Assembly (NCBI RefSeq): GCF_016743815.1
Contig: NZ_CP061035.1
Location: forward strand, 2,172,501-2,236,500
DNA: 64,000 nucleotides
From: Sphingomonas aliaeris
Lineage (GTDB): Bacteria; Pseudomonadota; Alphaproteobacteria; Sphingomonadales; Sphingomonadaceae
Direction: 5' to 3'
Shown here: positions 1 through 64,000 of the stretch, in pieces
Layout of the letters: every line of letters begins with the position of its first letter
Position numbering within the stretch: the stretch's first letter is position 1
Notes under the pieces: model-generated
The model's input: the letters and a program-made list of their open reading frames with translations, nothing else
Databases searched by the model: none
What the model was told of the DNA's origin: nothing
Made by a program: the position numbers and the translations under genes

Positions 1-169
1 TCACCGCGACGCGCTTCTTGATGATTCCATCGCGTTCCAGCCGGTCGATCCTTCGCCAGCACGGCGACGGCGACAGCCCTACCCGATCGGCGATCTGGGC
101 AGTAGTGAGCGACGCATCGCGCTGCAATTCGCGGATGATCTTTATCTCGAAGGCGTCAAGGCTGGTCAT
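1..169 (-). CDS. Lrp/AsnC family transcriptional regulator, N-terminal part (cut by window edge)
   Basis: Read leftward from ATG at 169, the frame starts MTSLDAFEIKIIRELQRDA and continues through SLTTAQIADRVGLSPSPCWRR. This is the helix-turn-helix of Lrp/AsnC regulators, including the usual SPSPCWRRI recognition-helix pattern. Only about 56 residues are present; the RAM ligand domain lies beyond the left edge. The gene is divergent from the amino-acid dehydrogenase at 293, which suggests it controls that gene in response to an amino acid, as is common for this family. The link to the neighbour is inference. Confidence 0.85.
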   Translation of the reverse strand, partial: MTSLDAFEIKIIRELQRDASLTTAQIADRVGLSPSPCWRRIDRLERDGIIKKRVAV

Positions 170-292
170 ATTCTCCGCGATAGCAACATCATCAGCACAA
201 TCCGACCAGATTCACGAAGATCCAGACGGGGTTAGGTCAGATTTGTCCCGGGCCTTCGGCGATAAGCGCGGCTATCGCGAAGGAGATATCCA

Positions 293-1310
293 TTGGTCCT
301 CAATTCCTTTCAAAAACCCGCCGAGGAGGTTCACCTTTTCAGCGATGCCGCCTTTGGCCTCGACGCCGCGATCGTTCTACATTCCACCGTTCTTGGTCCG
401 GCAGCGGGAGGCTGCCGTTTCTGGGCGTACGAAGATAGGGACACGATGACGGTCGATGCGCATCGGCTCGCGGAAGGAATGACATACAAGAACGCGCTGG
501 CGGATCTCCCATTGGGCGGCGGCAAAGCGGTCCTTCGCCAGCCAAGGGGCGACTTCGACCGGCGCAAGCTGTTTCGCGCATTCGGAGAGGCGGTTCGGTC
601 ACTCGACGGACGATACGTCACGGCGGAAGATGTCGGGACCTCGGTCGAAGATATGCAGACCGTCGCAGAATCGACGTGGCACGTCGCGGGACTGCCGCCG
701 AGACAAGATCGTCCGGGCGGCGATCCATCTCCCTGGACCGCGCGCGGCGTCTTTTTGGCGATGCAGCTTGCGGTCGAACGACGCCTCAGCCGTCCGCTGT
801 CCGAGTGCACCGTCGCCATTCAGGGGGTCGGCAATGTCGGGCGCAACCTAGCGCTGATGCTGCACGATGCGGGGGCCAAGTTGCTTATTGCAGATGTGAA
901 TGCCGCGACGATCGAGGACGTTTTAGCGCGCACGGGAGCGACGGCCGTATCCCTTGACGATATTCTGACCGCGAAAGCTGACGTAATCGCACCGTGCGCT
1001 TTGGGCGCAACGTTCAACGACAAAGTCATTGGCAAGATCGCGGCCAAAATTGTCTGCGGAGCGGCCAACAACCAGCTAGCCAAGCCGGAGGACGGCGCGC
1101 CTCGCCGACAAGGGCGTGCTGTATTGCCCCGATTACGTCGTGAACTCCGGCGGGATCGTCAACGTCGCGGCCGAGTATCTCGGATGGTCCGCGCTCGCCG
1201 CACAAGCCCGCGTCGAAGCAACGGCAGAGCGGTTGGACCGGGTCTTCCAGCATGCGGAAGCTAACGGTCTCGCGATGAACGACGCAGCCGACGATCTTGC
1301 CGCCGCCTGA
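293..1310 (+). pseudogene. Glu/Leu/Phe/Val amino-acid dehydrogenase, frameshifted near 1097
   Basis: NAD-dependent oxidative deamination of a branched-chain or aromatic amino acid. The TTG start at 293 is preceded by AGGAG at 281-285. Family marks: the glycine-rich LGPAAGGCRF, the catalytic-lysine stretch YKNALADLPLGGGKA, and the Rossmann motif GVGNVGRNLA. The frame is lost just after NNQLAKPEDG. The next frame, from about 1098, carries the expected RLADKGVLYCPDYVVNSGG ending through a stop at 1310, so one extra base lies at 1091-1098. The restored protein is about 338 residues, normal for leucine/phenylalanine dehydrogenases. A third frame reads RRLIQDRGALREVA past 1310, so the extreme C-terminus may be disturbed too. 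Substrate is not determinable here. Confidence 0.85.
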
Positions 1311-1341
1311 TCCAGGATCGAGGCGCATTGCGCGAGGTTGC

Positions 1342-1593
1342 ATGACGGAAAGCCATGCGCCGATGCACCGGTACGTCGTACGCGGCGGGCGCGATGCGCA
1401 ATTCCCCCTCAGGGTGTTCAATCTGTTCGCCCAGCAGGCCCTGTTGGTCGAGGAGTTCCGTGTGACGACCGACGGAGATGAATATGCCATCGACATCACG
1501 ATCGACGCGCTCAGCGAGACCGGCGGGGCTATCATCCTGGAAAAGCTGCGCGCGATGGTGCTTGTCGATTCCGCCCACTGCGAGATTGGTTGA
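1342..1593 (+). CDS. small ACT-domain protein (IlvM-like)
   Basis: About 83 residues from ATG 1342 (MTESHAPMHRYVVRGGR). The pattern of an N-terminal strand, a helix (PLRVFNLFAQQALLVEEF), an acidic strand and a final LEKLRAMVLVDSAHCEI resembles the ACT domain of acetolactate synthase small subunits (IlvM). ACT domains bind amino acids and regulate partner enzymes. It follows the amino-acid dehydrogenase by about 30 nt, and the continuing third frame of that gene would overlap its start as ATGA. It may therefore be an allosteric subunit or sensor for that enzyme rather than an acetolactate synthase subunit. The domain call is by eye; the partner is inference. Confidence 0.6.
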   Translation: MTESHAPMHRYVVRGGRDAQFPLRVFNLFAQQALLVEEFRVTTDGDEYAIDITIDALSETGGAIILEKLRAMVLVDSAHCEIG

Positions 1594-1787
1594 GTTTCTA
1601 AACACGGTGCCGCTCTTCGGCTGATGTCGGGAACCGCGCGGATAGGAAAATCTTGCCTATGCGGCCCGGCGGCCGATCAACGTTCTATAATGGGACAATG
1701 AGATCGGCTGGCGTTTGAGATAGCAATGCATCGTACCCATTCTGTCGGCATGCGCCATCGTGAGAAGATCGCTTCTGGAAGCCAATT

Positions 1788-2969
1788 GTGAGGGTGCTTC
1801 TATACCTGCCGGTGGTGACGCCGTGGTGGTACACGAGCATCATCGAACCGATCATGCGACGGCTTGTAGAGGTGGCGGATGTCCATATCCTTGCGCCTAT
1901 TCCTTGGCGCAATACGGGGATCCGTCCGGAACAGATTTCTAGTTGCCGCGACCTGCCGCAAATTACCTGGCACATTATTGACGACCCCGGCCATACCGAT
2001 CTGCGGTTCAACGCCACAAACGTCCGCGAAGATCTCCTATCGTTCGTTCGCAGCTTGGCGCCCGATCTTACCCTGTGCCGAACCGCTGACTTTGAAACCG
2101 CGTATCGATTTCCCGGGATAGTGCGATTTCTGATGGAGGTGGCCGCTACTCCATTTTACGTCACCCCTTGCACGTCGATGATTGCCGAACGGCCGTTCGC
2201 AAACGGCGTCATGCCCGAACTAGGCGTTGCGGCATCACGCCGTCTGGACGACCTTGTGGACTCGCGCTGGACCGAAATGCGACAGCATTGGGACGCCACG
2301 ATCCCAGACCGGACCGTTTTGCGTGAGGCGCTGAGCATTTCTGATGACCGCCCGCTGCTACTCATGCCGCTCGAATACGACGACAAGGAGAACTTCTTCA
2401 ACGATCATTATATGAGCACAGGCACGTGCAGTCTTGCCATGATCCGGGAGGTCGCGGAAAAGTTCGCAGAGCATTGGCACATCGTCGTCACCGACCATCC
2501 CCTGAATGAACTGTATGTAGATCGATCGAAGCTGCGCAGTGCGATTTCGGCACTTGGCCGCAATGTGCAACTTTCCGAACCGACAGTCGCGGGAATACCA
2601 GCCACGCTGGCTGTGGCGCGGCATGCTAACGGCATGGTGCTCGGCAATTCGAAAAGTTTCGGGCTTGGCGCGCTCTTTTCGGTCCCGATGGTGCGGCGAT
2701 CGGCGTTTGCGAGCGCCGACTGGCTCGCATGCGATACCGATCTGGACAGGTTCGAGCCATTGGCACGGACCGGAAAAACCGCCGCCCCATCACAATCAGA
2801 CGCCCGACGCTGGTTTGCCTATCATCTTGCGAATGAAGCCTTCGATCCGACCGATCCTGATCTAAGCGGAGACGATCTGGTTGATCGCATGACTCGCGCT
2901 GTCAATCCCGATCGGTGGGACGCCGGCATGGCGCGCGTACTCGCGGTCAAGCACGAGCCGGTTCAGTGA
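1788..2969 (+). CDS. predicted capsule-type GT-B glycosyltransferase-like protein
   Basis: A 393-residue protein with GTG start (VRVLLYLPVVTPWWY). I do not recognise a named family with certainty. The N-terminal half looks Rossmann-like. The C-terminal half has LLLMPLEYDDKE, then HIVVTDHPLNE, then GNSKSFGLGALFSVP. This order resembles the nucleotide-sugar half of KpsC/KpsS-type capsule proteins (a P-x-Q/E-x-D motif, then KPHP, then S-x-x-x-G-x-x-A). It is the first gene of a closely packed cluster: its stop overlaps the kdsD start (GTGA at 2966). With KDO-pathway genes downstream, transfer of a KDO-like residue is a reasonable inference. Alternative: an unrelated surface-polysaccharide protein. 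Confidence 0.5.
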   Translation: MRVLLYLPVVTPWWYTSIIEPIMRRLVEVADVHILAPIPWRNTGIRPEQISSCRDLPQITWHIIDDPGHTDLRFNATNVREDLLSFVRSLAPDLTLCRTADFETAYRFPGIVRFLMEVAATPFYVTPCTSMIAERPFANGVMPELGVAASRRLDDLVDSRWTEMRQHWDATIPDRTVLREALSISDDRPLLLMPLEYDDKENFFNDHYMSTGTCSLAMIREVAEKFAEHWHIVVTDHPLNELYVDRSKLRSAISALGRNVQLSEPTVAGIPATLAVARHANGMVLGNSKSFGLGALFSVPMVRRSAFASADWLACDTDLDRFEPLARTGKTAAPSQSDARRWFAYHLANEAFDPTDPDLSGDDLVDRMTRAVNPDRWDAGMARVLAVKHEPVQ

Positions 2970-3967
2970 GCCGTTCCGCAGCCGTTGTCGCGCCGCGATC
3001 CTTCGTAAAGCACGCTTCGGTCGAGTGGTTTACCGAGGTCATCGCATGCGAACGGCGGGCGCTCGAGCGGTTCGAGCATGACATTCCCGACGACGTTTCA
3101 GCATCGGTCGATCTGCTCGCGGCCAGTCTGCAACCCATTCTCTGCATCGGTATCGGCAAGTCGGGCCTGGTCGCTGCGAAGGTCGCGGCGTCATTCTCCA
3201 GCCTTGGCACTCCGGCGTTCTTCGTCAACGCAGCGGAAGCGGCGCATGGCGATCTCGGCGCAATCCAGCCGGGATCGGTCGTGCTACTCTTCTCGAACAG
3301 CGGCAGTACGGAAGAGATCTTGCGTATCCTGCCGTCGTTAAAGGCTAGAGACTGCGTGTTGATCGGCATAATCGGGTGTGCAGCATCGCCTATCGGCAGA
3401 CTGGTCGATCACGCCATACTGGCGGCCGTCGAGTGCGAGGCGGACCATATCGGTATGGCGCCGTCCGCAAGTACCACTTTACAAATGGCGATCGGCGACG
3501 CCTTGGCCATATCGGCGAGCCGGGCGCGCGCATTCACGCGGGCCGACTTTCTTCGCCATCACCCCGCCGGCGCACTGGGGCGGCAAATGACCCCGATCCG
3601 AGCGATCATGAAGACTGGCCCCGATGTTCCACGTGTCTTGCCATCTGCTTCGATGGCGGAACTGCTGGCCGTCATGTCCGGCGGCCAGATGGGGGCGGCC
3701 TGTGTTGTCGATCATTCGAGCGTATTGCTGGGCCTGGTCGTCGATGGCGACATCAGGCGGCATCTGCAGGCACGTCACGACGTCTATTCCACACCTGCCC
3801 GCACGGTCATGAAAAGCGACCCGCGCGTCATTGCACCCGATGCGACCGTCGGCGATGCGATGCTGGCGCTGCGCGGTGTCGGAACGGGTGTGCTCGTACT
3901 GCCCGTAGTCGATCACGATCGACGGCTCCACGGACTCGTCCATTCCAACGACATCATGATTGGTTGA
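2966..3967 (+). CDS. kdsD: D-arabinose-5-phosphate isomerase
   Basis: Interconverts ribulose 5-phosphate and arabinose 5-phosphate, the first step to KDO. The GTG start at 2966 overlaps the preceding stop and gives 333 residues, the usual length. Domains: an N-terminal SIS fold (about residues 25-190) with GIGKSGLVAAKVAASFSSLG, the phosphate-binding SNSGSTEEI and the HHPAGALGRQ histidine motif, then two CBS domains (about 205-330, VVDGDIRRHL and GLVHSNDIM). KdsD/KpsF paralogues serve lipopolysaccharide or capsule. Many sphingomonads carry glycosphingolipid in place of lipopolysaccharide, so the capsule-type role (KpsF) is plausible. The next gene starts within 5 nt of its stop. Confidence 0.9.
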   Translation: MSRSAAVVAPRSFVKHASVEWFTEVIACERRALERFEHDIPDDVSASVDLLAASLQPILCIGIGKSGLVAAKVAASFSSLGTPAFFVNAAEAAHGDLGAIQPGSVVLLFSNSGSTEEILRILPSLKARDCVLIGIIGCAASPIGRLVDHAILAAVECEADHIGMAPSASTTLQMAIGDALAISASRARAFTRADFLRHHPAGALGRQMTPIRAIMKTGPDVPRVLPSASMAELLAVMSGGQMGAACVVDHSSVLLGLVVDGDIRRHLQARHDVYSTPARTVMKSDPRVIAPDATVGDAMLALRGVGTGVLVLPVVDHDRRLHGLVHSNDIMIG

Positions 3968-3971
3968 TAAG

Positions 3972-5288
3972 ATGAAGATCGTCGCCTTCGTTCCTGCAAA
4001 AGGAAGTAGCGAGCGTGTCGCGAGCAAAAATACCCGTATTCTGGACGGCGAGTACCTGTTCAAACGCAAATTACAGCAAGCGCTCGATTGTCCCGAGATC
4101 ACCGAAGTCTGCCTGGATACCGAGAGTGACGCGTTGGCCGCGCTTGCCGACGACTTGCCCGTTTCAATTCTGGCACGTCCTCCAGCACTGGCGACAAACG
4201 ATACGGACGGGCACGAGATGTTCGCCTGGGAATGCGCGCAGCGTCCCGACGCGGACCTTTGGGTACAGTTGCTCTGCACCGCGCCGTTCGTGACCAAGGA
4301 CACGATTTCGCGCGCGATAGCTGCGCTGCTGGCAAATCCTCAGGCCGACAGCCTTGTCGCGGTCAGCAGGTCCAAACACTATAGATGGGAAGGACAGACG
4401 CCAGCTTATGGCGTCGGCCGCATCCCCAACAGTGTCGATCTACCCGCCACGATCGTCGAGGCGATGAGCCTGTACATCGTGCGGAAAAATAGCGAATCCT
4501 GCCCCGCTCGGCGTTACGGTACGAACCCGATACTCTTCGATCTCGATCCACTGGAGCAGATCGATATAAATCTCGTTCAAGACCTGACCGTCGCGGAAAC
4601 GATCGCGGCGGGAGTTCGAGCTGCGGAAGTTACCCGGTTCCGCGCCATGCTGCCGCATCTTTCCTCATCGATATTATCCGATGTGTCGAAGGAGCTTGGG
4701 TTGCAAGTGGTACTGCCGGCGGCGATCCGCCCGACGACTGGCGGCAAGCTGTTGGGAAGAGCCAAGACACTGGAGCTGACGGCGTTGGCGCAGCGGCCCG
4801 ACCGGTCGGTCGGAGGAGCCTGGAACGGCATTTACGATGCGCTTCAATCCTATCGCTTCGTCCGTCCAGGCGACGTCATCATGGTCGCCACCGATTTACC
4901 ACAGCACGCCTATTTCGGGGACCTGAACGCCAATCTCGCGATCCGGTCGGGGGCCGTCGGGGCCGTGATCGACGGTGCAACCCGCGATACGACCGACGTC
5001 CGGGCTCTTGGATTGCCGGTCTACGCCCGCAGCCGGACATGCGACGACATCAAATACGAAGGCACGGTCAAGGCGATGAACCGTCCCATCCGCATGGGCG
5101 GGGTGCAGGTCTGCAACGACGACGTCATCTTTGCCGACGAAGACGGCGTCATCGTCATTCCGCGCGCGCGATGGGCGGAGGTCGAGGACAAAGCCTGGGC
5201 AGTTCTGTCTTGCGAGGCGAATATCCGGATGCAGGCGGCGCGCGGTCGCGACGTGGAAGCGATCCTCGCGGATCATGGCGCATTTTGA
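3972..5288 (+). CDS. acylneuraminate/KDO-type cytidylyltransferase fused to RraA-family aldolase domain
   Basis: About 438 residues from ATG 3972 (MKIVAFVPAKGSSERVASKN); a TTG at 3960 is the alternative start. Residues 1 to about 220 match the NeuA/KdsB nucleotidyltransferase fold: PAKGSS..SKN nucleotide loop, DTESDAL, and LWVQLLCTAPF. Residues from about 235 match RraA-like proteins: LSDVSKELG, PGDVIMVA, then GAVGAVIDGATRDTTD, which keeps the R-D-x-x-D signature of the catalytic (pyruvate aldolase/oxaloacetate decarboxylase) branch. The first half should activate a 2-keto sugar acid with CTP. The second half could cleave or form a keto acid. Some NeuA proteins carry a KdsC-like phosphatase at this position; here RraA takes its place and no kdsC is nearby. 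Joint function unknown. Confidence 0.75.
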   Translation: MKIVAFVPAKGSSERVASKNTRILDGEYLFKRKLQQALDCPEITEVCLDTESDALAALADDLPVSILARPPALATNDTDGHEMFAWECAQRPDADLWVQLLCTAPFVTKDTISRAIAALLANPQADSLVAVSRSKHYRWEGQTPAYGVGRIPNSVDLPATIVEAMSLYIVRKNSESCPARRYGTNPILFDLDPLEQIDINLVQDLTVAETIAAGVRAAEVTRFRAMLPHLSSSILSDVSKELGLQVVLPAAIRPTTGGKLLGRAKTLELTALAQRPDRSVGGAWNGIYDALQSYRFVRPGDVIMVATDLPQHAYFGDLNANLAIRSGAVGAVIDGATRDTTDVRALGLPVYARSRTCDDIKYEGTVKAMNRPIRMGGVQVCNDDVIFADEDGVIVIPRARWAEVEDKAWAVLSCEANIRMQAARGRDVEAILADHGAF

Positions 5289-5300
5289 AGGAAAGCCACG

Positions 5301-6127
5301 GTGCTGAAGACAGTGAAGGTGGGCGCGATCGAGATCGCCAACAACAAGCCGCTGGTGCTCGTTGCCGGGCCCTGCGCAATGGAGAGTCGCGCACATGCAC
5401 TGGAGATGGCACAGGCCATTTCCGGTATCTGCGAAGAAGCCGGCATCCAGTTCATCTACAAGAGTTCTTACGACAAGGGGAATCGGACGTCGATCGACGC
5501 CCCTCGCGGGATCGGCATGGCCGCGGCGCTCGACGTATTCGCAGAATTACGTGCGCGCTTCGGATGCCCCGTGCTCACCGACGTGCATGATGCGAGCCAC
5601 TGCGCGGCGGTGGCGGAAGCGGTCGATATTCTACAGATTCCCGCGTTCCTGTGCAGACAGACGGACTTGCTTGTCGCCGCCGCGCGGACAGGCCGCACGA
5701 TCAACGTGAAGAAAGGCCAGTTCCTCGCACCCTGGGACATGCAGAACGTCGCGGCAAAGATCGCCGCCTCCGGCAACGACGACATCATCCTGTGCGAACG
5801 TGGCGCGAGCTTAGGATACAACACGTTGGTCAGCGACATGCGATCGCTCAAGATCATGGCGGAAACCGGATATCCGGTCATGTACGATGCGACGCATTCG
5901 GTTCAGCAGCCCGGCGGGCTGGGCACGAGTTCAGGCGGGCAGCGCGAGTTCGTAGCCCCCTTGCTCGCGCGGCCGTAGCCGTGGGCGTGGCAGCGGTCTT
6001 CATCGAGACGCATGAAGCGCCGGATCGGGCGCCGAGCGATGGGCCGAACATGGTGCCATTGCAGGAGATGCCCGCATTGCTGCGGAGCCTTGTCGCGTTC
6101 GACAGGCTTGCCAAACAGCCCGACTGA
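5301..6127 (+). pseudogene. kdsA: 3-deoxy-8-phosphooctulonate synthase, frameshifted at a C run (5956-5960)
   Basis: Condenses phosphoenolpyruvate with arabinose 5-phosphate to give KDO 8-phosphate. GTG start at 5301 with GAAGGAAAG upstream, 12 nt after the previous stop. Motifs: GPCAMES (the GPC cysteine typical of the metal-dependent class), [39 protein letters not shown] and [18 protein letters not shown]. At GGQREFVAP the frame hits five C bases and runs into a stop at 5976-5978. Adding one C restores [22 protein letters not shown] through [16 protein letters not shown] to the stop at 6127, about 275 residues, the normal length. Either a real loss of function or a miscounted homopolymer. 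Confidence 0.9.
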
Positions 6128-6276
6128 TCTCGCTTCGACGAACCGACAGAATTCCAAGCGAGGCCGTCATGGCGTTGGTGAAACCCGAAACCTCCGTATG
6201 ATACCCGTCGTATCGGTATTGTACGACATAGCATCCATCGGACGGGCGGTCGTCCGGGACACAGATGGAGGACAGC

Positions 6277-7111
6277 ATGGCTTACGTCACGACAGCAGAC
6301 GGCGTGGAGATTTTCTACAAGGATTGGGGTCCCAAGGATGCGCAACCGATCGTGTTCCATCACGGCTGGCCGCTGTCGTCCGACGACTGGGATGCGCAGA
6401 TGCTGTTTTTCTTGGCCAACGGCTACCGCGTGGTCGCGCATGACCGCCGCGGTCATGGTCGCTCGTCGCAGACGGGGTCCGGCCACGACATGGATCATTA
6501 TGCCGCCGACGCATCAGCGGTGGCCGAACATCTCGACCTGAGGAACGCGGTGCATATCGGGCACTCGACCGGCGGCGGCGAAGTCGCGCGCTATGTCGCG
6601 AAATTCGGTCAGCCGCAGGGGCGGGTCGCAAAGGCCGTTCTGGTAAGTGCCGTCCCCCCTGATGGTCAAGACGGACTCAAACCCCGATGGCACGCCGATC
6701 GCGGTGTTCGATGGGTTTCGCGAGGCATTGGCGGCCAATCGCGCGCAGTTCTTCCTCGATGTGGCATCCGGTCCTTTTTACGGTTTCAACCGGGACGGTG
6801 CGAAGATTTCCGACGGGGTCGTGCGCAATTGGTGGCGGCAGGGCATGATGGGCGGCGCGAATGCACATTACGAAGGCATCAAGGCGTTTTCGGAAACCGA
6901 CCAGACCGAGGATCTGAAGGCGATCACGGTACCCACCCTCGTCCTGCAAGGCGATGACGATCAGATCGTGCCGTACAAGGATGCATCCCTGTTGCAGGCG
7001 AAGCTGCTGCCGAATGCGACGCTGAAAGTCTATGAAGGCTTCCCGCACGGAATGCTCACGACCCATGCCGATGTGATCAACCCGGATCTGTTGGCATTCG
7101 TCCGCGCCTGA
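6277..7111 (+). pseudogene. alpha/beta hydrolase, non-haem chloroperoxidase/arylesterase type, frameshifted at a C run (6654-6659)
   Basis: Start ATG 6277 ([18 protein letters not shown]) with GGAGGA just upstream. Family marks: [15 protein letters not shown] (oxyanion HG), [10 protein letters not shown], the nucleophile elbow [13 protein letters not shown], then [18 protein letters not shown] (acid) and GFPHGM (histidine). After VLVSAVPP the frame is lost at six C bases. The other frame resumes with [19 protein letters not shown] and ends at 7111. The restored length of about 277 matches this esterase/haloperoxidase family. Substrate unknown. It stands alone, 150 nt after kdsA, and is followed by a clear terminator. 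Confidence 0.85.
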
Positions 7112-7128
7112 CCATCGAGAGCAAGACG

Positions 7129-7156
7129 AAGGGGCGGAAATCTTCCGCCCCTTTTT
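7129..7156 (+). terminator. Rho-independent terminator after the chloroperoxidase-like gene
   Basis: The 11-bp stem AAGGGGCGGAA pairs with TTCCGCCCCTT across a 3-nt loop and runs into a T tract. It lies 18 nt after the stop at 7111. Because the stem begins with AA, it may also act weakly for the convergent zinc-finger gene ending at 7184. Confidence 0.85.
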
Positions 7157-7183
7157 CCGTGCGCGCCGAACCCAGCCGGCGCG

Positions 7184-7483
7184 CTAATAATAGCGGGGGA
7201 TAGGCCCGACCTGCCGGGTCTGATCCGGCAATTCCACCTCGACATCGTCGATATAGCACCAGCCCCAGCCTTCCGGCGGATCATAGCCTTCGATGATCGG
7301 ATGCTGCGTCGCGTTGAAGTGCGCCCGTGCATGCCGGTGCGGGGACTGGTCGCAGCAGCCGACATGCCCGCAATCGCGGCACAGGCGAAGGTGCAGCCAT
7401 TTGCTGCCGATCTTCACGCATTCCTCGCAACCCCTGGCACTCGGCGTAACATGGTGGATGGTATTCATGTGCGTGCAGGTCAT
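7184..7483 (-). CDS. UBP-type (ubiquitin-hydrolase-like) zinc-finger protein
   Basis: A 99-residue protein from ATG 7483. Cysteines and histidines are spaced as in the UBP (BUZ) finger: ARGCEECVKIG, LRLCRDCGHVGCCDQSP, HRHARAHFNATQHPI and GWGWCYIDD. In eukaryotes this fold binds the C-terminal glycine of ubiquitin; bacterial versions usually stand beside redox flavoproteins, and their ligand is not known. Its start overlaps the stop of the upstream flavoprotein (ATGA), so the two are translationally coupled. A role as partner or regulator of that flavoprotein is inference. Confidence 0.85.
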   Translation of the reverse strand: MTCTHMNTIHHVTPSARGCEECVKIGSKWLHLRLCRDCGHVGCCDQSPHRHARAHFNATQHPIIEGYDPPEGWGWCYIDDVEVELPDQTRQVGPIPRYY

Positions 7484-9120
7484 GATTGCATCTCCGGATT
7501 GGACTGTGCTGCGAACATGCTGTGGATCTGGGCGACCACGGCAGCGCCCTCGCCGACCGCAGCAGCCACGCGCTTGGTGGAGCCGGCGCGCACATCGCCG
7601 ATCGCGAAGACGCCGGGCCGACTGGTCTCGAGCGGTAGCGACTCGGCACCGGTGACGATGAAGCCCTTCCCGTCCGTCTCGACGCATTCGCGTGCCCAGT
7701 CGGCATTGGGGTCCGCACCGATGAACAGAAACATGTGCCGCACCTCGCGACGCGTCAGCGTACCGTTACGCCGGTCGCGAAACGTCGCAGCGGAAAGACC
7801 GCTCTCCCGGTCGCCCTCCAGCCCGGCAATCTCGCTGCCGACGTGCAACTCTACGTTCGGCAAGGCGGCGATCCGGTCGATCAGGTAGCGGGACATCGTT
7901 GCCTCCAGTTCGCGGCGTACGACGAGGTGCAGCTTGCGCACCTGCGGCGCGAGGAAGGCCACCGCCTGCCCGGCCGAGTTGCCGCCGCCGACGAGCACGA
8001 CTTCCTCGCCCGTGCAAAGCCGAGCCTCGATCGCGGACACCCAGTAGGAAATACCCGCACCCTCGAATTGCTCGAGATTGGGGATGTCCGGGCGGCGGTA
8101 GCGCGCGCCGCTCGCGATCACGACGGACCGTGCCGTCACGCGGCGATCCTGCGCGCACAGCAAGCGCAGACCCGGCGTATCGCAATCCAGTCGCTCGACC
8201 GAAACGGGAATTGCGACCTCCGCCCCGAACTTGAGCGCCTGATTGAACGCGCGTCCAGCGAGCGCTTGACCCGAAATGCCCGTCGGGAAACCAAGATAAT
8301 TCTCGATCCGCGCCGAGGCCCCGGCCTGGCCACCCATCGCCCTGGAATCCAGCACGATGACCGACAGTCCTTCGGACGCGGCATAGACGGCCGTCGCCAG
8401 ACCCGCAGGCCCCGCGCCGACGATCGCAACATCGAACACGCGGTCCGCGTCGATCGCCGGAACGACTCCAAGGCAGGCGGCAAGCTCCTCGACGCTTGGG
8501 CGCTTCAGCACGGGACCCGCCGGGCAAACCACTAACGGCAGTTCTTCCGGCAAGACGCCGGTCCGTTCGACGAGCGCCCTGCCCTCTTCATCAGAGCGAA
8601 TATCGAGGACAAGGTTCGGAAGACCGCTGCGGCCGAGGAAATCCTGCAAGCGTGTCATGTCTGGGGTGCCCGGGGTGCCGATCAGGATCGTGCCTGCGCC
8701 CCCTTCCTCGATCAAGCTGACGCGCCGGAGGATCAATGCGCGCATGACGATCTCACCCACGTCCGCCGACCCGACCATCAGCGCGCGCAAATGTGCCGGG
8801 TCCAGCGGCAATGCGGTGCAGCCGTCCGGCCCCGCACGCCCGGCGGCGATCGAGGGTCGCCCGGCCAGTTGGTTGACCTCGCCCGAAAATTGTCCGGCTT
8901 GATGAACGGTGATCGTCGCCTCGCGGCTGAGACCGTCACGCCGGACGACGTGGATCGTACCGTCAAGCACCAGCCAGGCCGGCGCGCCATGATCGCCGAT
9001 CGCATAGATCGTCTCCCCCGGATCGAAGCGAGTCTCCGGACCGCTGGCGAAACGGCGTACCGTATCGATCTGCGGCTGTGTCAGGACCGGGAAACGCTGG
9101 TGCTCTCGCGTGTCGATCAT
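7480..9120 (-). CDS. cyclic-nucleotide-binding domain fused to thioredoxin-reductase-like flavoprotein
   Basis: 546 residues from ATG 9120 (MIDTREHQRFPVL). Residues about 15-140 form a cNMP-binding (CRP-like) domain (AIGDHGAPAWLVLDGTIHV, GQFSGEVNQLAG). From about 225 there is a two-dinucleotide-domain flavoprotein: FAD motif VAIVGAGPAGLATAVYAA, GGQAGASARIENYLGFP, NAD(P) motif VVLVGGGNSAGQAVAFLA, and GVFAIGDVRAG near the end. The CxxC redox pair of true thioredoxin reductases is absent; the site reads WVSAIEARLCTGEE. It is therefore unlikely to be a disulfide reductase, although the family is often named so. It forms an operon with the UBP finger protein. The fusion suggests redox activity gated by a cyclic nucleotide. 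Confidence 0.88.
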   Translation of the reverse strand: MIDTREHQRFPVLTQPQIDTVRRFASGPETRFDPGETIYAIGDHGAPAWLVLDGTIHVVRRDGLSREATITVHQAGQFSGEVNQLAGRPSIAAGRAGPDGCTALPLDPAHLRALMVGSADVGEIVMRALILRRVSLIEEGGAGTILIGTPGTPDMTRLQDFLGRSGLPNLVLDIRSDEEGRALVERTGVLPEELPLVVCPAGPVLKRPSVEELAACLGVVPAIDADRVFDVAIVGAGPAGLATAVYAASEGLSVIVLDSRAMGGQAGASARIENYLGFPTGISGQALAGRAFNQALKFGAEVAIPVSVERLDCDTPGLRLLCAQDRRVTARSVVIASGARYRRPDIPNLEQFEGAGISYWVSAIEARLCTGEEVVLVGGGNSAGQAVAFLAPQVRKLHLVVRRELEATMSRYLIDRIAALPNVELHVGSEIAGLEGDRESGLSAATFRDRRNGTLTRREVRHMFLFIGADPNADWARECVETDGKGFIVTGAESLPLETSRPGVFAIGDVRAGSTKRVAAAVGEGAAVVAQIHSMFAAQSNPEMQS

Positions 9121-9420
9121 GCTGATAATGTCCTTGTTTCCGAGTGATCGGCAAAGTCGTTCAGGAACATGACGTCGCATGACACCGCCGTCCACGCCAT
9201 CATACGCAGGTTTGGGTGCGAGGCCGTCCATCGGACCCGCCGCACGACGCACCGGCTACGCCGCACGCCCGAGAGGCATTGAATATGCGCGGCGGAGACC
9301 AGATGCGTGATGGGATATGTCTTCGATCTCCATTGCAACGCGATGGAGTTGCAGTTTTTTGTGCAATCGGTCAGCCTTTGCGCGGAGGTCGCGATTGTTC
9401 GATCGTTTCGGGAGGCGGCA
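9121..9420. other. divergent intergenic region with one weak hairpin
   Basis: 300 nt between the divergent flavoprotein and histidine-kinase starts. No gene is convincing here. A frame open from 9307 joins the kinase, but its extra residues do not look like a signal or domain. CTCCAT (9328-9333) can pair with ATGGAG (9343-9348), with T6 at 9355-9360; this may be a weak attenuator in the kinase leader. No clear promoter hexamers were found. Confidence 0.3.
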
Positions 9421-11598
<2,178 letters not shown>

Positions 11599-11674
11599 GT
11601 ATGATGGCGTCGGCGGCGCCAAGGGCCCATCTCCATACGACGGGAGCGTTCAGGCCCCCGGTTCGGAGTGCGTT

Positions 11675-12040
11675 TTGCCTTTTTCACGGCTCGTGGCGAT
11701 CGTCGATGACGATCCCGGCGTCCGCGGCAGTATCGAAAGTCTGCTGCGATCAGCCGGATTGACCGGGGTGCAGTTCCCCGAAGGCGGAGCGCTGCTGGAC
11801 AGCGCGCAACTGGAGAGCTTCGCCTGTATCGTCACCGACGTTCATATGGACGGTATGGACGGCCCGGACTTGCAACTCGAATTGCAGCGACGTGGATGCA
11901 CGCACCCGCTGATCGCGATGACGGCATTCCCGACGGCCGCCACGCGCGACCGGATGATCGCCAGCGGCGCGCGGGCGTTTCTGACCAAGCCGATCGATCC
12001 GGACGCACTGCTGGAGGCGATCGAGGCCGCCGTCGCCTAG
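11675..12040 (+). CDS. stand-alone FixJ-like receiver domain
   Basis: 121 residues from TTG 11675 (CGGAG 6 nt upstream). Only a receiver is present: VAIVDDDPGVRGSIESLLRS, phospho-aspartate in CIVTDVHMDGMDGP, AMTAFPTAATRDRM and FLTKPIDPDALLEAI. No output domain follows. It stands 76 nt after the FixJ-type gene in the same direction and resembles a single-domain regulator that competes for phosphate or relays it, like a CheY/FixK-side receiver. The partner is probably the adjacent kinase (inference). Confidence 0.85.
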   Translation: MPFSRLVAIVDDDPGVRGSIESLLRSAGLTGVQFPEGGALLDSAQLESFACIVTDVHMDGMDGPDLQLELQRRGCTHPLIAMTAFPTAATRDRMIASGARAFLTKPIDPDALLEAIEAAVA

Positions 12041-12061
12041 TCGATATGCATCGATGTGCCG

Positions 12062-12490
12062 CTATCGTGCGGCTGGCCGGATACCGGCGTGCAGCATGTA
12101 CATTGGGCAATAGCGATAGGCAGTCGCTGCGCCGCGTGTTGCGATCGAGAAGGTGAGCGCGTCGGCGACCGCCACGGTCTGGCGCTCGGTGAAGCGTGGC
12201 GCTGGCCCCGCCCCCGCATCAATGCACGATTGGCTGACGGTGTAGCGGTTGCCCCGTTTCGACAGAATGCGTGCGCGGCAGGCGCGCGTGTGGGGGGTGC
12301 TGATGCCTCGCCCGTCATATTCCCGGATTGCGGCATTCGGCGCGGAGCCGCAAGCTACCCCCTTCTGCACGTAGATGCCCGGCTTCAAACGATACACCCC
12401 GCCCGGACCCGGCGTGCGATCGACGCTTGCCGTAGCGGTGCCGGCGATGGCGAGACCGGTGAGAACGAGAGCGATCTTGAGCGGGTACAT
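12062..12490 (-). CDS. small secreted protein of unknown function
   Basis: 142 residues with a signal peptide (MYPLKIALVLTGLAIAGTATAS, likely cleaved after TATA). The mature part holds a PGIYVQKGVACGSAPNAAI start, paired cysteines (CRARIL, SQSCIDAG, RYCPMYML) and a FTERQTVAVADALTF strand. It resembles small periplasmic proteins seen in sphingomonads for which no function is known. It sits convergent with the lone receiver gene and downstream of, in the same direction as, the MFS gene starting at 13727. Confidence 0.65.
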   Translation of the reverse strand: MYPLKIALVLTGLAIAGTATASVDRTPGPGGVYRLKPGIYVQKGVACGSAPNAAIREYDGRGISTPHTRACRARILSKRGNRYTVSQSCIDAGAGPAPRFTERQTVAVADALTFSIATRGAATAYRYCPMYMLHAGIRPAAR

Positions 12491-12524
12491 CGGAATATTT
12501 CCTCGGCTAATTTCCCGTGTGATC

Positions 12525-13727
12525 TTAAACGTCGGAAGCTGAACGCGAGCCTGCGCCGGCGATCTGGATCAGCACGGCGAACGCGGACAACGACCCGCCG
12601 AGAAGGACGACCGGCACCCAGCCGCCTGCCCCCCAGGCCATCGTCGCGCCGGCGGAACCGGCCGCTCCGCCCAGGAACATCGCGCCCATGAAGATGGTGT
12701 TCAGTCGCGCGCGGGCTTCGGGCCGCAGGGCGTAGACGATGTGCTGGTTCGACACGAGCGCGCTCTGGACGCCGAAGTCGAGCAGTATCACGCCGATGAC
12801 GAGCCCGGCGATCGAGCCCAGCAGTCCGAACACGACCCACGACAGCAGAGTCATGATCGCGCCGAGCAAGATCACGAGGCGCGGACCGCGGCGATCGGCG
12901 ATCCTGCCCGCGACCGGTGCTGCGAGGACGCCGACCGCGCCGACGATCCCGAACAGCCCCGCCACGTCGGCGCCGAGCGAGAAATGCGGTTCCTGGAGGT
13001 GAAGCGCGAGGATCGTCCAAAAGGCGCTGAACCCGGCGAACAGCAGCGCCTGCGTGACTGCCGCCTTGCGCAGCGCGGCGAATTCGGACCACAGCCCGCC
13101 AAGCGAGCGGATCAGCGAGCCGTAGCTGTGCGTCGTGTCCGGCATGCTACGCGGCAAGACCGCCGCCATCAGCGCACCGGCACCGATCGCCATCGGTACG
13201 CCGAGCCAGAACATCTCGCGCCATCCGAGATGCGTCGCGACGAACCCGGCCAGCGTCCGGCTGAGCAGGATACCGCAGAGCAGGCCCGCCATGACCGTTC
13301 CGACCGTTGCACCGCGTCGGTCGGGTGTCGACAGGTGCGCGGCGAGCGGGACGACCTGTTGCGCGACGGTCGACAGGATACCGACGAGTAAAGACGCGAG
13401 CACGACCAGCGCCGCCCCCGGCGCGACGGCCGCGATCGCGAGCGCTACCGCGAGCCCGCCGAACTGAAGGACGATCAGGCGCTTGCGCTCGACCAGATCG
13501 CCCAGCGGGACCAACAGGAACAGGCCGGCGGCATAGCCCAGCTGCGTCGTGGTCGGCACGAAGCTGGTGATCGAACCGGGAAGGTCGCGCTCCATGATGC
13601 CGAGCATTGGCTGGTTGTAGTAGATATTGGCAACGGCGACGCCCGCCGCGACCGCCATCGAGAAGGTAAGCGCGGACCGCTGCCAAGCGCTTTGCCCGGT
13701 ACCGGCGGTTTGTATTTCGGTTGTCAT
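12525..13727 (-). CDS. MFS exporter, 12 transmembrane helices
   Basis: 400 residues from ATG 13727. Family marks: NIYYNQPMLGIM in helix 1, the motif-A loop PLGDLVERKRLIV, and motif C-like GLLCGILLSRTLAGFV. The GRIADRRGPR repeat of motif A marks the second half. It belongs to the drug/metabolite exporter side of the superfamily (YnfM/AraJ-like); the cargo is not known. It is transcribed away from the LysR regulator at 13826 with 98 nt between the starts. This is the usual arrangement for a LysR-controlled exporter. Confidence 0.88.
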   Translation of the reverse strand: MTTEIQTAGTGQSAWQRSALTFSMAVAAGVAVANIYYNQPMLGIMERDLPGSITSFVPTTTQLGYAAGLFLLVPLGDLVERKRLIVLQFGGLAVALAIAAVAPGAALVVLASLLVGILSTVAQQVVPLAAHLSTPDRRGATVGTVMAGLLCGILLSRTLAGFVATHLGWREMFWLGVPMAIGAGALMAAVLPRSMPDTTHSYGSLIRSLGGLWSEFAALRKAAVTQALLFAGFSAFWTILALHLQEPHFSLGADVAGLFGIVGAVGVLAAPVAGRIADRRGPRLVILLGAIMTLLSWVVFGLLGSIAGLVIGVILLDFGVQSALVSNQHIVYALRPEARARLNTIFMGAMFLGGAAGSAGATMAWGAGGWVPVVLLGGSLSAFAVLIQIAGAGSRSASDV

Positions 13728-13825
13728 GCAGACCTCCTGATCGTTCGGCGTTCGGATCTATCTGGACCCTGTCGCCTGGATGCATAAGTAGCGCTTTGCG
13801 ACATGCCGGCTTATCATACGAAGAT

Positions 13826-14707
13826 ATGCTGGATCTCGCGGACCTCGCCATATTGATCGAAGCGGTGCAGCAGGGCAGCCTGTCGGCGGCGGGGCGGCGG
13901 CTCGGCCTGACGCCGCTGGTCGCATCGCGGCGGCTGGCGGCACTGGAAGCGGAAGTCGGCTCCCGGCTCGTCCACAGGACGACGCGGTCGCTGTCATTGA
14001 CGCCGGAAGGCGAGGCGTTCCTGCCGCATGCGGAGGCCATTCTCGCACATGCCGAGGAGGGGCGAGCCGCGGTCGCGGGCAAAACGGAGGGCGCGACGGG
14101 ATTGCTGCGCATCGCGGCGTCCGTCCCGTTCGGGCGCAAGATCCTGACGCCAATGCTCGTCCAATTCCTGTCGGAGCATCCGCAAGTTCGCGTGGAACTG
14201 CTGCTGGACGATGGGGTCGTCGATATCGCGGCGCGGGGAGTCGATGTCGCGATCCGCTTCGGTGACCTACGCGACAGTACGCTGGTGGCGCGCCGCCTAT
14301 CCGGTAACCGGCGCGGGCTGTACGCCTCACCGACCTATCTGGCCCGGCATCCCGCCCCGACGACCGTAGCGGGCTTGCGGGATCACAAATGTCTGAGCGG
14401 CCAAGCCGCGCGACAATGGACGTTCGAGCGCAAGGGACGGACGGTTCGCCAGGCGGTGAACGGTCGCTTCGCCGCCGATAGTCTGGAGGCCTTGCACGAA
14501 GCAAGCATCCGCGGTCTCGGCATCGTCCGGATTTCGGAATGGAACGTTCGCGATGATGTCGCCGAAGGACGATTGGTGGAGATCACACTCGGCGACGGTG
14601 CGTTGCCCGATCAGGGTATCTGGGCCGTGATGCCGACGCGGCGGCTCATCCCGCGCAAGGTGCACCTGTTCCTCGAGGCGCTGACCGGCCACCTCTCCAC
14701 CACGTGA
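13826..14707 (+). CDS. LysR family transcriptional regulator
   Basis: 293 residues from ATG 13826. The N-terminal winged helix reads LAILIEAVQQGSLSAAGRRL then VASRRLAALEAEVGSRLVHR. The effector-binding domain follows (GLLRIAASVPFGRKILTPML, DVAIRFGDLRDSTLVARRL). The sequence is of the group often found beside MFS exporters and oxidoreductases. It is divergent from the MFS exporter and likely controls it and itself from the shared 98-nt region. I could not pick a single T-N11-A box with confidence. Confidence 0.9.
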   Translation: MLDLADLAILIEAVQQGSLSAAGRRLGLTPLVASRRLAALEAEVGSRLVHRTTRSLSLTPEGEAFLPHAEAILAHAEEGRAAVAGKTEGATGLLRIAASVPFGRKILTPMLVQFLSEHPQVRVELLLDDGVVDIAARGVDVAIRFGDLRDSTLVARRLSGNRRGLYASPTYLARHPAPTTVAGLRDHKCLSGQAARQWTFERKGRTVRQAVNGRFAADSLEALHEASIRGLGIVRISEWNVRDDVAEGRLVEITLGDGALPDQGIWAVMPTRRLIPRKVHLFLEALTGHLSTT

Positions 14708-14725
14708 TCGCGACGTTCGCGCAAA

Positions 14726-15898
14726 TCATTCTTCAGGCCAGAGCAGCGGCTGCCGGATCGGGAAATTCCGGATCACCTCGGCCACGCGTGGATCCGGGTC
14801 GAGCCGACGCCATAGAGCGAGCCAATCCGGCCGGTCGAGCGCCTGTCCGGCGAAAAGCAGGCTGGGATGGCGCACTGGAAAGTCCGCGAAATGTTCGACA
14901 TCCTTCGTGTACGGCCAAAGCGCCTTGTCGCGAATGAATGGCGCCATGAACGCCGTCGCTTTCGCGACGCTGCGGCCATCGGCCGTCTGGAAGCGCCAGA
15001 GATGCCCTTTGATGGACAGCAGCCGGCAGGCCCCGGCCAGCACGTCCAGATTGAACAGCGAATAGCCGTATGGCTTGGTCCGCGCGAGTTCCAGCGGTTG
15101 GCTGCCGTCGGTCGCGATCTGTGTCGGAATGATCTGATCGACGAGGCGTGTTCGTGCATCCCGGAGAGCTTCGTCGTTACCGACAAGCGCGCCGAAAGCG
15201 GCGACCTGCAACAGCCAGCACGACCCGTGATTGTTCCTTTGGTCGCGCTCCTGCCGCCCCGCGGCCGAGCCGGTCAGCCAGTCGAGATATTCGCGAAACC
15301 AGCGGTCCACGCCGCGACGAATTGCTGCATAGCCCGGCGCGTCATGACGCGCCAACAGGTGGGCCGCGCACGCGACCTCGACGATCTGGAGCGTATCGAT
15401 GATGCCGATTGCGCGTCCTGTGTTCACGCCGATGATCGCCTGCGCGTGGGACAGATCCGGGTTCATCCGGGTGGCGGGATCGACGAACCACGCGCGCAGA
15501 TGCGCCGCCGCCCGCAGGGCGAAGTGCGGTCTGCGCGAGACGAACCATGCGGTCGCGAGCGCCGGCATTTCGATGCCGAAGCGGATCAGCGCATCACGGT
15601 GACCATCGAATTTTGCAGGGTTGGAGAAGCCGTCGCGGCGGACATGAGGCCCGCCCGGATGCGCCGGATCGGGCCACCAATAATCAGCCTCGGAATAGTA
15701 ATCGTGACGGGTCGCCGGACTGCGTGGTGCGGCGATCGCTGTGATCGTGCGGATTGGACTTTTGGCGTAGGCAGACACCGCGCGCATCACGCGGGCACCT
15801 TCGATCGCGACCAGGTCGAACGGCGCCACGCTCGCGACCAGCGGAACCACGAAAGGTGCACCACCCAGACTGGCAAGGACGTGCCGGCGGTTCAACAT
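14726..15898 (-). CDS. secreted alginate_lyase-domain (PF05426) polysaccharide lyase, copy 2
   Basis: 390 residues from ATG 15898 (MLNRRHVLASLGGAPFVV), a possible Tat-type signal with RR followed by a hydrophobic core. The mature part has YYSEADYWWPDPAHPGGP, VRRDGFSNPAKFDGH, WFVDPATRMNPDLSHAQ, the catalytic-site pattern QRNNHGSCWLLQ and RTKPYGYSLFNLD. These are marks of the alpha/alpha-barrel lyases grouped as PL5/PL38-like, which cleave polymers of mannuronate or glucuronate by beta-elimination. It starts 28 nt after the first copy and is the last gene of the minus-strand operon. UxuA in the same locus points to glucuronate rather than alginate. Substrate is inference. Confidence 0.8.
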   Translation of the reverse strand: MLNRRHVLASLGGAPFVVPLVASVAPFDLVAIEGARVMRAVSAYAKSPIRTITAIAAPRSPATRHDYYSEADYWWPDPAHPGGPHVRRDGFSNPAKFDGHRDALIRFGIEMPALATAWFVSRRPHFALRAAAHLRAWFVDPATRMNPDLSHAQAIIGVNTGRAIGIIDTLQIVEVACAAHLLARHDAPGYAAIRRGVDRWFREYLDWLTGSAAGRQERDQRNNHGSCWLLQVAAFGALVGNDEALRDARTRLVDQIIPTQIATDGSQPLELARTKPYGYSLFNLDVLAGACRLLSIKGHLWRFQTADGRSVAKATAFMAPFIRDKALWPYTKDVEHFADFPVRHPSLLFAGQALDRPDWLALWRRLDPDPRVAEVIRNFPIRQPLLWPEE

Positions 15899-15926
15899 CG
15901 AGGCTGGCCGGCGGCGGCCCGGGAGG

Positions 15927-17198
15927 TCACGGTGCGGCCGGCGCCGGGCGGTAGAGAAGCGCCGTATCGGCATCCAGCGTGCGCGGATATGTGCCCGGAC
16001 CCCAGGCCCAATCCGCACGCGTCAGAATGTCATCGAGTTCAGTCGCGGGCCAGGTCATTTCTTTGTGCGGCCAATCGGCGGCGCGACCGCGATACCCCGC
16101 GAGGAAGTCGGTCGCCTTGCGCAGACCCCGCCCCTTGTCGTCCGCATAGTTCCAAAGATCCATTCCCAGGCACCCGGCCATTTCGGCCACGTCGAAAGCG
16201 GGTTCCAGCGCGTAGAGCGAATAGTGGAAACTGCGCGTCCGGCTCAGCTCTGCCGGTAGCGATCCGTCCGGCGCGAACTGGGCCGCGATGCGACGCTTCG
16301 GAAAGTCCTGCACGGTCTTTCGTGCGATGTCCGGGCGGCGCGCAAACAGGGCATATTGCGTGATTTGCGCATCGAACCAGATGCCGTGATTGTTCTTCGC
16401 CGCCTGTTCCTCCTTGCCGGTCGGGCTGGTCAGCATCCAGTCGACATAACGGCCGAACCAGCCTTCCAGCTCGGTGATTTCGGCCGCGCTCATCACGGCC
16501 GCCGGGCCGATCAGGCCGACCGCATCGATCACGCTCATGAACGCATTCGTGTCCAGCACGCCTTCCGCACGTCCGTTTTCGCGCCCCGGCACGGCCTGTG
16601 CGAACTTCGCATTCGGGTTCATCGCCGTCGCCGGGTCGAGAAACCAGGTGCGAACTATCTGCGCAGCCTTTTCCGCATAGGCGCGATTGCCGCTGTAGAA
16701 ATAGGCAAGCGACAACGTGGCGGCATCCCGGCTCATCCGTCCGATCGCCGTTCGATCGTAGGATTTGATGTCCCGCCGGGGATTAACCTCGCCGTCGCGG
16801 CGGACATACGGGCCCGACGGATTGGCCGGGTCCGGCCACCAATAGGGCGCGATGCTAAGATAATCGTGGCGGTCCCCCGACAAGGGGATCGTCGTCTTGT
16901 CCATTACTGATGCGGGTCTGCGCGCGAGCGCAGCATCCGCCTTCGCCATTAACGCCGTATAGGCGGCTTTCACCGCCGGATCGGTTTCGCGAGCGGCCTT
17001 GATCGCGAGCAACTGATCCGACTTCAGGTGGAACGTCCGCCGACCTTCAAACGCCGCGGCATAACCGTCCGGCCCTTTGCAGAGCGACGCCCGCGCCGGC
17101 GCGCGAAGCGACGTATCCGCCGCCGCCGGATACCCGCCGACGGTGGCGAGCGTCGCGGCGGCGTAGAAGATAACCGTGCCGCGGCTGGACCGGATCAC
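15927..17198 (-). CDS. secreted alginate_lyase-domain (PF05426) polysaccharide lyase, copy 1
   Basis: 423 residues from GTG 17198, overlapping the TonB receptor stop. A signal peptide runs to about residue 27 (FYAAATLATVGGYPAAA). Marks of the family: YLSIAPYWWPDPANPSGPY, VRRDGEVNPRRDIKSYD, WFLDPATAMNPNAKFAQ, the active-site pattern KNNHGIWFDAQITQ and RTRSFHYSLYALEP. It is clearly related to the next gene, though diverged, so the pair may act on different linkages or chain lengths (endo and exo). Probably periplasmic, acting on oligosaccharides imported by the receptor. Confidence 0.82.
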   Translation of the reverse strand: MIRSSRGTVIFYAAATLATVGGYPAAADTSLRAPARASLCKGPDGYAAAFEGRRTFHLKSDQLLAIKAARETDPAVKAAYTALMAKADAALARRPASVMDKTTIPLSGDRHDYLSIAPYWWPDPANPSGPYVRRDGEVNPRRDIKSYDRTAIGRMSRDAATLSLAYFYSGNRAYAEKAAQIVRTWFLDPATAMNPNAKFAQAVPGRENGRAEGVLDTNAFMSVIDAVGLIGPAAVMSAAEITELEGWFGRYVDWMLTSPTGKEEQAAKNNHGIWFDAQITQYALFARRPDIARKTVQDFPKRRIAAQFAPDGSLPAELSRTRSFHYSLYALEPAFDVAEMAGCLGMDLWNYADDKGRGLRKATDFLAGYRGRAADWPHKEMTWPATELDDILTRADWAWGPGTYPRTLDADTALLYRPAPAAP

Positions 17199-20187
17199 AT
17201 GCGCACCCGGAAGCCGAAGAAGAATTGCGGACCGCTGTTGCTGACCTCAGCGATGCTGTCATAGCCGCCCTTGTAGAACACGTCCTTCGTGCTGGTGACG
17301 TTAAGCGCCTGCGCCTTCAATTGGACGTTTTTCGTGATGTCGTATTGCGCCGACAGATTGACATAGCCTGCCCCGCGCACGCTGCGGTTCGTACCGCCAT
17401 TCGGCTTATAGTATGACGAGCGGTAGCGGTACGAGCCACGCAGCGAGAAGCCCCCTTTCTCGAAGTAGACCGATCCGCTGGCCGTATATTTCGACAGGCC
17501 GATCAGGTTCGCTGGTTCCAGATAGGTCGATAGCGGCGACGTGTCCGGGAACTTGAAATCGGCGAACGCACGGTTGCCCGATACGTTGAACCCGAACCCG
17601 TCCAGCGGCGAGGGCAGCCAAGTGAAGGCATGCGCCGCCGTCACCTCAACGCCGTACAAATGCCGGGTCTCGGTGTCGTTCGCTGGAGCGACCGGATTGA
17701 TGATGAGATCCTGCGTCTGACGCACATTGCCGGGCAAGGTGATCGTCGTGACGGTGATCGGCGTCGGGATCGGCGTCGACGCGCCGATGACCGCGCCGGT
17801 GACCCATTTGTAATAACCGGCGACCGAGAGCAACGTGTCCTTCGACGCGTAGAGTTCCAGCGATGCGTCCGCATTCCAGGCCCGCAGCGGCTTCAGGTTC
17901 GGATTTCCAGTCGTGGCGTTCAGGATGATGTTGTTCACGCCCGTCCCCGGCCCCGGCGACAGGTTAATACCGGCGCCGAAGCTTTCGATACCGGAGCGCG
18001 AGATCGCCTTGTATCCGGCCAAGCGCAGCTTCAGCTTCTCGGTCAGGTCGAACGCGACGTTCGCGCTCGGCAACAGATAGCTGTACCGGCCCTTGCGCGT
18101 ATTCTGGGTCAGCGCACCCGCCGGATCGACCGCGACGACATAGGTATCGGCGGTCGGATCCACGGTGATCAGATAGGCCTGACGGTAGCCGACCGAGCGA
18201 ATATCCGTCCGCACGTAGCGCAAGCCGATATTGCCGCTAAACGGAGTCTCGCCAAGCGCCGAACGGAAGCTCGCCATGCCGTATCCCGCATAGATCCGTT
18301 CGCGCACGTTGATGTCGCTCGGATCGCGGCCGTCGGTCGGGTAAGGCAACGCGTCGTCGCTGCCGGTGAACGTGCGGAACAGGCAGTCATTGTCGAACGT
18401 GGCAAAGCGGTTGAGGTTCGTGTCGCCGTCGAAGTACGACCTGGTCGTGAAAGGCGCGCGGCAATTCTGGTTGGCCGCCGTGATGATCGCCGCCGCCTGA
18501 GCCGCCGTTCCCGGGATCGTCGCCAGATCGTTGTTGCGGGCATTGTCGTTCGTGCGATCGTGGTTGGACACCCGCGCACCGACCTTGAACGACGTGAAGA
18601 ACCCGTCCAGCTGGCGCTGCGCATCGAAGCGCCCGGCCCAGATCGTGTCCTTGCGGTCCGTCACGAAGCGATTGCGGGCATAGACCGCCGTCGCTGCAGT
18701 GGCGAGGAAGTTGGCCGGGTTCGTGACGTCGAAATTGTCGAACACCACGTTCGGGACGACGTTATCGCGTTCGTAGGTCAGCGTGTACCCGACCCGCGTC
18801 GTGGACCGCATGCGGGTCGCCTTCTGGGTCTCGGTACGATGCGAACTGGAATAGGATGCATCCGCGCTGATCGTCCACTGGTCCGGGCGCCAAATGAGGC
18901 TCAATCCGCCGCCAAGATACTCCTCGTTGCGCTGGCGGTTCTCCAGTTGGTCTTCGATATTGGAATTGCCGCGATAGCTGATCAGCGCACCGGGGCTGTA
19001 GCCGTTCGTGCCGTTGCCGATGAGCAAGGGCTGGATGCCGCGAAGCCCCTCCGCGATCGCGAGGACGTTGCGCTTTTCGAGACTGCTACGCTTCGAATAT
19101 TGCCCGTCGATCGAGACCTCGAACTGCGACGAGGGACGCCATTGCAGCGCACCGATGACCGCATCGCGAACCTCTGCCGTCTGTTGCGTGCGGAAGCTGC
19201 GGGAGGATGTCGCGTAATAAGTGTCGCCACGCGTTTCGCCGACGTTGATGGCGGGCGACCCGGTCGTCGGTATCGCGGTACGAGCAACCGTCGTCTGTGC
19301 GCAGTTCAGGCTCGCGCCGGCGGTGATCAATGCCGCCGCGGTGCCGGTTGCCAAACCGCCATTGATGGCACTCGTATTGCACGGCTGGAACGTGGCGTTG
19401 CCGTTGTAATAATCTTCCGGCGCGGTCGTATCTTGCCGCTGATAACCGATGCTGATGCCGATCTCGCCGATGCCGGTCTTGAACTGGTCGGTATAGGAGA
19501 TGTTGGCACGGTAGCCGAGGCCGTCATGCTGGTAAACGTCGTCGTCCTTCGGCTGGAAATCGCCGCGGATTTCCGCCTGGATACGACGCTTTTTATAATC
19601 CAGTGGCTTCCAGGCTGCGCAGCTCGATCACGCCGCCGACCCCGCCTTCCAAGAAGTCCGCCTGCTGCGTCTTATAGACGAGCACGCCGTTGACGAGTTC
19701 GGACGGGAATTGCTGGAATGCAACCGACCGGTCCGGCCCGGCGGTGGAGACCTCGCGGCCGTTGAAGGTCGAGAAGCTGAGCGTCGGCCCGAGCCCGCGG
19801 ACGGACAATTCATTGGCATTGCCCTTGAAGCGATCGGCGGTGACGCCGGTAATGCGTTCAAGCGTGTCGCCGACCGAATTGTCCGGCGACGCACCGATCT
19901 CGTCGCTGACCAAACCATCGACGACGACCGAGGCATCACGCTTCAGTTCGATCGACGAACGCTGCGTCGCGCGGGCGCCGGTTACGACGATCGTCGTTTC
20001 GGCTTCCTGATCGCGGGCGATGTCCGACACGTCGGTGTCGGTCGGCGTCGGAGCGGCGGACTGGTCCCGCGCCGGGCCGCTGACGGTCTGGGCAGCGGCG
20101 ATGTGCTGAGCCATTGCCGCCATCGCGGCAGATGCGAGCAGCATTCCACGCGCGGTGGTGCGGCGGCTTTTGAAATGTTCAATTCAT
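17195..20187 (-). pseudogene. TonB-dependent receptor of the polysaccharide locus, frame broken at 20181-20182 and 19610-19611
   Basis: Outer-membrane active transporter, about 996 residues when restored. ATG at 20187 follows a strong GAGGGAGG, but the second codon is followed by TGA; removing one T gives MNEHFKSRRTTARG and then a signal core. The plug has TIVVTGARATQRSSIELKRD, DTLERITGVTADRF, ELSVRGLGP and VLVYKTQQADFLEGGVGG. At IELRSL one extra G shifts the frame; the next frame continues KPLDYKKRRIQAEIRGDFQP and the barrel runs to FFFGFRVRM. Plug and length are of the type used for oligosaccharides. A TTGACA (20278-20273), 16 nt, TAGAAA (20256-20251) promoter lies upstream. Confidence 0.88.
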
Positions 20188-20250
20188 CCTCCCTCTGGAC
20201 AGACGACGATGCGTCCGACGCCCGATTGTTACCGGTGTCATCGAGATGGA

Positions 20251-20278
20251 TTTCTAATCTTCAGACGGAGGCTGTCAA
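20251..20278 (-). promoter_or_regulatory. sigma-70-like promoter before the TonB receptor
   Basis: On the minus strand TTGACA (20278-20273) is followed after 16 nt by TAGAAA (20256-20251), about 64 nt before the receptor ATG at 20187. It overlaps the end of the upstream enzyme gene by a few bases, so the receptor may have its own promoter inside the operon. Confidence 0.5.
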
Positions 20279-22182
20279 CGCAAATTTCGCATGTTGTAGG
20301 ACAAATCCCATCCGATCAGGGTTTCGGATGGTGATGTTGCGGGCGTCGTTTTAGTCATTTTTTTGCATGAGATCAGCGAATTGAACGGGCCTGTCGTGGC
20401 ACGATAAGGATCCGCTTGAATCTGCTTTGCGGCACACTCGTCATATCCCTGCGCGGAAAATCCGCTGACCTCTCCTCGGCCGAATGCCACGCGGGCGTCT
20501 CTGACAGATGGGTGCTTCGAGAAGGTCGCGAACTCGACATCGATGCGTTTGACAGGCTTCGACGCGGTGATCGTATCGCGGCGGGAAATGTGTCCCGGCG
20601 TGAACACGTATCGCGTGACGATCGACACGCGGGTATCTGCTCGGGCGTTGCTCTCGCTCATTAGGTCGAGCGCGTCCTGCCGCCAGCGGACTTCGGTCGT
20701 CGTGCCTTTGCGAACGACCTTCAGATCCTTGAAGTACGCCAGAGGCATCAGGACGCTGTTGTCGGTGAGCGTGATCCGCGGGAGCAGTTGCGGGAACTGA
20801 GCGTCGGCGGCTCCCTGCAGCATGCCGGGCGAGAACGGGACCGGGAAATACGGGTTGTTCATATGCTGCCCGCCCGCCCCGTTGATGATCGGGAGGGAAA
20901 TCACGTGCCCACCGTCGCGGATCGTCACGACGGCACGATCATAGGTGCCGCGCGCGAACCATGTCGTGGTGAGCCGCGGGAGCGTCTTCAACCAGCGTGC
21001 ATACTCGCCGCCAGCCGGGGCCTTGCCGCGATAGCCAAGGTCGTTCCAGATCACGTTGGTATAGATATATTGCCGCGCCAGGCTGAGATTTTCGCCGAAG
21101 ATTCGGTGAGTGCCGCGATACGCGTCGGTGCGACGGCCCTGCCCCCACATATCGACTGACCCGGTGTCCGGCGAGACCCAGAAGTTCATATAGCGCGCGG
21201 CGATGCGGCTGGAAAAGGCATAGGCCATGCGTTCCTCGACCGGCGTCAGGACCTTCAACCGCGCCGCCGCGGTCAGCACCTCGAGGAACGCGGTTTCGCC
21301 GTAGGGACCGATGCTGCGGCCATATTCGAAGCCCTCGCCCTCCATGTTGAAACGGGGCAGCATCAGGTCGACAGACCGCCGTAGCCAGCCCTTCACTTCC
21401 TTACTCGGCGTCATGCCGGTTTCGACGAGCCGTTGCGCGATTTCGCCGATCAGCAGCACGCTGTACCGATCGAACCGCCCCTCGCCTTCAGTTTCGTCCG
21501 CAAAACCGTACGTGCCGGAATAGCGTCGATAATGATCGAGCGTCCTGGCGAGCAGAGCGTCGCTGCCTTTAGCATCTTCCCAACCCAGCAAATAGCGCAG
21601 GCGGGCGATACTGAAGGCCACGCCGTAATAGTTGTTGGGCAGATCGATCAACGTCAGGTCCGGGCGAACGAAGCGCCGCCAGTCCAGCTTCGCCCGCAAC
21701 CTGGCCAGGGTGGCGGGTCGTACCGCGCGATCGAGCAACCCGGCTTCGTTCAGGCGGTGCAGCGCGGACACGTAGTAATAGATGCCCCAGCTATCGTTCG
21801 TATCATCGACCGTCAGGTCTGCGATCGCGGCGAAATCGGCAAGCCGTTGCGGCAGGCGGGGATCCGTTTTCGGCAGATCGAGGATGCGATACGACATGGC
21901 GGTCGCAATCTTCCCCGGGAGGAACTTGTCGCCGCTTTCGAAAACCTTGACCCCGCCCAAAGTCATGTCACGTCGATCCCTGAGCAACTGGACCAGCAGC
22001 TTTTCCAGTTGCGGTATTAGCCGTCGTTCGACCGTATCGTGCATTGCCGGAGCCGTGGGATAGGTCGGGCCGTGCGGTCGATCCGCCCATCGGTCCGGTG
22101 CCACCGCGGCGGGTGGAAACGGAGCCGGGGACGCGGCGACGAGCATAGGCAGCGCCAAGACGCCAAGGGCCGAACGACGCAT
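20275..22182 (-). CDS. secreted predicted alpha/alpha-barrel polysaccharide-degrading enzyme, unknown family
   Basis: 635 residues with a signal peptide (MRRSALGVLALPMLVAASPA). I do not recognise the family. The first 400 residues look like an alpha/alpha toroid (ADLTVDDTNDSWGIYYYVSA, LIDLPNNYYGVAFSIARLRY, FDRYSVLLIGEIAQRLVETG, GEGFEYGRSIGPYGETAFLE). The rest is beta-rich (YDRAVVTIRDGGHVISLP, VIPHISRRD-like strands), as in heparinase-type or PL8/PL12-like lyases. Its ATG overlaps the GH105 stop (TGATG), so it is translated with the unsaturated-uronyl hydrolase. A polyuronide lyase or glycosidase with a new fold assignment is the most likely reading. Confidence 0.6.
   Translation of the reverse strand: MRRSALGVLALPMLVAASPAPFPPAAVAPDRWADRPHGPTYPTAPAMHDTVERRLIPQLEKLLVQLLRDRRDMTLGGVKVFESGDKFLPGKIATAMSYRILDLPKTDPRLPQRLADFAAIADLTVDDTNDSWGIYYYVSALHRLNEAGLLDRAVRPATLARLRAKLDWRRFVRPDLTLIDLPNNYYGVAFSIARLRYLLGWEDAKGSDALLARTLDHYRRYSGTYGFADETEGEGRFDRYSVLLIGEIAQRLVETGMTPSKEVKGWLRRSVDLMLPRFNMEGEGFEYGRSIGPYGETAFLEVLTAAARLKVLTPVEERMAYAFSSRIAARYMNFWVSPDTGSVDMWGQGRRTDAYRGTHRIFGENLSLARQYIYTNVIWNDLGYRGKAPAGGEYARWLKTLPRLTTTWFARGTYDRAVVTIRDGGHVISLPIINGAGGQHMNNPYFPVPFSPGMLQGAADAQFPQLLPRITLTDNSVLMPLAYFKDLKVVRKGTTTEVRWRQDALDLMSESNARADTRVSIVTRYVFTPGHISRRDTITASKPVKRIDVEFATFSKHPSVRDARVAFGRGEVSGFSAQGYDECAAKQIQADPYRATTGPFNSLISCKKMTKTTPATSPSETLIGWDLSYNMRNLR
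20294..20304. promoter_or_regulatory. TTGTnnnACAA palindrome (FadR/GntR-type operator), copy A
   Basis: TTGTAGGACAA, reading TTGTCCTACAA on the minus strand, 15 nt upstream of the TTGACA hexamer of the TonB receptor promoter. FadR-family (FCD) regulators bind T-x-G-T-n3-A-C-x-A palindromes. The same word recurs at 25876, and a variant at 28022. It also encodes part of SYNM in the upstream gene, which slightly lowers confidence. Confidence 0.5.
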
Positions 22183-23339
22183 CAGCGCACTCCTTCGTGT
22201 CGCGCGAGATCGTACATCGCGCTGCCCGCGAGTAGGAAAGCGCCGGTACCGTAAAATTGCGTGTCGCTTTCCGAAACAGTGTCGGGCCGATCGCTGACCT
22301 GTTGCACCCAGCCGAGCCGGCCGTCGTTCCGCACCGCTTTCTGGAGTGCGGCCCAGCCCCTGATCGCCGCCGGCCGGTACGTCGCGCGATCCAGCACGCG
22401 GGTATCCACGCCCCATGCAAACGCATAAGTGATGAACCCGGTGCCGCTTGATTCCGGAGGCGTATCCGCGCCATTGTCGAGCAAGGACGGTGCCCAATAT
22501 CCGTCGGCTTTTTGCAGCGTCACGAGCCGCGCCGCCATGTCGCGGAACAGGCCGGTATAATAAGCGCGGTGCGGATCCTTGCGGTCGAGTTGTTGCAGGA
22601 TGCGGACCAAACCGGCCATCACCCACCCGTTTCCGCGGCTCCAGAAAAGCTTTCGCCCGTGCGTGTCGCGACGGTCGAAAAAGCGGCTGTCGCGGAAGAA
22701 CAGCCGTTCGCTTCTGTCGTAAAGATAGTCGGTCGTGGCGCGGAATTCTTCATGCGCGAAGGCGGCATAGCGCGTGTCGCCCGTTGAGCGCGTCAGGCGC
22801 AGCAGGGTCGGTGGCGCCATGAACAAAGCGTCGCACCAGCACCAACGCGTCGTGCAAGGCGGATCTCCACTTCGCGGCGGGCCCGGTACGAAGGCCAGAT
22901 CACCGGTCGGACGCTGCGCCAGCACGCGATCGAAATATATTCGCGCTGGTGCGATCGCGGCCGCCCCCGCCCCTTTCCTGCTCGCCCAGATCCAGCTCTG
23001 CGCGATCAACTGATCATCGGCGTGGAACGGTTTGTCGCCGAGCCTCCAATTCTCGGCCCGCCCGAGGTCGAGCACCGCTTTGGCATAGGCCGGACTACGG
23101 CTGCGATCGGCGAGTTCGGTAAGCGCGACCCAGAACGTCGCTTGCTGCCAGTCGCGAGGGTTGCGCACCGAGCGCGAGGCGGCGGGCATATGATCGAACG
23201 TATCCCGATGCGCGATCTGCCAATCGGCGACGCGCTGCGTGGCGGCAAGGATATCGGCCGGGCGCGACATCTGGACTTGCGCGGGACTGATCAGCGCTAC
23301 CGGCGCCGCCAGCACAGCCGAAAAAGCGATCATGGACAT
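22182..23339 (-). CDS. GH105-type unsaturated uronyl/rhamnogalacturonyl hydrolase
   Basis: 385 residues from ATG 23339 (AGGGAGAG upstream) with a signal peptide (MSMIAFSAVLAAPVALISPA). Marks of the GH105/YteR group: NPRDWQQATFWVALTELADR, FHADDQLIAQSWIW (conserved aspartates), RWCWCDALFMAPPTLLRL, LFWSRGNGWVMAGLVRIL and PESSGTGFITYAFAWGV. These enzymes remove the 4,5-unsaturated uronic acid left at the non-reducing end by a lyase. It overlaps GH3 by 10 nt and the next gene by 1 nt. It links the lyases of this operon to uronate metabolism. Confidence 0.88.
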   Translation of the reverse strand: MSMIAFSAVLAAPVALISPAQVQMSRPADILAATQRVADWQIAHRDTFDHMPAASRSVRNPRDWQQATFWVALTELADRSRSPAYAKAVLDLGRAENWRLGDKPFHADDQLIAQSWIWASRKGAGAAAIAPARIYFDRVLAQRPTGDLAFVPGPPRSGDPPCTTRWCWCDALFMAPPTLLRLTRSTGDTRYAAFAHEEFRATTDYLYDRSERLFFRDSRFFDRRDTHGRKLFWSRGNGWVMAGLVRILQQLDRKDPHRAYYTGLFRDMAARLVTLQKADGYWAPSLLDNGADTPPESSGTGFITYAFAWGVDTRVLDRATYRPAAIRGWAALQKAVRNDGRLGWVQQVSDRPDTVSESDTQFYGTGAFLLAGSAMYDLARHEGVR

Positions 23340-25796
23340 GTGGCTCTCCCTTTGATCGACCGTATCTCGATCGACGAGATGGCGAGTTTCAGCGCAGCGG
23401 ACGTCGTCATCACGAACGGCGCCGAAACTTTGGACAGATCGCCGCCGGCCATGCAGCCGAGCGGAATATCGAGCCGCTGCCATCCCCGCCCACCTAGCAA
23501 TGTGAGAGCCTTGGTAACGTCGATCTTGCCGCCGCACCCCGGCCCGCATTTGAACTCGACCGATACCGGCCCCGCAGGTGCGGCATCGACGCGCACCGCA
23601 ATACCGAGCACGAGCGGTCCGGCCTTCGACCAGTCGACCACGCGCGGGTTGGCGATCAGCAACGTGCCGCGCCCGCGCCCGATCCAGACAATTTCCCGCG
23701 CATCCTCCTGCCGATCGCGATCGATCGGACGGGTCGAGATCGCGCCGTTATCGGCCGCGCCGGAAACCGTTTGCGGACTGTCGTTCGCCCCGTCGATCTG
23801 GACGACGCGCGGCGCAATGGCTCGGCCGGCGTCGAACAGAGGCCCGACCGGCGTATCCAGCGAAGACAGGTCGATGCCGGGATCTTCGGACAGCGGCGCG
23901 GCTATGCGGCGCTCCCCGAGTTTCAGGCCATAACCGAACGGGAACAGCGGCGCGTAGTTCAAATCGCCGACGTTCAGCGGCGCCCCCGTTGCTGTCGCTG
24001 GCCACGAAAAGGACAGCCGCCCCCTGAAGTCCTGCTTGCCCATCAGCATGTCGGCGACGCCGCCCCTTCCGATCCAGGAAGCCAGGCCGCGACGAACGCG
24101 TTGGACGCATTGATATGCCGGTTGACCCACAAAGGCCGGCCGGACAGGAACACCGCGACAACCGGAATGCCTGCGGCCTTCAGGCGGGTCATCGTCGTCA
24201 GGGTGTTCGTCCGGTCGTCGAACAGCAGATTGGTGCGGTCCCCCTGAAACTCGGCATAGGGATCCTCCCCGAACACGACGATCGCCACATCCGGTCTGGT
24301 GCCGTAGCGACCGTCGATCGACAGTTCGGCCGCCCCGCCGCCCGCCTTCACCGCGTCGCGGATGCCGGACCAGATGGATTGCGCATGTGGAAAATATTCG
24401 GGCTTCGTCCCGGTGCCCTGCCACGTCAGCGTCCAGCCGCCGGATTGCTTCGCGACATCGTCAGCGCCGTCGCCCGCCACGAGGATCCGCGCAGAGGGCT
24501 TCAGCGGCAATATGCCATTGTTCTTCAGCAGGACCAGCGACTCACGCACCGCCTGCCGCGCGACGGCGCGATGCCCGGGGACCCGAGCAGTTCATACCGC
24601 CCGGCCAGCGGCCGCGTCGAAGGTCGGCCCGCTTCGAACAGGCCGGCCCGCAGCTTGACCCGCAGGATGCGGCGCACCGCATCGTCCAGCCGTGCCGATG
24701 GAAGCTTTCCGGATCGGGCCGACGCAAGCTGACTGGCATACAAGGCCTTCCAGCTTGCTGGCGCCATGTACAGGTCCAATCCGGCCGCCATCGACGCGGG
24801 GCAGTCGTCCGGGGTGCAACCGGGGACGCGTGCATGGCCGTCCCAGTCCCCGACGACGACTCCGTCGAACCCCCAGCGCCGCTTCAGAACGCCGGTCAGC
24901 ATGCCTTCGCTGCCATGCATTTTGGCGCCGTTCCAGCTCGAGAAGGACGCCATGACGGATTGAACGCCCGCGTCGAGCGCGGATACGTATGGCGGCGAAA
25001 ACAAGCGGATCAGCTCGCCTTCGCTTACTTTTGCGTCCCCCCGGTCGCGCCCCTCGAACGTGCCGCCATCGGCGATGAAGTGCTTGGCGGTGGCGATGAC
25101 GTGCTGTCCGCGCAGCCAGTCGCGGCTGCCGCGTTCGCCTTGCAAACCGCGGACATAAGCGGTCGCGTAGGCCGCGACGATCGACGGCTCTTCGGAAAAG
25201 CTTTCATAGGTGCGACCCCAGCGATCGTCGCGCGCAACCGCGAGAGTCGGTGCGAAGGTCCAGTCCAGCCCGGTGACGCGCAATTCTGCTGCGGTGATCG
25301 CCCCGATCTTCTCGATCAGCGCTGGATCGTTTGCCGCACCCAGACCGATATTGTGCGGAAACAGCGTCGCGCCGACGATATTGTTGTGGCCATGGACCGC
25401 GTCGCTCCCCCACATGATCGGGATGCGGGGCAGTTGACCCTGCTTCTGCATCGACGCGTCGTAATAGGCGTCGGCCGCTGCGACCCATGAAGATGCCGGG
25501 CCGAACTCGTCGCCACCCGGGGACGAACTTCCGCCGTTCAGCACCGACCCCAAGTGATAGGTAGCGACGTCTTGTGGCGTAACCGACGCTATGTCGCCCT
25601 GGATCGTCTGGCCGACTTTCTGCTCCAGCGACATACGGCGCAGAATTTCTTCGACCCAGCGCTCGATCGCCGCATCCTTTGGCGAAGCGGCCACCGATGG
25701 CCACGTCGACGGGTGGACTACGGCCTCCTGCGACAGGGCGATCGCGGGTACAGCGATCCCGAGTGCGACCGCGCACAATCCCAGCCTTCCAACCAT
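23330..25796 (-). pseudogene. GH3 beta-glycosidase (ExoP-like), frameshifted near 24574 and at 24063-24066
   Basis: About 822 residues when restored, start ATG 25796 after AGGAGG, signal peptide VGRLGLCAVALGIAVPAIAL. GH3 marks: PIMWGSDAVHGHNNIVGATL, TFAPTLAVARDDRWGRTYES, ATAKHFIADGGTFEGRDRG, and the nucleophile aspartate in GFDGVVVGDWDGH. A missing C near 24574 breaks the frame after ELLGSPG; the next frame gives RAVARQAVRESLVLLKNNG. A missing C in CCCC 24063-24066 breaks it again after WLPGSEG; the third frame gives GVADMLMGKQDFRGRLSFSW and FPFGYGLKLGERR, then an ExoP-like C-terminal sandwich. First gene of the minus-strand operon. Family activity is exo-beta-glucosidase; exact sugar unknown. 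Confidence 0.9.
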
Positions 25797-25863
25797 CCTG
25801 CCTCCTGAAGCGTCATTTATCGCTGACACCGGTGACAAAACACTTTTCCTTTTTCGCCAACTC

Positions 25864-25886
25864 TGTCAATCGAAGTTGTAGGACAA
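25864..25886. promoter_or_regulatory. TTGTnnnACAA palindrome, copy B, next to a TTGACA hexamer
   Basis: TTGTAGGACAA at 25876-25886 in the divergent region between GH3 and LacI. On the minus strand the same TTGTCCTACAA precedes TTGACA (25869-25864) by 6 nt, about 70 nt before the GH3 start. No good -10 hexamer follows. Identical to copy A; the distance to TTGACA differs from A by about one helical turn. A G7 run lies at 25904-25910. Confidence 0.55.
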
Positions 25887-25992
25887 CCGGAAAAAACCGG
25901 ATCGGGGGGGAGCGGACCATGCGCAGCGCGGGCACCAGATCGGGCAGGATTTCAGCAACCGAAGGATACCAGCCGATGCAGGGTTCGTGCGG

Positions 25993-27054
25993 ATGAACCA
26001 GCAGGCCACGCCAACGATCAACGACGTCGCCCGCATTGCCGAGGTTTCGAAGAAAACCGTCAGCCGGGTCGTCAACCGATCACCCTTCATCAGCGATACG
26101 ACGCGTGCGCGGGTTCAGGCGGTGATCGACGATCTGGGCTACACGCCAAACCTCCAGGCGCGCGGACTGGCGCTGCGCCGCAACTTCCTGATCGGCCTGA
26201 TCCACGACAATCCCAATTCGCAGATGGTCGTCGGCGTCGAGCGCGGGATATTGTCGGCCATCCAGGGCACCGAATTCGCGCTGGTCGTTCAGCCGGTGGA
26301 CCGTGGGTCGCCCGATCTGCTCGATCACGTCCGGCAGTTTCTCGAACTCCACCGTCTGTTCGGCGTGATGCTGCTGCCGCCGATTTCCGAGATCGATGCT
26401 TTGGGCAATCTCTGTGCCTCGCTCCGATGCCGGTACGTGCGCATGGGGTCCGCGCTGCTCGACGAGGAACCGCACTGCGTCGCGTAGAACGATGCCGAAG
26501 CCGTGACGGAGGCGGTCGCGTATCTGATCGCGCAGGGGCATAGCCGGATCGGCCTCGTCACCGGGCCGGACGGGTTCCGCTCGGCATTGGAGCGTCGCCA
26601 GGGTTTCGAGAAGGCCCTGCGCGGCGCGGGTATCCCGATTTCGCCGTCGCTCATCGTGACGGGAGATTACCGCTTCGATTCCGGCGTGGCGGCCGGACGG
26701 CGACTGCTCGGCAGGGCCCGGCGACATACCGCGATCTTTGCGTCCAACGATGCGATGGCGGCGGGCGTATTGCATGCCGCACGGCATCTTGGCCTTTCCG
26801 TGCCACAGGACGTCTCCGTCATCGGCTTCGACGATACGGAGATTGCAAGCCATGTCTGGCCGCCGCTGACCACGGTGCGATGGCCGATCGAGGCGATGGC
26901 TCGATCGGGCGTGCGCAAACTGCTGACCGGGCTGATCGGGCAATCGGCCGATCCCGAACAGTCGCTGTTCGCGTCCAAGCTGGTGCTGCGCGACTCCGTG
27001 GCACAGCGGATGTCGGCACCGGCCCGCATGACGTCGGTGAGGAGAGCGATATGA
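25993..27054 (+). pseudogene. LacI family regulator with an in-frame TAG at 26485-26487
   Basis: 353 codons from ATG 25993 (a GTG at 25987 is possible). Helix-turn-helix and hinge: INDVARIAEVSKKTVSRVVN, ISDTTRARVQAVIDDLGYTP. The periplasmic-binding-like core follows (GLIHDNPNSQMVVGVERGIL). A TAG interrupts it after EEPHCVA; the same frame then continues NDAEAVTEAVAYLIAQGHSR, AIFASNDAMAAGVLHAARHL and DVSVIGFDDTEIASHVWPPL to the end. A single C to A change (TCG to TAG) would explain it. Unlike most breaks in this window, it is a substitution. Divergent from the GH3 operon and overlapping DUF4861, so it is probably the local sugar-responsive repressor. Confidence 0.85.
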
Positions 27055-27986
27055 AATTCGGCCGTTCGGTCGCGGTGCTGACCCTGTTGGCGGCGACCGC
27101 AATGACTGCTCAGGGACGCGACGATGACCGGCCAGCGCTGGTCGCCAAGACCAAACTGCAACCGCCTTCCCCGGCCGATCGGCAACGCCGCGCCGCGGTC
27201 GTCGTGGCCCCGTATCGATACGGGGATATTCTGTGGGAGAACGACCGCACCGCGCACCGTATCTATGGTCGCCCGCTGGAGGCGATCGAGCCGCCATCGT
27301 CCTCCGGGATCGACGCGTGGGGCAAGGCGGTCCCTTGGCCATTCATGGACCGCCAGCTCCGCACCGGGCACCAGCACGATTATCAGGGCGAGGGCCTCGA
27401 CTTCTACAACGTGAATGCGTCTCGGGGCGCCGGCGGGATCGGGATCTGGCACGACAACAAGCTTTGGACGTCGCGCAACTATGCCCGTCATCGCATCCTG
27501 CGGGACGGGCCTAATGTCGCCAGTTTCGAGGTTGATTACGACCCCTGGCCCGTCGATACGGGACGGAAGGTATGGGAGACGCGGAGTTTCTCGCTTCCAG
27601 CCGGATCGAACTTCACGCGCATGACCTCCACGATCCGGTCCGACCGGACGGGCGAAATCATCGTCGGTATAGGTATCGGCAAACGGGTTACGAGCGATGG
27701 GAAGCTGGGGACGCTGTCCGTCGATCGCCCGGACGGAAAGATGACGTGGTGGAGCCCGCAGGATCCCGTACGCGGGCGGTTGGGCGTCGCCGTGATGGTC
27801 GATCCGTCGCAGATCGTCGGCGTCACCGAGGATTACGACAATTACCTCGTCCTGCTTCGGGTCACACCCGGGCGGCCGTTCGTCTATTACATGGGCAGCG
27901 CATGGACCGGCGGCCGCGACTTTCACGACCGCGCGCGCTGGGAACGATATGTCTCCGCCGAACGGCCTGACTTCCGGGTTAAATAG
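27051..27986 (+). CDS. DUF4861 domain secreted protein
   Basis: 311 residues from ATG 27051 (GGAGAG upstream; ATGA-type overlap with LacI) with a signal peptide (SVAVLTLLAATAMTAQG). The body matches the DUF4861 pattern: YRYGDILWENDRTAHRIYG, SGIDAWGKAVPWPFMD, HDYQGEGLDFYNVNASRG, GGIGIWHDNKLWTSRNYA, and FVYYMGSAWT near the end. DUF4861 proteins are large beta folds found in pectin, ulvan and other uronate loci, often beside GH88/GH105; I am not aware of a secure activity. Location in the locus suggests debranching or lyase-like action on an acidic oligosaccharide. Confidence 0.8.
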   Translation: MKFGRSVAVLTLLAATAMTAQGRDDDRPALVAKTKLQPPSPADRQRRAAVVVAPYRYGDILWENDRTAHRIYGRPLEAIEPPSSSGIDAWGKAVPWPFMDRQLRTGHQHDYQGEGLDFYNVNASRGAGGIGIWHDNKLWTSRNYARHRILRDGPNVASFEVDYDPWPVDTGRKVWETRSFSLPAGSNFTRMTSTIRSDRTGEIIVGIGIGKRVTSDGKLGTLSVDRPDGKMTWWSPQDPVRGRLGVAVMVDPSQIVGVTEDYDNYLVLLRVTPGRPFVYYMGSAWTGGRDFHDRARWERYVSAERPDFRVK

Positions 27987-28021
27987 TCACCTGTCCAACG
28001 CCCGTATCCCCGCCAGGCCGG

Positions 28022-28041
28022 TTGTCATACAAATCTTGACT
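28022..28041 (+). promoter_or_regulatory. TTGTnnnACAA palindrome, copy C, next to a TTGACT hexamer
   Basis: TTGTCATACAA at 28022-28032 followed after 3 nt by TTGACT (28036-28041), in the gap between DUF4861 and the GntR gene. Same outer bases as copies A and B with a different core triplet, as expected for a dimeric operator. The -10 is not clear. It would allow GntR to control itself and uxuA. Confidence 0.5.
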
Positions 28042-28102
28042 CGCCCGCTTTCTTTGAAGAAGCCCGGCGCGCGGCACAAAGCGCAGAGGACGGGAGGAGA
28101 GA

Positions 28103-28147
28103 ATGGGTGTTGTCGGGTATCGTCCGCTGCTAACGATATCGTCATGA
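28103..28147 (+). CDS. possible 14-residue leader peptide coupled to the GntR gene
   Basis: ATG 28103 follows GGGAGGAGA, the best ribosome-binding site in this gap. It opens MGVVGYRPLLTISS and stops in TGA 28145-28147, which overlaps the GntR ATG 28144 as ATGA. The GntR start itself has no good site. The short frame may load ribosomes for GntR by coupling; it could also be a remnant of a frame error at the GntR start. Confidence 0.35.
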   Translation: MGVVGYRPLLTISS

Positions 28148-28890
28148 CGACCAAAGCCGCTTCCCTTGCCGACGATCTCGTCCTGCAATTCGAACGACGT
28201 ATCGAAGCCGGGGAGATGCCGCCGGGGTCGCGCTTTCCGACGGAAAAGTCGATCACCGACAGCGCGCGCGTGAGCCGGACCGTCGTGCGTGAGGCCTTTG
28301 CGCGTCTTGCCGCTCGCGGATTGCTGGAATCGCGTCGCGGATCGGGCGCCTATGTGCCGGAAAGTGCGCGCTACCAAGCGTTTCAGGTGACGCCGCAGGA
28401 AATGGGGGAACGATCTGACGTCCTGAAGCTGCTGGAAATGCGGATGGCGCTGGAGTCCGAAATGGCGGATCTCGCGGCACGTCGTCGGACCGACGCGGAT
28501 ATCGCCGAGATGCGACTGTGGAACGAACGGATGCGCGACAGTACCGATATCGGTGCCGCGATCACCGCCGACATGGCCTTTCACCGGGCGATCGCATCGG
28601 CCACCCGCAACGAATATTATCTTCGCTTCATGGACTTTCTCGGCGTGCGGCTCGTGCCGTCGCGCCGGCTGTATCTTCGCGATCGCGCGGACTCCGAACA
28701 TCGCGCCTATGCGCGCGGCATCTACCGCGATCACGATGCGATCTTCACCGCCATCGCCAATGGCGATCATGCCAAGGCGCGGCGGGCTGCGCGCCGTCAC
28801 ATGCAGAAGAGCCTCGAACGTCATCGCTATCTCGACGAAGAAATCGCCGAAGACAGCATCGTGCCGCAAGACAGCGACACCACGGCATAG
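28144..28890 (+). CDS. FadR-type GntR family regulator (FCD domain)
   Basis: 248 residues from ATG 28144. Winged helix: LADDLVLQFERRIEAGEMPP, RFPTEKSITDSARVSRTVVR and LLESRRGSGAYV. The FCD ligand domain follows with its metal-site pattern: LEMRMALESEMADLAARRR, DMAFHRAIASATRNEYYLRF and YRDHDAIFTAIANGDHAKAR. Regulators of this kind (UxuR, ExuR, KdgR-like) sense hexuronates or their keto-acid products. It precedes uxuA by 80 nt in the same direction. TTGTnnnACAA palindromes upstream of it, of GH3 and of the TonB receptor are likely sites. Confidence 0.9.
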   Translation: MTTKAASLADDLVLQFERRIEAGEMPPGSRFPTEKSITDSARVSRTVVREAFARLAARGLLESRRGSGAYVPESARYQAFQVTPQEMGERSDVLKLLEMRMALESEMADLAARRRTDADIAEMRLWNERMRDSTDIGAAITADMAFHRAIASATRNEYYLRFMDFLGVRLVPSRRLYLRDRADSEHRAYARGIYRDHDAIFTAIANGDHAKARRAARRHMQKSLERHRYLDEEIAEDSIVPQDSDTTA

Positions 28891-28970
28891 CGCCATCTAT
28901 ATGCAGGTGAGCGGAACACCCGGCGATCGCCGGGCATGATCGAAGAGCATTGCCCGGGAGAGTTCGTACC

Positions 28971-30161
28971 ATGCTCATGACGCCGACGATGCGCTGGTTC
29001 GGCCCGCCCGATCCCGTGTCGCTTCGTGATATCCGTCAGTCGGGCGCGACGGAGGTCGTCACGGCGCTGCACGACATTCCCAACGGAGCGATCTGGCCGA
29101 TCGAGATGATCGCCGAGCGCCGGACAATGATCGAACGCGCCGGTCTCGGATGGAGCATCGTGGAAAGCCTGCCGGTCGATGAAGGGATCAAAACGCGCGG
29201 CCGCGATTGGACGCGCCTCATCGACCATTACCAACAGAGCCTCCGTCATCTTGCGGCATGCGGCATCACGGTCGTCACCTACAATTTCATGCCGCTGCTC
29301 GATTGGACACGCACCGATCTGGCCTGGCCGCTGCCGGATGGGGCGTTGGCGCTGCGGTTCGAGCTGGAAGCCGTCGCTGCCTATGACGTCTTCATCCTGC
29401 GTCGGCCGGGCGCGGAGAACGACTATGCGACCGATATCATGACCGCGGCGACGCGCCGGTTCGAGCGGATGTCGATGATAGAGCGCGCGACGCTGGAACG
29501 GACGATCCTCGCGGGCCTGCCGGGCAGCGAGGAAAGCTTTACGTCGTCGGAATTCCTGACCGCGATCGGCGCATATGCCGCGATCGACGCCGCGACCTTG
29601 CGGGACAATCATGTCGCCTTTCTCGAAGCGGTTTGCCCGGTGGCGGACGAACTCGGCATCCGGCTGGTCGTCCATCCCGACGATCCACCCTTCCCCATCT
29701 TCGGGCTACCCCGCGTCGTGAGTACTGAGGCGGACATCGCCTGTCTGTTCGATCGCGTGCCTAACGCTTCGAACGGCCTCTGCTTCTGCGCAGGCTCACT
29801 CGGCGTCCGCGCGGACAACGACCTGCCGGGCATGGTCGAACGTCTGGGTGACCGGATTGGATTCCTGCACCTCCGGTCGGTGCAGCGCGAGGCACGGGGC
29901 GCATTCCACGAAGCCTGTCATCTGGACGGCGGCGCGAATATGCCGGCGATCGTCTCGGCGGTTCATGCGCTGCAGATGCGATCCGGCCGGTCCATTCCGA
30001 TGCGCCCGGACCACGGCCACCAGATGCTGGACGACCTGACCAAGCGGACCAACCCCGGCTATTCGCTGCTCGGCCGGATGCGTGGACTTTCGGAGTTGCG
30101 AGGTCTTGAGCGGGGCATAGCGTTCGAGCGATCCTGCGAAGACGACAGGTCGCGCCCCTGA
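28971..30161 (+). CDS. uxuA: D-mannonate dehydratase
   Basis: Converts D-mannonate to 2-keto-3-deoxygluconate in the D-glucuronate/fructuronate route. Start ATG 28971 with GGGAGAG upstream; 396 residues, the usual size. Marks: MRWFGPPDPVSLRDIRQSGA, ALHDIPNGAIWP, NFMPLLDWTRTDL, LVVHPDDPPFPIFGLPR (metal and substrate residues), NGLCFCAGSLGVR, IGFLHLRSVQR and MRPDHGHQMLDD. It gives the metabolic end point of the locus: uronate freed by the lyases and GH105 enters here. uxaC, uxuB and kdgK/kdgA are not in the window. Confidence 0.93.
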   Translation: MLMTPTMRWFGPPDPVSLRDIRQSGATEVVTALHDIPNGAIWPIEMIAERRTMIERAGLGWSIVESLPVDEGIKTRGRDWTRLIDHYQQSLRHLAACGITVVTYNFMPLLDWTRTDLAWPLPDGALALRFELEAVAAYDVFILRRPGAENDYATDIMTAATRRFERMSMIERATLERTILAGLPGSEESFTSSEFLTAIGAYAAIDAATLRDNHVAFLEAVCPVADELGIRLVVHPDDPPFPIFGLPRVVSTEADIACLFDRVPNASNGLCFCAGSLGVRADNDLPGMVERLGDRIGFLHLRSVQREARGAFHEACHLDGGANMPAIVSAVHALQMRSGRSIPMRPDHGHQMLDDLTKRTNPGYSLLGRMRGLSELRGLERGIAFERSCEDDRSRP

Positions 30162-30185
30162 GCCGGGACCTTCGCCGCATTTCTC

Positions 30186-31769
30186 TCACCCCTTCGCGGC
30201 CACCGCGCCAAGCTCCTCCAGATCGAGATCATGTTCGAGATCGTGAAGCGTTTCATCGTCTATCGCGCCGCTGCGATGCAGCCGAACCAGTTCTTCTCGC
30301 CCTGCGGCAACCGCCGATATGATCACGTCGAAGTGACTGGCAATCGCCATATCACGCTCATCCGAAGTACCTTGGAACGCGTCCGCCGCCGTCGCGCGCG
30401 TACGATAACGGCGGAGAAGTTGCGGGTGGAGCACCGTCCCGTCCGCTCCGATCGCCTCGCGCTCGACCGCGGCCAGTTGTGCCTGAAAAATCCTCGTTTC
30501 CGCAGCATGCATATCCAATGGCGGCCGCGTGCTGCCGTCTTCAGGCGGCTTCATGCGCCGGATGACCCAGCCGAGCGATGTCCCCTGAACCAGAACGGTC
30601 ACCAGGATCGCGACGAAAGCGGTTACGAGCATAAGGTCGCGGGCAGGCATCGCGGCGGGAAGCGAAAGGGCAACCGCCAGCGTAACCACGCCCCGCATCC
30701 CGGCCCAGCTCATGACCGTTGCGGCGCGCGGCCCAAGCGGCTGGTGCCGCGTCAGACCCAAGCGGCAGCCAGCACTGACCAGCGCATCGACCCCGAATAT
30801 CCACAGGAACCGTGCGACGACCACCGCCAGGACGATGAGCAGCACCGGTTCGGCCATCGTGTCCACCACGACGCCGAGCCCGCCGACACGATCCAGCAAC
30901 CCGCGCAGCGACAGGCCGATCAGCAGGAACACTGCGGCCTCCAGCAGAAATACCAGCACCTGCCAGAATGCCAGCGCGCGGATACGGACACTCGCGTTGA
31001 ACACGACGTGCTGATACCATCCGCACGTCAGACCGGCGGTGACGACGGCGATCACGCCCGAGACATGCAGCAGTTCGGCTGCGATATAGGCGCTCCAGCA
31101 GACCAGCACGGTCGCCGCGATCATCAGCGTATCGTCGCCCAGTCGACGCAGCAGGAACACCCACAAACCGCCGATCGCACCGCCGACGATGATCCCGCCG
31201 ACGACCAGCAGGAAGAAGGTACCCGTTGCGGCCCCGAGGTCGAAACTGCCCGTCAGTACGGCGGCTACGGCAAACCGGAACAGCACCAGTCCCGCCGCAT
31301 CGTTCAACAGGCTTTCGCCCTCCAGCAATGTGGTCAGGCGGCGCGGAAGTTTTACCCGCTGCAGCACGGCGCGCGCGGAAACGGCATCCGGCGGCGAGAG
31401 AATCGCGCCTAAGGCAACGCAGGCCGCCCAGGGCAGATCGGGCATCAGCATCCTGGTCACGATCGCGACGACCGCAGTGGTGAAGAAGACCGCGCCGACC
31501 GCGAGTGACAGGATACCCGCCATATGACGCCGGAATGGTGCGATTGCGGTGAACCATGCACCGTCCATCAGCAATGGCGGTAGGAACAGGACGAGAACCA
31601 GTTCGGGATCGATCGCGATGCCGTGCAGCCCCGGTACGAACGCAACCGCACTGCCGCCGATGATCAGCGCGGCGGCGGGTGGCAGCGACAATCGCCGGGC
31701 AAGGTAATGCAGCCCGAGCACGACAAGAAACATGCCGATGATCAGCTCGAAATTCGCCGCTGGATGCAC
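30186..31769 (-). CDS. Na+/H+ antiporter, CPA1/NhaP type
   Basis: 527 residues from GTG 31769 (AAAGGGG upstream). Ten or more membrane helices: FELIIGMFLVVLGLHYLA, LVLVLFLPPLLMDGAWF, and the ion-site region LGAILSPPDAVSARAVLQR then LEGESLLNDAAGLVLFRFA, which is diagnostic for CPA1 exchangers. After GMRGVVTLAVALSLPAAMPA the last 100 residues form a cytoplasmic tail. It exchanges Na+ (or K+) for H+. It follows the MscS-type channel gene in the same direction, which suggests joint use in osmotic or pH stress. Confidence 0.92.
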   Translation of the reverse strand: MHPAANFELIIGMFLVVLGLHYLARRLSLPPAAALIIGGSAVAFVPGLHGIAIDPELVLVLFLPPLLMDGAWFTAIAPFRRHMAGILSLAVGAVFFTTAVVAIVTRMLMPDLPWAACVALGAILSPPDAVSARAVLQRVKLPRRLTTLLEGESLLNDAAGLVLFRFAVAAVLTGSFDLGAATGTFFLLVVGGIIVGGAIGGLWVFLLRRLGDDTLMIAATVLVCWSAYIAAELLHVSGVIAVVTAGLTCGWYQHVVFNASVRIRALAFWQVLVFLLEAAVFLLIGLSLRGLLDRVGGLGVVVDTMAEPVLLIVLAVVVARFLWIFGVDALVSAGCRLGLTRHQPLGPRAATVMSWAGMRGVVTLAVALSLPAAMPARDLMLVTAFVAILVTVLVQGTSLGWVIRRMKPPEDGSTRPPLDMHAAETRIFQAQLAAVEREAIGADGTVLHPQLLRRYRTRATAADAFQGTSDERDMAIASHFDVIISAVAAGREELVRLHRSGAIDDETLHDLEHDLDLEELGAVAAKG

Positions 31770-31825
31770 GAAGCCGCCCCTTTCCGTTTTCGCCCGCTTT
31801 GCTGTGCAATCAGCCCGGTACGGCG

Positions 31826-34273
31826 TCAACTTTGGGTGATAAACGGCGTTCGTACTACGGCCTCAGGCGGTTCCGCTGCAGCGGGCAGGACGTCGGCGGG
31901 TACCGTACCCAGCGCGATATGTTCCTCGCGGAAACGTCCGAGCAAGGTCATCAGAATGTTGCTGCGCGCCCGGTACACGTCCCGCGGCGAGTTGACGTGC
32001 GCCAGGCAATTGAACAGCACCCGGCCGTCATTCAGTCCGTCGATGAAAACAGCGGGCGCGGGCTTTTCCAGAACGCTGCTCTCCGCCCCGATCGCGTCCA
32101 GCACGATGCGGCGCACCAGTTGCGGATCGGTCAGCAGCGGCACGGAGAACTGGATCTGGATGCGGCCGTGATTGTCGCCCAGCGTCTTGTTTAGCACCGT
32201 TTTCGTGATCAATTCGGAATTCGGCACGATGAGGGTCGAGTGATCCGCGAGCTCGATTTCGGTCGAACGGACGCTGATCCGCTTTACGTCGCCCTCGTCG
32301 GTGCCGACGCGGATCAGATCGCCGATCTTGATTGGCCGCTCGGCCAACAAGATAAGGCCCGACACGAAATTCTGCGTGATCGCCTGAAGGCCGAAACCGA
32401 TGCCGACGGACAGAGCCGACAGGAGCAAGGCGACGCGTTCGACACCGATCCCGAGCGATGCGAGCGCCCAGATTGCCGCCAGGGCGATGCCGACATAGCG
32501 GGCGATCAGGCTTACCGAATTGCGGCCCGACCCGTCGAGATCGGTCACCGGCAGGTAGCGCCCCTCCAGCCATCCCATGAACGCCCGGACCAGTCCCAGC
32601 CCGATCACGAGAACGACGATGCCGCGCAGGATCGCGCCCGGCGAGATCGATACGCCGCCGATCTCCACGCCCTGCGCGAGCGTACCCAATCGGCCGAAGA
32701 TCGATCCGATCGCACCGCCCGTGCCGAACGGCGTCATCCACATGCCGAGCGCGATCAGTACGAGCGCGATGCGCAGCACGCCCGACAGCAACAGTCCGAA
32801 TTGCGCGACCATGCTGCCGCGGATGCCGAGTGCCCGGGTCATGACCCCGCCGAACTGGCTGTCGCGAGAGAAGATCGTGGTCGCGACGTCGTCGGCGGCA
32901 GCCAGGGACAGGTACAACGCGGAGCCCAAGACGGTCGTCCAGGCGACGAACTGCGCGATGAACAAAGTCAGCCCGACATAGCCAACCAGCAGCGCGACGA
33001 AGGCCACGAGCAGCAGCAACCACAGCGCCAGCGTGACGATTCCCAGCCCGGCGGTTGTCGATCTGCTACCGGCATCGGGATCGTCGGCGCGCGCCACGCG
33101 AAGCCGACCCAGCACGATCAGGAATGCTGCAATCAACATCAGGTGGAGCAGCGCTTGCACGGTTTCGGTCGCGACCACTGCGGCGTGGCTTGCCCCCACG
33201 TTCGTGTTGAACGCCGTCCACATGATGCTGACACCGGACAGGAGCGCGAGTATCCAGGAAAGCGGTCGCAGGCGGCCGGCGGTATCGTCGTCCATCGATG
33301 CGATACGCCAGGAGGATTGGCCTCGCATCAGCACCGCACCGGTGACCGACGCGGTGAAGCCGGCGAAACCAGCGGCGACGGTCGCCGCATCAAACAGCCC
33401 GCCCCACCGTTCGGGCAGCAGCCCGGCCCAGCGCAGCCCCTGAAAGAAGGCTGCTGCGGCAAGGGTCGGCGCCAGCGTCCCGGTCAGCACGCGCCAGATC
33501 GCGCTCCCCGATCGCCGCAGCCGGTGTCCGGGTGCGCCCTCGATCAGATAACGGCGCCCGAACTGGCGTGCATACACCCGGGCGGGGAAGAGGAGGACTA
33601 ACGCGAGCAGCGCGCCCAGCAGCGCCTGCCACGGAATGCCGCCCCGCCACACCGTTCGAATCTGGTCGAACCCCTGTGACCAGAACAACGCGACACGGCG
33701 CACATCGCGCGGTGTGGAGTCGATCACGGCCCGCCAGAAGGACGGGGTGAGCGGCGACGCGACGCGGGTTGATACGGCCTGACTGAATTCCTCCACCTGA
33801 CCGCGATCGATTTCTGCGATCAGCTGCGCGGCCTCGACCCCGGCCAAGCCCCCGCGCTTGATCGCGGCGTCGATCGCGCTCCGCTGCTGCGCGAGCGTGG
33901 CGCGCTGCTGGCGGATGACGGGGTCCTCCTGCGTGCCTTCCGTCGCGCTGCCCAGCCCGGCGACGCGTGCCTCGATCAGCGCCAGTTGTTCGCCGAGTTG
34001 GCGGACGGCGTCCGCGCTCGCCTGTTGGGCGGCCAGTGCCTTGCTGCGCAACTGCTTCTGGGTGGTCGCGTCGGCACGTCCATCCAGCGATCGATCGACC
34101 GAGCGGATGTCCGCCTCGGCCTGGGCGAGCTGTTCCGACAGGCTGCCGAGCGACGTTTGCTGGGCGAACGACGTTTGCGGGGCGACCATCAGGACCGCCA
34201 GCATTACCAGAGTTAATAGCCGTTGAAACACAGAAGCGACTTTCGCGGAATGACTCACCGCGCCGCGTTGCAT
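31826..34273 (-). CDS. MscS-family mechanosensitive channel with DUF3772 N-terminal domain
   Basis: About 815 residues from ATG 34273 (a TTG at 34294 is possible). Signal peptide (LLTLVMLAVLMVAPQTSFA), then a periplasmic coiled-coil region rich in Gln/Ala (LGSLSEQLAQAEADIRSV, DUF3772), about eight membrane helices, and the MscS pore and beta domain near the end: SVGIGFGLQAITQNFVSGLI, LAERPIKIGDLIRVG and DHSTLIVPNSELITK. It releases solutes on hypo-osmotic shock. Upstream, between the kinase stop and this start, is a G8 run (34303-34310 on the plus strand). Confidence 0.9.
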   Translation of the reverse strand: MQRGAVSHSAKVASVFQRLLTLVMLAVLMVAPQTSFAQQTSLGSLSEQLAQAEADIRSVDRSLDGRADATTQKQLRSKALAAQQASADAVRQLGEQLALIEARVAGLGSATEGTQEDPVIRQQRATLAQQRSAIDAAIKRGGLAGVEAAQLIAEIDRGQVEEFSQAVSTRVASPLTPSFWRAVIDSTPRDVRRVALFWSQGFDQIRTVWRGGIPWQALLGALLALVLLFPARVYARQFGRRYLIEGAPGHRLRRSGSAIWRVLTGTLAPTLAAAAFFQGLRWAGLLPERWGGLFDAATVAAGFAGFTASVTGAVLMRGQSSWRIASMDDDTAGRLRPLSWILALLSGVSIMWTAFNTNVGASHAAVVATETVQALLHLMLIAAFLIVLGRLRVARADDPDAGSRSTTAGLGIVTLALWLLLLVAFVALLVGYVGLTLFIAQFVAWTTVLGSALYLSLAAADDVATTIFSRDSQFGGVMTRALGIRGSMVAQFGLLLSGVLRIALVLIALGMWMTPFGTGGAIGSIFGRLGTLAQGVEIGGVSISPGAILRGIVVLVIGLGLVRAFMGWLEGRYLPVTDLDGSGRNSVSLIARYVGIALAAIWALASLGIGVERVALLLSALSVGIGFGLQAITQNFVSGLILLAERPIKIGDLIRVGTDEGDVKRISVRSTEIELADHSTLIVPNSELITKTVLNKTLGDNHGRIQIQFSVPLLTDPQLVRRIVLDAIGAESSVLEKPAPAVFIDGLNDGRVLFNCLAHVNSPRDVYRARSNILMTLLGRFREEHIALGTVPADVLPAAAEPPEAVVRTPFITQS

Positions 34274-34317
34274 CACTCTCGCGGACTTCGTCAAACCGAA
34301 GCGGGGGGGGTTGAACC

Positions 34318-36295
34318 TTAATCGACCGCGCGAAGTCGCTTCAATACCGGCGGCACGTGCAGCAATTCGTCGACGCGCGCCGCGAGATCGACCTGCCGGA
34401 ACGGCTTGGCGAGCCTTGGTACGTCCATCGGCACGTCCTCCCCGGTCGCGGCATAGCCGGTGATCAGCAGGACTGGCAGCCCCTGCCCTGCGCCGCGCAA
34501 TTCGCCGATCATCGCTGCTCCCGTCATGCCGGGCATTAGATAATCGGTGATGAGCAGATCGACTTCCAGACCGCCACGCAATGCGCTGAGCGCCTCGCTT
34601 CCCGATGCCGCCTCGACGACGCGGTAGCCGACGTCGCGCAGCATGTCGGCGGTGGCCGAACGCACGATCTCCTCGTCATCGACCAGCAGGATCTTGGCGG
34701 CCCGGCGGGCAGGCACCGGTTCGCTGCGCTGATTTGCGACCGGCTCCAGTTCATCCGTGGAGATCGGGATCCACAGCTCCACGCTCGTGCCGCGCCCCAA
34801 TTCGCTGGACAGCGTCAACGTACCGCCGGACTGCGCCGCAAGCCCGTGGATCATCGACAGACCGAGTCCGGTCCCTTTCCCCACGCCCTTGGTCGAGAAG
34901 AAGGGCTCGGTCGCGCGCGCCAGCGTGGCCTTGTCCATGCCGATACCGGTATCGTTGGCGAGGATCCGGACGTAGCGGCCCGCCTCCAGCCCGACCGAAT
35001 TGCGCTCTCCCAGCGTATCGCTGGCGACCGTCATGCGCAGTTGCCCGCCCCCGGGCATGGCATCGCGCGCGTTGATCGCGAGGTTCAGCAGGGCGAGTTC
35101 CAGCTGGTTGGGATCGACGCGCGCCGGCGGCAAACCGTCCGGCAGTTCGAGGATGACCTTGACCGTTGGGCCGAGCGATCTGCGGATAAGATCGGCGATC
35201 CCGTCGATCAAAGTCGAGACATTGACCGCCTTGGGCTGCAACGCCTGGCGCCGGGCAAAGGCAAGCAGGCGTTGGGTCAGCGTGGCGGCGCGTTCGGCCG
35301 CCTGCAACGCGTTGCCGACCATGCGCTGCGTCCGCTCGTCATCCTTGTGCCGGCGCCGGACGAGATCGAGGCTGCCGACGATCGGTGTCAACAGGTTGTT
35401 GAAGTCATGCGCGACGCCCCCGGTCAACTGGCCGATCGCATCCATCTTTTGGGCCTGGGCGAGTTGCGCGTCCGCTTCGCGCCGTGTCGTTACGTCGGTA
35501 ACAACACCCATCAGGGCGACGGGGTTGCCCGCGTCGTCACATCGCATCCGCCCCTTTTTGGTGATCCAGCGCTGGCTGCCGTCGGCACCGCGGATCTCGC
35601 ACTCGATATCGAAATGCCCCGATGACCTGGCCGTTTCGAACGCCTGGGCGATGCGCGCACGTTCCTCGACCGGGACGTGCGTCAGCATTCGCGCGATCGA
35701 CCAGTCTGCCTGAAGATCGGCATAGCCGAAAATCTCGTCGTGCCTCGCGCTGCGCCGGATTGACCCCGTCGAAAGGTCGAGTTCCCAGCTACCCATATCC
35801 GCCGCGCTCAAGGCGAATTCCAGGTTGGTTCGCGCTGCGGCAAGTTCGGATGTCCGGGCGGCGACCGCTGCTTCCATCGAGATCCGCCGCGGAGCGGATC
35901 TCATACTGGCGCTGACGTGCCTTGATCGCGGACCGGACCGCGCCGATCATCGCTTCGGCATGCAAGGGCCGTTCGAGCATCACCACGTTGCCGAGATCGA
36001 CCACCTGTTCCGCCGCACGCGCGGAGCGCGGCGCGCGCGCACCGTTGGAGAGCATCACGAACGGCAAGTCCGACCAGGTCGGTTGGCGCGCCACCCAATC
36101 CAGCAGCTCCGTCCGTCCGGCCTCGCCCAAGGCCTCTTCGGTGATAAGTACCGCAGCGACTCCGCGCGGCAATTCGTCGACCAAAGCCGCCAGCGACGGC
36201 GCGATCTCCGCCTCGATATTGTGCCGCCGCAAAAGCCCCGCGGCGATCATCGCATCGCGTCCGCGTGGCGCCAGGATCAGGACACGGTCGTCCAC
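34318..36295 (-). pseudogene. hybrid sensor histidine kinase (receiver-like, PAS, HisKA, HATPase, receiver), frameshifted near 35874
   Basis: Starts GTG 36295, overlapping the kaiC stop region. Residues 1-125 are receiver-like (DDRVLILAPRGRDAMIAAGL, GVAAVLITEEALGEAG). After KARQRQYEIRSAADLD one extra base at 35874-35875 shifts the frame. Removing it gives EAAVAARTSELAAARTNLEF, then a PAS domain, HisKA with GGVAHDFNNLLTPIVGSLDL, HATPase (NLAINARDAMPGGGQL, GTGLGLSMIHGLAAQSGG), and a C-terminal receiver (ILLVDDEEIVRS, LLITDYLMPGMTG). Restored length is about 658. The pairing with KaiC is common in proteobacteria that use KaiC outside a circadian clock. Signal unknown. Confidence 0.87.
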
Positions 36296-36296
36296 T

Positions 36297-37804
36297 TCAG
36301 GCGTCCCCGGCCCCGGCCCCCGGCTCGCTCGCCGCCATCAAGGCCTGGCCCTGCCCGGAGAAGTTCGGCACGCCCGTCAGCACACCCTGAAAATCGCGCA
36401 AAGGCTCGCCTAGCCTGATCCCGTCATGGTCTATGCGGAATTCGCGGATCGTCCGTTCGTGCTGCGCGGTGCGGGTCTTGATCACTGATATTGCTTGCCG
36501 GACCTCTCCGAACGCCTCGAAATATCGCAGTTGCACGGCCGTATCGGCAAGATAGCTCAGATCCACGTCCGCCCGGACGTCGCCCATGATGCCGTGCATC
36601 CCCAGAATCAGCATGGTCACCACGCCGCTTTGTCCCAGATATGTCAGCAATTCGTGCATCTGAAGGATCAGGAACTGCTCGCTCGGCATCGATTGGAGAT
36701 AGGCGTTCAGGCTGTCGATCACGATCATCCGCGCCTGATCGTCCTCCACCGACGCCCGGACCGTCGCGGCGAACTCGCCCGGCGACAGTTCGGCCGGGTC
36801 GATCGCGCGCAGGTCGAGACTGCCGGAATCGATGAAGGGCTGCAGATCCATGCCGAGCGCCCGCGACCGCGAAAGCAAGGTCGGCGCGCGTTCGTCGAAC
36901 AGATAATAAGCGGCTTTCTCGCCGCGCCGAAGCGCCGCGACCATGCATTGTACGGTCGCCGTGGTCTTTCCGACGCCGGCCGGACCGGTCAGCAACGTGG
37001 CGGTTCCGGGCACCAGCCCCCGCCCAGCAAAGCGTCGAACGCCGCCGATCCGGTGGAGACGAACGGCATTTCGTGCGCCACGCCATGTTCCGCCGCGACC
37101 AGACGGGGATAGATGCACAGCCCTCCCGGTTGAATCTCGAAATCATGATATCCGCCGCGATACCGCACGCCGCGCATCTTCACGACATGCATCCGTCGAC
37201 GCTGCGCACCGAAACCGGACAATATCTGTTCCAGCGAGATCACGCCGTGCGCGATGCTGTGCAGTTGCAGGTCGCTACCCGAGGCGCTCTTGTCGTCGAG
37301 GATCAGCACGGTGCACTGACGCGTCGAGAAATAGTGCTTCAGCGCGAGGATCTGGCGTCGATAGCGCACCGGGCTTTGCGCGAGCAGACGCAGTTCGGAC
37401 AGACTGTCGATAATCACCCGGGCGGGCCGCAGTTCATCGACCTTCGCCATGATCGCCCGGACGGTCTCGCCAAGTTCGACTTCGCTCGGATGCAACAACG
37501 TCTGTTCGTGATCGTCGCCCAACCCGTCGGCGGGCACCATCTCGAAGATCGTGATCGGATCCAGCGACCAGCCATGCGTTTCCGCCACGGCGCGCAGTTC
37601 GACCTCGGTCTCGGCGAGCGTGATGTATAGGCCGGACTGACCGTCCTTCGCGCCCCGCAGGAGGAATCCGAGCCCCAGCGTCGTCTTGCCCGTCCCGGGC
37701 GTACCCTCGATCAGATACAAACGCTCCGGGGTGAAACCGCCGTTCAGGATATCGTCCAGACCGTCGATTCCGGTCGGGGCGATGCTCTCCATCGAAGTCT
37801 TCAC
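36297..37804 (-). pseudogene. KaiC-like two-domain ATPase, frameshifted at a C run (37017-37021)
   Basis: About 502 residues from GTG 37804 (AGGA upstream). Domain 1: GIDGLDDILNGGFTPERLYL, Walker A EGTPGTGKTTLGLGF, catalytic-glutamate region ITLAETEVEL and VIIDSLSELR. Domain 2 begins FDALLGGG; five C bases (plus strand) where six are expected break the frame, and the other frame gives LVPGTATLLTGPAGVGKTTATVQ with MIVIDSLNAYLQSMP. It lacks kaiA and kaiB nearby, so a timing role is unlikely; proteobacterial KaiC is linked to stress resistance. Next to a hybrid kinase, it probably forms a signalling pair. Confidence 0.88.
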
Positions 37805-37833
37805 GCGAAATATCCTGCAAAACAACACGGGTT

Positions 37834-37849
37834 ATGGCGAATTCGCCAT
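37834..37849. promoter_or_regulatory. perfect 16-bp palindrome before kaiC
   Basis: ATGGCGAATTCGCCAT is its own reverse complement, ending 29 nt before the kaiC GTG. A 7-bp inverted repeat TACGACC/GGTCGTA (37858-37864 and 37881-37887) flanks it on the trehalase side. The size and place suit a dimeric operator overlapping the promoter of the kaiC operon; the repeat further out may be the weak end of the trehalase transcript. Confidence 0.5.
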
Positions 37850-37907
37850 CCCCCGCGTACGACCTAGCCGGTTTGGCCGCGGTCGTATAGAAGGTGAACA
37901 CCGCCCG

Positions 37908-39407
37908 TCAGCGCTCTCTTTCCGGCTGCATCGCCATCATCTCCAGCGTCACGCCATTGGTCCAGCCGAAACCGGTCGCGACGGCATATTCGCCACCCCC
38001 GCCGGCAAGCCCCGTCTCGACGTCGTATTTCTCGAAGAGCTGCCCGGTCGCAAGATATTGCCGCTCGACGGTCGCCAGCCACCGTGCAGCAATCTCGGCG
38101 GCAATACGATCCTCGCCGTACCGCGCCAATCCCGCCACGGCGATCCATTGCAAGGGCGCCCAGCCGTTCGGTGCATCCCATTGCTGCCCCGTCGCGATAT
38201 CGCTGGTGTTGAGCCCGCCGGGTGCGAGCAGGCGCCCGATGGCCTCGGCCGTGCTTTTCGCACGATCGTCTCGGGCGATCCCGGCGAACAGAGGGAAGGC
38301 CATCGCTGCACTGGGCCGATCGATCGGCGCCTGCGCATCAAGGTCGTAATCCGCATAGTGGTTCGACGCATCGCTCCACAGATGCGTTTCGATCGCCGCC
38401 TGCCGTGCTGCGGCCCGTGCAGAGAACCTCGTCGCCAGGTCGGCGTCGCCCGCCGCGTCATGAGCACCGGCGATGGATCGTTCCAGGCCGTATAACAGGC
38501 TGTTCAGATCGACCGGAACGATGCGCGTGGTCCGGATCGTGGCCAGGGTTCGTCCGTCGCCCAACCAGCGCGAACTGAAATCCCATCCGCTTTCCGCGGC
38601 GGCGCGAAGATCGCGCCAGACGTCAGCCGCCGCACGACCCGGTGCCTCGCGCGCAAGATCGACATCCTCGATCCAGGATTCGTCGCGTGGCTGGGCGCTG
38701 TCGTCCCAATAGCGGTTGAGCAGCACGCCATCCTTCAGACGCACCACGCGGGCATGTTCGCCGCCGGGCGCGATCTCGTCCGCTCCGGACATCCAGTAGG
38801 AATGCTCGGCCGTCATCCACGCCAGACGCTGCTGCCGGCCAGCCACGCTATCGTCGCGCGACAAACCGGCCATCAGGTGGAAGAATGGCGGATGCGACCG
38901 GCTGAGATAGTAACTGCGCGTACCGTTCGGGATATGGCCGTACCGCTCGATCAGGCTGCCGAAATCGGCGATCATGTCCTCGACCAGATCCTGCCGCCCC
39001 GACCGCGCCAGCCCCAGCATCGTGAAGTAGCTGTCCCAGTAATAGAGTTCGCGGAACCGCCCGCCCGGCACGACATAGGGCCGTGGCAGCGACAGCGCCG
39101 AGGAACCGGCCGGCGTAGTGACCGTCTCGCGCGTGAGATCGTCCCACAAAGCGTGAATATGGTCGGCCAGCGGCAACCGATCGCGCGCCGGCATCTCGCG
39201 CTCCGTCGGCAGATCGAAATTGCGCACGACGAAGGCGCGAAGCTCCTCGTCGTTCATGTCGGCCCTGTCTGCCCAATTCGACATGATGTCCGCTGCGGAC
39301 CGGAGCGGCACGGCATCGGCAAAGGTCTTGGAATCCGCGAACAGACGGCGTTCCTGAACCGCGACGAACAGGCTGCCGAACAAATTGGACGGAATGGCGA
39401 CAATCAT
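37908..39407 (-). CDS. trehalase (GH37)
   Basis: Hydrolyses alpha,alpha-trehalose to two glucose. Start ATG 39407, 2 nt after the MFS stop; 499 residues. Both family signatures are present: PGGRFRELYYWDSYF and QQWDAPNGWAPLQW. The catalytic-acid region is GWDFSSRWLGDG and the base region GGGGEYAVATGFGWTNG. There is no signal peptide (MIVAIPSNLFGSLFVAVQER), so it is probably cytoplasmic, acting after uptake. That fits the MFS transporter encoded just upstream. Lone trehalases of this kind can serve osmolyte turnover, but the neighbours suggest catabolism of an imported trehalose derivative. Confidence 0.92.
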   Translation of the reverse strand: MIVAIPSNLFGSLFVAVQERRLFADSKTFADAVPLRSAADIMSNWADRADMNDEELRAFVVRNFDLPTEREMPARDRLPLADHIHALWDDLTRETVTTPAGSSALSLPRPYVVPGGRFRELYYWDSYFTMLGLARSGRQDLVEDMIADFGSLIERYGHIPNGTRSYYLSRSHPPFFHLMAGLSRDDSVAGRQQRLAWMTAEHSYWMSGADEIAPGGEHARVVRLKDGVLLNRYWDDSAQPRDESWIEDVDLAREAPGRAAADVWRDLRAAAESGWDFSSRWLGDGRTLATIRTTRIVPVDLNSLLYGLERSIAGAHDAAGDADLATRFSARAAARQAAIETHLWSDASNHYADYDLDAQAPIDRPSAAMAFPLFAGIARDDRAKSTAEAIGRLLAPGGLNTSDIATGQQWDAPNGWAPLQWIAVAGLARYGEDRIAAEIAARWLATVERQYLATGQLFEKYDVETGLAGGGGEYAVATGFGWTNGVTLEMMAMQPERER

Positions 39408-39409
39408 CG

Positions 39410-40639
39410 TCACGCCGCCACGCTCTTGCCGAGCGACCGGCGAATGAACCCGAGCGCGATCGCGATCAGGGCGATCGGCACCAGCGCGAAGTAGAAGGCG
39501 ATCTGTCCCGAAACATGTTGGAACAGCAGTCCGGTCAGGAACGAACCGATCGTGCCACCAAGCGCGGAGAAGACCACGATCATCCCGATCATCGCGGCAT
39601 GACGATGCTTGGGCAGCGCGCTGAGCACGATCGAGCACAAGGTCGGGTAGATCGGGGCCAGGAACACGCCCAGCAGCGGGAACAGGAATGCCGCGATCGG
39701 AGCGGTCGTCCACGTCACGTCGGGACGCGCGACCAATCCTTGCGTGGCCGGCAGCGTCGCGACGATCAGCAGCGCCACGCATGCCAGGCACCCAAGCAAT
39801 ACGGGCAGCCAGTCGAACCGCCGCAGGACAATTCCCGAAACGAGCCGCCCAAAGGCGAGCGCGCCCACGAAAATGCTCGACATCTGCACGCTCATCGCCG
39901 GTGGCAGGTGCAGCACTTCGTTATTGAAGGTCGGCAACCACGTGCCGACGCTCTGTTCCAGCAGAACGTAGCAGAATATGCCGGCGAGGAACGCGATGGT
40001 CGCGGGCAAGGCGGCCAGCGACAGCATCTCGCGCCAGCCGCTGGGCGTGTCCTCCGAATTTACGATCGCCGCAGACTCGTCGAGTGGAGTGGCCCACCAC
40101 AGCAGGCTCGCCACCGTGCAAAGCGCCGCGAGTACCCAATAGACGTGCAGCCAGTCCCGGCCGGAGTCGTCCGTGCCGACGAACCAGCCGAACAGCCATA
40201 CCCCCGCCAGCAGCCCGACCATGAAAACGCCCTCGATGATCCCGGTGATGCTGGCATGGTCCGCGGGGTCGCGCGCGAGCAATCCGATCGCGGCATAAGT
40301 CGATACTTTCGCGATACCGAATGCCAGCCCGGTGACGACGAACAAAATCTGCATCGCAACGAATGCCTGCGCAAACGAAGCCGCGACACAGGCGACCGCG
40401 ATCGCCGCCATGACGCCGATCAATGCGCGGCGATATCCGTAGGCCGGGATGCGCGTTGCCAGCAGGAACGACGCGGCCACGACCGACAGGTCCTTACATG
40501 CTTCCAACGTCGAGCCGCCCGGCTTGCTCGTCCCGAAATGGCGGATTGATTGCAGGATCACCACGCCGACGCTGTTCATCAATATGCCGAGCAGCGCGTA
40601 GGTCAGCCCCAGCGCGATCAGGGTGCGCAATCGTGTCAT
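39410..40639 (-). CDS. MFS sugar transporter
   Basis: 409 residues, 12 predicted helices, from ATG 40639 (MTRLRTLIALGLTYALLGIL). Features: PAYGYRRALIGVMAAIAVAC, GIIEGVFMVGLLAGVWLFGW, GALAFGRLVSGIVLRRFDWL and ALPKHRHAAMIGMIVVFSAL. The pattern resembles the FHS/FucP-like and TsgA-like branches, which import sugars with protons. Tight spacing with trehalase argues that it brings trehalose or a close derivative through the inner membrane. Confidence 0.85.
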   Translation of the reverse strand: MTRLRTLIALGLTYALLGILMNSVGVVILQSIRHFGTSKPGGSTLEACKDLSVVAASFLLATRIPAYGYRRALIGVMAAIAVACVAASFAQAFVAMQILFVVTGLAFGIAKVSTYAAIGLLARDPADHASITGIIEGVFMVGLLAGVWLFGWFVGTDDSGRDWLHVYWVLAALCTVASLLWWATPLDESAAIVNSEDTPSGWREMLSLAALPATIAFLAGIFCYVLLEQSVGTWLPTFNNEVLHLPPAMSVQMSSIFVGALAFGRLVSGIVLRRFDWLPVLLGCLACVALLIVATLPATQGLVARPDVTWTTAPIAAFLFPLLGVFLAPIYPTLCSIVLSALPKHRHAAMIGMIVVFSALGGTIGSFLTGLLFQHVSGQIAFYFALVPIALIAIALGFIRRSLGKSVAA

Positions 40640-40732
40640 CGTCTATCGTGTCCCGGATTGCGGTCGTATGTAGCAGTCACGCGCGGTGTCGCGCGTCGGC
40701 AGGCGGGCTATATAGCTGGAACACGCCAGCGG

Positions 40733-42160
40733 TCATGTACTATGCCCGACATGCGCATAGGGATCGGTCTGCCCCGCAAGCCACGGATCCTTCGTTGCCG
40801 CCCGCATCGCCTGAAGGCGCCCGCGCAGATCGGCGAGGACGCTCGCGTAGGCGGGATCGGCGATGACGTTGACGAGTTCCTCCGGGTCGCGTGTCAGATC
40901 GTACAGTTCTTCGGCCGGGCGCTTGAGATAGGCCGATTGCGTCCGCTTGCCCAGGCGAGTGGCAGGATCCGCCGCTATCGCCTTCCAGCTTGGCGAACCG
41001 GCGACGTCGCCTGCAATCGGGTAATCCAGCGGGTAGGCCAGATTGAGGATATAACTATGGGTGCGCGTCCGCACGCTGCGCATCGGGTAATATTGGTTGA
41101 TCTCGTGGAAGTCGTGGCTGGCGAAGATAGTATCGCGCCCGGTTCCCTCGTTGGTCCCCAGCAGGGGCAGCAGCGAGGTGCCCGATAGTGGATAGGCGGT
41201 CGGCGGCGCGACGCCGGCAAAGTCCAGAATCGTCGGCGCGATATCGACCCAGCTGACCATGGCGCTGTTGACGCTGCCGGTCCGTCCCGGCGCCCGGACG
41301 ATCAGCGGCAGATGCAATCCCGGGTCGTAGAGATTGGTCTTCGCGCCCGGAAACGGCCGACCGTTGTCGCTGCAGAAGATCACGAGCGTATCCTCCGCGC
41401 GCCCCGTCGCAACCAGATCGTCCAGAATCATGCCGACCCCGCTATCGAGCCGGCTAAGCGACTCGTAATATTCCGCGAGGTCCTGACGAACGGCGGGCAG
41501 ATCCGGCAAGTGCGAGGGGATCGGCACCTTGGCCGGATCGTAGACCGCCGCCTTCACGCCCGGCCAGGTGCGATCGTTGCCATAGTCGACCGCGGCGCGG
41601 TGCGGGTCGCTATAGGCCACCGTTACGAAGAACGGCCGGTCGTCGGATGATCGGATGAAACTCGATGCCGCGATCGCCAGTTCGCGCACGTCGCGGATGC
41701 CCGAACGCTCGGGCACCAGTTCGACTTCGTACGGAAAGGCGCTGTCCGGTCCGACATGCTTCTTGCCCACTAAGGCGGTTGCATAGCCGGCACGGCGCAG
41801 CATGCCCGGCAACGTCTCTATGCCGTCCAGCAACGACTGGTGATGCACGTCGTGCTGCAGCCCGTACATGCCGTTCTGGTGCGTGAAGAGCCCGGTGTTG
41901 ATGACCGCGCGGCTCGGGCTGCACGACGATACCGCAGCGAAACCATTGGTGAAGCGCGTGCTTTCACGCGCGAAGCGGTCGATGCGCGGGGTGCGGATCG
42001 GCGTGCCGTAGCAGCCAAGGTCCGAGCCCTGATCGTCGGAGATCAGCAGCAGCACGTTGCGCTGCGGCTTCGGCGATGCAGCCGCCATCGCGGCCTTGCC
42101 ATCGACCAGGGCGGCGGCGCCGAGCAACGATGCGCCGAGCAGTACGGAACGCCGATCCAT
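40733..42160 (-). CDS. periplasmic sulfatase, Cys-type (heparan N-sulfatase-like)
   Basis: 475 residues from ATG 42160 with a twin-arginine-like signal (MDRRSVLLGASLLGAAALV). Sulfatase marks: NVLLLISDDQGSDLGCYG (metal aspartates), SSCSPSRAVINTGLFTHQNG with the C-x-P-S-R site that is converted to formylglycine, GKKHVGPDSAFPYE, and FCSDNGRPFPGAKTNLYDPG. The match in the first half is closest to the SGSH/heparan N-sulfatase side of family S1. A maturation enzyme is needed and is not in the window. It lies between the TonB receptor and the MFS/trehalase pair. Confidence 0.9.
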   Translation of the reverse strand: MDRRSVLLGASLLGAAALVDGKAAMAAASPKPQRNVLLLISDDQGSDLGCYGTPIRTPRIDRFARESTRFTNGFAAVSSCSPSRAVINTGLFTHQNGMYGLQHDVHHQSLLDGIETLPGMLRRAGYATALVGKKHVGPDSAFPYEVELVPERSGIRDVRELAIAASSFIRSSDDRPFFVTVAYSDPHRAAVDYGNDRTWPGVKAAVYDPAKVPIPSHLPDLPAVRQDLAEYYESLSRLDSGVGMILDDLVATGRAEDTLVIFCSDNGRPFPGAKTNLYDPGLHLPLIVRAPGRTGSVNSAMVSWVDIAPTILDFAGVAPPTAYPLSGTSLLPLLGTNEGTGRDTIFASHDFHEINQYYPMRSVRTRTHSYILNLAYPLDYPIAGDVAGSPSWKAIAADPATRLGKRTQSAYLKRPAEELYDLTRDPEELVNVIADPAYASVLADLRGRLQAMRAATKDPWLAGQTDPYAHVGHST

Positions 42161-42186
42161 CGGATCACTCCATCGCTACGCTGGAA

Positions 42187-42227
42187 GAAAAATGCCGGCC
42201 CGGACGTATTTCTCGTCCGGGCCGGCA
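42187..42227 (-). terminator. Rho-independent terminator after the TonB receptor
   Basis: TGCCGGCCCGGACG (42193-42206) pairs perfectly with CGTCCGGGCCGGCA (42214-42227) over a 7-nt loop. Read on the minus strand it is followed by TTTTTCTT, so it ends the receptor transcript before the sulfatase gene. Partial read-through would give much receptor and less enzyme, a common pattern in TonB sugar loci. Confidence 0.85.
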
Positions 42228-42240
42228 GGTGGAGGAACTG

Positions 42241-44679
42241 TTAGAACTTCGCCGAAGCGGAGAAGCGGAACGACCGCCCCAAGATCGGACGCGCCAGGAT
42301 CGCGCCCGTACCCTGCCCGCCGATGATGCGCGGGTTGCCTTCGGTCAGGCCGAGTTCGTCGGTCAGGTTGTTGCCCGTGACCGCGAGGCGCAGGCGGTCC
42401 GAGATGTCGACCGAGACGCCCGCATCCAGCTGATAGAAATTGGGCAGGACCTGCTGGTTTTCCGGATCGGAGAAGCGATCACCGGTATATTGCAAGGTGG
42501 CGAACAGCGACGGCTTGAAGCCGCCGACATCCACGTCCAGCGCCGGGGTCACGCGCCACGTCCAGCGCGGCTGACGCTGCACCCGGTTACCGGTGTTGTT
42601 GATCGCACCATTGCCCGTGAAGAAGCCGCGATAGGTCGCATCCAGGTACGTGCCGGCTGCGGTCAGGCTGAAGCCGCGGAACGGACGCAGCACGCCTTCC
42701 ATCTCGACGCCCGTCGCCTTTGCCCCACCGACGGCAGTGACCGGCGTAGGGGTAGGATTGGTCGGCGTGGACACGAGGTTGACCGTCGCGAGCCCACCGA
42801 ACTTGTTATGGAACACGGTGGCGTAGAGGTTGAGCAAGCTGGTCGAAACCTTCACGCCGCCTTCATACGTATCGACTTGCGACACGTTGGTCAGGCCTTC
42901 GCGCAGATTGTCGAACTGCGGGAAGCTGTTGCCGCGGCTGTAGCGTGCGAAGGCACCGATCTGACGAGTGAAATCGTAATTCACACCCGCCGTCCACGAC
43001 CACTCGCTCTTATTATAGTTCACCTGGCGCGGCGAACCGAAGACCGATACGGCATTGTCGTACAACGTCAGCGCGTTGCCATCCAGATTGACCGTTGCGG
43101 CGGCTGGCGTGCGGATCGTTCCGTCTACCACATGCTGCTGCCAGCGCACGCCGCCGTCGACGCGCAGTTCCGGCGTGATCTGGAACTCGTCGACACCATA
43201 TGCGGCATAGTCGGAGCCTTCGTAATAGGCGTTGACGATGAAGCCCGGGCCGCTCGTGAAGCCGTTCTGCGTTGCGGTGCGCCCACCATCCAGCGTCAGG
43301 TTGAGCAGACGTGCATTCGGCTCGGCCGCGAGCAGCACCTGGTTACCAAGTGCCCAAGTGTCGCGCGTCGTATAGTTGGCATAATAGAAGCCGCCGGTCA
43401 GTTTGTTCGATCCAGTCGACCATTCCATCGCGGTATCCGCGACATAGGAAGTCAGCTTCTTGTCGACTGTCCAGATGCCGGCACGCAGGACCTGCGTCCC
43501 CGCGCCGGTCGTCACGGTGCCGCCGCCATTGACGTAGGACAGACGGTTGACCGTGGAGCCCGCACCGCCGAGGTTGATCGCCATCTGCGCGGCGGAGATC
43601 GGCGCGTCGGACGGGACCAGCCCGGTCGTGTCGGCCCGTCCGCCGAGATAGCTCATCCGTTCGCGGAAGCGCAGCCCGTCGGCGAGTTCATAGTCGAACG
43701 ACAGCCCGGTGTTGATCACCTTCGCGCCGCGACCGTCCGCCAGATCGACGCGCTGGCCCGCAACGTTGGTCGTGATCCGCGTCTCGCGACCGGCAAGTGC
43801 GCCGGAGCCGTGATCGAAACCGGGATATTCGCTGATCTTGCCGCCGGCGCCGACGACGATCGGGATCGGCAGCAACCACTGGCCGCGATCGTTCAAATAG
43901 CGAGCATAGACCTCTACCGACCCCTTGTTGCCGAAGTCGTGATGGATGTTCGCGGTGACCTGGCCGCCCTTTTCGGCACGGAACTGCGGATCGCGCAGGC
44001 CATTCCCCTGGGCATAATAGCCGCCGACCATGAAGCCGGTATCTTCCCCGAGCGGGCCGGAAACCCATGCATCGCCGCGGATTTCGTCGAAGTCGGTGTA
44101 GGACACCTTGGCCAGGCCGTGGAAATCCTTCCCACCGGTGCGCTGGACGACGTTGACGGTCAGGCCAGGCTGGCCATTCGAGAAGAGCGACCCCGTGCCG
44201 CCACGAACCGCTTCGACGCGCTGGACCGTCTCATCCAGCCGAATCAGCTGGGAGTTTTCGAGGAACGACAAGGTCGATGGTGGGAAAACCGGCACGCCCG
44301 CGACCTGGAACGTCACGAACTGCGCATCGCCGCCCGATGGGTAGCCGCGCACGAAGATGTTCGCACCATTCTGCCCGCCCGAGCTTTCCGCGCTGATGCC
44401 GGGAACCGTGCGCAACAAATCGGCCGTGCTGTTCGGGGCGGCGCGTGCGATCGCCTCATTGCTGATCGTGGTGACGGCGAAAGCCGCGTCCTGACGACGC
44501 GTGCCACCACCTGCGGTGCCGACGACGATGATTTCCTGGTCGGGCTCGGCCGCCGTCGCCTGATCGGTCGCAGGCGTCGTCGCGGTCGGTTCGGACGATG
44601 GAACGATCTGAGCCTGCGCGGTCGCGGCGATCAGTGCCAGCGGTGCAACGCCGACCATCAGCATGGCATGACGAAACAT
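42241..44679 (-). CDS. TonB-dependent receptor of the sulfatase/trehalase locus
   Basis: 812 residues from ATG 44679 (GGGGAGGAAT upstream), signal peptide VGVAPLALIAATAQAQ. A TonB box-like EIIVVGTAGG is followed by the plug (AIARAAPNSTADLLRTVPGI, NIFVRGYPSGGDAQFVTFQV, GGTGSLFSNGQPGLTVNVVQ) and the barrel ending in FRFSASAKF. The GYP...VPVFPPSTLSF plug resembles receptors for siderophores and small glycosides rather than the long SusC-like forms. Divergent from a LacI regulator and upstream of sulfatase, MFS and trehalase; the ligand is probably a sulfated or substituted disaccharide. Confidence 0.92.
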   Translation of the reverse strand: MFRHAMLMVGVAPLALIAATAQAQIVPSSEPTATTPATDQATAAEPDQEIIVVGTAGGGTRRQDAAFAVTTISNEAIARAAPNSTADLLRTVPGISAESSGGQNGANIFVRGYPSGGDAQFVTFQVAGVPVFPPSTLSFLENSQLIRLDETVQRVEAVRGGTGSLFSNGQPGLTVNVVQRTGGKDFHGLAKVSYTDFDEIRGDAWVSGPLGEDTGFMVGGYYAQGNGLRDPQFRAEKGGQVTANIHHDFGNKGSVEVYARYLNDRGQWLLPIPIVVGAGGKISEYPGFDHGSGALAGRETRITTNVAGQRVDLADGRGAKVINTGLSFDYELADGLRFRERMSYLGGRADTTGLVPSDAPISAAQMAINLGGAGSTVNRLSYVNGGGTVTTGAGTQVLRAGIWTVDKKLTSYVADTAMEWSTGSNKLTGGFYYANYTTRDTWALGNQVLLAAEPNARLLNLTLDGGRTATQNGFTSGPGFIVNAYYEGSDYAAYGVDEFQITPELRVDGGVRWQQHVVDGTIRTPAAATVNLDGNALTLYDNAVSVFGSPRQVNYNKSEWSWTAGVNYDFTRQIGAFARYSRGNSFPQFDNLREGLTNVSQVDTYEGGVKVSTSLLNLYATVFHNKFGGLATVNLVSTPTNPTPTPVTAVGGAKATGVEMEGVLRPFRGFSLTAAGTYLDATYRGFFTGNGAINNTGNRVQRQPRWTWRVTPALDVDVGGFKPSLFATLQYTGDRFSDPENQQVLPNFYQLDAGVSVDISDRLRLAVTGNNLTDELGLTEGNPRIIGGQGTGAILARPILGRSFRFSASAKF

Positions 44680-44725
44680 TGTATTCCTCCCCTTTCGACG
44701 ACGACATCCTTGTCTGTCGAAGGCC

Positions 44726-44776
44726 GCATTAGAAAATAATGAAATGCATTTCAAGCATTCTGTTTCAATGCGTTTC
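44726..44776. promoter_or_regulatory. LacI-type operator pair overlapping the receptor promoter
   Basis: GAAATGCATTTC (44741-44752) is a perfect palindrome. A near copy TCAATGCGTTTC lies at 44765-44776. On the minus strand TTGAAA (44754-44749) inside the palindrome, 17 nt, then TAATGC (44731-44726) makes a good promoter for the receptor. A repressor bound here would cover the -35. The regulator is most likely the LacI protein encoded divergently. Confidence 0.65.
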
Positions 44777-44800
44777 GTCAGTGGCTTGCTACCGTTCGCC

Positions 44801-45871
44801 ATGCCCCCTACGACTCGCCCGATGGTCGATGACAACGATGACAGCAGGGCAGATTACGGACTTCGGCGCGGCGGCACTTCGCGCCCGACGATGCACGACA
44901 TCGCTCGCCTCGCGAACGTTTCCACCCCGACCGTTTCGCGCGTGCTGAATGGCAGTTCGCTGGTCACCGCCGAAACGCGCGATCGCGTTCTGGAAGTCGC
45001 CAAGACGCATGGCTACGCCGTCAACCGTAACGCACAAAAGCTTCGCAATGCCCGCACCAATACGATCGCGGTGATGCTGGACTTCGGCTCGCATCGCCAC
45101 GGCGCGATCGGCGACCCCTTCATCTTCGAACTTCTGGCCGGTGTTTCCGAGGCGCTCTCGATCCGCGATCAGGATTTGCTGCTTTCGCCGCCCGGCCTGC
45201 AAAGCGCACGCGATTTTCGCGATTTCTTTCGCGCGCGCGGGGCCGACGGGTTTATCGTACTAGGCCAGGGCACGCGCGACGACATGCTGCGAACGCTGGC
45301 CCGGGAAAGCATTCCGCTCGTCGTTTGGGGGGCGGTTGCGCCCGACGCTCCATATTGCGCGGTCGGCAGCGACAATCTGGAGGGCGGGACGCTGGCGGGC
45401 CGCCACTTCCTCGCCCGCCAGCGCAAACGGTGGCTATTCATCGGGGACACCCGGCACGAGGAACTGCGCCTGCGGTACGAAGGATTACGCCTCGCCGCGA
45501 AGGACCGGGAAGATGTAACGATCGACCTGCTGCCGATAGCGTCGATGGCCTTCACCGCGACGGCGCAGGCAGTTACCGCGCACCTCGACACGGTTGATCG
45601 TCCGGACGCGGTGTTCGCCTTTTCGGACACGGCGGCGATGGCTGCGCTCGGCGCGTTCCGGGCGTCGGGCCTCTGCGCGCCGGGGGATCTCTCGCTCGTC
45701 GGATATAACAATATCCCGCCAGCGGCGCATTTCAGTCCAGCGATAACGACGATCGATCAGAAGACCGATCTAGCTGGGGCGTTGCTGGTCGAAAAGCTGA
45801 TGCAACAGATCGATGGTGGCCGCCCGACATCGGTCGTCCTGCCGACCGACATCGTCGTGCGGGAAACCTGA
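44801..45871 (+). CDS. LacI family transcriptional regulator
   Basis: 356 residues from ATG 44801; earlier ATGs (44744, 44768) lie inside the operator pair and encode unlike residues. Helix-turn-helix and hinge: MHDIARLANVSTPTVSRVLN, LVTAETRDRVLEVAKTHGYA and NAQKLRNARTN. The sugar-binding core follows (IAVMLDFGSHRHGAIGDPFI, GADGFIVLGQGTRDDMLR, LSLVGYNNIPPAAHFSPAIT, TIDQKTDLAGALLVEKLMQQ). Divergent from the TonB receptor and likely represses it until the imported sugar binds. The downstream esterase gene follows by about 75 nt. Confidence 0.92.
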   Translation: MPPTTRPMVDDNDDSRADYGLRRGGTSRPTMHDIARLANVSTPTVSRVLNGSSLVTAETRDRVLEVAKTHGYAVNRNAQKLRNARTNTIAVMLDFGSHRHGAIGDPFIFELLAGVSEALSIRDQDLLLSPPGLQSARDFRDFFRARGADGFIVLGQGTRDDMLRTLARESIPLVVWGAVAPDAPYCAVGSDNLEGGTLAGRHFLARQRKRWLFIGDTRHEELRLRYEGLRLAAKDREDVTIDLLPIASMAFTATAQAVTAHLDTVDRPDAVFAFSDTAAMAALGAFRASGLCAPGDLSLVGYNNIPPAAHFSPAITTIDQKTDLAGALLVEKLMQQIDGGRPTSVVLPTDIVVRET

Positions 45872-45945
45872 TCGGATCCGTGCGATAGCGGCCGGGCGGC
45901 TTTCGGCTGCCATGCCGTTCGAATAGCGCGAGAAGGAGAGAAAGA

Positions 45946-46982
45946 ATGATCAGTCGTTTGGTCTTGGCCGTATTCCTTGCGGCACCGCTATCGGCGCGAG
46001 GGCAGACGATTCAGGTTCCTGCATTCCGACTGCCGCCGTCCAACCAACTAAGCGACGCCGCCAGAAAGGTGCTGGACCGGATGGCAGACGCGACCGCGCA
46101 GATCGCAATTACGGGCGACGTCGCGAAACAGCGCGAATTCTATGGCCAGTGGAACGACGACCGTCTCGCCGAAATGCGTCGCCATTTCCGCACCGTGGTC
46201 CGCCGCGAGAAGCTGGGCGGTGTTGCGGTCGATACCGTCGAACCGGCGGACGGCGTTGCTCCCGGAAATACGATGCGGGTGTTGGTCAACGTCCACGGTG
46301 GCGCCTTCATGTGGGGCGCCGGCAGCGGCGCGCTGGTGGAAGCGATTCCGATCGCGGCGACGATGCGGGTGCGCGTCGTGACAGTGGACTATCGGCTGGC
46401 GCCGGAGCATCGCTACCCCGCCGCTACGGAAGACGTGACCGCAGTCTATCGCGCCCTGCTCAAGCGCTATCGAGCGGAGAATATCGGCATCTATGGCTGC
46501 TCGGCTGGCGGGATCATTACGGCGCAGGCGACCGCCTGGATCGGGAAGCAGGGACTGCCCCGGCCCGGCGCGATCGGGACGTTCTGCGGAACGGGGGCCG
46601 CCTATAGTGGCGACAGTCCATACCTTGCCCCGGCGACCGCCGGGAACGCGCCGCCCGCCATATCCACGCTGCCGCCCACACTGCCCGTCAGCTATATGGC
46701 CGGCGTTCCGGCGGACGACCCGATCGCCTATCCCCTGTCATCCGACGCGCAGATCCGCGCGATGCCACCGACATTATTGCTGGCTGGCAGCCGCGACTTT
46801 GCGGTCAGCGCCCTGACCCTCGCGCACCGCCATCTCGCCGCGGCGGGTGTCCCGAGCGAACTCTATATTTTCGACGGCCTGCCGCATGCGTTCTTCATGT
46901 GGCCCGACATGCCCGATCCGACGAGGCGTTCGCGATTATCGCCCGCTTCTTCGACGCACATCTCGGCCGTCGCCCGCGTTGA
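45946..46982 (+). pseudogene. secreted HSL-type alpha/beta hydrolase (esterase), frameshifted near 46916
   Basis: About 345 residues when restored, from ATG 45946 with a signal peptide (LVLAVFLAAPLSARGQ). Hormone-sensitive-lipase family marks: VNVHGGAFMWGAGS (oxyanion HGG), VTVDYRLAPEHRYPAA, nucleophile elbow GIYGCSAGGIITAQATAW with GCSAG, LAGSRDFAVSALTL (acid) and FDGLPHAFFMWPDMP (histidine). After MPD a lost A shifts the frame; the other frame gives SDEAFAIIARFFDAHLGRRP to the stop at 46982. In the sulfatase/trehalase locus it may remove acyl groups from the imported sugar (inference). Only the last 20 residues are affected. Confidence 0.87.
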
Positions 46983-46991
46983 TCGGCGCGG

Positions 46992-47513
46992 TTATGCCTT
47001 GACCCTGGGTATCCCGAGAAAGTCACGCTTGCCGATCTTCACACCCTGCACCCGGAGAATCGCATAGGCAGTCGTCGCGTGAAAATAGAAGTTGGGCTGA
47101 GAGAAAGAGAGCAGGAAGTTGGCGCCGGTAAAGGGCAGCCGCGTCTCGCCGAAGACGAACTGCGTATCCGCGTCAAGCAACGCGTCGACCGCCTCGCGGT
47201 CTAGCCCTTTCAAGCTTTCGATCGCGGACCGGATCGCCAGATGCAGGCCGTCAAAGTCGGTCGGCCACGGCTTCATGTCCGGAAAGAATTGGCCCGCCTG
47301 CGCGCCCTCGATTCCGCCCATCGAGTGGGCGGCACAGGATTTCACCTGATACCCGAACGGAAGCATATCGGGCGCCAGCCGCGCGTCGATCATATCGGAT
47401 GCGGCCCGATCATGCTCGCCACAGAATTTCTCGGCCTTGTCGAGCAAGGCATCGATCGCCCCCAGTATCTGGATGTTCGACGGCACCACGGCATCATAAA
47501 GAGAAAACGTCAT
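46992..47513 (-). CDS. DUF1993 family protein
   Basis: 173 residues from ATG 47513 (MTFSLYDAVVPSNIQILGAI). Helical, DinB-like fold expected: LLDKAEKFCGEHDRAASDMI, LAPDMLPFGYQVKSCAAHSM, NFYFHATTAYAILRVQGVKI and GKRDFLGIPR at the end, all typical of DUF1993. Function unknown. Its stop is 10 nt from the convergent esterase stop. Confidence 0.88.
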   Translation of the reverse strand: MTFSLYDAVVPSNIQILGAIDALLDKAEKFCGEHDRAASDMIDARLAPDMLPFGYQVKSCAAHSMGGIEGAQAGQFFPDMKPWPTDFDGLHLAIRSAIESLKGLDREAVDALLDADTQFVFGETRLPFTGANFLLSFSQPNFYFHATTAYAILRVQGVKIGKRDFLGIPRVKA

Positions 47514-47657
47514 TATCCTGCTCCCACGCTCTTTGCCGTTCTATGCCCGGATGCGTGCCGGCGGTCCACGACGTTCATTCCGGTATCATGTTGCGACGAG
47601 CGAACAGGCGCCAAGAAATCGTTTCGCTCGGCGACCACAAGCCCTACCCTCGCGTCC

Positions 47658-49253
47658 ATGAACACCGTGACCCTGCCGCACCGCGATTATCCGCAGAGCC
47701 TGATCGATGCCGCGCTCGCGCTGCATGACAACCGGCTGTCTGACGCGGAGCCCCTGCTGAAACGCCACCTGAAAATCGATCCGTTCGACGTGCGCGCGAT
47801 CCGCATGCTGGCCGAACTGGCGGGACGGATCGGTCGGTACAAGGATGCCGAGACCCTGTTGCGGCGGGCGATAGAATTATCCCCCGAATTCACCGCCGCC
47901 CGCGCCAACCTTGCGATCGTATTGTATCGGCAGAACCGCGCGCCGGAAGCGATTGCCGAGCTGGAGCGCGTGATCGAGGAGGATCCAGACAATCCCGGAC
48001 ATGCCAATCTGAAAGCGGCGGCGCTGGGACGGATCGGCGGGTTCGAGGAGGCGATCGAGCTGTACGAACAGGTCCTGAAAGACGCGCCGCTACAGCCCAA
48101 GGTGTGGATGAGCTTCGGCCATATGCTGAAGACGGTCGGGCGGCAGCAAGATGGCGTCGATGCGTATCGCCGCGCGATCGGGATCGCGCCCGAACTCGGC
48201 GAGGCGTGGTGGAGTCTCGCGAACCTCAAGACGGTCCGGTTCGACGATGCGGATATTGCCGCGATGCAGGCGCAGGCAGCGCGCGATGACATATCGGACG
48301 AGGATCGCTTTCACCTCGACTTCGCATTGGGCAAGGCGTTCGAGGATCGTCGCCGGGCCGAAGAGGCGTTCGAGCATTACACGGCCGGCAATGCGCTCCG
48401 TCGCACGAAGGTCGTGTACGACGCCGACGAAACGTCGGCCTTCGTCGATGCCAGCATCGCTTTGTGTGACGCGACGTTTTTCACGGAGCGCGCGGGCAGT
48501 GGATCATGGGTAGCCGATCCGATCTTCATTCTGGGCATGCCACGCGCGGGATCGACGTTGGTCGAACAGATTTTGTCCAGCCACTCGCTGGTGGAAGGAA
48601 CGTCGGAATTGCCCGACATCCCTGCCATCGCCCGCCGCGCGACCGATTACCCCCACAATCTCACCGACCTTTCCGCGGATACGCTGCGCGCGATGGGTGA
48701 CGACTATCTCCAACGGACGCGGATACAGCGGCGCACGGACAAGCCGTTCTTCATCGACAAGCTCCCCAACAATTGGGCGCATCTACCGCTGATCGCACTC
48801 ATGCTGCCGAACGCGACGATCATCGACGCTCGCCGACATCCGCTCGGATGCTGTTTCTCGAACTTCAAACAGCATTTCGCGCGCGGCCAGGCATTCAGCT
48901 ACGATCTGACCGACATGGGCCGATATTACCGGGATTATGTCCGCCTGCTGTCGCATATCGACGACGTCCTTCCAGGTCGGGTCCACCGCGTGATCTACGA
49001 GCGGATGGTGGAGGATACCGAGGCTGAAGTCCGCGCATTGCTGACGGCATGCGGGCTCGACTTCGAACCCGCGTGTCTGGATTTCCACAAGACCGAGCGC
49101 GCGGTACGGACGGCCAGTTCCGAGCAGGTACGCCAACCCATCTTCCGCGACGGCACGGAGGCCTGGAAACCGTTCGAACCCTATCTGGACCGGCTGAAGT
49201 CCGCGCTTGGCGACGTACTGCCCGCCTATCCCGGAAAACCCGTAGTGAAATGA
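47658..49253 (+). CDS. TPR-repeat sulfotransferase
   Basis: 531 residues from ATG 47658. Residues about 10-240 are TPR units (LLKRHLKIDPFDVRAIRMLA, LRRAIELSPEFTAARANLAI, YEQVLKDAPLQPKVWMSFGH, YRRAIGIAPELGEAWWSLAN). From about 285 a sulfotransferase domain begins with the PAPS 5-phosphosulfate loop FILGMPRAGSTLVEQILSSH, then KLPNNWAHLPLIALMLPNA and DARRHPLGCCFSNFKQHFA (3-phosphate region). It should move sulfate from PAPS to a protein, peptide or sugar. Such genes commonly stand beside TonB receptors in sphingomonads, as here. Confidence 0.9.
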   Translation: MNTVTLPHRDYPQSLIDAALALHDNRLSDAEPLLKRHLKIDPFDVRAIRMLAELAGRIGRYKDAETLLRRAIELSPEFTAARANLAIVLYRQNRAPEAIAELERVIEEDPDNPGHANLKAAALGRIGGFEEAIELYEQVLKDAPLQPKVWMSFGHMLKTVGRQQDGVDAYRRAIGIAPELGEAWWSLANLKTVRFDDADIAAMQAQAARDDISDEDRFHLDFALGKAFEDRRRAEEAFEHYTAGNALRRTKVVYDADETSAFVDASIALCDATFFTERAGSGSWVADPIFILGMPRAGSTLVEQILSSHSLVEGTSELPDIPAIARRATDYPHNLTDLSADTLRAMGDDYLQRTRIQRRTDKPFFIDKLPNNWAHLPLIALMLPNATIIDARRHPLGCCFSNFKQHFARGQAFSYDLTDMGRYYRDYVRLLSHIDDVLPGRVHRVIYERMVEDTEAEVRALLTACGLDFEPACLDFHKTERAVRTASSEQVRQPIFRDGTEAWKPFEPYLDRLKSALGDVLPAYPGKPVVK

Positions 49254-49277
49254 TGCGCGATCCGTTACGGATGCGTT

Positions 49278-49367
49278 GCAATTCTGTCACGCATTCCTGC
49301 GAATTGCGTTTGGTTAAGTTCTTCCCGTTGACGGATGTTGCACCTGCGAACACCCTGCGTAGCAGGG
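49278..49367 (+). promoter_or_regulatory. leader of the second TonB receptor with two inverted repeats
   Basis: GCAATTC (49278-49284) and GAATTGC (49301-49307) form a spaced inverted repeat. CCCTGC (49353-49358) pairs with GCAGGG (49362-49367) just before the ribosome-binding AGGGGG. The first could be an operator, the second could modulate initiation. No regulator gene is adjacent. Confidence 0.3.
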
Positions 49368-49385
49368 ACATCACAGGGGGATATC

Positions 49386-51887
49386 ATGCTTCGAACCGCA
49401 CGCCATGCCGCGATTACCGCGCTGCTAGCCTCGGCCGCCATATCGGTTCCAGCGTTCGCGCAGGACGTACCGGTAAATGCAGCAGTCGAGAATGACGGCG
49501 ACATCGTCGTTACGGCACAGAAGCGTGAAGAAAACCTCCAGGACGTTCCGGTCAGCATTCAGGCGCTCAGCACCCGCAAGCTTGACCAGCTGAACATCTC
49601 CAATTTCGCACAGTTCGCGCAGTTGCTGCCATCCGTCGCGTTCCAGAGCCAGCAGCCGGGCGTCACCACCGTCTATATGCGCGGCGTGGCATCGGGCGGA
49701 GACGGCAACCATTCGGGTTCACTCCCCTCGGTCGGCGTGTACCTCGACGAACAGCCTGTGACGACGATCGGCGGGACGCTGGACGTCCATGTCTATGACA
49801 TCGCCCGGATCGAGAGCCTCGCGGGGCCGCAGGGTACGTTGTACGGAGCATCCAGCCAGGCCGGCACGATCCGCATCATCACCAACAAGCCCGAACTGAA
49901 TGCCTTTTCCGGACGGATCGACGCCGAAGTAAACACGGTCGCGCACGGCAAGCAGGGCGGGAACGTCGAGGGTTTCCTCAACGTGCCGATCGCCGACATG
50001 GCGGCGTTGCGTGTCGTCGGCTTCTACCAGCGCGACGCGGGCTATATCGACAATGTCGCCGGCACGCGGACGTTCAACGTCACCGCACCCGCCGCGCCGC
50101 TTGCGCCCGGCTATACCGGCGTGGTCACCAATGCCCCATTCGTGAAGAAGGACTTCAATACGACCGAGACGTTCGGCGGTCGTGCGGCGTTAAAGATCGA
50201 CCTCGACGATACGTGGACCGCCACGCCCGGCGTCATCTATCAGGAGCAGAAGACGAAGGGCATCTTCGGCTATGACAAAAGCGTCGGGGATCTGAAAGTA
50301 CAGCGCTTCGCCCCCGATTATCGCCGTGAACGCTTCGTGCAGGCCGCGCTGACGATCGAAGGCAAGATCGGCAATTGGGATGCGACCTACGCTGGCGCCT
50401 ATATGGATCGCACGACGAATTCCGGTTCCGACTATACCGACTATGCCGAAGCGTATGACGCGCTGTATGCATCGGTCGGCGGATCGGCCGGCTATCTATA
50501 CTTCCAGAATGCGGCCGGTCAGACGATCGACCAGCGGCAATACGTCGTCGGGTCCGACCACTTCAAAAAGATGAGCCAGGAATTCCGCGTCGCATCCCCG
50601 CAGAGCGATCGGTTCCGCGTCGTTGCGGGCGTGTTCTATCAGCGGCAGAGCAACCTGATCCATCAGGATTATCAGGTCGCCAACCTCGCCCCGGCCCTGT
50701 CGGTCAACAGTTCGCCCGGCACACTGTGGCTGACGCAGCAGAAGCGGGTCGACCGCGACTATGCAGTGTTCGGCGAGGCGAGCTTCGACATCCTGCCGAC
50801 CCTGACGCTTACCGCCGGCGGACGCGCGTTCATCTACGACAACACACTAATCGGCTTTTACGGTTTCGGGCGGAATCCCGCCGGCCCGCCCTATAACGGG
50901 GTCGGCAGCGGCGGAACGGGCGTGGCAGCGTGCTTCACGACCACCGGGGCGACGGTGCGCAACAATCCGGGCGGCACGGTGATCCCGCCGGCGGTGGCGG
51001 GCGGTCCGTGCACCAACCTCGGCGTCTATATCGGAAACGGGCAGGTCGTTCCGAAGCAGGCGGACGGCCAGGGCTTTACCCACAAGCTCAACCTGACATG
51101 GAAACCACGCGACGGCCTGCTCGCTTATGCGACATGGTCTCGCGGCTTCCGTCCGGGCGGGATCAATCGCCAAGGTACGCTGCCGCCCTATGACCCGGAT
51201 TACCTGACCAATTACGAGATCGGTTTCAAGACGACGCCGATCGATCACCTGCGCTTCAACGGCGCGATCTACATGCAGGACTGGAAGGCGTTCCAGTTCG
51301 CCTTTCTCGGCCTGAACAGCCTGACGCAGATCCAGAACGGCTCGAACGCCCGGATCAAGGGTATCGAGGCGGATCTGAACTGGACGCCGACTCCAGCCTT
51401 CACGTTCACCGCAAGCGGAGCCTATACCGACGCAAAGACGCGCCAGAATATCTGCCGGGCCGCCGACCCGACCTTCGCGTGCGTGACCACCCCTGCGGGC
51501 GGTGCCAATTCGATCCTGACGCCCGCGGGCACGCGCCTGCCGATCACGCCGAAGTTCAAGGCGAATGCAACGGCGCGCTATGCCGTACCGATCGGCGCGG
51601 AGTTCCGGGCCTATGTTCAGGGGCTGGTCGCCTATCAGGGCTCGGCATCCTCGGACATCCGCACCGCACCCGCCGCCGTGCTTGGACGGCTTGGGACCTA
51701 TACGACCGGTAACCTCTCCGTCGGCGCCGAAACTTCGCGGTACAGCTTCGAACTGTTCGTCCAGAACATCACCGACGAACGTGCCGAACTCTCACGCTAT
51801 CAGGCGTGCAGCGTTTGCAACCAGCGCAACTATACCGTGGTCGCCACCCCACGGACGGTCGGGTTCCGGGCGGGCGCGAAGTTCTAG
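49386..51887 (+). CDS. TonB-dependent receptor beside the TPR-sulfotransferase
   Basis: 833 residues from ATG 49386 (AGGGGG upstream) with a signal peptide (ITALLASAAISVPAFAQ). TonB box-like GDIVVTAQKREENLQDVPVS, plug (NISNFAQFAQLLPSVAFQSQ, VYMRGVASGGDGNHSGSLPS, VGVYLDEQPVTTIGG, VLYGASSQAGTIRIITNKPE-like) and barrel to VGFRAGAKF. The QKREENLQDVPVS start is typical of a very large sphingomonad receptor family with mostly unknown ligands. It follows the sulfotransferase by 132 nt; a functional link (for example modified peptide uptake or signalling) is inference. Confidence 0.92.
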   Translation: MLRTARHAAITALLASAAISVPAFAQDVPVNAAVENDGDIVVTAQKREENLQDVPVSIQALSTRKLDQLNISNFAQFAQLLPSVAFQSQQPGVTTVYMRGVASGGDGNHSGSLPSVGVYLDEQPVTTIGGTLDVHVYDIARIESLAGPQGTLYGASSQAGTIRIITNKPELNAFSGRIDAEVNTVAHGKQGGNVEGFLNVPIADMAALRVVGFYQRDAGYIDNVAGTRTFNVTAPAAPLAPGYTGVVTNAPFVKKDFNTTETFGGRAALKIDLDDTWTATPGVIYQEQKTKGIFGYDKSVGDLKVQRFAPDYRRERFVQAALTIEGKIGNWDATYAGAYMDRTTNSGSDYTDYAEAYDALYASVGGSAGYLYFQNAAGQTIDQRQYVVGSDHFKKMSQEFRVASPQSDRFRVVAGVFYQRQSNLIHQDYQVANLAPALSVNSSPGTLWLTQQKRVDRDYAVFGEASFDILPTLTLTAGGRAFIYDNTLIGFYGFGRNPAGPPYNGVGSGGTGVAACFTTTGATVRNNPGGTVIPPAVAGGPCTNLGVYIGNGQVVPKQADGQGFTHKLNLTWKPRDGLLAYATWSRGFRPGGINRQGTLPPYDPDYLTNYEIGFKTTPIDHLRFNGAIYMQDWKAFQFAFLGLNSLTQIQNGSNARIKGIEADLNWTPTPAFTFTASGAYTDAKTRQNICRAADPTFACVTTPAGGANSILTPAGTRLPITPKFKANATARYAVPIGAEFRAYVQGLVAYQGSASSDIRTAPAAVLGRLGTYTTGNLSVGAETSRYSFELFVQNITDERAELSRYQACSVCNQRNYTVVATPRTVGFRAGAKF

Positions 51888-51918
51888 CGCGACTTCCGGA
51901 CATTGCCCCGCGCTAAGC

Positions 51919-51959
51919 AAGATTGACGGTCGCCCTTGTACAGGGCGACCGTCAATCTT
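51919..51959. terminator. bidirectional hairpin shared by convergent TonB receptor and mfd-like genes
   Basis: An 18-bp perfect stem, AAGATTGACGGTCGCCCT (51919-51936) with AGGGCGACCGTCAATCTT (51942-51959) around a TGTAC loop. It lies 32 nt after the receptor stop. The mfd-like stop codon (51954-51952) and last codons fall inside the right arm. No long T tract follows on either strand. Confidence 0.75.
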
Positions 51960-54900
51960 CATGCGCCAGATCGGCCAGCAATTCGGAAACATGATCAAGC
52001 CGTTCGCGCGGCTCGGTGATCGCGACACGCGCGAGGATCCGTCCGTCCTTTCGTTCAAAGCCGTCCGGCAGCCCGCTATCTTCGAACTCGGGCCGAGGCG
52101 TAAGCGCGATGGCAGAAGGTCCGGCGTCGATCCGGGCGATCCGGGCAAGCCGCGCATTGATGCGAAGCCGTGCCAGCGCCAAAAGGTCCCCCACCTCGTC
52201 CGGCAACGCGCCGAAACGATCTTCCAGCTCCGCCTCGAACCGGTCCAGCTCCTGCAACGTCGTCAGGCGCGACAAGCGACCGTATAGCGAGACGCGAACG
52301 TCCGCCTCCGGTATCCAGTCCTCCGGCAACCGCCCAGCGACTCCCACGCGCAACAACGGGGTCCAGCGATCGACCGTCTCGCCCCTCGCCTCCTGCAGCG
52401 CGCTCTTCAACAGATGCTGGTAGAGGTCCACGCCGATCAGCTTCATATGACCGGCCTGTGCATCGCCCAACAGGTCGCCGGCCCCGCGCATATCGAGATC
52501 ACGGGCGCTGATCGCGAACCCCGCACCCAATCGATCGAGCGCTTCCAGCGTACGCAGGCGTTTCAACGTCGCATCGGCGATGGCGGTATCGGGATCGGTC
52601 AGCAGCATGATCTGGCCACGCCGTCCCCCACGCCCGACGCGACCACGCAACTGATGAAGTTGCGACAATCCGAACCGGTCCGCGCGCCAGACGATCATCG
52701 TGTTCGCACGCGGCACGTCCAGCCCCGCCTCGATGATGTTCGTCGCGAGCAGGACATCGCCATCTCCGCCGGCAAACGCGACCATCGCTTCATCGATTTC
52801 GAGCGCGGGCATCTTTCCATGCGCCGATCGGATCGTGAGGGGGGGAACCAGCTTGGCCAGTCGCTTCGCCATCGGCTCCATATCCTCGATCCGGGAGACG
52901 ACGACGAAACTCTGCCCACCGCGTCCCTTTTCGCGCAGCAGGGCGGTGCGGACTACAGCGTCGTCGAAACTTCCGACGCTGGTGCGGATCGGCTGGCGGC
53001 GGGCCGGCGGGGTGGCGATGACCGATAGCTGCTGTAGCCCTATCATTGCCGTTTGCAGCGTTCGCGGTATTGGCGTGGCGGTCAGCGTGAGGACGTGGCC
53101 GTCCGGATTGACATCGCGCAACCGTGCCTTGTCAGCAGCTCCGAAGCGCTGTTCCTCATCGATCACCACCAAGCCGAGGTCGTGATATACGACGCCCTTC
53201 CCGGCCACGGCTCCCGTGCCGACCACGACCGCGATCGATCCGTCCGCAAGCCCGGCCTTGACCGCCTTGCGCTCCGCGGGGGTAGACAGTCGCGATAAGG
53301 CCGCGACGTTCAGGCCGGTCTTTTCGAAACGCCGGCTGAATTGCTCAAGATGCTGTCGCACCAATACAGTCGTCGGGGCGGCAATAACGACCTGCTTGCC
53401 CGCAAGCGCCGCGATCGCGGCCGCGCGCAACGCCACCTCCGTCTTGCCATATCCGACGTCGCCAACGACGAGACGTTCCATCGGCTTGCCCGACGCCAGA
53501 TCCGCGCGAACGGCGGCGATGGCGCGCGCCTGGTCGGGCGTTTCAACATAGCCAAAACCGGCGGCGAACTGCTCATACTGCTCGACATTCGGCTCGAGCA
53601 CGTCCGCGGTACGACTATCGCGCTCCGCCGCGACCTCGATCAGCGCACGGGCGCTTTCGGCGATCACCGCATGCACTTCGCTTCGCCGTTTTTCCCAGCT
53701 GGAGCCGTCGAGCTTGTCGAGCGCTACAGCGTCCGCATCGGCACCGTAGCGCCAGATACGATCCGCATCGTCGACCGAGATAAGCCGTCGCCCGCCCCCG
53801 GCATGCTCCAGCACGATCGCATCGCCCATATCGTCCGACGCCGCGCTGCCGACGGTCATGGGCTCTATGCCCGCGACGACGGCGACGCCGAAATCCTCAT
53901 GCACGACGACGTCGTCAATGCGAATATCGCCGAGCAATCCGGCAAGCGGATCGATCGCGGTGTCCGGCTGATGATCATCCAGCGCACGGCTGCCGAGCAG
54001 ATCGTTCGCCGCAATCACAGCGAGACCGGGCGACTGCCACCCGCGGTCGACAGGCATCGCCAACAGCATGAGCGATCCGGCAGGCCGATCGAGAATGTCG
54101 CGCCAGCTTTCGGCGTGAACCGGATCGATTCCTACGGCTTTCGCGAGTTTCGGGGCGAGAAATCGGAGGTCACGCTCCGCACCAAGCAGGACGAGCCTGT
54201 CGACTGCCGCCAATGCTTTCTTCGCAAACTGCGCAGCAGCACGGCGCGGCGATGCCTTTTCCACGAACCGCGGCGTCGGCGTTTCACCGTCGGATGCAAG
54301 ATCGATCACCGTACGGTCGGCAAGTGCGGTCTTCCAGCTATCGGCGTCGACCACCGGCACCGTGCCGGCTCCGCGCCTGGCGTTGCGAGAGAGCGCCAGG
54401 AAGCGATCGCGACGATGAGCGGCGTCGGGATCGATCGCGATTACAGCCTTTGGCAAATGGTCGAACAGCGTGGTCCAATTCTCCCCGATCGCCGGTTCCG
54501 CCGCGCGCCCCAGTTCGACCTCGTCCAGCTCGCCGCAACTCAACTGGGATACCGGGTCATAGGCCCGGATGGCGACGATCTTCCCGGCGCCGAATTCGAT
54601 CCGCACCGGCATTGTTGCGTCGGCGGGGTACAGATCGACGACATTGCCGCGTATCGCCACCTCGCCGGGTTCGTCGACGCGATCGTCGACCACATATCCG
54701 ATCTCTTCCAGAGTCGCGGACAGGTCGGCCACGTCCAGCGTATCGCCAGTCCGCATCACCGGCGGGGCCCGGTCGAATTCCACTGGTGCCGGAAAAGCGG
54801 ACGCAGCAGCCTCCGCCGTGGTGACAAAGGCGAAGGGCGGACGCTCCGAAGATCCGGCTGCAATCCGCGCAGCGCGCAGCGCGGCCACCCGCCGCCCGAT

Positions 54901-55116
54901 ATTGGAAGGCGATGCAGGCGCGGTATCGCCGGGCAAGGCATCGCTCGACGGACAATGGACCACCTGCGCCTGCGGGGCGGCCCGGCGCAGCGCGATCGCT
55001 ATCCGCTCGGCGCGTTGCTCGTCCGATACGATCGCCAGCACGTCTCCTCCGTCGAGCGCCTCCGCGATACGCACCGTTACGACGCCGATCGGCGCCAGGA
55101 ACTCAGCGTCCGACAC
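51952..55116 (-). CDS. mfd: Mfd-like transcription-repair coupling translocase (divergent, short)
   Basis: 1054 residues from ATG 55116, about 100 shorter than usual Mfd. UvrB-like N-terminal module (SSDALPGDTAPASPSNIGRR, PGEVAIRGNVVDLYPADA), RNA-polymerase-interacting region (DIRIDDVVVHEDFGVAVVAG), then the translocase: Walker A VVGDVGYGKTEVALRAAAIA, box DEEQRFGAADKARL, TATPIPRTLQTAMIGLQ and LHQLRGRVGRGGRRGQIMLL, and the C-terminal RDLDMRGAGDLLGDAQAGHM. It displaces stalled RNA polymerase and recruits repair. Differences from the common form (VVGTGAV where GTHAL is usual) suggest a paralogue, so the symbol is tentative. Overlaps the PRC-barrel gene by 14 nt. Confidence 0.8.
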   Translation of the reverse strand: MSDAEFLAPIGVVTVRIAEALDGGDVLAIVSDEQRAERIAIALRRAAPQAQVVHCPSSDALPGDTAPASPSNIGRRVAALRAARIAAGSSERPPFAFVTTAEAAASAFPAPVEFDRAPPVMRTGDTLDVADLSATLEEIGYVVDDRVDEPGEVAIRGNVVDLYPADATMPVRIEFGAGKIVAIRAYDPVSQLSCGELDEVELGRAAEPAIGENWTTLFDHLPKAVIAIDPDAAHRRDRFLALSRNARRGAGTVPVVDADSWKTALADRTVIDLASDGETPTPRFVEKASPRRAAAQFAKKALAAVDRLVLLGAERDLRFLAPKLAKAVGIDPVHAESWRDILDRPAGSLMLLAMPVDRGWQSPGLAVIAANDLLGSRALDDHQPDTAIDPLAGLLGDIRIDDVVVHEDFGVAVVAGIEPMTVGSAASDDMGDAIVLEHAGGGRRLISVDDADRIWRYGADADAVALDKLDGSSWEKRRSEVHAVIAESARALIEVAAERDSRTADVLEPNVEQYEQFAAGFGYVETPDQARAIAAVRADLASGKPMERLVVGDVGYGKTEVALRAAAIAALAGKQVVIAAPTTVLVRQHLEQFSRRFEKTGLNVAALSRLSTPAERKAVKAGLADGSIAVVVGTGAVAGKGVVYHDLGLVVIDEEQRFGAADKARLRDVNPDGHVLTLTATPIPRTLQTAMIGLQQLSVIATPPARRQPIRTSVGSFDDAVVRTALLREKGRGGQSFVVVSRIEDMEPMAKRLAKLVPPLTIRSAHGKMPALEIDEAMVAFAGGDGDVLLATNIIEAGLDVPRANTMIVWRADRFGLSQLHQLRGRVGRGGRRGQIMLLTDPDTAIADATLKRLRTLEALDRLGAGFAISARDLDMRGAGDLLGDAQAGHMKLIGVDLYQHLLKSALQEARGETVDRWTPLLRVGVAGRLPEDWIPEADVRVSLYGRLSRLTTLQELDRFEAELEDRFGALPDEVGDLLALARLRINARLARIARIDAGPSAIALTPRPEFEDSGLPDGFERKDGRILARVAITEPRERLDHVSELLADLAHED

Positions 55117-55720
55117 GGCCGGCCTCCCGGTCGATCTCCGCTGGCCACCGTTCCGGATCGAGCACTGGCAAACTCTTGAGATCGGTCAGGGTCAGGTCGC
55201 ACTCGGCCCGGGCATTGGAGAACCGAACCGTCTCTGGCGCCAGTGCGTGAAGCCGCTCACCCACACCGGCGACACCACCCTCGCCGATCACCAGATAGGA
55301 AAGCCGCGAATCCTCGCAACGCATCATGCCGTCGACAATGACCCCAAGCTGCTCGCCATCACGCCCGGTCAGCGCTGCGCCGACCAGCGATCCGACGCCG
55401 AACAGCGTCGGCACCCCCGCAGCGGCCGCACTGTATCTGGTTGCGGCATCACGCCCGTCCTCATGCTTTGCCTGACGCCCCAGCCAACGCCAGATGCCAA
55501 TAAGGTTGACGAGCGTCAGGAAGCCATTGGCCCACAAGAGATTGGACTGTCCGGTGCTGATCGCCACGGTCGACCACGCTATCGAACCGATCGTGAACAC
55601 CACGAAGCCCCAGCCCGTTACCCTGGTGCCCAGGTTTGCCGCGGTCATGATCGCGGCGATGGTGGTGGCGATCGGGGCGATCCACCCGGCAATGTCCTGA
55701 AGAGTGATAGTATTGCCCAA
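55103..55720 (-). CDS. membrane protein with C-terminal PRC-barrel domain
   Basis: About 205 residues if the TTG at 55720 is the start; a longer frame to 55798 adds unlikely residues. Three membrane helices lead (IAGWIAPIATTIAAIMTAAN, WGFVVFTIGSIAWSTVAIST, NLLWANGFLTLVNLIGIWRW). The PRC-barrel-like part follows (GVGSLVGAALTGRDGEQLGV, MMRCEDSRLSYLVIGEGGVA, ERLHALAPETVRFSNARAEC). PRC barrels mediate contacts in varied systems; the role here is unknown. It precedes and overlaps the Mfd-like gene, so both are probably co-transcribed. Confidence 0.7.
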   Translation of the reverse strand: MGNTITLQDIAGWIAPIATTIAAIMTAANLGTRVTGWGFVVFTIGSIAWSTVAISTGQSNLLWANGFLTLVNLIGIWRWLGRQAKHEDGRDAATRYSAAAAGVPTLFGVGSLVGAALTGRDGEQLGVIVDGMMRCEDSRLSYLVIGEGGVAGVGERLHALAPETVRFSNARAECDLTLTDLKSLPVLDPERWPAEIDREAGRVGR

Positions 55721-55887
55721 TCTGCTGAAACGCCCCCCGGCTGGGTGCCGGACGGAATGAATTTGCGAACGTCCCCGCCCGGCAACCGTTGCGCACACTG
55801 ATCGAGGTCAGTCGGATTCTGGCAATGATCCCTGAAATCGACGTGATCGGGGATGAACCAAGCAGCATTCGATGCGATTGAACGGTC

Positions 55888-56802
55888 ATGGACGAAACGA
55901 TCGACTGCCTTATCGTCGGCGCGGGACCAGCGGGGCTGACCGCGGCAATCTATCTTGCGCGGTTCAATCTTGCGATCCGCATCATCGATGACGGAAAGAG
56001 CAGATGTGCGACGATCCCCCGCACGCACAATCACGCTGGCTATCCGGGCGGCATTCGCGGAACCGAGTTGTTGCAGCGAATGCGCGATCAGGCGGCGGAG
56101 TTCGGCGTGCACGTAACCGATGCCCGCGTGACGCGGATCGATCGGACCGCCAATGGCTTCGAGGCTATGACCGGCGCGGGGACGATCGCCACGCGCAGGG
56201 CCCTGCTCGCGACCGGCGTCGTCAACAATCGCCCGCGCATCGATCCCGCGGATCACGATCGCGCCGTGGAAAACGGGCGGCTGCGATATTGCCCCATATG
56301 CGACGGATATGAGGTGATGGACCGGCACGTTGGGGTGATTGGAACGCGAACGCACGGCTATAACGAGGCGGTCTTCCTGCGCATGTACACCCCCCACGTC
56401 ACGTTGATAGCGCCCGACGCAACCCACGAATTGGACGATAAGGAACGGGCGTCGCTCGCCGAACTCGGTATCACTCTGGCCGACGGGCCGTGCGAGAAGT
56501 TGAAGCTGGACAGTACGCATATCGTCGCGCCGACAGCCACGGGACCGCTGGCGTTCGACACGATCTATCCGGCTCTAGGGTCCGTTATCCGATCGCGACT
56601 GGCCGTCGATCTCGGCGCGGATGCAAGCGACGAAGGCTGTCTCGTCGTCGATGATCACCAGCGCACCAGCGTGCCGGGATTATATGCTGCCGGCGATGTG
56701 TCGAAAGGGCTCGACCAGATCAGCCATGCGATGGGCGAAGCCGGTGTCGCGGCCACCGCGATCCGCAACGATCTCGCCAAGACGAGAATATTGGCGCGGT
56801 AA
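55888..56802 (+). CDS. thioredoxin-reductase-like NAD(P)/FAD oxidoreductase
   Basis: 304 residues from ATG 55888. FAD motif CLIVGAGPAGLTAAIYLARF, then THNHAGYPGGIRGTELLQRM, and the redox pair in RYCPICDGYEVMDRHVGVIG, so unlike the flavoprotein at 7480 this one keeps CxxC. The second dinucleotide loop reads GVIGTRTHGYNEAVFL, lacking the usual GxGxxA, so the NADPH site may be altered, as in ferredoxin/flavin-dependent relatives. Ends GLYAAGDVSKGLDQISHAMG. Probably a TrxR-like disulfide reductase with an unusual electron donor. Confidence 0.85.
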   Translation: MDETIDCLIVGAGPAGLTAAIYLARFNLAIRIIDDGKSRCATIPRTHNHAGYPGGIRGTELLQRMRDQAAEFGVHVTDARVTRIDRTANGFEAMTGAGTIATRRALLATGVVNNRPRIDPADHDRAVENGRLRYCPICDGYEVMDRHVGVIGTRTHGYNEAVFLRMYTPHVTLIAPDATHELDDKERASLAELGITLADGPCEKLKLDSTHIVAPTATGPLAFDTIYPALGSVIRSRLAVDLGADASDEGCLVVDDHQRTSVPGLYAAGDVSKGLDQISHAMGEAGVAATAIRNDLAKTRILAR

Positions 56803-56869
56803 CCTACCAGGAAACCGCGCCGTCGTAGCGATGAGGGGCATCGACCCGCCGCTTCGTCGCCCCGAACCG

Positions 56870-58681
56870 TCAGGTGCGCTTCGCCGCTATATAGCGTTCC
56901 ACCTGCTCCTGAAGAATATCCAGCGGCAGCGCGCCCTGGCTCAGGACTGCTTCGTGGAAGTCGCGAATGTCGAACTTCGGCCCGAGTTCGCGTTCCGCAC
57001 GCGCGCGAAGCTCTGCGATCTTCAACTGCCCTACCATGTAGCTCGTGGCCTGGCCGGGCCAGTTGAAATACCGATCCACCTCGCGCGCGATATCCTTGTC
57101 GGACACCGAGCTGTTGGCCTTGAAATACGCGATAGCCTGCTCGCGGGTCCAACGCCGCGAGTGGATGCCCGTATCCAGAACCAGACGGATGGCGCGCCAG
57201 ACCTGAAGCGAGAGCATGCCGAAGCGCGAATAGGGGTCCTTATACACGCCCATCTCGTTCGCGAGCCGCTCGGAATACAGCCCCCAGCCTTCCATATATG
57301 CGCCATATCCGCCGAACTTCCGGAACTTGGGAATGTTCGTCAGCTCCTGCTGCCGGGCAATCTGGAAATGGTGCCCCGGCGCGCCCTCGTGCGCCGCGAT
57401 ACCGGCGACCTGAACCTTCTGCGTCTGGTTCATGTCCACCAGATTGACGTAATAGATTCCCGGGCGTTTTCCGTCGGCCGACGGGGGATTGTAGAACGCC
57501 GTCGACGCCGTCCCCTCGCGCCATTTCTCGACCGCGCGCACTTCCAGTGGTGCCTTTGGCAGCACGCGGAAATAGCGCGGCGCGGCAAGCATGACCGAAG
57601 CGATCACCGCACGAGCATCGCCCAGATATTGCTCGCGTCCGGCGGCAGTATTGGGATATTTGAACTGCGGATCGGTACGGATCTTGTCGAAGAACTGTTC
57701 CAGCGTGCCGGCGAAACCGACCTCCTTCTTGATCGCCTCCATCTCCTGACGAATGGACGCGACCTGCCGCAGCCCGAGTTCATGGACCTGGTCCGGCGTC
57801 AGCGTCGTGGTCGTCGAGTTCGCCAGTTGATTGGCATAATAGGCGGCACCGTCCGGCAGATTCCACGCGCCGAAATTGCCTTTCGACTTCGGCTCGATCT
57901 CGTCCAGCGCGGCGAACAGCGTATCGTAGCCACGCCGGAACGGACCAGTGAGCGCCGCGCTTGCGTCCGCGAGCAACCTCGTCTTCGTAGCCGCCGGCGT
58001 ATCGAGCGCAGTCACCTTCTTACGGAAATCGGCCATCACGGTGGAATCCGGGTCACCGTCGAACGGTGCACCAGTGACGACCGCACGGGCGTCGGCGCGG
58101 GCCGGCGCGAAGTTCACCTTGTTCGGGATGATCCCGGCCGCTGCCTGCTGCCGCATCGTCGCTGCGACTTCGCGCATCACCCGCTCCGTCTCGCGCAGGC
58201 GGGACACGTATGCCTCCGCATCCGCGACGGTATCGATCTTGTGATTGTTGATCAGCAGGACGGGGATTTCGCCGGCCGGGCTGCCGTTGGTCGATACCGG
58301 AAAGCGCAACTTCCGAAACTTCATCGAACGCGCACCGCGTTCGTTCTCATACTCGAACAGTCGGAAACTCACCCTGGCGCTCTCGCCCAGACGGTCCGGC
58401 TGGAAACGGGCGCGCATGTCCTTCAACTGACGCTCGGCAAGCGCCTGAGAGCGTATCGCCGACGCATCGGTGTAATCGTCCAGCTTGCCGTAATTCGTCT
58501 TCAATCCCAATTGCGTCTGCGATTCCGGGCTGAGTTCGAGCTGCGCGTCATAGGCGTCGTCCAGGAACTTCAGCAGCGCCGCGTCCTGATTCGAAACCGG
58601 CGCCGCCTGTACCGGTACCGGCGCGCTCGCCTGCATCAATGGAAGGACGGGCAACAATGCGAGGGTAATGGCAAGACGCAT
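56870..58681 (-). CDS. DUF885 family secreted metallopeptidase-like protein
   Basis: 603 residues from ATG 58681 with a signal peptide (ITLALLPVLPLMQASAP). DUF885 marks: LELSPESQTQLGLKTNYGKL, NPPSADGKRPGIYYVNLVDM, zinc-site-like VAGIAAHEGAPGHHFQIARQ (HExxx..H), GYGAYMEGWGLYSERLANEM and WPGQATSYMVGQLKIAELRA. The family is related to M32/M3-like helical peptidases; substrate unknown. It starts 80 nt after the AI-2E family gene on the same strand. Confidence 0.88.
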   Translation of the reverse strand: MRLAITLALLPVLPLMQASAPVPVQAAPVSNQDAALLKFLDDAYDAQLELSPESQTQLGLKTNYGKLDDYTDASAIRSQALAERQLKDMRARFQPDRLGESARVSFRLFEYENERGARSMKFRKLRFPVSTNGSPAGEIPVLLINNHKIDTVADAEAYVSRLRETERVMREVAATMRQQAAAGIIPNKVNFAPARADARAVVTGAPFDGDPDSTVMADFRKKVTALDTPAATKTRLLADASAALTGPFRRGYDTLFAALDEIEPKSKGNFGAWNLPDGAAYYANQLANSTTTTLTPDQVHELGLRQVASIRQEMEAIKKEVGFAGTLEQFFDKIRTDPQFKYPNTAAGREQYLGDARAVIASVMLAAPRYFRVLPKAPLEVRAVEKWREGTASTAFYNPPSADGKRPGIYYVNLVDMNQTQKVQVAGIAAHEGAPGHHFQIARQQELTNIPKFRKFGGYGAYMEGWGLYSERLANEMGVYKDPYSRFGMLSLQVWRAIRLVLDTGIHSRRWTREQAIAYFKANSSVSDKDIAREVDRYFNWPGQATSYMVGQLKIAELRARAERELGPKFDIRDFHEAVLSQGALPLDILQEQVERYIAAKRT

Positions 58682-58761
58682 GAACTTCTCCTGTTTTGAG
58701 AAGCTTGTCGCGCAACACCCGGCGCGACGCAATTCCCCTTACGGGTTGAAATAAGCTTGGG

Positions 58762-59847
58762 TCAGGCGGCGTCGTCCGCGGCCACGGTCCCGCCTCTCTG
58801 GCGTTGCTCCGTCAGGATTTGCCAGCCTGTCAGGAACAGCGCGCCGGCAAGCGGACCGACGACGATACCGCTGAGACCCACGAGCTCGATCCCTCCCAGG
58901 GTCGTGACCAGCACCAACCAATCGGGAATGCCCGTGTCGCGACCGACCAGGATCGGACGAAGGATATTGTCCGCCAGACCGATCACCACGACGCCGGAAA
59001 TAACCACGACCACCGCCTGCCAGATCGCCCCGGTCGCAAGCAGGTAGACGGCCACCGGCGCCCAGATGATCGCCGGCCCGATCGCGGGCAGCAGCGCCGC
59101 GATGACCATCAACATGCCCCAGAGCAACGCCGCCGGCAGCCCGACGATCCAGAAAGTGATGGCACCCAGCGCACCCTGCACCAGCGCCACGACGCCGGAT
59201 CCCTTCACCGTGGCGCGCACGACGGACGCGAACTTTTCCGCAAGCCGCTCTGCGACCGATGCCTCGAGCGGAAGTGCCCGCACAACCGCGGGGCCGATCC
59301 GTTCGCCGTCCCGGAGGAGGAAAAACATGACGTACAAGGCGACGCCGAACGCGAGCAGGAATCCGGCGGCATTCGCACCGATCGACAAGGCGCGCCGGGC
59401 CAGCGTGCTGGCGCTGCTGCTCAGGGCCTGCGAAATCTGGCCTTGCGCACGCTCGAAGCTGCCCAGACCGGCTCCGTCCAGCAGGCGCTGAAGCCGCATC
59501 GGCAACGCACCATAGACCTGCTGGAAATACGTTGCGAAATTGATCTGGCCGGACCGGATCTGCGCATAGACCCCGGCGGCCTGCTCGATCACCAGACTGC
59601 TGAGAACAAGTGCCGGGATGACCACCGCGACGGTTATGATCAGCAAGGTCAACGCGGCCGCCGTATTCCGACGATCCGGCCAGCGCCGCAGCAGCCTCTG
59701 GTACAGCGGCTGAAACAGCAACGCACCCAGGACAGCCGAGAAAAGCGCGCCAAGGAAGCTGGACACCACCAATATGAGACCTGTCGTGATGATCGCCAGG
59801 AACACGATCAGCCCGCCATTCTCCACACGTTTTTGATCGATCGTCAT
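58762..59847 (-). CDS. AI-2E family (TqsA/YdiK-like) membrane permease
   Basis: 361 residues from ATG 59847 (AGGGGG upstream). Helices: GLIVFLAIITTGLILVVSSF, FSAVLGALLFQPLYQRLLRR, AALTLLIITVAVVIPALVLS, then after a periplasmic stretch GANAAGFLLAFGVALYVMFF and the conserved ALLPAIGPAIIWAPVAVYLL and GLADNILRPILVGRDTGIPD (the family signature near the end). Members export varied small solutes; a few act as Na+/H+ exchangers. No quorum-sensing genes are nearby. Confidence 0.9.
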   Translation of the reverse strand: MTIDQKRVENGGLIVFLAIITTGLILVVSSFLGALFSAVLGALLFQPLYQRLLRRWPDRRNTAAALTLLIITVAVVIPALVLSSLVIEQAAGVYAQIRSGQINFATYFQQVYGALPMRLQRLLDGAGLGSFERAQGQISQALSSSASTLARRALSIGANAAGFLLAFGVALYVMFFLLRDGERIGPAVVRALPLEASVAERLAEKFASVVRATVKGSGVVALVQGALGAITFWIVGLPAALLWGMLMVIAALLPAIGPAIIWAPVAVYLLATGAIWQAVVVVISGVVVIGLADNILRPILVGRDTGIPDWLVLVTTLGGIELVGLSGIVVGPLAGALFLTGWQILTEQRQRGGTVAADDAA

Positions 59848-60149
59848 TGAATTCCCCCTGGTCCGTCGGAGATGCCTGCCGGCCATAGCGGAGCAAATCG
59901 AATGTCGGTAACTCAGGACGGATCATTTAGGTCCAAATCGGCATGATCGATATGCACGACGAAGCTGCTAATGATCCTGCCTTAGATAGATCCAAAGTCG
60001 TTATTCATATAGAACGAAAAATTCCAGTATATCCGGGTAAGTCACTGAACTTGTTGAAGGCCGCAGAGCTTTCAGCCCTCAGCGCGTAAGGTTCCTGCAA
60101 GCTAACGTTGCAAAAGCAAGTCGCAGCATATCGCTGCAAGGACGAAATC
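59848..60149. other. intergenic stretch, AT-richer than its surroundings
   Basis: About 300 nt between the divergent AI-2E family gene and the small conserved gene. The part 59930-60060 is visibly richer in A/T and holds no frame of note. GCAA (60099-60102 region) and TTGC bracket a short repeat. It may contain both promoters, but I cannot place hexamers with confidence. Confidence 0.3.
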
Positions 60150-60419
60150 GTGAACCAGTCTGCCAGCCCGGTACGTATTTCGCTTACCTGCACTATCGCA
60201 GATGCAGGCTTGTTATGGGCGCGCGCCGCCTCGATCGCGGCGGATGCATTCGCCATGAGCTTGGACGACATCGTGGAGACGATCGGCCCGCGCGAAGATC
60301 CTGAGCCCGACGCTTGCGCGGCAATTCTGTTCGACGGTCTGGTCCGCACGATGATGGAAGGCGATCCGAACTGCAACATCGTCGCGTCGACCAAAACGAC
60401 ACCGCGAGCCCGTAGCTAA
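60150..60419 (+). CDS. small conserved protein of unknown function
   Basis: 89 residues from GTG 60150 with AAGGA upstream. VRISLTCTIADAGLLWARAA, FAMSLDDIVETIGPREDPEP and CAAILFDGLVRTM resemble a group of short sphingomonad proteins with an L-W...D-D-V-x-E-x-I/L-G-x-x-E/D-P pattern. No domain is known to me. A longer version from 60108 is less likely because no ribosome site precedes it. Confidence 0.55.
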   Translation: MNQSASPVRISLTCTIADAGLLWARAASIAADAFAMSLDDIVETIGPREDPEPDACAAILFDGLVRTMMEGDPNCNIVASTKTTPRARS

Positions 60420-60466
60420 GGCTCCAGTTCCGGTGACACTGCACCGGAACGGATGTGCCCGATGCG

Positions 60467-62677
60467 TCAGACCAGCTGCGGAAGAGCCTCGAGATGTTTT
60501 TCCAGCGTGATCGGGTATTCCCGAACGCGGACACCCGTGGCGTTGTAGATGGCGTTCGCTACCGCCGCGCCTACACCACAAATCCCCAGTTCGCCAACGC
60601 CCTTCGCCTTCATCGGCGATGAGATTGGATCGACTTCGTCCAGGAAGATCACTTCCTGATGCGGGATGTCGGCGTGCACGGGAACCTCGTAACCCGCCAG
60701 ATCGTGATTGACGAAGAAGCCGAACCTTTTGTCGACGGCCAATTCTTCCATCAACGCGGCCCCCGCCCCCATCGTCATCGCGCCGATCACCTGGCTGCGT
60801 GCCGATTTCGGGTTCAGGATGCGGCCAGCCGCGCATACGGCGAGCATACGCCGAATGCGCGTCACGCCGGTGTATGAATCCACGGCGACTTCGACGAAAT
60901 GGCCCGCAAACGTCGCCTGCTGATACTTCTTGTCCAGGTCGCCATATTCGATCGCATCCTCGGCAACGAGTTCACCGTTTTTCGCGGCGTCGCCAAGTTT
61001 GACGCTGCGATTGCCGGACTTCACTTTCCCATCGGCGAACTGCACGTCGGTCGAGTTGAACCCGAGCCGCTGAGCAACGGCCTCGCGAAGTTTGACGCAG
61101 GCGGCATACACGCCGGAAGTCGCATTGTTCGCACCCCACTGACCGCCCGAACCGGCCGACGCCGGGTGATCGGAATCGCCGAGCGTCACCTTCACCTGAC
61201 CGATACCGACGCCCATCATCTCGGCGGCCGTCTGTGCCAAAATGGTATAGGTGCCGGTGCCGATGTCGGTCATGTCGGTTTCGATCGTCACGATGCCCTT
61301 GGCATTCAGACGGACGCGCGCCGCCGATTTGCTGAGGATGTTGCCGCGGTAACCCGCCGCCATCCCCATGCCGATCAGCCACCGCCCCTCACGCTTCGTC
61401 GCCGGCGTCGCACTACGATTTTCCCAGCCGAACTTTGCCGCCCCCGTCCGCATGCACTGGATCAACTGCCGCTGTGAAAAGCTGCGCTCCGGCTTTTCGG
61501 GATCGACCTGCGTATCGTTAGTGACGCGAAACTCGATCGGATCCATGCCGAGCTTTTCGGCCATTTCGTCGATCGCGATCTCGAGCGCCATCAGTCCGGG
61601 AGCTTCGCCAGGCGCCCGCATGGCATTGCCTTCGGGTAGGTCGAGCACCGCCAACCGCTGTTGCGTCATGCGGTTCGCGCCGGCGTACAGGATCTTGGTC
61701 TGCGCCGCAGCCGTTTCCAGCCCGCCGCCCGGCAGATCGCCCGACCAGCTTTGGTGTCCGATCGCGACCAGCTTGCCGTCCTTGCCCGCACCCAGCCGGA
61801 TGCGCTGGATCGTCGCCGGACGATGCGTCGTGTTGTTCGCGATGAAGGGACGCGGCAGCGCGATCTTGACCGGACGTCCGGCAGCTTTCGCGCCCAGCGC
61901 CGCCATCAGCGCATCGGCGCGAACGAACAATTTGCCTCCGAAACCGCCGCCGATATACGGCGAATCCAGCCGCACATTCTCCTTCGGAATACCGAGCGTT
62001 TTGGCAATGTCGCCCTTGCTCCACGCGATCATCTGGTTCGACGTCCAGAGCGTCAGCTTGTCACCGTTCCACGCTGCCGTCGTTGCATGCGGCTCCATCA
62101 TCGCATGACTGTGGTCAGGCGTGGTGTAGGTCTGGTCGATCTTGACCGCGGCCCCGGAAAAGCCGGATGCGAAATCGCCGTAAGCCGAGTCCGGTTCGCC
62201 ACCAAATCCACCGCCCGTGGGCTTGGTCGCCTTGTCCTTCACCGCCGCCAGATCGTAACTGCCATCCGCGCGGACATAGTCCACGCGCACCAGCGCCGCC
62301 GCCGCGCGTGCCTGTTCGAACGTCTCGGCCACCACGACCGCGATCGCCTGATGATAATGCTCGATCTCCGGCCCGCCGAGCAGCTTCGCCGTATTGAAAT
62401 TGCCCTTCGTCAGTTTCCCGGCATTGGCCGCGGTGACGACGGCGATCACGCCCGGCGCAGCTTCCGCCTCGCGCGTATCCATCGCCTTGATACGCCCCTT
62501 GGCGATTGCCGACCCGACGATCTGACCGTAAGCCGGGTTGGCCGCGACATCGTGCCGTTCATACGCATAGGGCGCGGTACCGGTTGTCTTGTACTTGCCG
62601 TCGATGCGGTCGGTCGACTTGCCGATGACCTTCAGCTGGTCGATCGGGTTCTGGCCGGCGGGTTTATCGAACTTCAT
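60467..62677 (-). CDS. paoC: aldehyde oxidoreductase molybdenum-binding subunit
   Basis: 736 residues from ATG 62677, overlapping the paoB stop (ATGA). Xanthine-oxidase family marks: [40 protein letters not shown] (cofactor site), [40 protein letters not shown] and the catalytic glutamate in [20 protein letters not shown]. Binds molybdopterin cytosine dinucleotide and oxidises aromatic aldehydes, in the periplasm or cytoplasm depending on the small subunit. The order paoA-paoB-paoC matches the YagTSR type. Confidence 0.9.
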
Positions 62678-63630
62678 GCCTGTGCCCTCGCTTCGGCGAA
62701 TACCGCGCTGATCGATCGTTCGACGAGCGGCAGCTTGAATGCATTTTGCGACGTCGTCTTCGCACCGGCCAGAACGGCTGCGGCCACGGGCTTCGCGCCA
62801 CTGCCGATCTTCTGGTCGGCCGCATCGACTTGCCAAGGTTTGTGAGCAAGCCCGCCAAAGGCCAGGCGGCCCCGGCCGCCGGGTTGGATGACGGCGGCAA
62901 CCGAGATCAACGCGAATGCGTAGGACGCGCGGTCGCGCACCTTGTGATAGATATGCGTCCCCCCGACCGGCGCCGGCAACGTCACCGCGGTGATCAACTC
63001 ACCCGGCGCCAGCACGGTCTCGATATGCGGAGTCTTGCCCGGCAGCGTATGGAAGTCGGCGATCGCGATCGCGCGCGTGCCGCCATCCGGACGGGCGGTT
63101 TCGACCGTGGCATCCAGTACGCGCATCGCCACCGCCATATCGCTGGGATGCGTCGCGATGCACGCGTCGCTGGTCCCCAGGATCGCGAGATTTCGGCTGA
63201 ACCCGCCGATCGCGGCACAACCGGACCCGGGCTTGCGCTTGTTGCACGCCTGATTGGTGTCGTAGAAATACGGGCAGCGCGTCCGTTGCAGCAGATTCCC
63301 CGCCGTGGTCGCCTTGTTGCGCAACTGGCCCGATGCGCCGGCAAGCAGTGCGCGGCTGAGCACGCCGTAATCCCGCCGGACCGTCTCGTCCGAGGCAAGC
63401 GCAGTGTTGCGAACGAGCGCACCGATGCGAAGACCGCCATCCTTCGTCTTCTCGATCCGGTCGAGTTTCAGGTCCTGCACGTCGATCAGGTGCGCAGGCG
63501 TCTCGATCTGCAATTTCATCAGGTCGAGCAGATTGGTCCCGCCGGCGATGAACTTCGCGCCTGGCGTGCGGGCGACTGCGGCAGCGGCTTCGGCCGGCGA
63601 CGTCGCACGGGTATAGGTGAATGGCTTCAT
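62674..63630 (-). CDS. paoB: aldehyde oxidoreductase FAD-binding subunit
   Basis: 318 residues from ATG 63630 ([20 protein letters not shown]). FAD marks: [20 protein letters not shown] and [20 protein letters not shown]. Then a cysteine cluster [20 protein letters not shown], typical of PaoB-type subunits, which carry an extra 4Fe-4S cluster. Passes electrons between the iron-sulfur and molybdenum subunits. Start and stop both overlap the neighbours by ATGA. Confidence 0.9.
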
Positions 63631-64000
63631 GCGCGTGCCTCCGCGACTTCGTTCATCGCTTCGATGATGTTCGAATATGCCCCGCAACGGCAGATGTTGC
63701 CGCTCATCCGCTCCCGCATCTCGTCAGCTGTTATTGCCGGCTTGTCCGTCAGACTGGCGCTGACATGGCTGGGCGTGCCGGCCTTGATCTCGTCCAGAAC
63801 CGCGACCGCCGAACAGATCTGCCCGGGGGTGCAATACCCGCACTGATAACCGTCATGCTTGATAAAGGCGGCTTGCATCGGGTGGAGTTTGTCCGGGGTA
63901 CCGAGCCCTTCGATCGTTACGATTTTGTCGCCTTCGTGCATCACGGCGAGCGTCAGGCAGGAGTTAATCCGCTGTCCGTCGACCAGCACCGTGCAGGCGC
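63627..64000 (-). CDS. paoA: aldehyde oxidoreductase 2Fe-2S subunit (cut by window edge)
   Basis: The last 123 residues are present; the start lies beyond 64000. [20 protein letters not shown] holds the end of the plant-type 2Fe-2S domain. The second cluster domain has [20 protein letters not shown] and [20 protein letters not shown]. Together with paoB and paoC it forms the heterotrimer. Whether it has the Tat signal of periplasmic PaoA cannot be seen. Confidence 0.9.

Follow-up and report, generated by a model that had tools for sequence, protein, structure and literature searches.

Why should a putative CMP-sugar acid synthetase be joined to an RraA-type domain, inside a Kdo-type operon, in a sphingomonad in which marker genes of lipopolysaccharide are not found? 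This question is raised by a locus of Sphingomonas aliaeris within the window, i.e. the whole stretch of 64,000 nucleotides that was analysed. An earlier note on this DNA proposed that the RraA domain could proofread, degrade or remodel a 3-deoxy-ulosonic acid, and that the product could be an unusual nonulosonate or octulosonate for capsule. Overall, that interpretation is partly supported. The features discussed below are the following, all on the forward strand.

1788..2969, +: GT393, putative glycosyltransferase of 393 amino acids, no Pfam or NCBIfam match
2915..3967, +: KdsD/KpsF-type arabinose-5-phosphate isomerase (SIS and two CBS domains; TIGR00393)
3972..5288, +: fusion protein of 438 amino acids, putative CMP-ulosonate synthetase (NeuA-type) with an RraA/class II aldolase-type domain
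3972..4616, +: cytidylyltransferase half of the fusion, residues 1-215
4575..4658, +: single predicted helix linking both halves, residues 202-229 (AlphaFold model)
4674..5156, +: RraA-like half, residues 235-395 (Pfam span)
4920..4997, +: aldolase signature D317-X20-R338-D339-X2-D342
5301..5978, +: KdsA, first part of the frame (PRK05198; TIGR01362 positions 2-206)
5954..6127, +: KdsA, C-terminal part in another frame (frame break in the assembly; TIGR01362 positions 204-257)

The fusion protein and its two halves

The frame of the fusion runs uninterrupted from the ATG at 3972 to the stop codon at 5288, the mechanical open reading frame starting with a TTG at 3960. As claimed earlier, this single frame joins a NeuA/KdsB-type transferase to an RraA domain: both Pfam domains score above their cut-offs, CTP_transf_3 (PF02348) over residues 5-133 (50.4 bits, cut-off 22.6) and RraA-like (PF03737) over residues 235-395 (95.1 bits, cut-off 24.5). 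The AlphaFold model has a pLDDT of 93.7 and a pTM of 0.90. The PF02348 match and the predicted NeuA fold place the N-terminal half among the CMP-ulosonate synthetases, and on this basis it would activate an ulosonic acid with CTP. The NCBIfam models for KdsB are not reached (27.6 and 22.9 bits, cut-offs 193 and 234). The NeuA-type CMP-sialic acid/Kdn synthetases PpNeuA (9t4z) and 1eyr share 24% and 18% identity with the fusion, which differs from them by the added RraA domain and by its location in a Kdo-type operon. The CMP-Kdo synthetase KdsB belongs to the same superfamily, and the fusion is likewise placed in a KdsD/KdsA operon.

Alignment to 3noj revealed that the RraA half possesses the D/E-X20-R-D signature for metal and substrate binding, with the R-D-x-x-D stretch reading R338-D339-T-T-D342. 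Among 123 aligned fusions neither R338 nor D339 varies. Position 317 is occupied by D in 119 sequences, by E in 2 and by G in 2 (D/E in 121), and at position 342 an acidic residue occurs in 122 (D 118, E 4), the remaining sequence having A. The catalytic signature is thus kept, as the earlier note maintained, and the residues whose loss it had named as an objection are in place. D/E-X20-R-D, which we take to be one of the two metal-binding and catalytic motifs of the RraA/aldolase family, is shared by every one of the 13 RraA sequences (fused or adjacent) that were examined, and by 11 of 13 other RraA-like proteins; it therefore marks the superfamily and not the substrate of the fusion. According to PMC5065237, most family members retain one of two motifs required for metal binding and catalysis, and catalysis by the P. 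putida enzyme depends to an important degree on R123.

None of the matching NCBIfam models for aldolases or RraA regulators is reached at its cut-off, neither the HMG/CHA aldolase model ligK_PcmE (71.7 bits, cut-off 304.5) nor PRK09372 for the RraA regulator of RNase E (37.5 bits, cut-off 136), and a regulator-type RraA fits the fold as well. From its signature, the RraA half appears to carry an aldolase-type site, with cleavage or formation of a 4-hydroxy-2-keto acid as putative activity. The attached cytidylyltransferase distinguishes the fusion from the HMG/CHA aldolases and the RraA-like family (3noj, 3k4i, PF03737). An RraA domain behind a sugar enzyme is also found in the hexulose-6-phosphate synthase-RraA fusion PRK07028, but the match to that model is restricted to the RraA part (77.5 bits, cut-off 593).

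A conserved four-gene cassette

The earlier note placed the fusion between KdsD and KdsA in a Kdo-type operon, and this arrangement was found: KdsD ends 4 bases upstream and KdsA starts 12 bases downstream. KdsD, the true start of which may lie downstream of 2915, reaches TIGR00393 (219.5 bits, cut-off 203.7) and thereby the KpsF/GutQ subfamily, but not the equivalog model of E. coli KdsD (208.5 bits, cut-off 505). KdsA scores above the cut-offs of PRK05198 (343.9 bits, cut-off 242) and a second KdsA model (322.3 bits, cut-off 314) in spite of a frame break near 5954-5963 in the S. aliaeris assembly; in the other 17 sphingomonad genomes tested it is matched in one stop-free stretch. An alpha/beta hydrolase at 6265-7111 is split over frames in the same way, as probably are a histidine kinase and a dehydrogenase (9307-11598 and 293-1264). 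Such a number of split neighbouring genes suggests base-call errors in the assembly; the frame of the fusion is intact despite them.

Together with GT393, a fourth conserved gene that was absent from the earlier note, these genes form a tight cassette in the order GT393, KdsD, fusion, KdsA. Its composition was surveyed by tblastn on 19 sphingomonad loci (L002-L019 and the S. aliaeris locus, L041). KdsD adjoins the fusion at all 19 (partial in L019), KdsA at 18 (absent at L007) and GT393 at 16 (absent at L011, L017 and L019). Locus L007, from Sphingomonas sp. S2M10 (genome G152), has the fusion, KdsD and GT393 together, with its sole KdsA on another contig near another cytidylyltransferase. The reported lack of a nearby KdsC also held: in the examined flanks of the 19 loci nothing of KdsC type was matched at E<=0.1; a single 21-codon match at L014 (E 0.42) looks like chance. 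Inspection of the ORF lists by eye revealed no capsule genes beside the S. aliaeris operon.

Distribution of the fusion

Scanning the DNA of genome contigs with six short peptide patterns yielded 39 loci. Both halves are encoded in one stretch at 17 of these (L002-L018), whereas at 21 (L020-L040) there is just a relative of the first half. The earlier note had suggested a search for such fusions with kdsA and kdsD neighbours. The fusion is conserved at 17 other sphingomonad loci; the open frame measures 437-443 amino acids at 16 of them (all but L009). In Sphingomonas pituitosa (L019, G163; 7524-9094) the fusion is broken, with parts of both halves remaining between KdsD and KdsA.

At E<=1e-3, 957 relatives were retrieved when proteins were searched. 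Those listed, 120 in number, show 64-90% identity and all have both Pfam domains, including P0104 (384 amino acids), which covers 87% of the query; they come from genera including Sphingomonas, Erythrobacter, Qipengyuania, Novosphingobium and Sphingosinicella. Since this search omits proteins shorter than 0.55 of the query length, and hence most unfused ones, it is the weaker evidence against an artefact. The fusion is uncommon: with S. aliaeris included each time, it was found in 1 among 147 genomes at the level of the order, 3 among 385 at that of the class (one match covering residues 1-375) and 2 among 398 at that of the phylum. No match was found among 72,556 plasmid records at E<=1e-20. 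In the best-ranked open-licence literature we found no description of a cytidylyltransferase-RraA fusion. Where rraA stands near polysaccharide or capsule terms, it is an entry in a gene table or, as rraA/menA, delimits a capsule locus, and neither passage concerns a fusion; the matches listed for Kdo aldolase, sphingomonad Kdo and 4-epi sugars offered nothing useful for its role.

More distant fusions are present in three genomes: a full-length one with 50% identity in G202, one with 45% identity over residues 1-375 in G428, and one in G561, which belongs to another class. Each of these genomes also harbors a KdsB-sized gene, judged by length and a CTP_transf_3 match, as well as KdsA and WaaA, and no KdsA was found in the flanks examined beside these fusions. 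The G202 fusion is adjoined by a 426-aa protein and by one of 807 aa (L067, 10415-12838) that looks HAD-like by eye, both without Pfam match. The proteins beside the other two distant fusions, at L076 (7594-9258) and L068 (10446-11357), resemble sialyltransferases by eye and also have no Pfam match.

A cytidylyltransferase clade with an RraA partner

Unfused partners occur as well. In G058, of the same order, an unfused RraA gene is followed by NeuB, a cytidylyltransferase and a histidine phosphatase (L053, 8350-11306). In G543 the row consists of a ribulose-phosphate-3-epimerase-CBS protein, a DAHP-type synthase, a cytidylyltransferase-HAD (KdsC-type) fusion and RraA (L069, 9177-13015), and has the appearance of a pathway towards an ulosonic acid that has not been described. 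Both genomes also encode a higher-scoring CTP_transf_3 protein and KdsA; WaaA is present in G543 and was not found in G058.

In quick trees of the cytidylyltransferase half, 11 fused rows (the S. aliaeris protein, 7 of the 120 listed relatives and 3 distant fusions) and 2 RraA-adjacent rows fall on one side of a branch, with 25 others on the other side; L037 (length or stop filter) and L054 were left out. The branch has SH-aLRT values of 97-99, none of 500 label shuffles was equally clustered, and the grouping persists when either long RraA-adjacent row is removed. In the RraA tree the 11 fused rows group together (support 95), with the two unfused partners on long branches. At 27 loci of other cytidylyltransferases, some with short flanks (3.6 kb at L066) and several being near-copies, no RraA match was found at E<=1e-3. 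KdsC matches are present at 9 of these 27, including L039 from the Gram-positive actinobacterium Adlercreutzia, the source of the KdsC query. There a stand-alone related cytidylyltransferase lies in a row with KdsA, KdsD and KdsC (6756-9645); unlike the fusion operon this row contains KdsC and no RraA. It adjoins genes resembling polysaccharide genes.

RraA accompanies this clade irrespective of the kind of PEP-dependent synthase encoded alongside, an observation in favour of a function in ulosonate metabolism. Since the partner tracks the clade and not one synthase, its substrate is most likely the common free 3-deoxy-2-ulosonic acid. Such an acid is a 4-hydroxy-2-keto acid and would therefore suit a class II pyruvate aldolase as substrate.

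Host genomes and lipopolysaccharide markers

The S. aliaeris genome (completeness 99.88) contains a single KdsA, the one in the cassette that is spread over two frames. Apart from the fusion its only PF02348 match is a frame read as GlmU, in line with the earlier statement that no separate KdsB lies nearby. WaaA and LpxC were not found, which agrees with the earlier remark that many sphingomonads carry glycosphingolipids in place of lipopolysaccharide. Genome-wide searches covered S. aliaeris and the genomes of 17 of the 18 other sphingomonad loci (all but L009): LpxC and WaaA were each found in 0 of 18, with controls such as E. coli and Caulobacter positive. Each of the 18 genomes has one KdsA, which adjoins the fusion in 16; it lies on another contig in G152, and in G163 the fusion is the broken one. 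In 8 of the 18, PF02348 matches nothing but the fusion and, at most, a single frame of 482-552 amino acids, maybe GlmU; the remaining genomes have more matches, several of NeuA or KdsB size. PMC7956469 describes Sphingomonadaceae and Erythrobacteraceae as having glycosphingolipids and no lipopolysaccharide.

GT393, a putative glycosyltransferase

For the GT393 family 152 proteins were found, including that of S. aliaeris, and Pfam domains are absent from all 120 that were listed. The predicted structure has the modified GT-B fold of the retaining beta-Kdo transferases WbbB (GT99), KpsC (GT107) and KrkA (GT140), to which GT393 is about 10% identical. The HP motif of CMP-sugar transferases is conserved in 120 of 120 sequences (H237-P238). 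In these retaining transferases the nucleophile lies in a QXXXD motif, according to PMC12887879. QXXXD is not present as such in GT393, where the place chosen by eye reads E196-X4-E201; position 201 is E in 115 and D in 5 sequences and position 200 is not conserved. Because of this missing motif GT393 was not accepted as a member of GT99, GT107 or GT140. Neither the single protein nor an alignment matched sequences of solved structures. Foldseek ranked epimerases and a GT9 protein first (TM-scores of about 0.23-0.30) and WbbB 12th (TM 0.45); the WbbB reading rests on a second look with VIA-align. By predicted fold and HP motif, GT393 looks like a beta-Kdo-type glycosyltransferase.

Proposed role of the RraA half

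We propose, with a probability of roughly 0.45, that the cassette makes and transfers a Kdo-type acid and that the RraA half most likely remodels the free ulosonate before its activation. The four genes would constitute a self-contained cassette by which sphingomonads lacking lipid A produce and transfer a 3-deoxy-ulosonic acid of the Kdo type. Judging from their families, KdsD and KdsA would supply the phosphorylated ulosonate, which a phosphatase from elsewhere would dephosphorylate. The N-terminal half of the fusion would then couple the free acid to CMP, and GT393, by its predicted fold and HP motif, would move the ulosonate to an acceptor. The best reading of the RraA half is that the free 4-hydroxy-2-keto acid activated by the other half is also the substrate of its own aldol chemistry, at a metal-dependent aldolase-type site near the activating site. 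Reversible cleavage of the C3-C4 bond could remodel the ulosonate prior to activation, for example by changing the configuration at C4.

A bolder form of this proposal, which we regard as doubtful, is that the fusion both remodels and activates the ulosonate: the RraA half would change the C4 configuration of the KdsA product, or rebuild its C3-C4 bond in another way, through retro-aldol and aldol steps. It further holds that the resulting CMP-sugar is not CMP-Kdo, and that GT393 represents a new beta-ulosonate transferase family attaching the sugar to the surface in the absence of lipid A.

We consider it unlikely that the RraA half serves as a lyase for editing or overflow, splitting unneeded or misbuilt free ulosonate into pyruvate and a sugar so that activation is confined to the correct acid, with ordinary CMP-Kdo as the product. 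The chemistry would be that of known RraA-family aldolases, and such a lyase could serve any ulosonate and thus fit the three different synthases. However, a destructive enzyme fused to an activating one wastes PEP, and its retention in LPS-type genomes beside a KdsB-length cytidylyltransferase would be left unexplained. The fusion to an activating enzyme and the LPS-type genomes with a KdsB-sized gene lead us to prefer remodelling over destruction; since redundancy of CMP-Kdo synthetases is known, this is a lean and not a proof.

Equally improbable in our estimate is an ordinary CMP-Kdo synthetase in which the RraA half serves as scaffold or regulator or has an unrelated activity on a small keto acid. 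The fold would permit a regulator, but R338 and D339 are invariant in 123 rows, and a pure scaffold does not explain RraA as a separate gene in two lineages.

There is little to recommend the idea that the RraA half replaces KdsC, either by removing the 8-phosphate or by letting the enzyme accept the phosphorylated sugar. KdsC-type matches, present at a third of the loci lacking RraA (9 of 27), were found at only one of 24 searched RraA-bearing loci, but that one, L069, carries a KdsC-type HAD and RraA together, which makes a mere KdsC substitute unlikely. L053 combines RraA with a histidine phosphatase, and to our knowledge the RraA family includes no phosphatases.

An assembly or frameshift artefact, for which split kdsA, alpha/beta hydrolase and probably histidine kinase genes set a precedent nearby, has a negligible chance; we reject it on the ground that both halves are likewise encoded in one stretch at 17 other sphingomonad loci, all from named records.

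If remodelling of the free ulosonate by the RraA half is correct, bacteria that lost lipopolysaccharide would have kept a private route to a Kdo-like sugar, and the RraA family would gain a role in building cell-surface sugars. It would also account for the RraA partner that accompanies one clade of CMP-ulosonate synthetases among the rows sampled. The finding further points to an unannotated glycosyltransferase family, GT393, and to unfused variants of the system in two other lineages.
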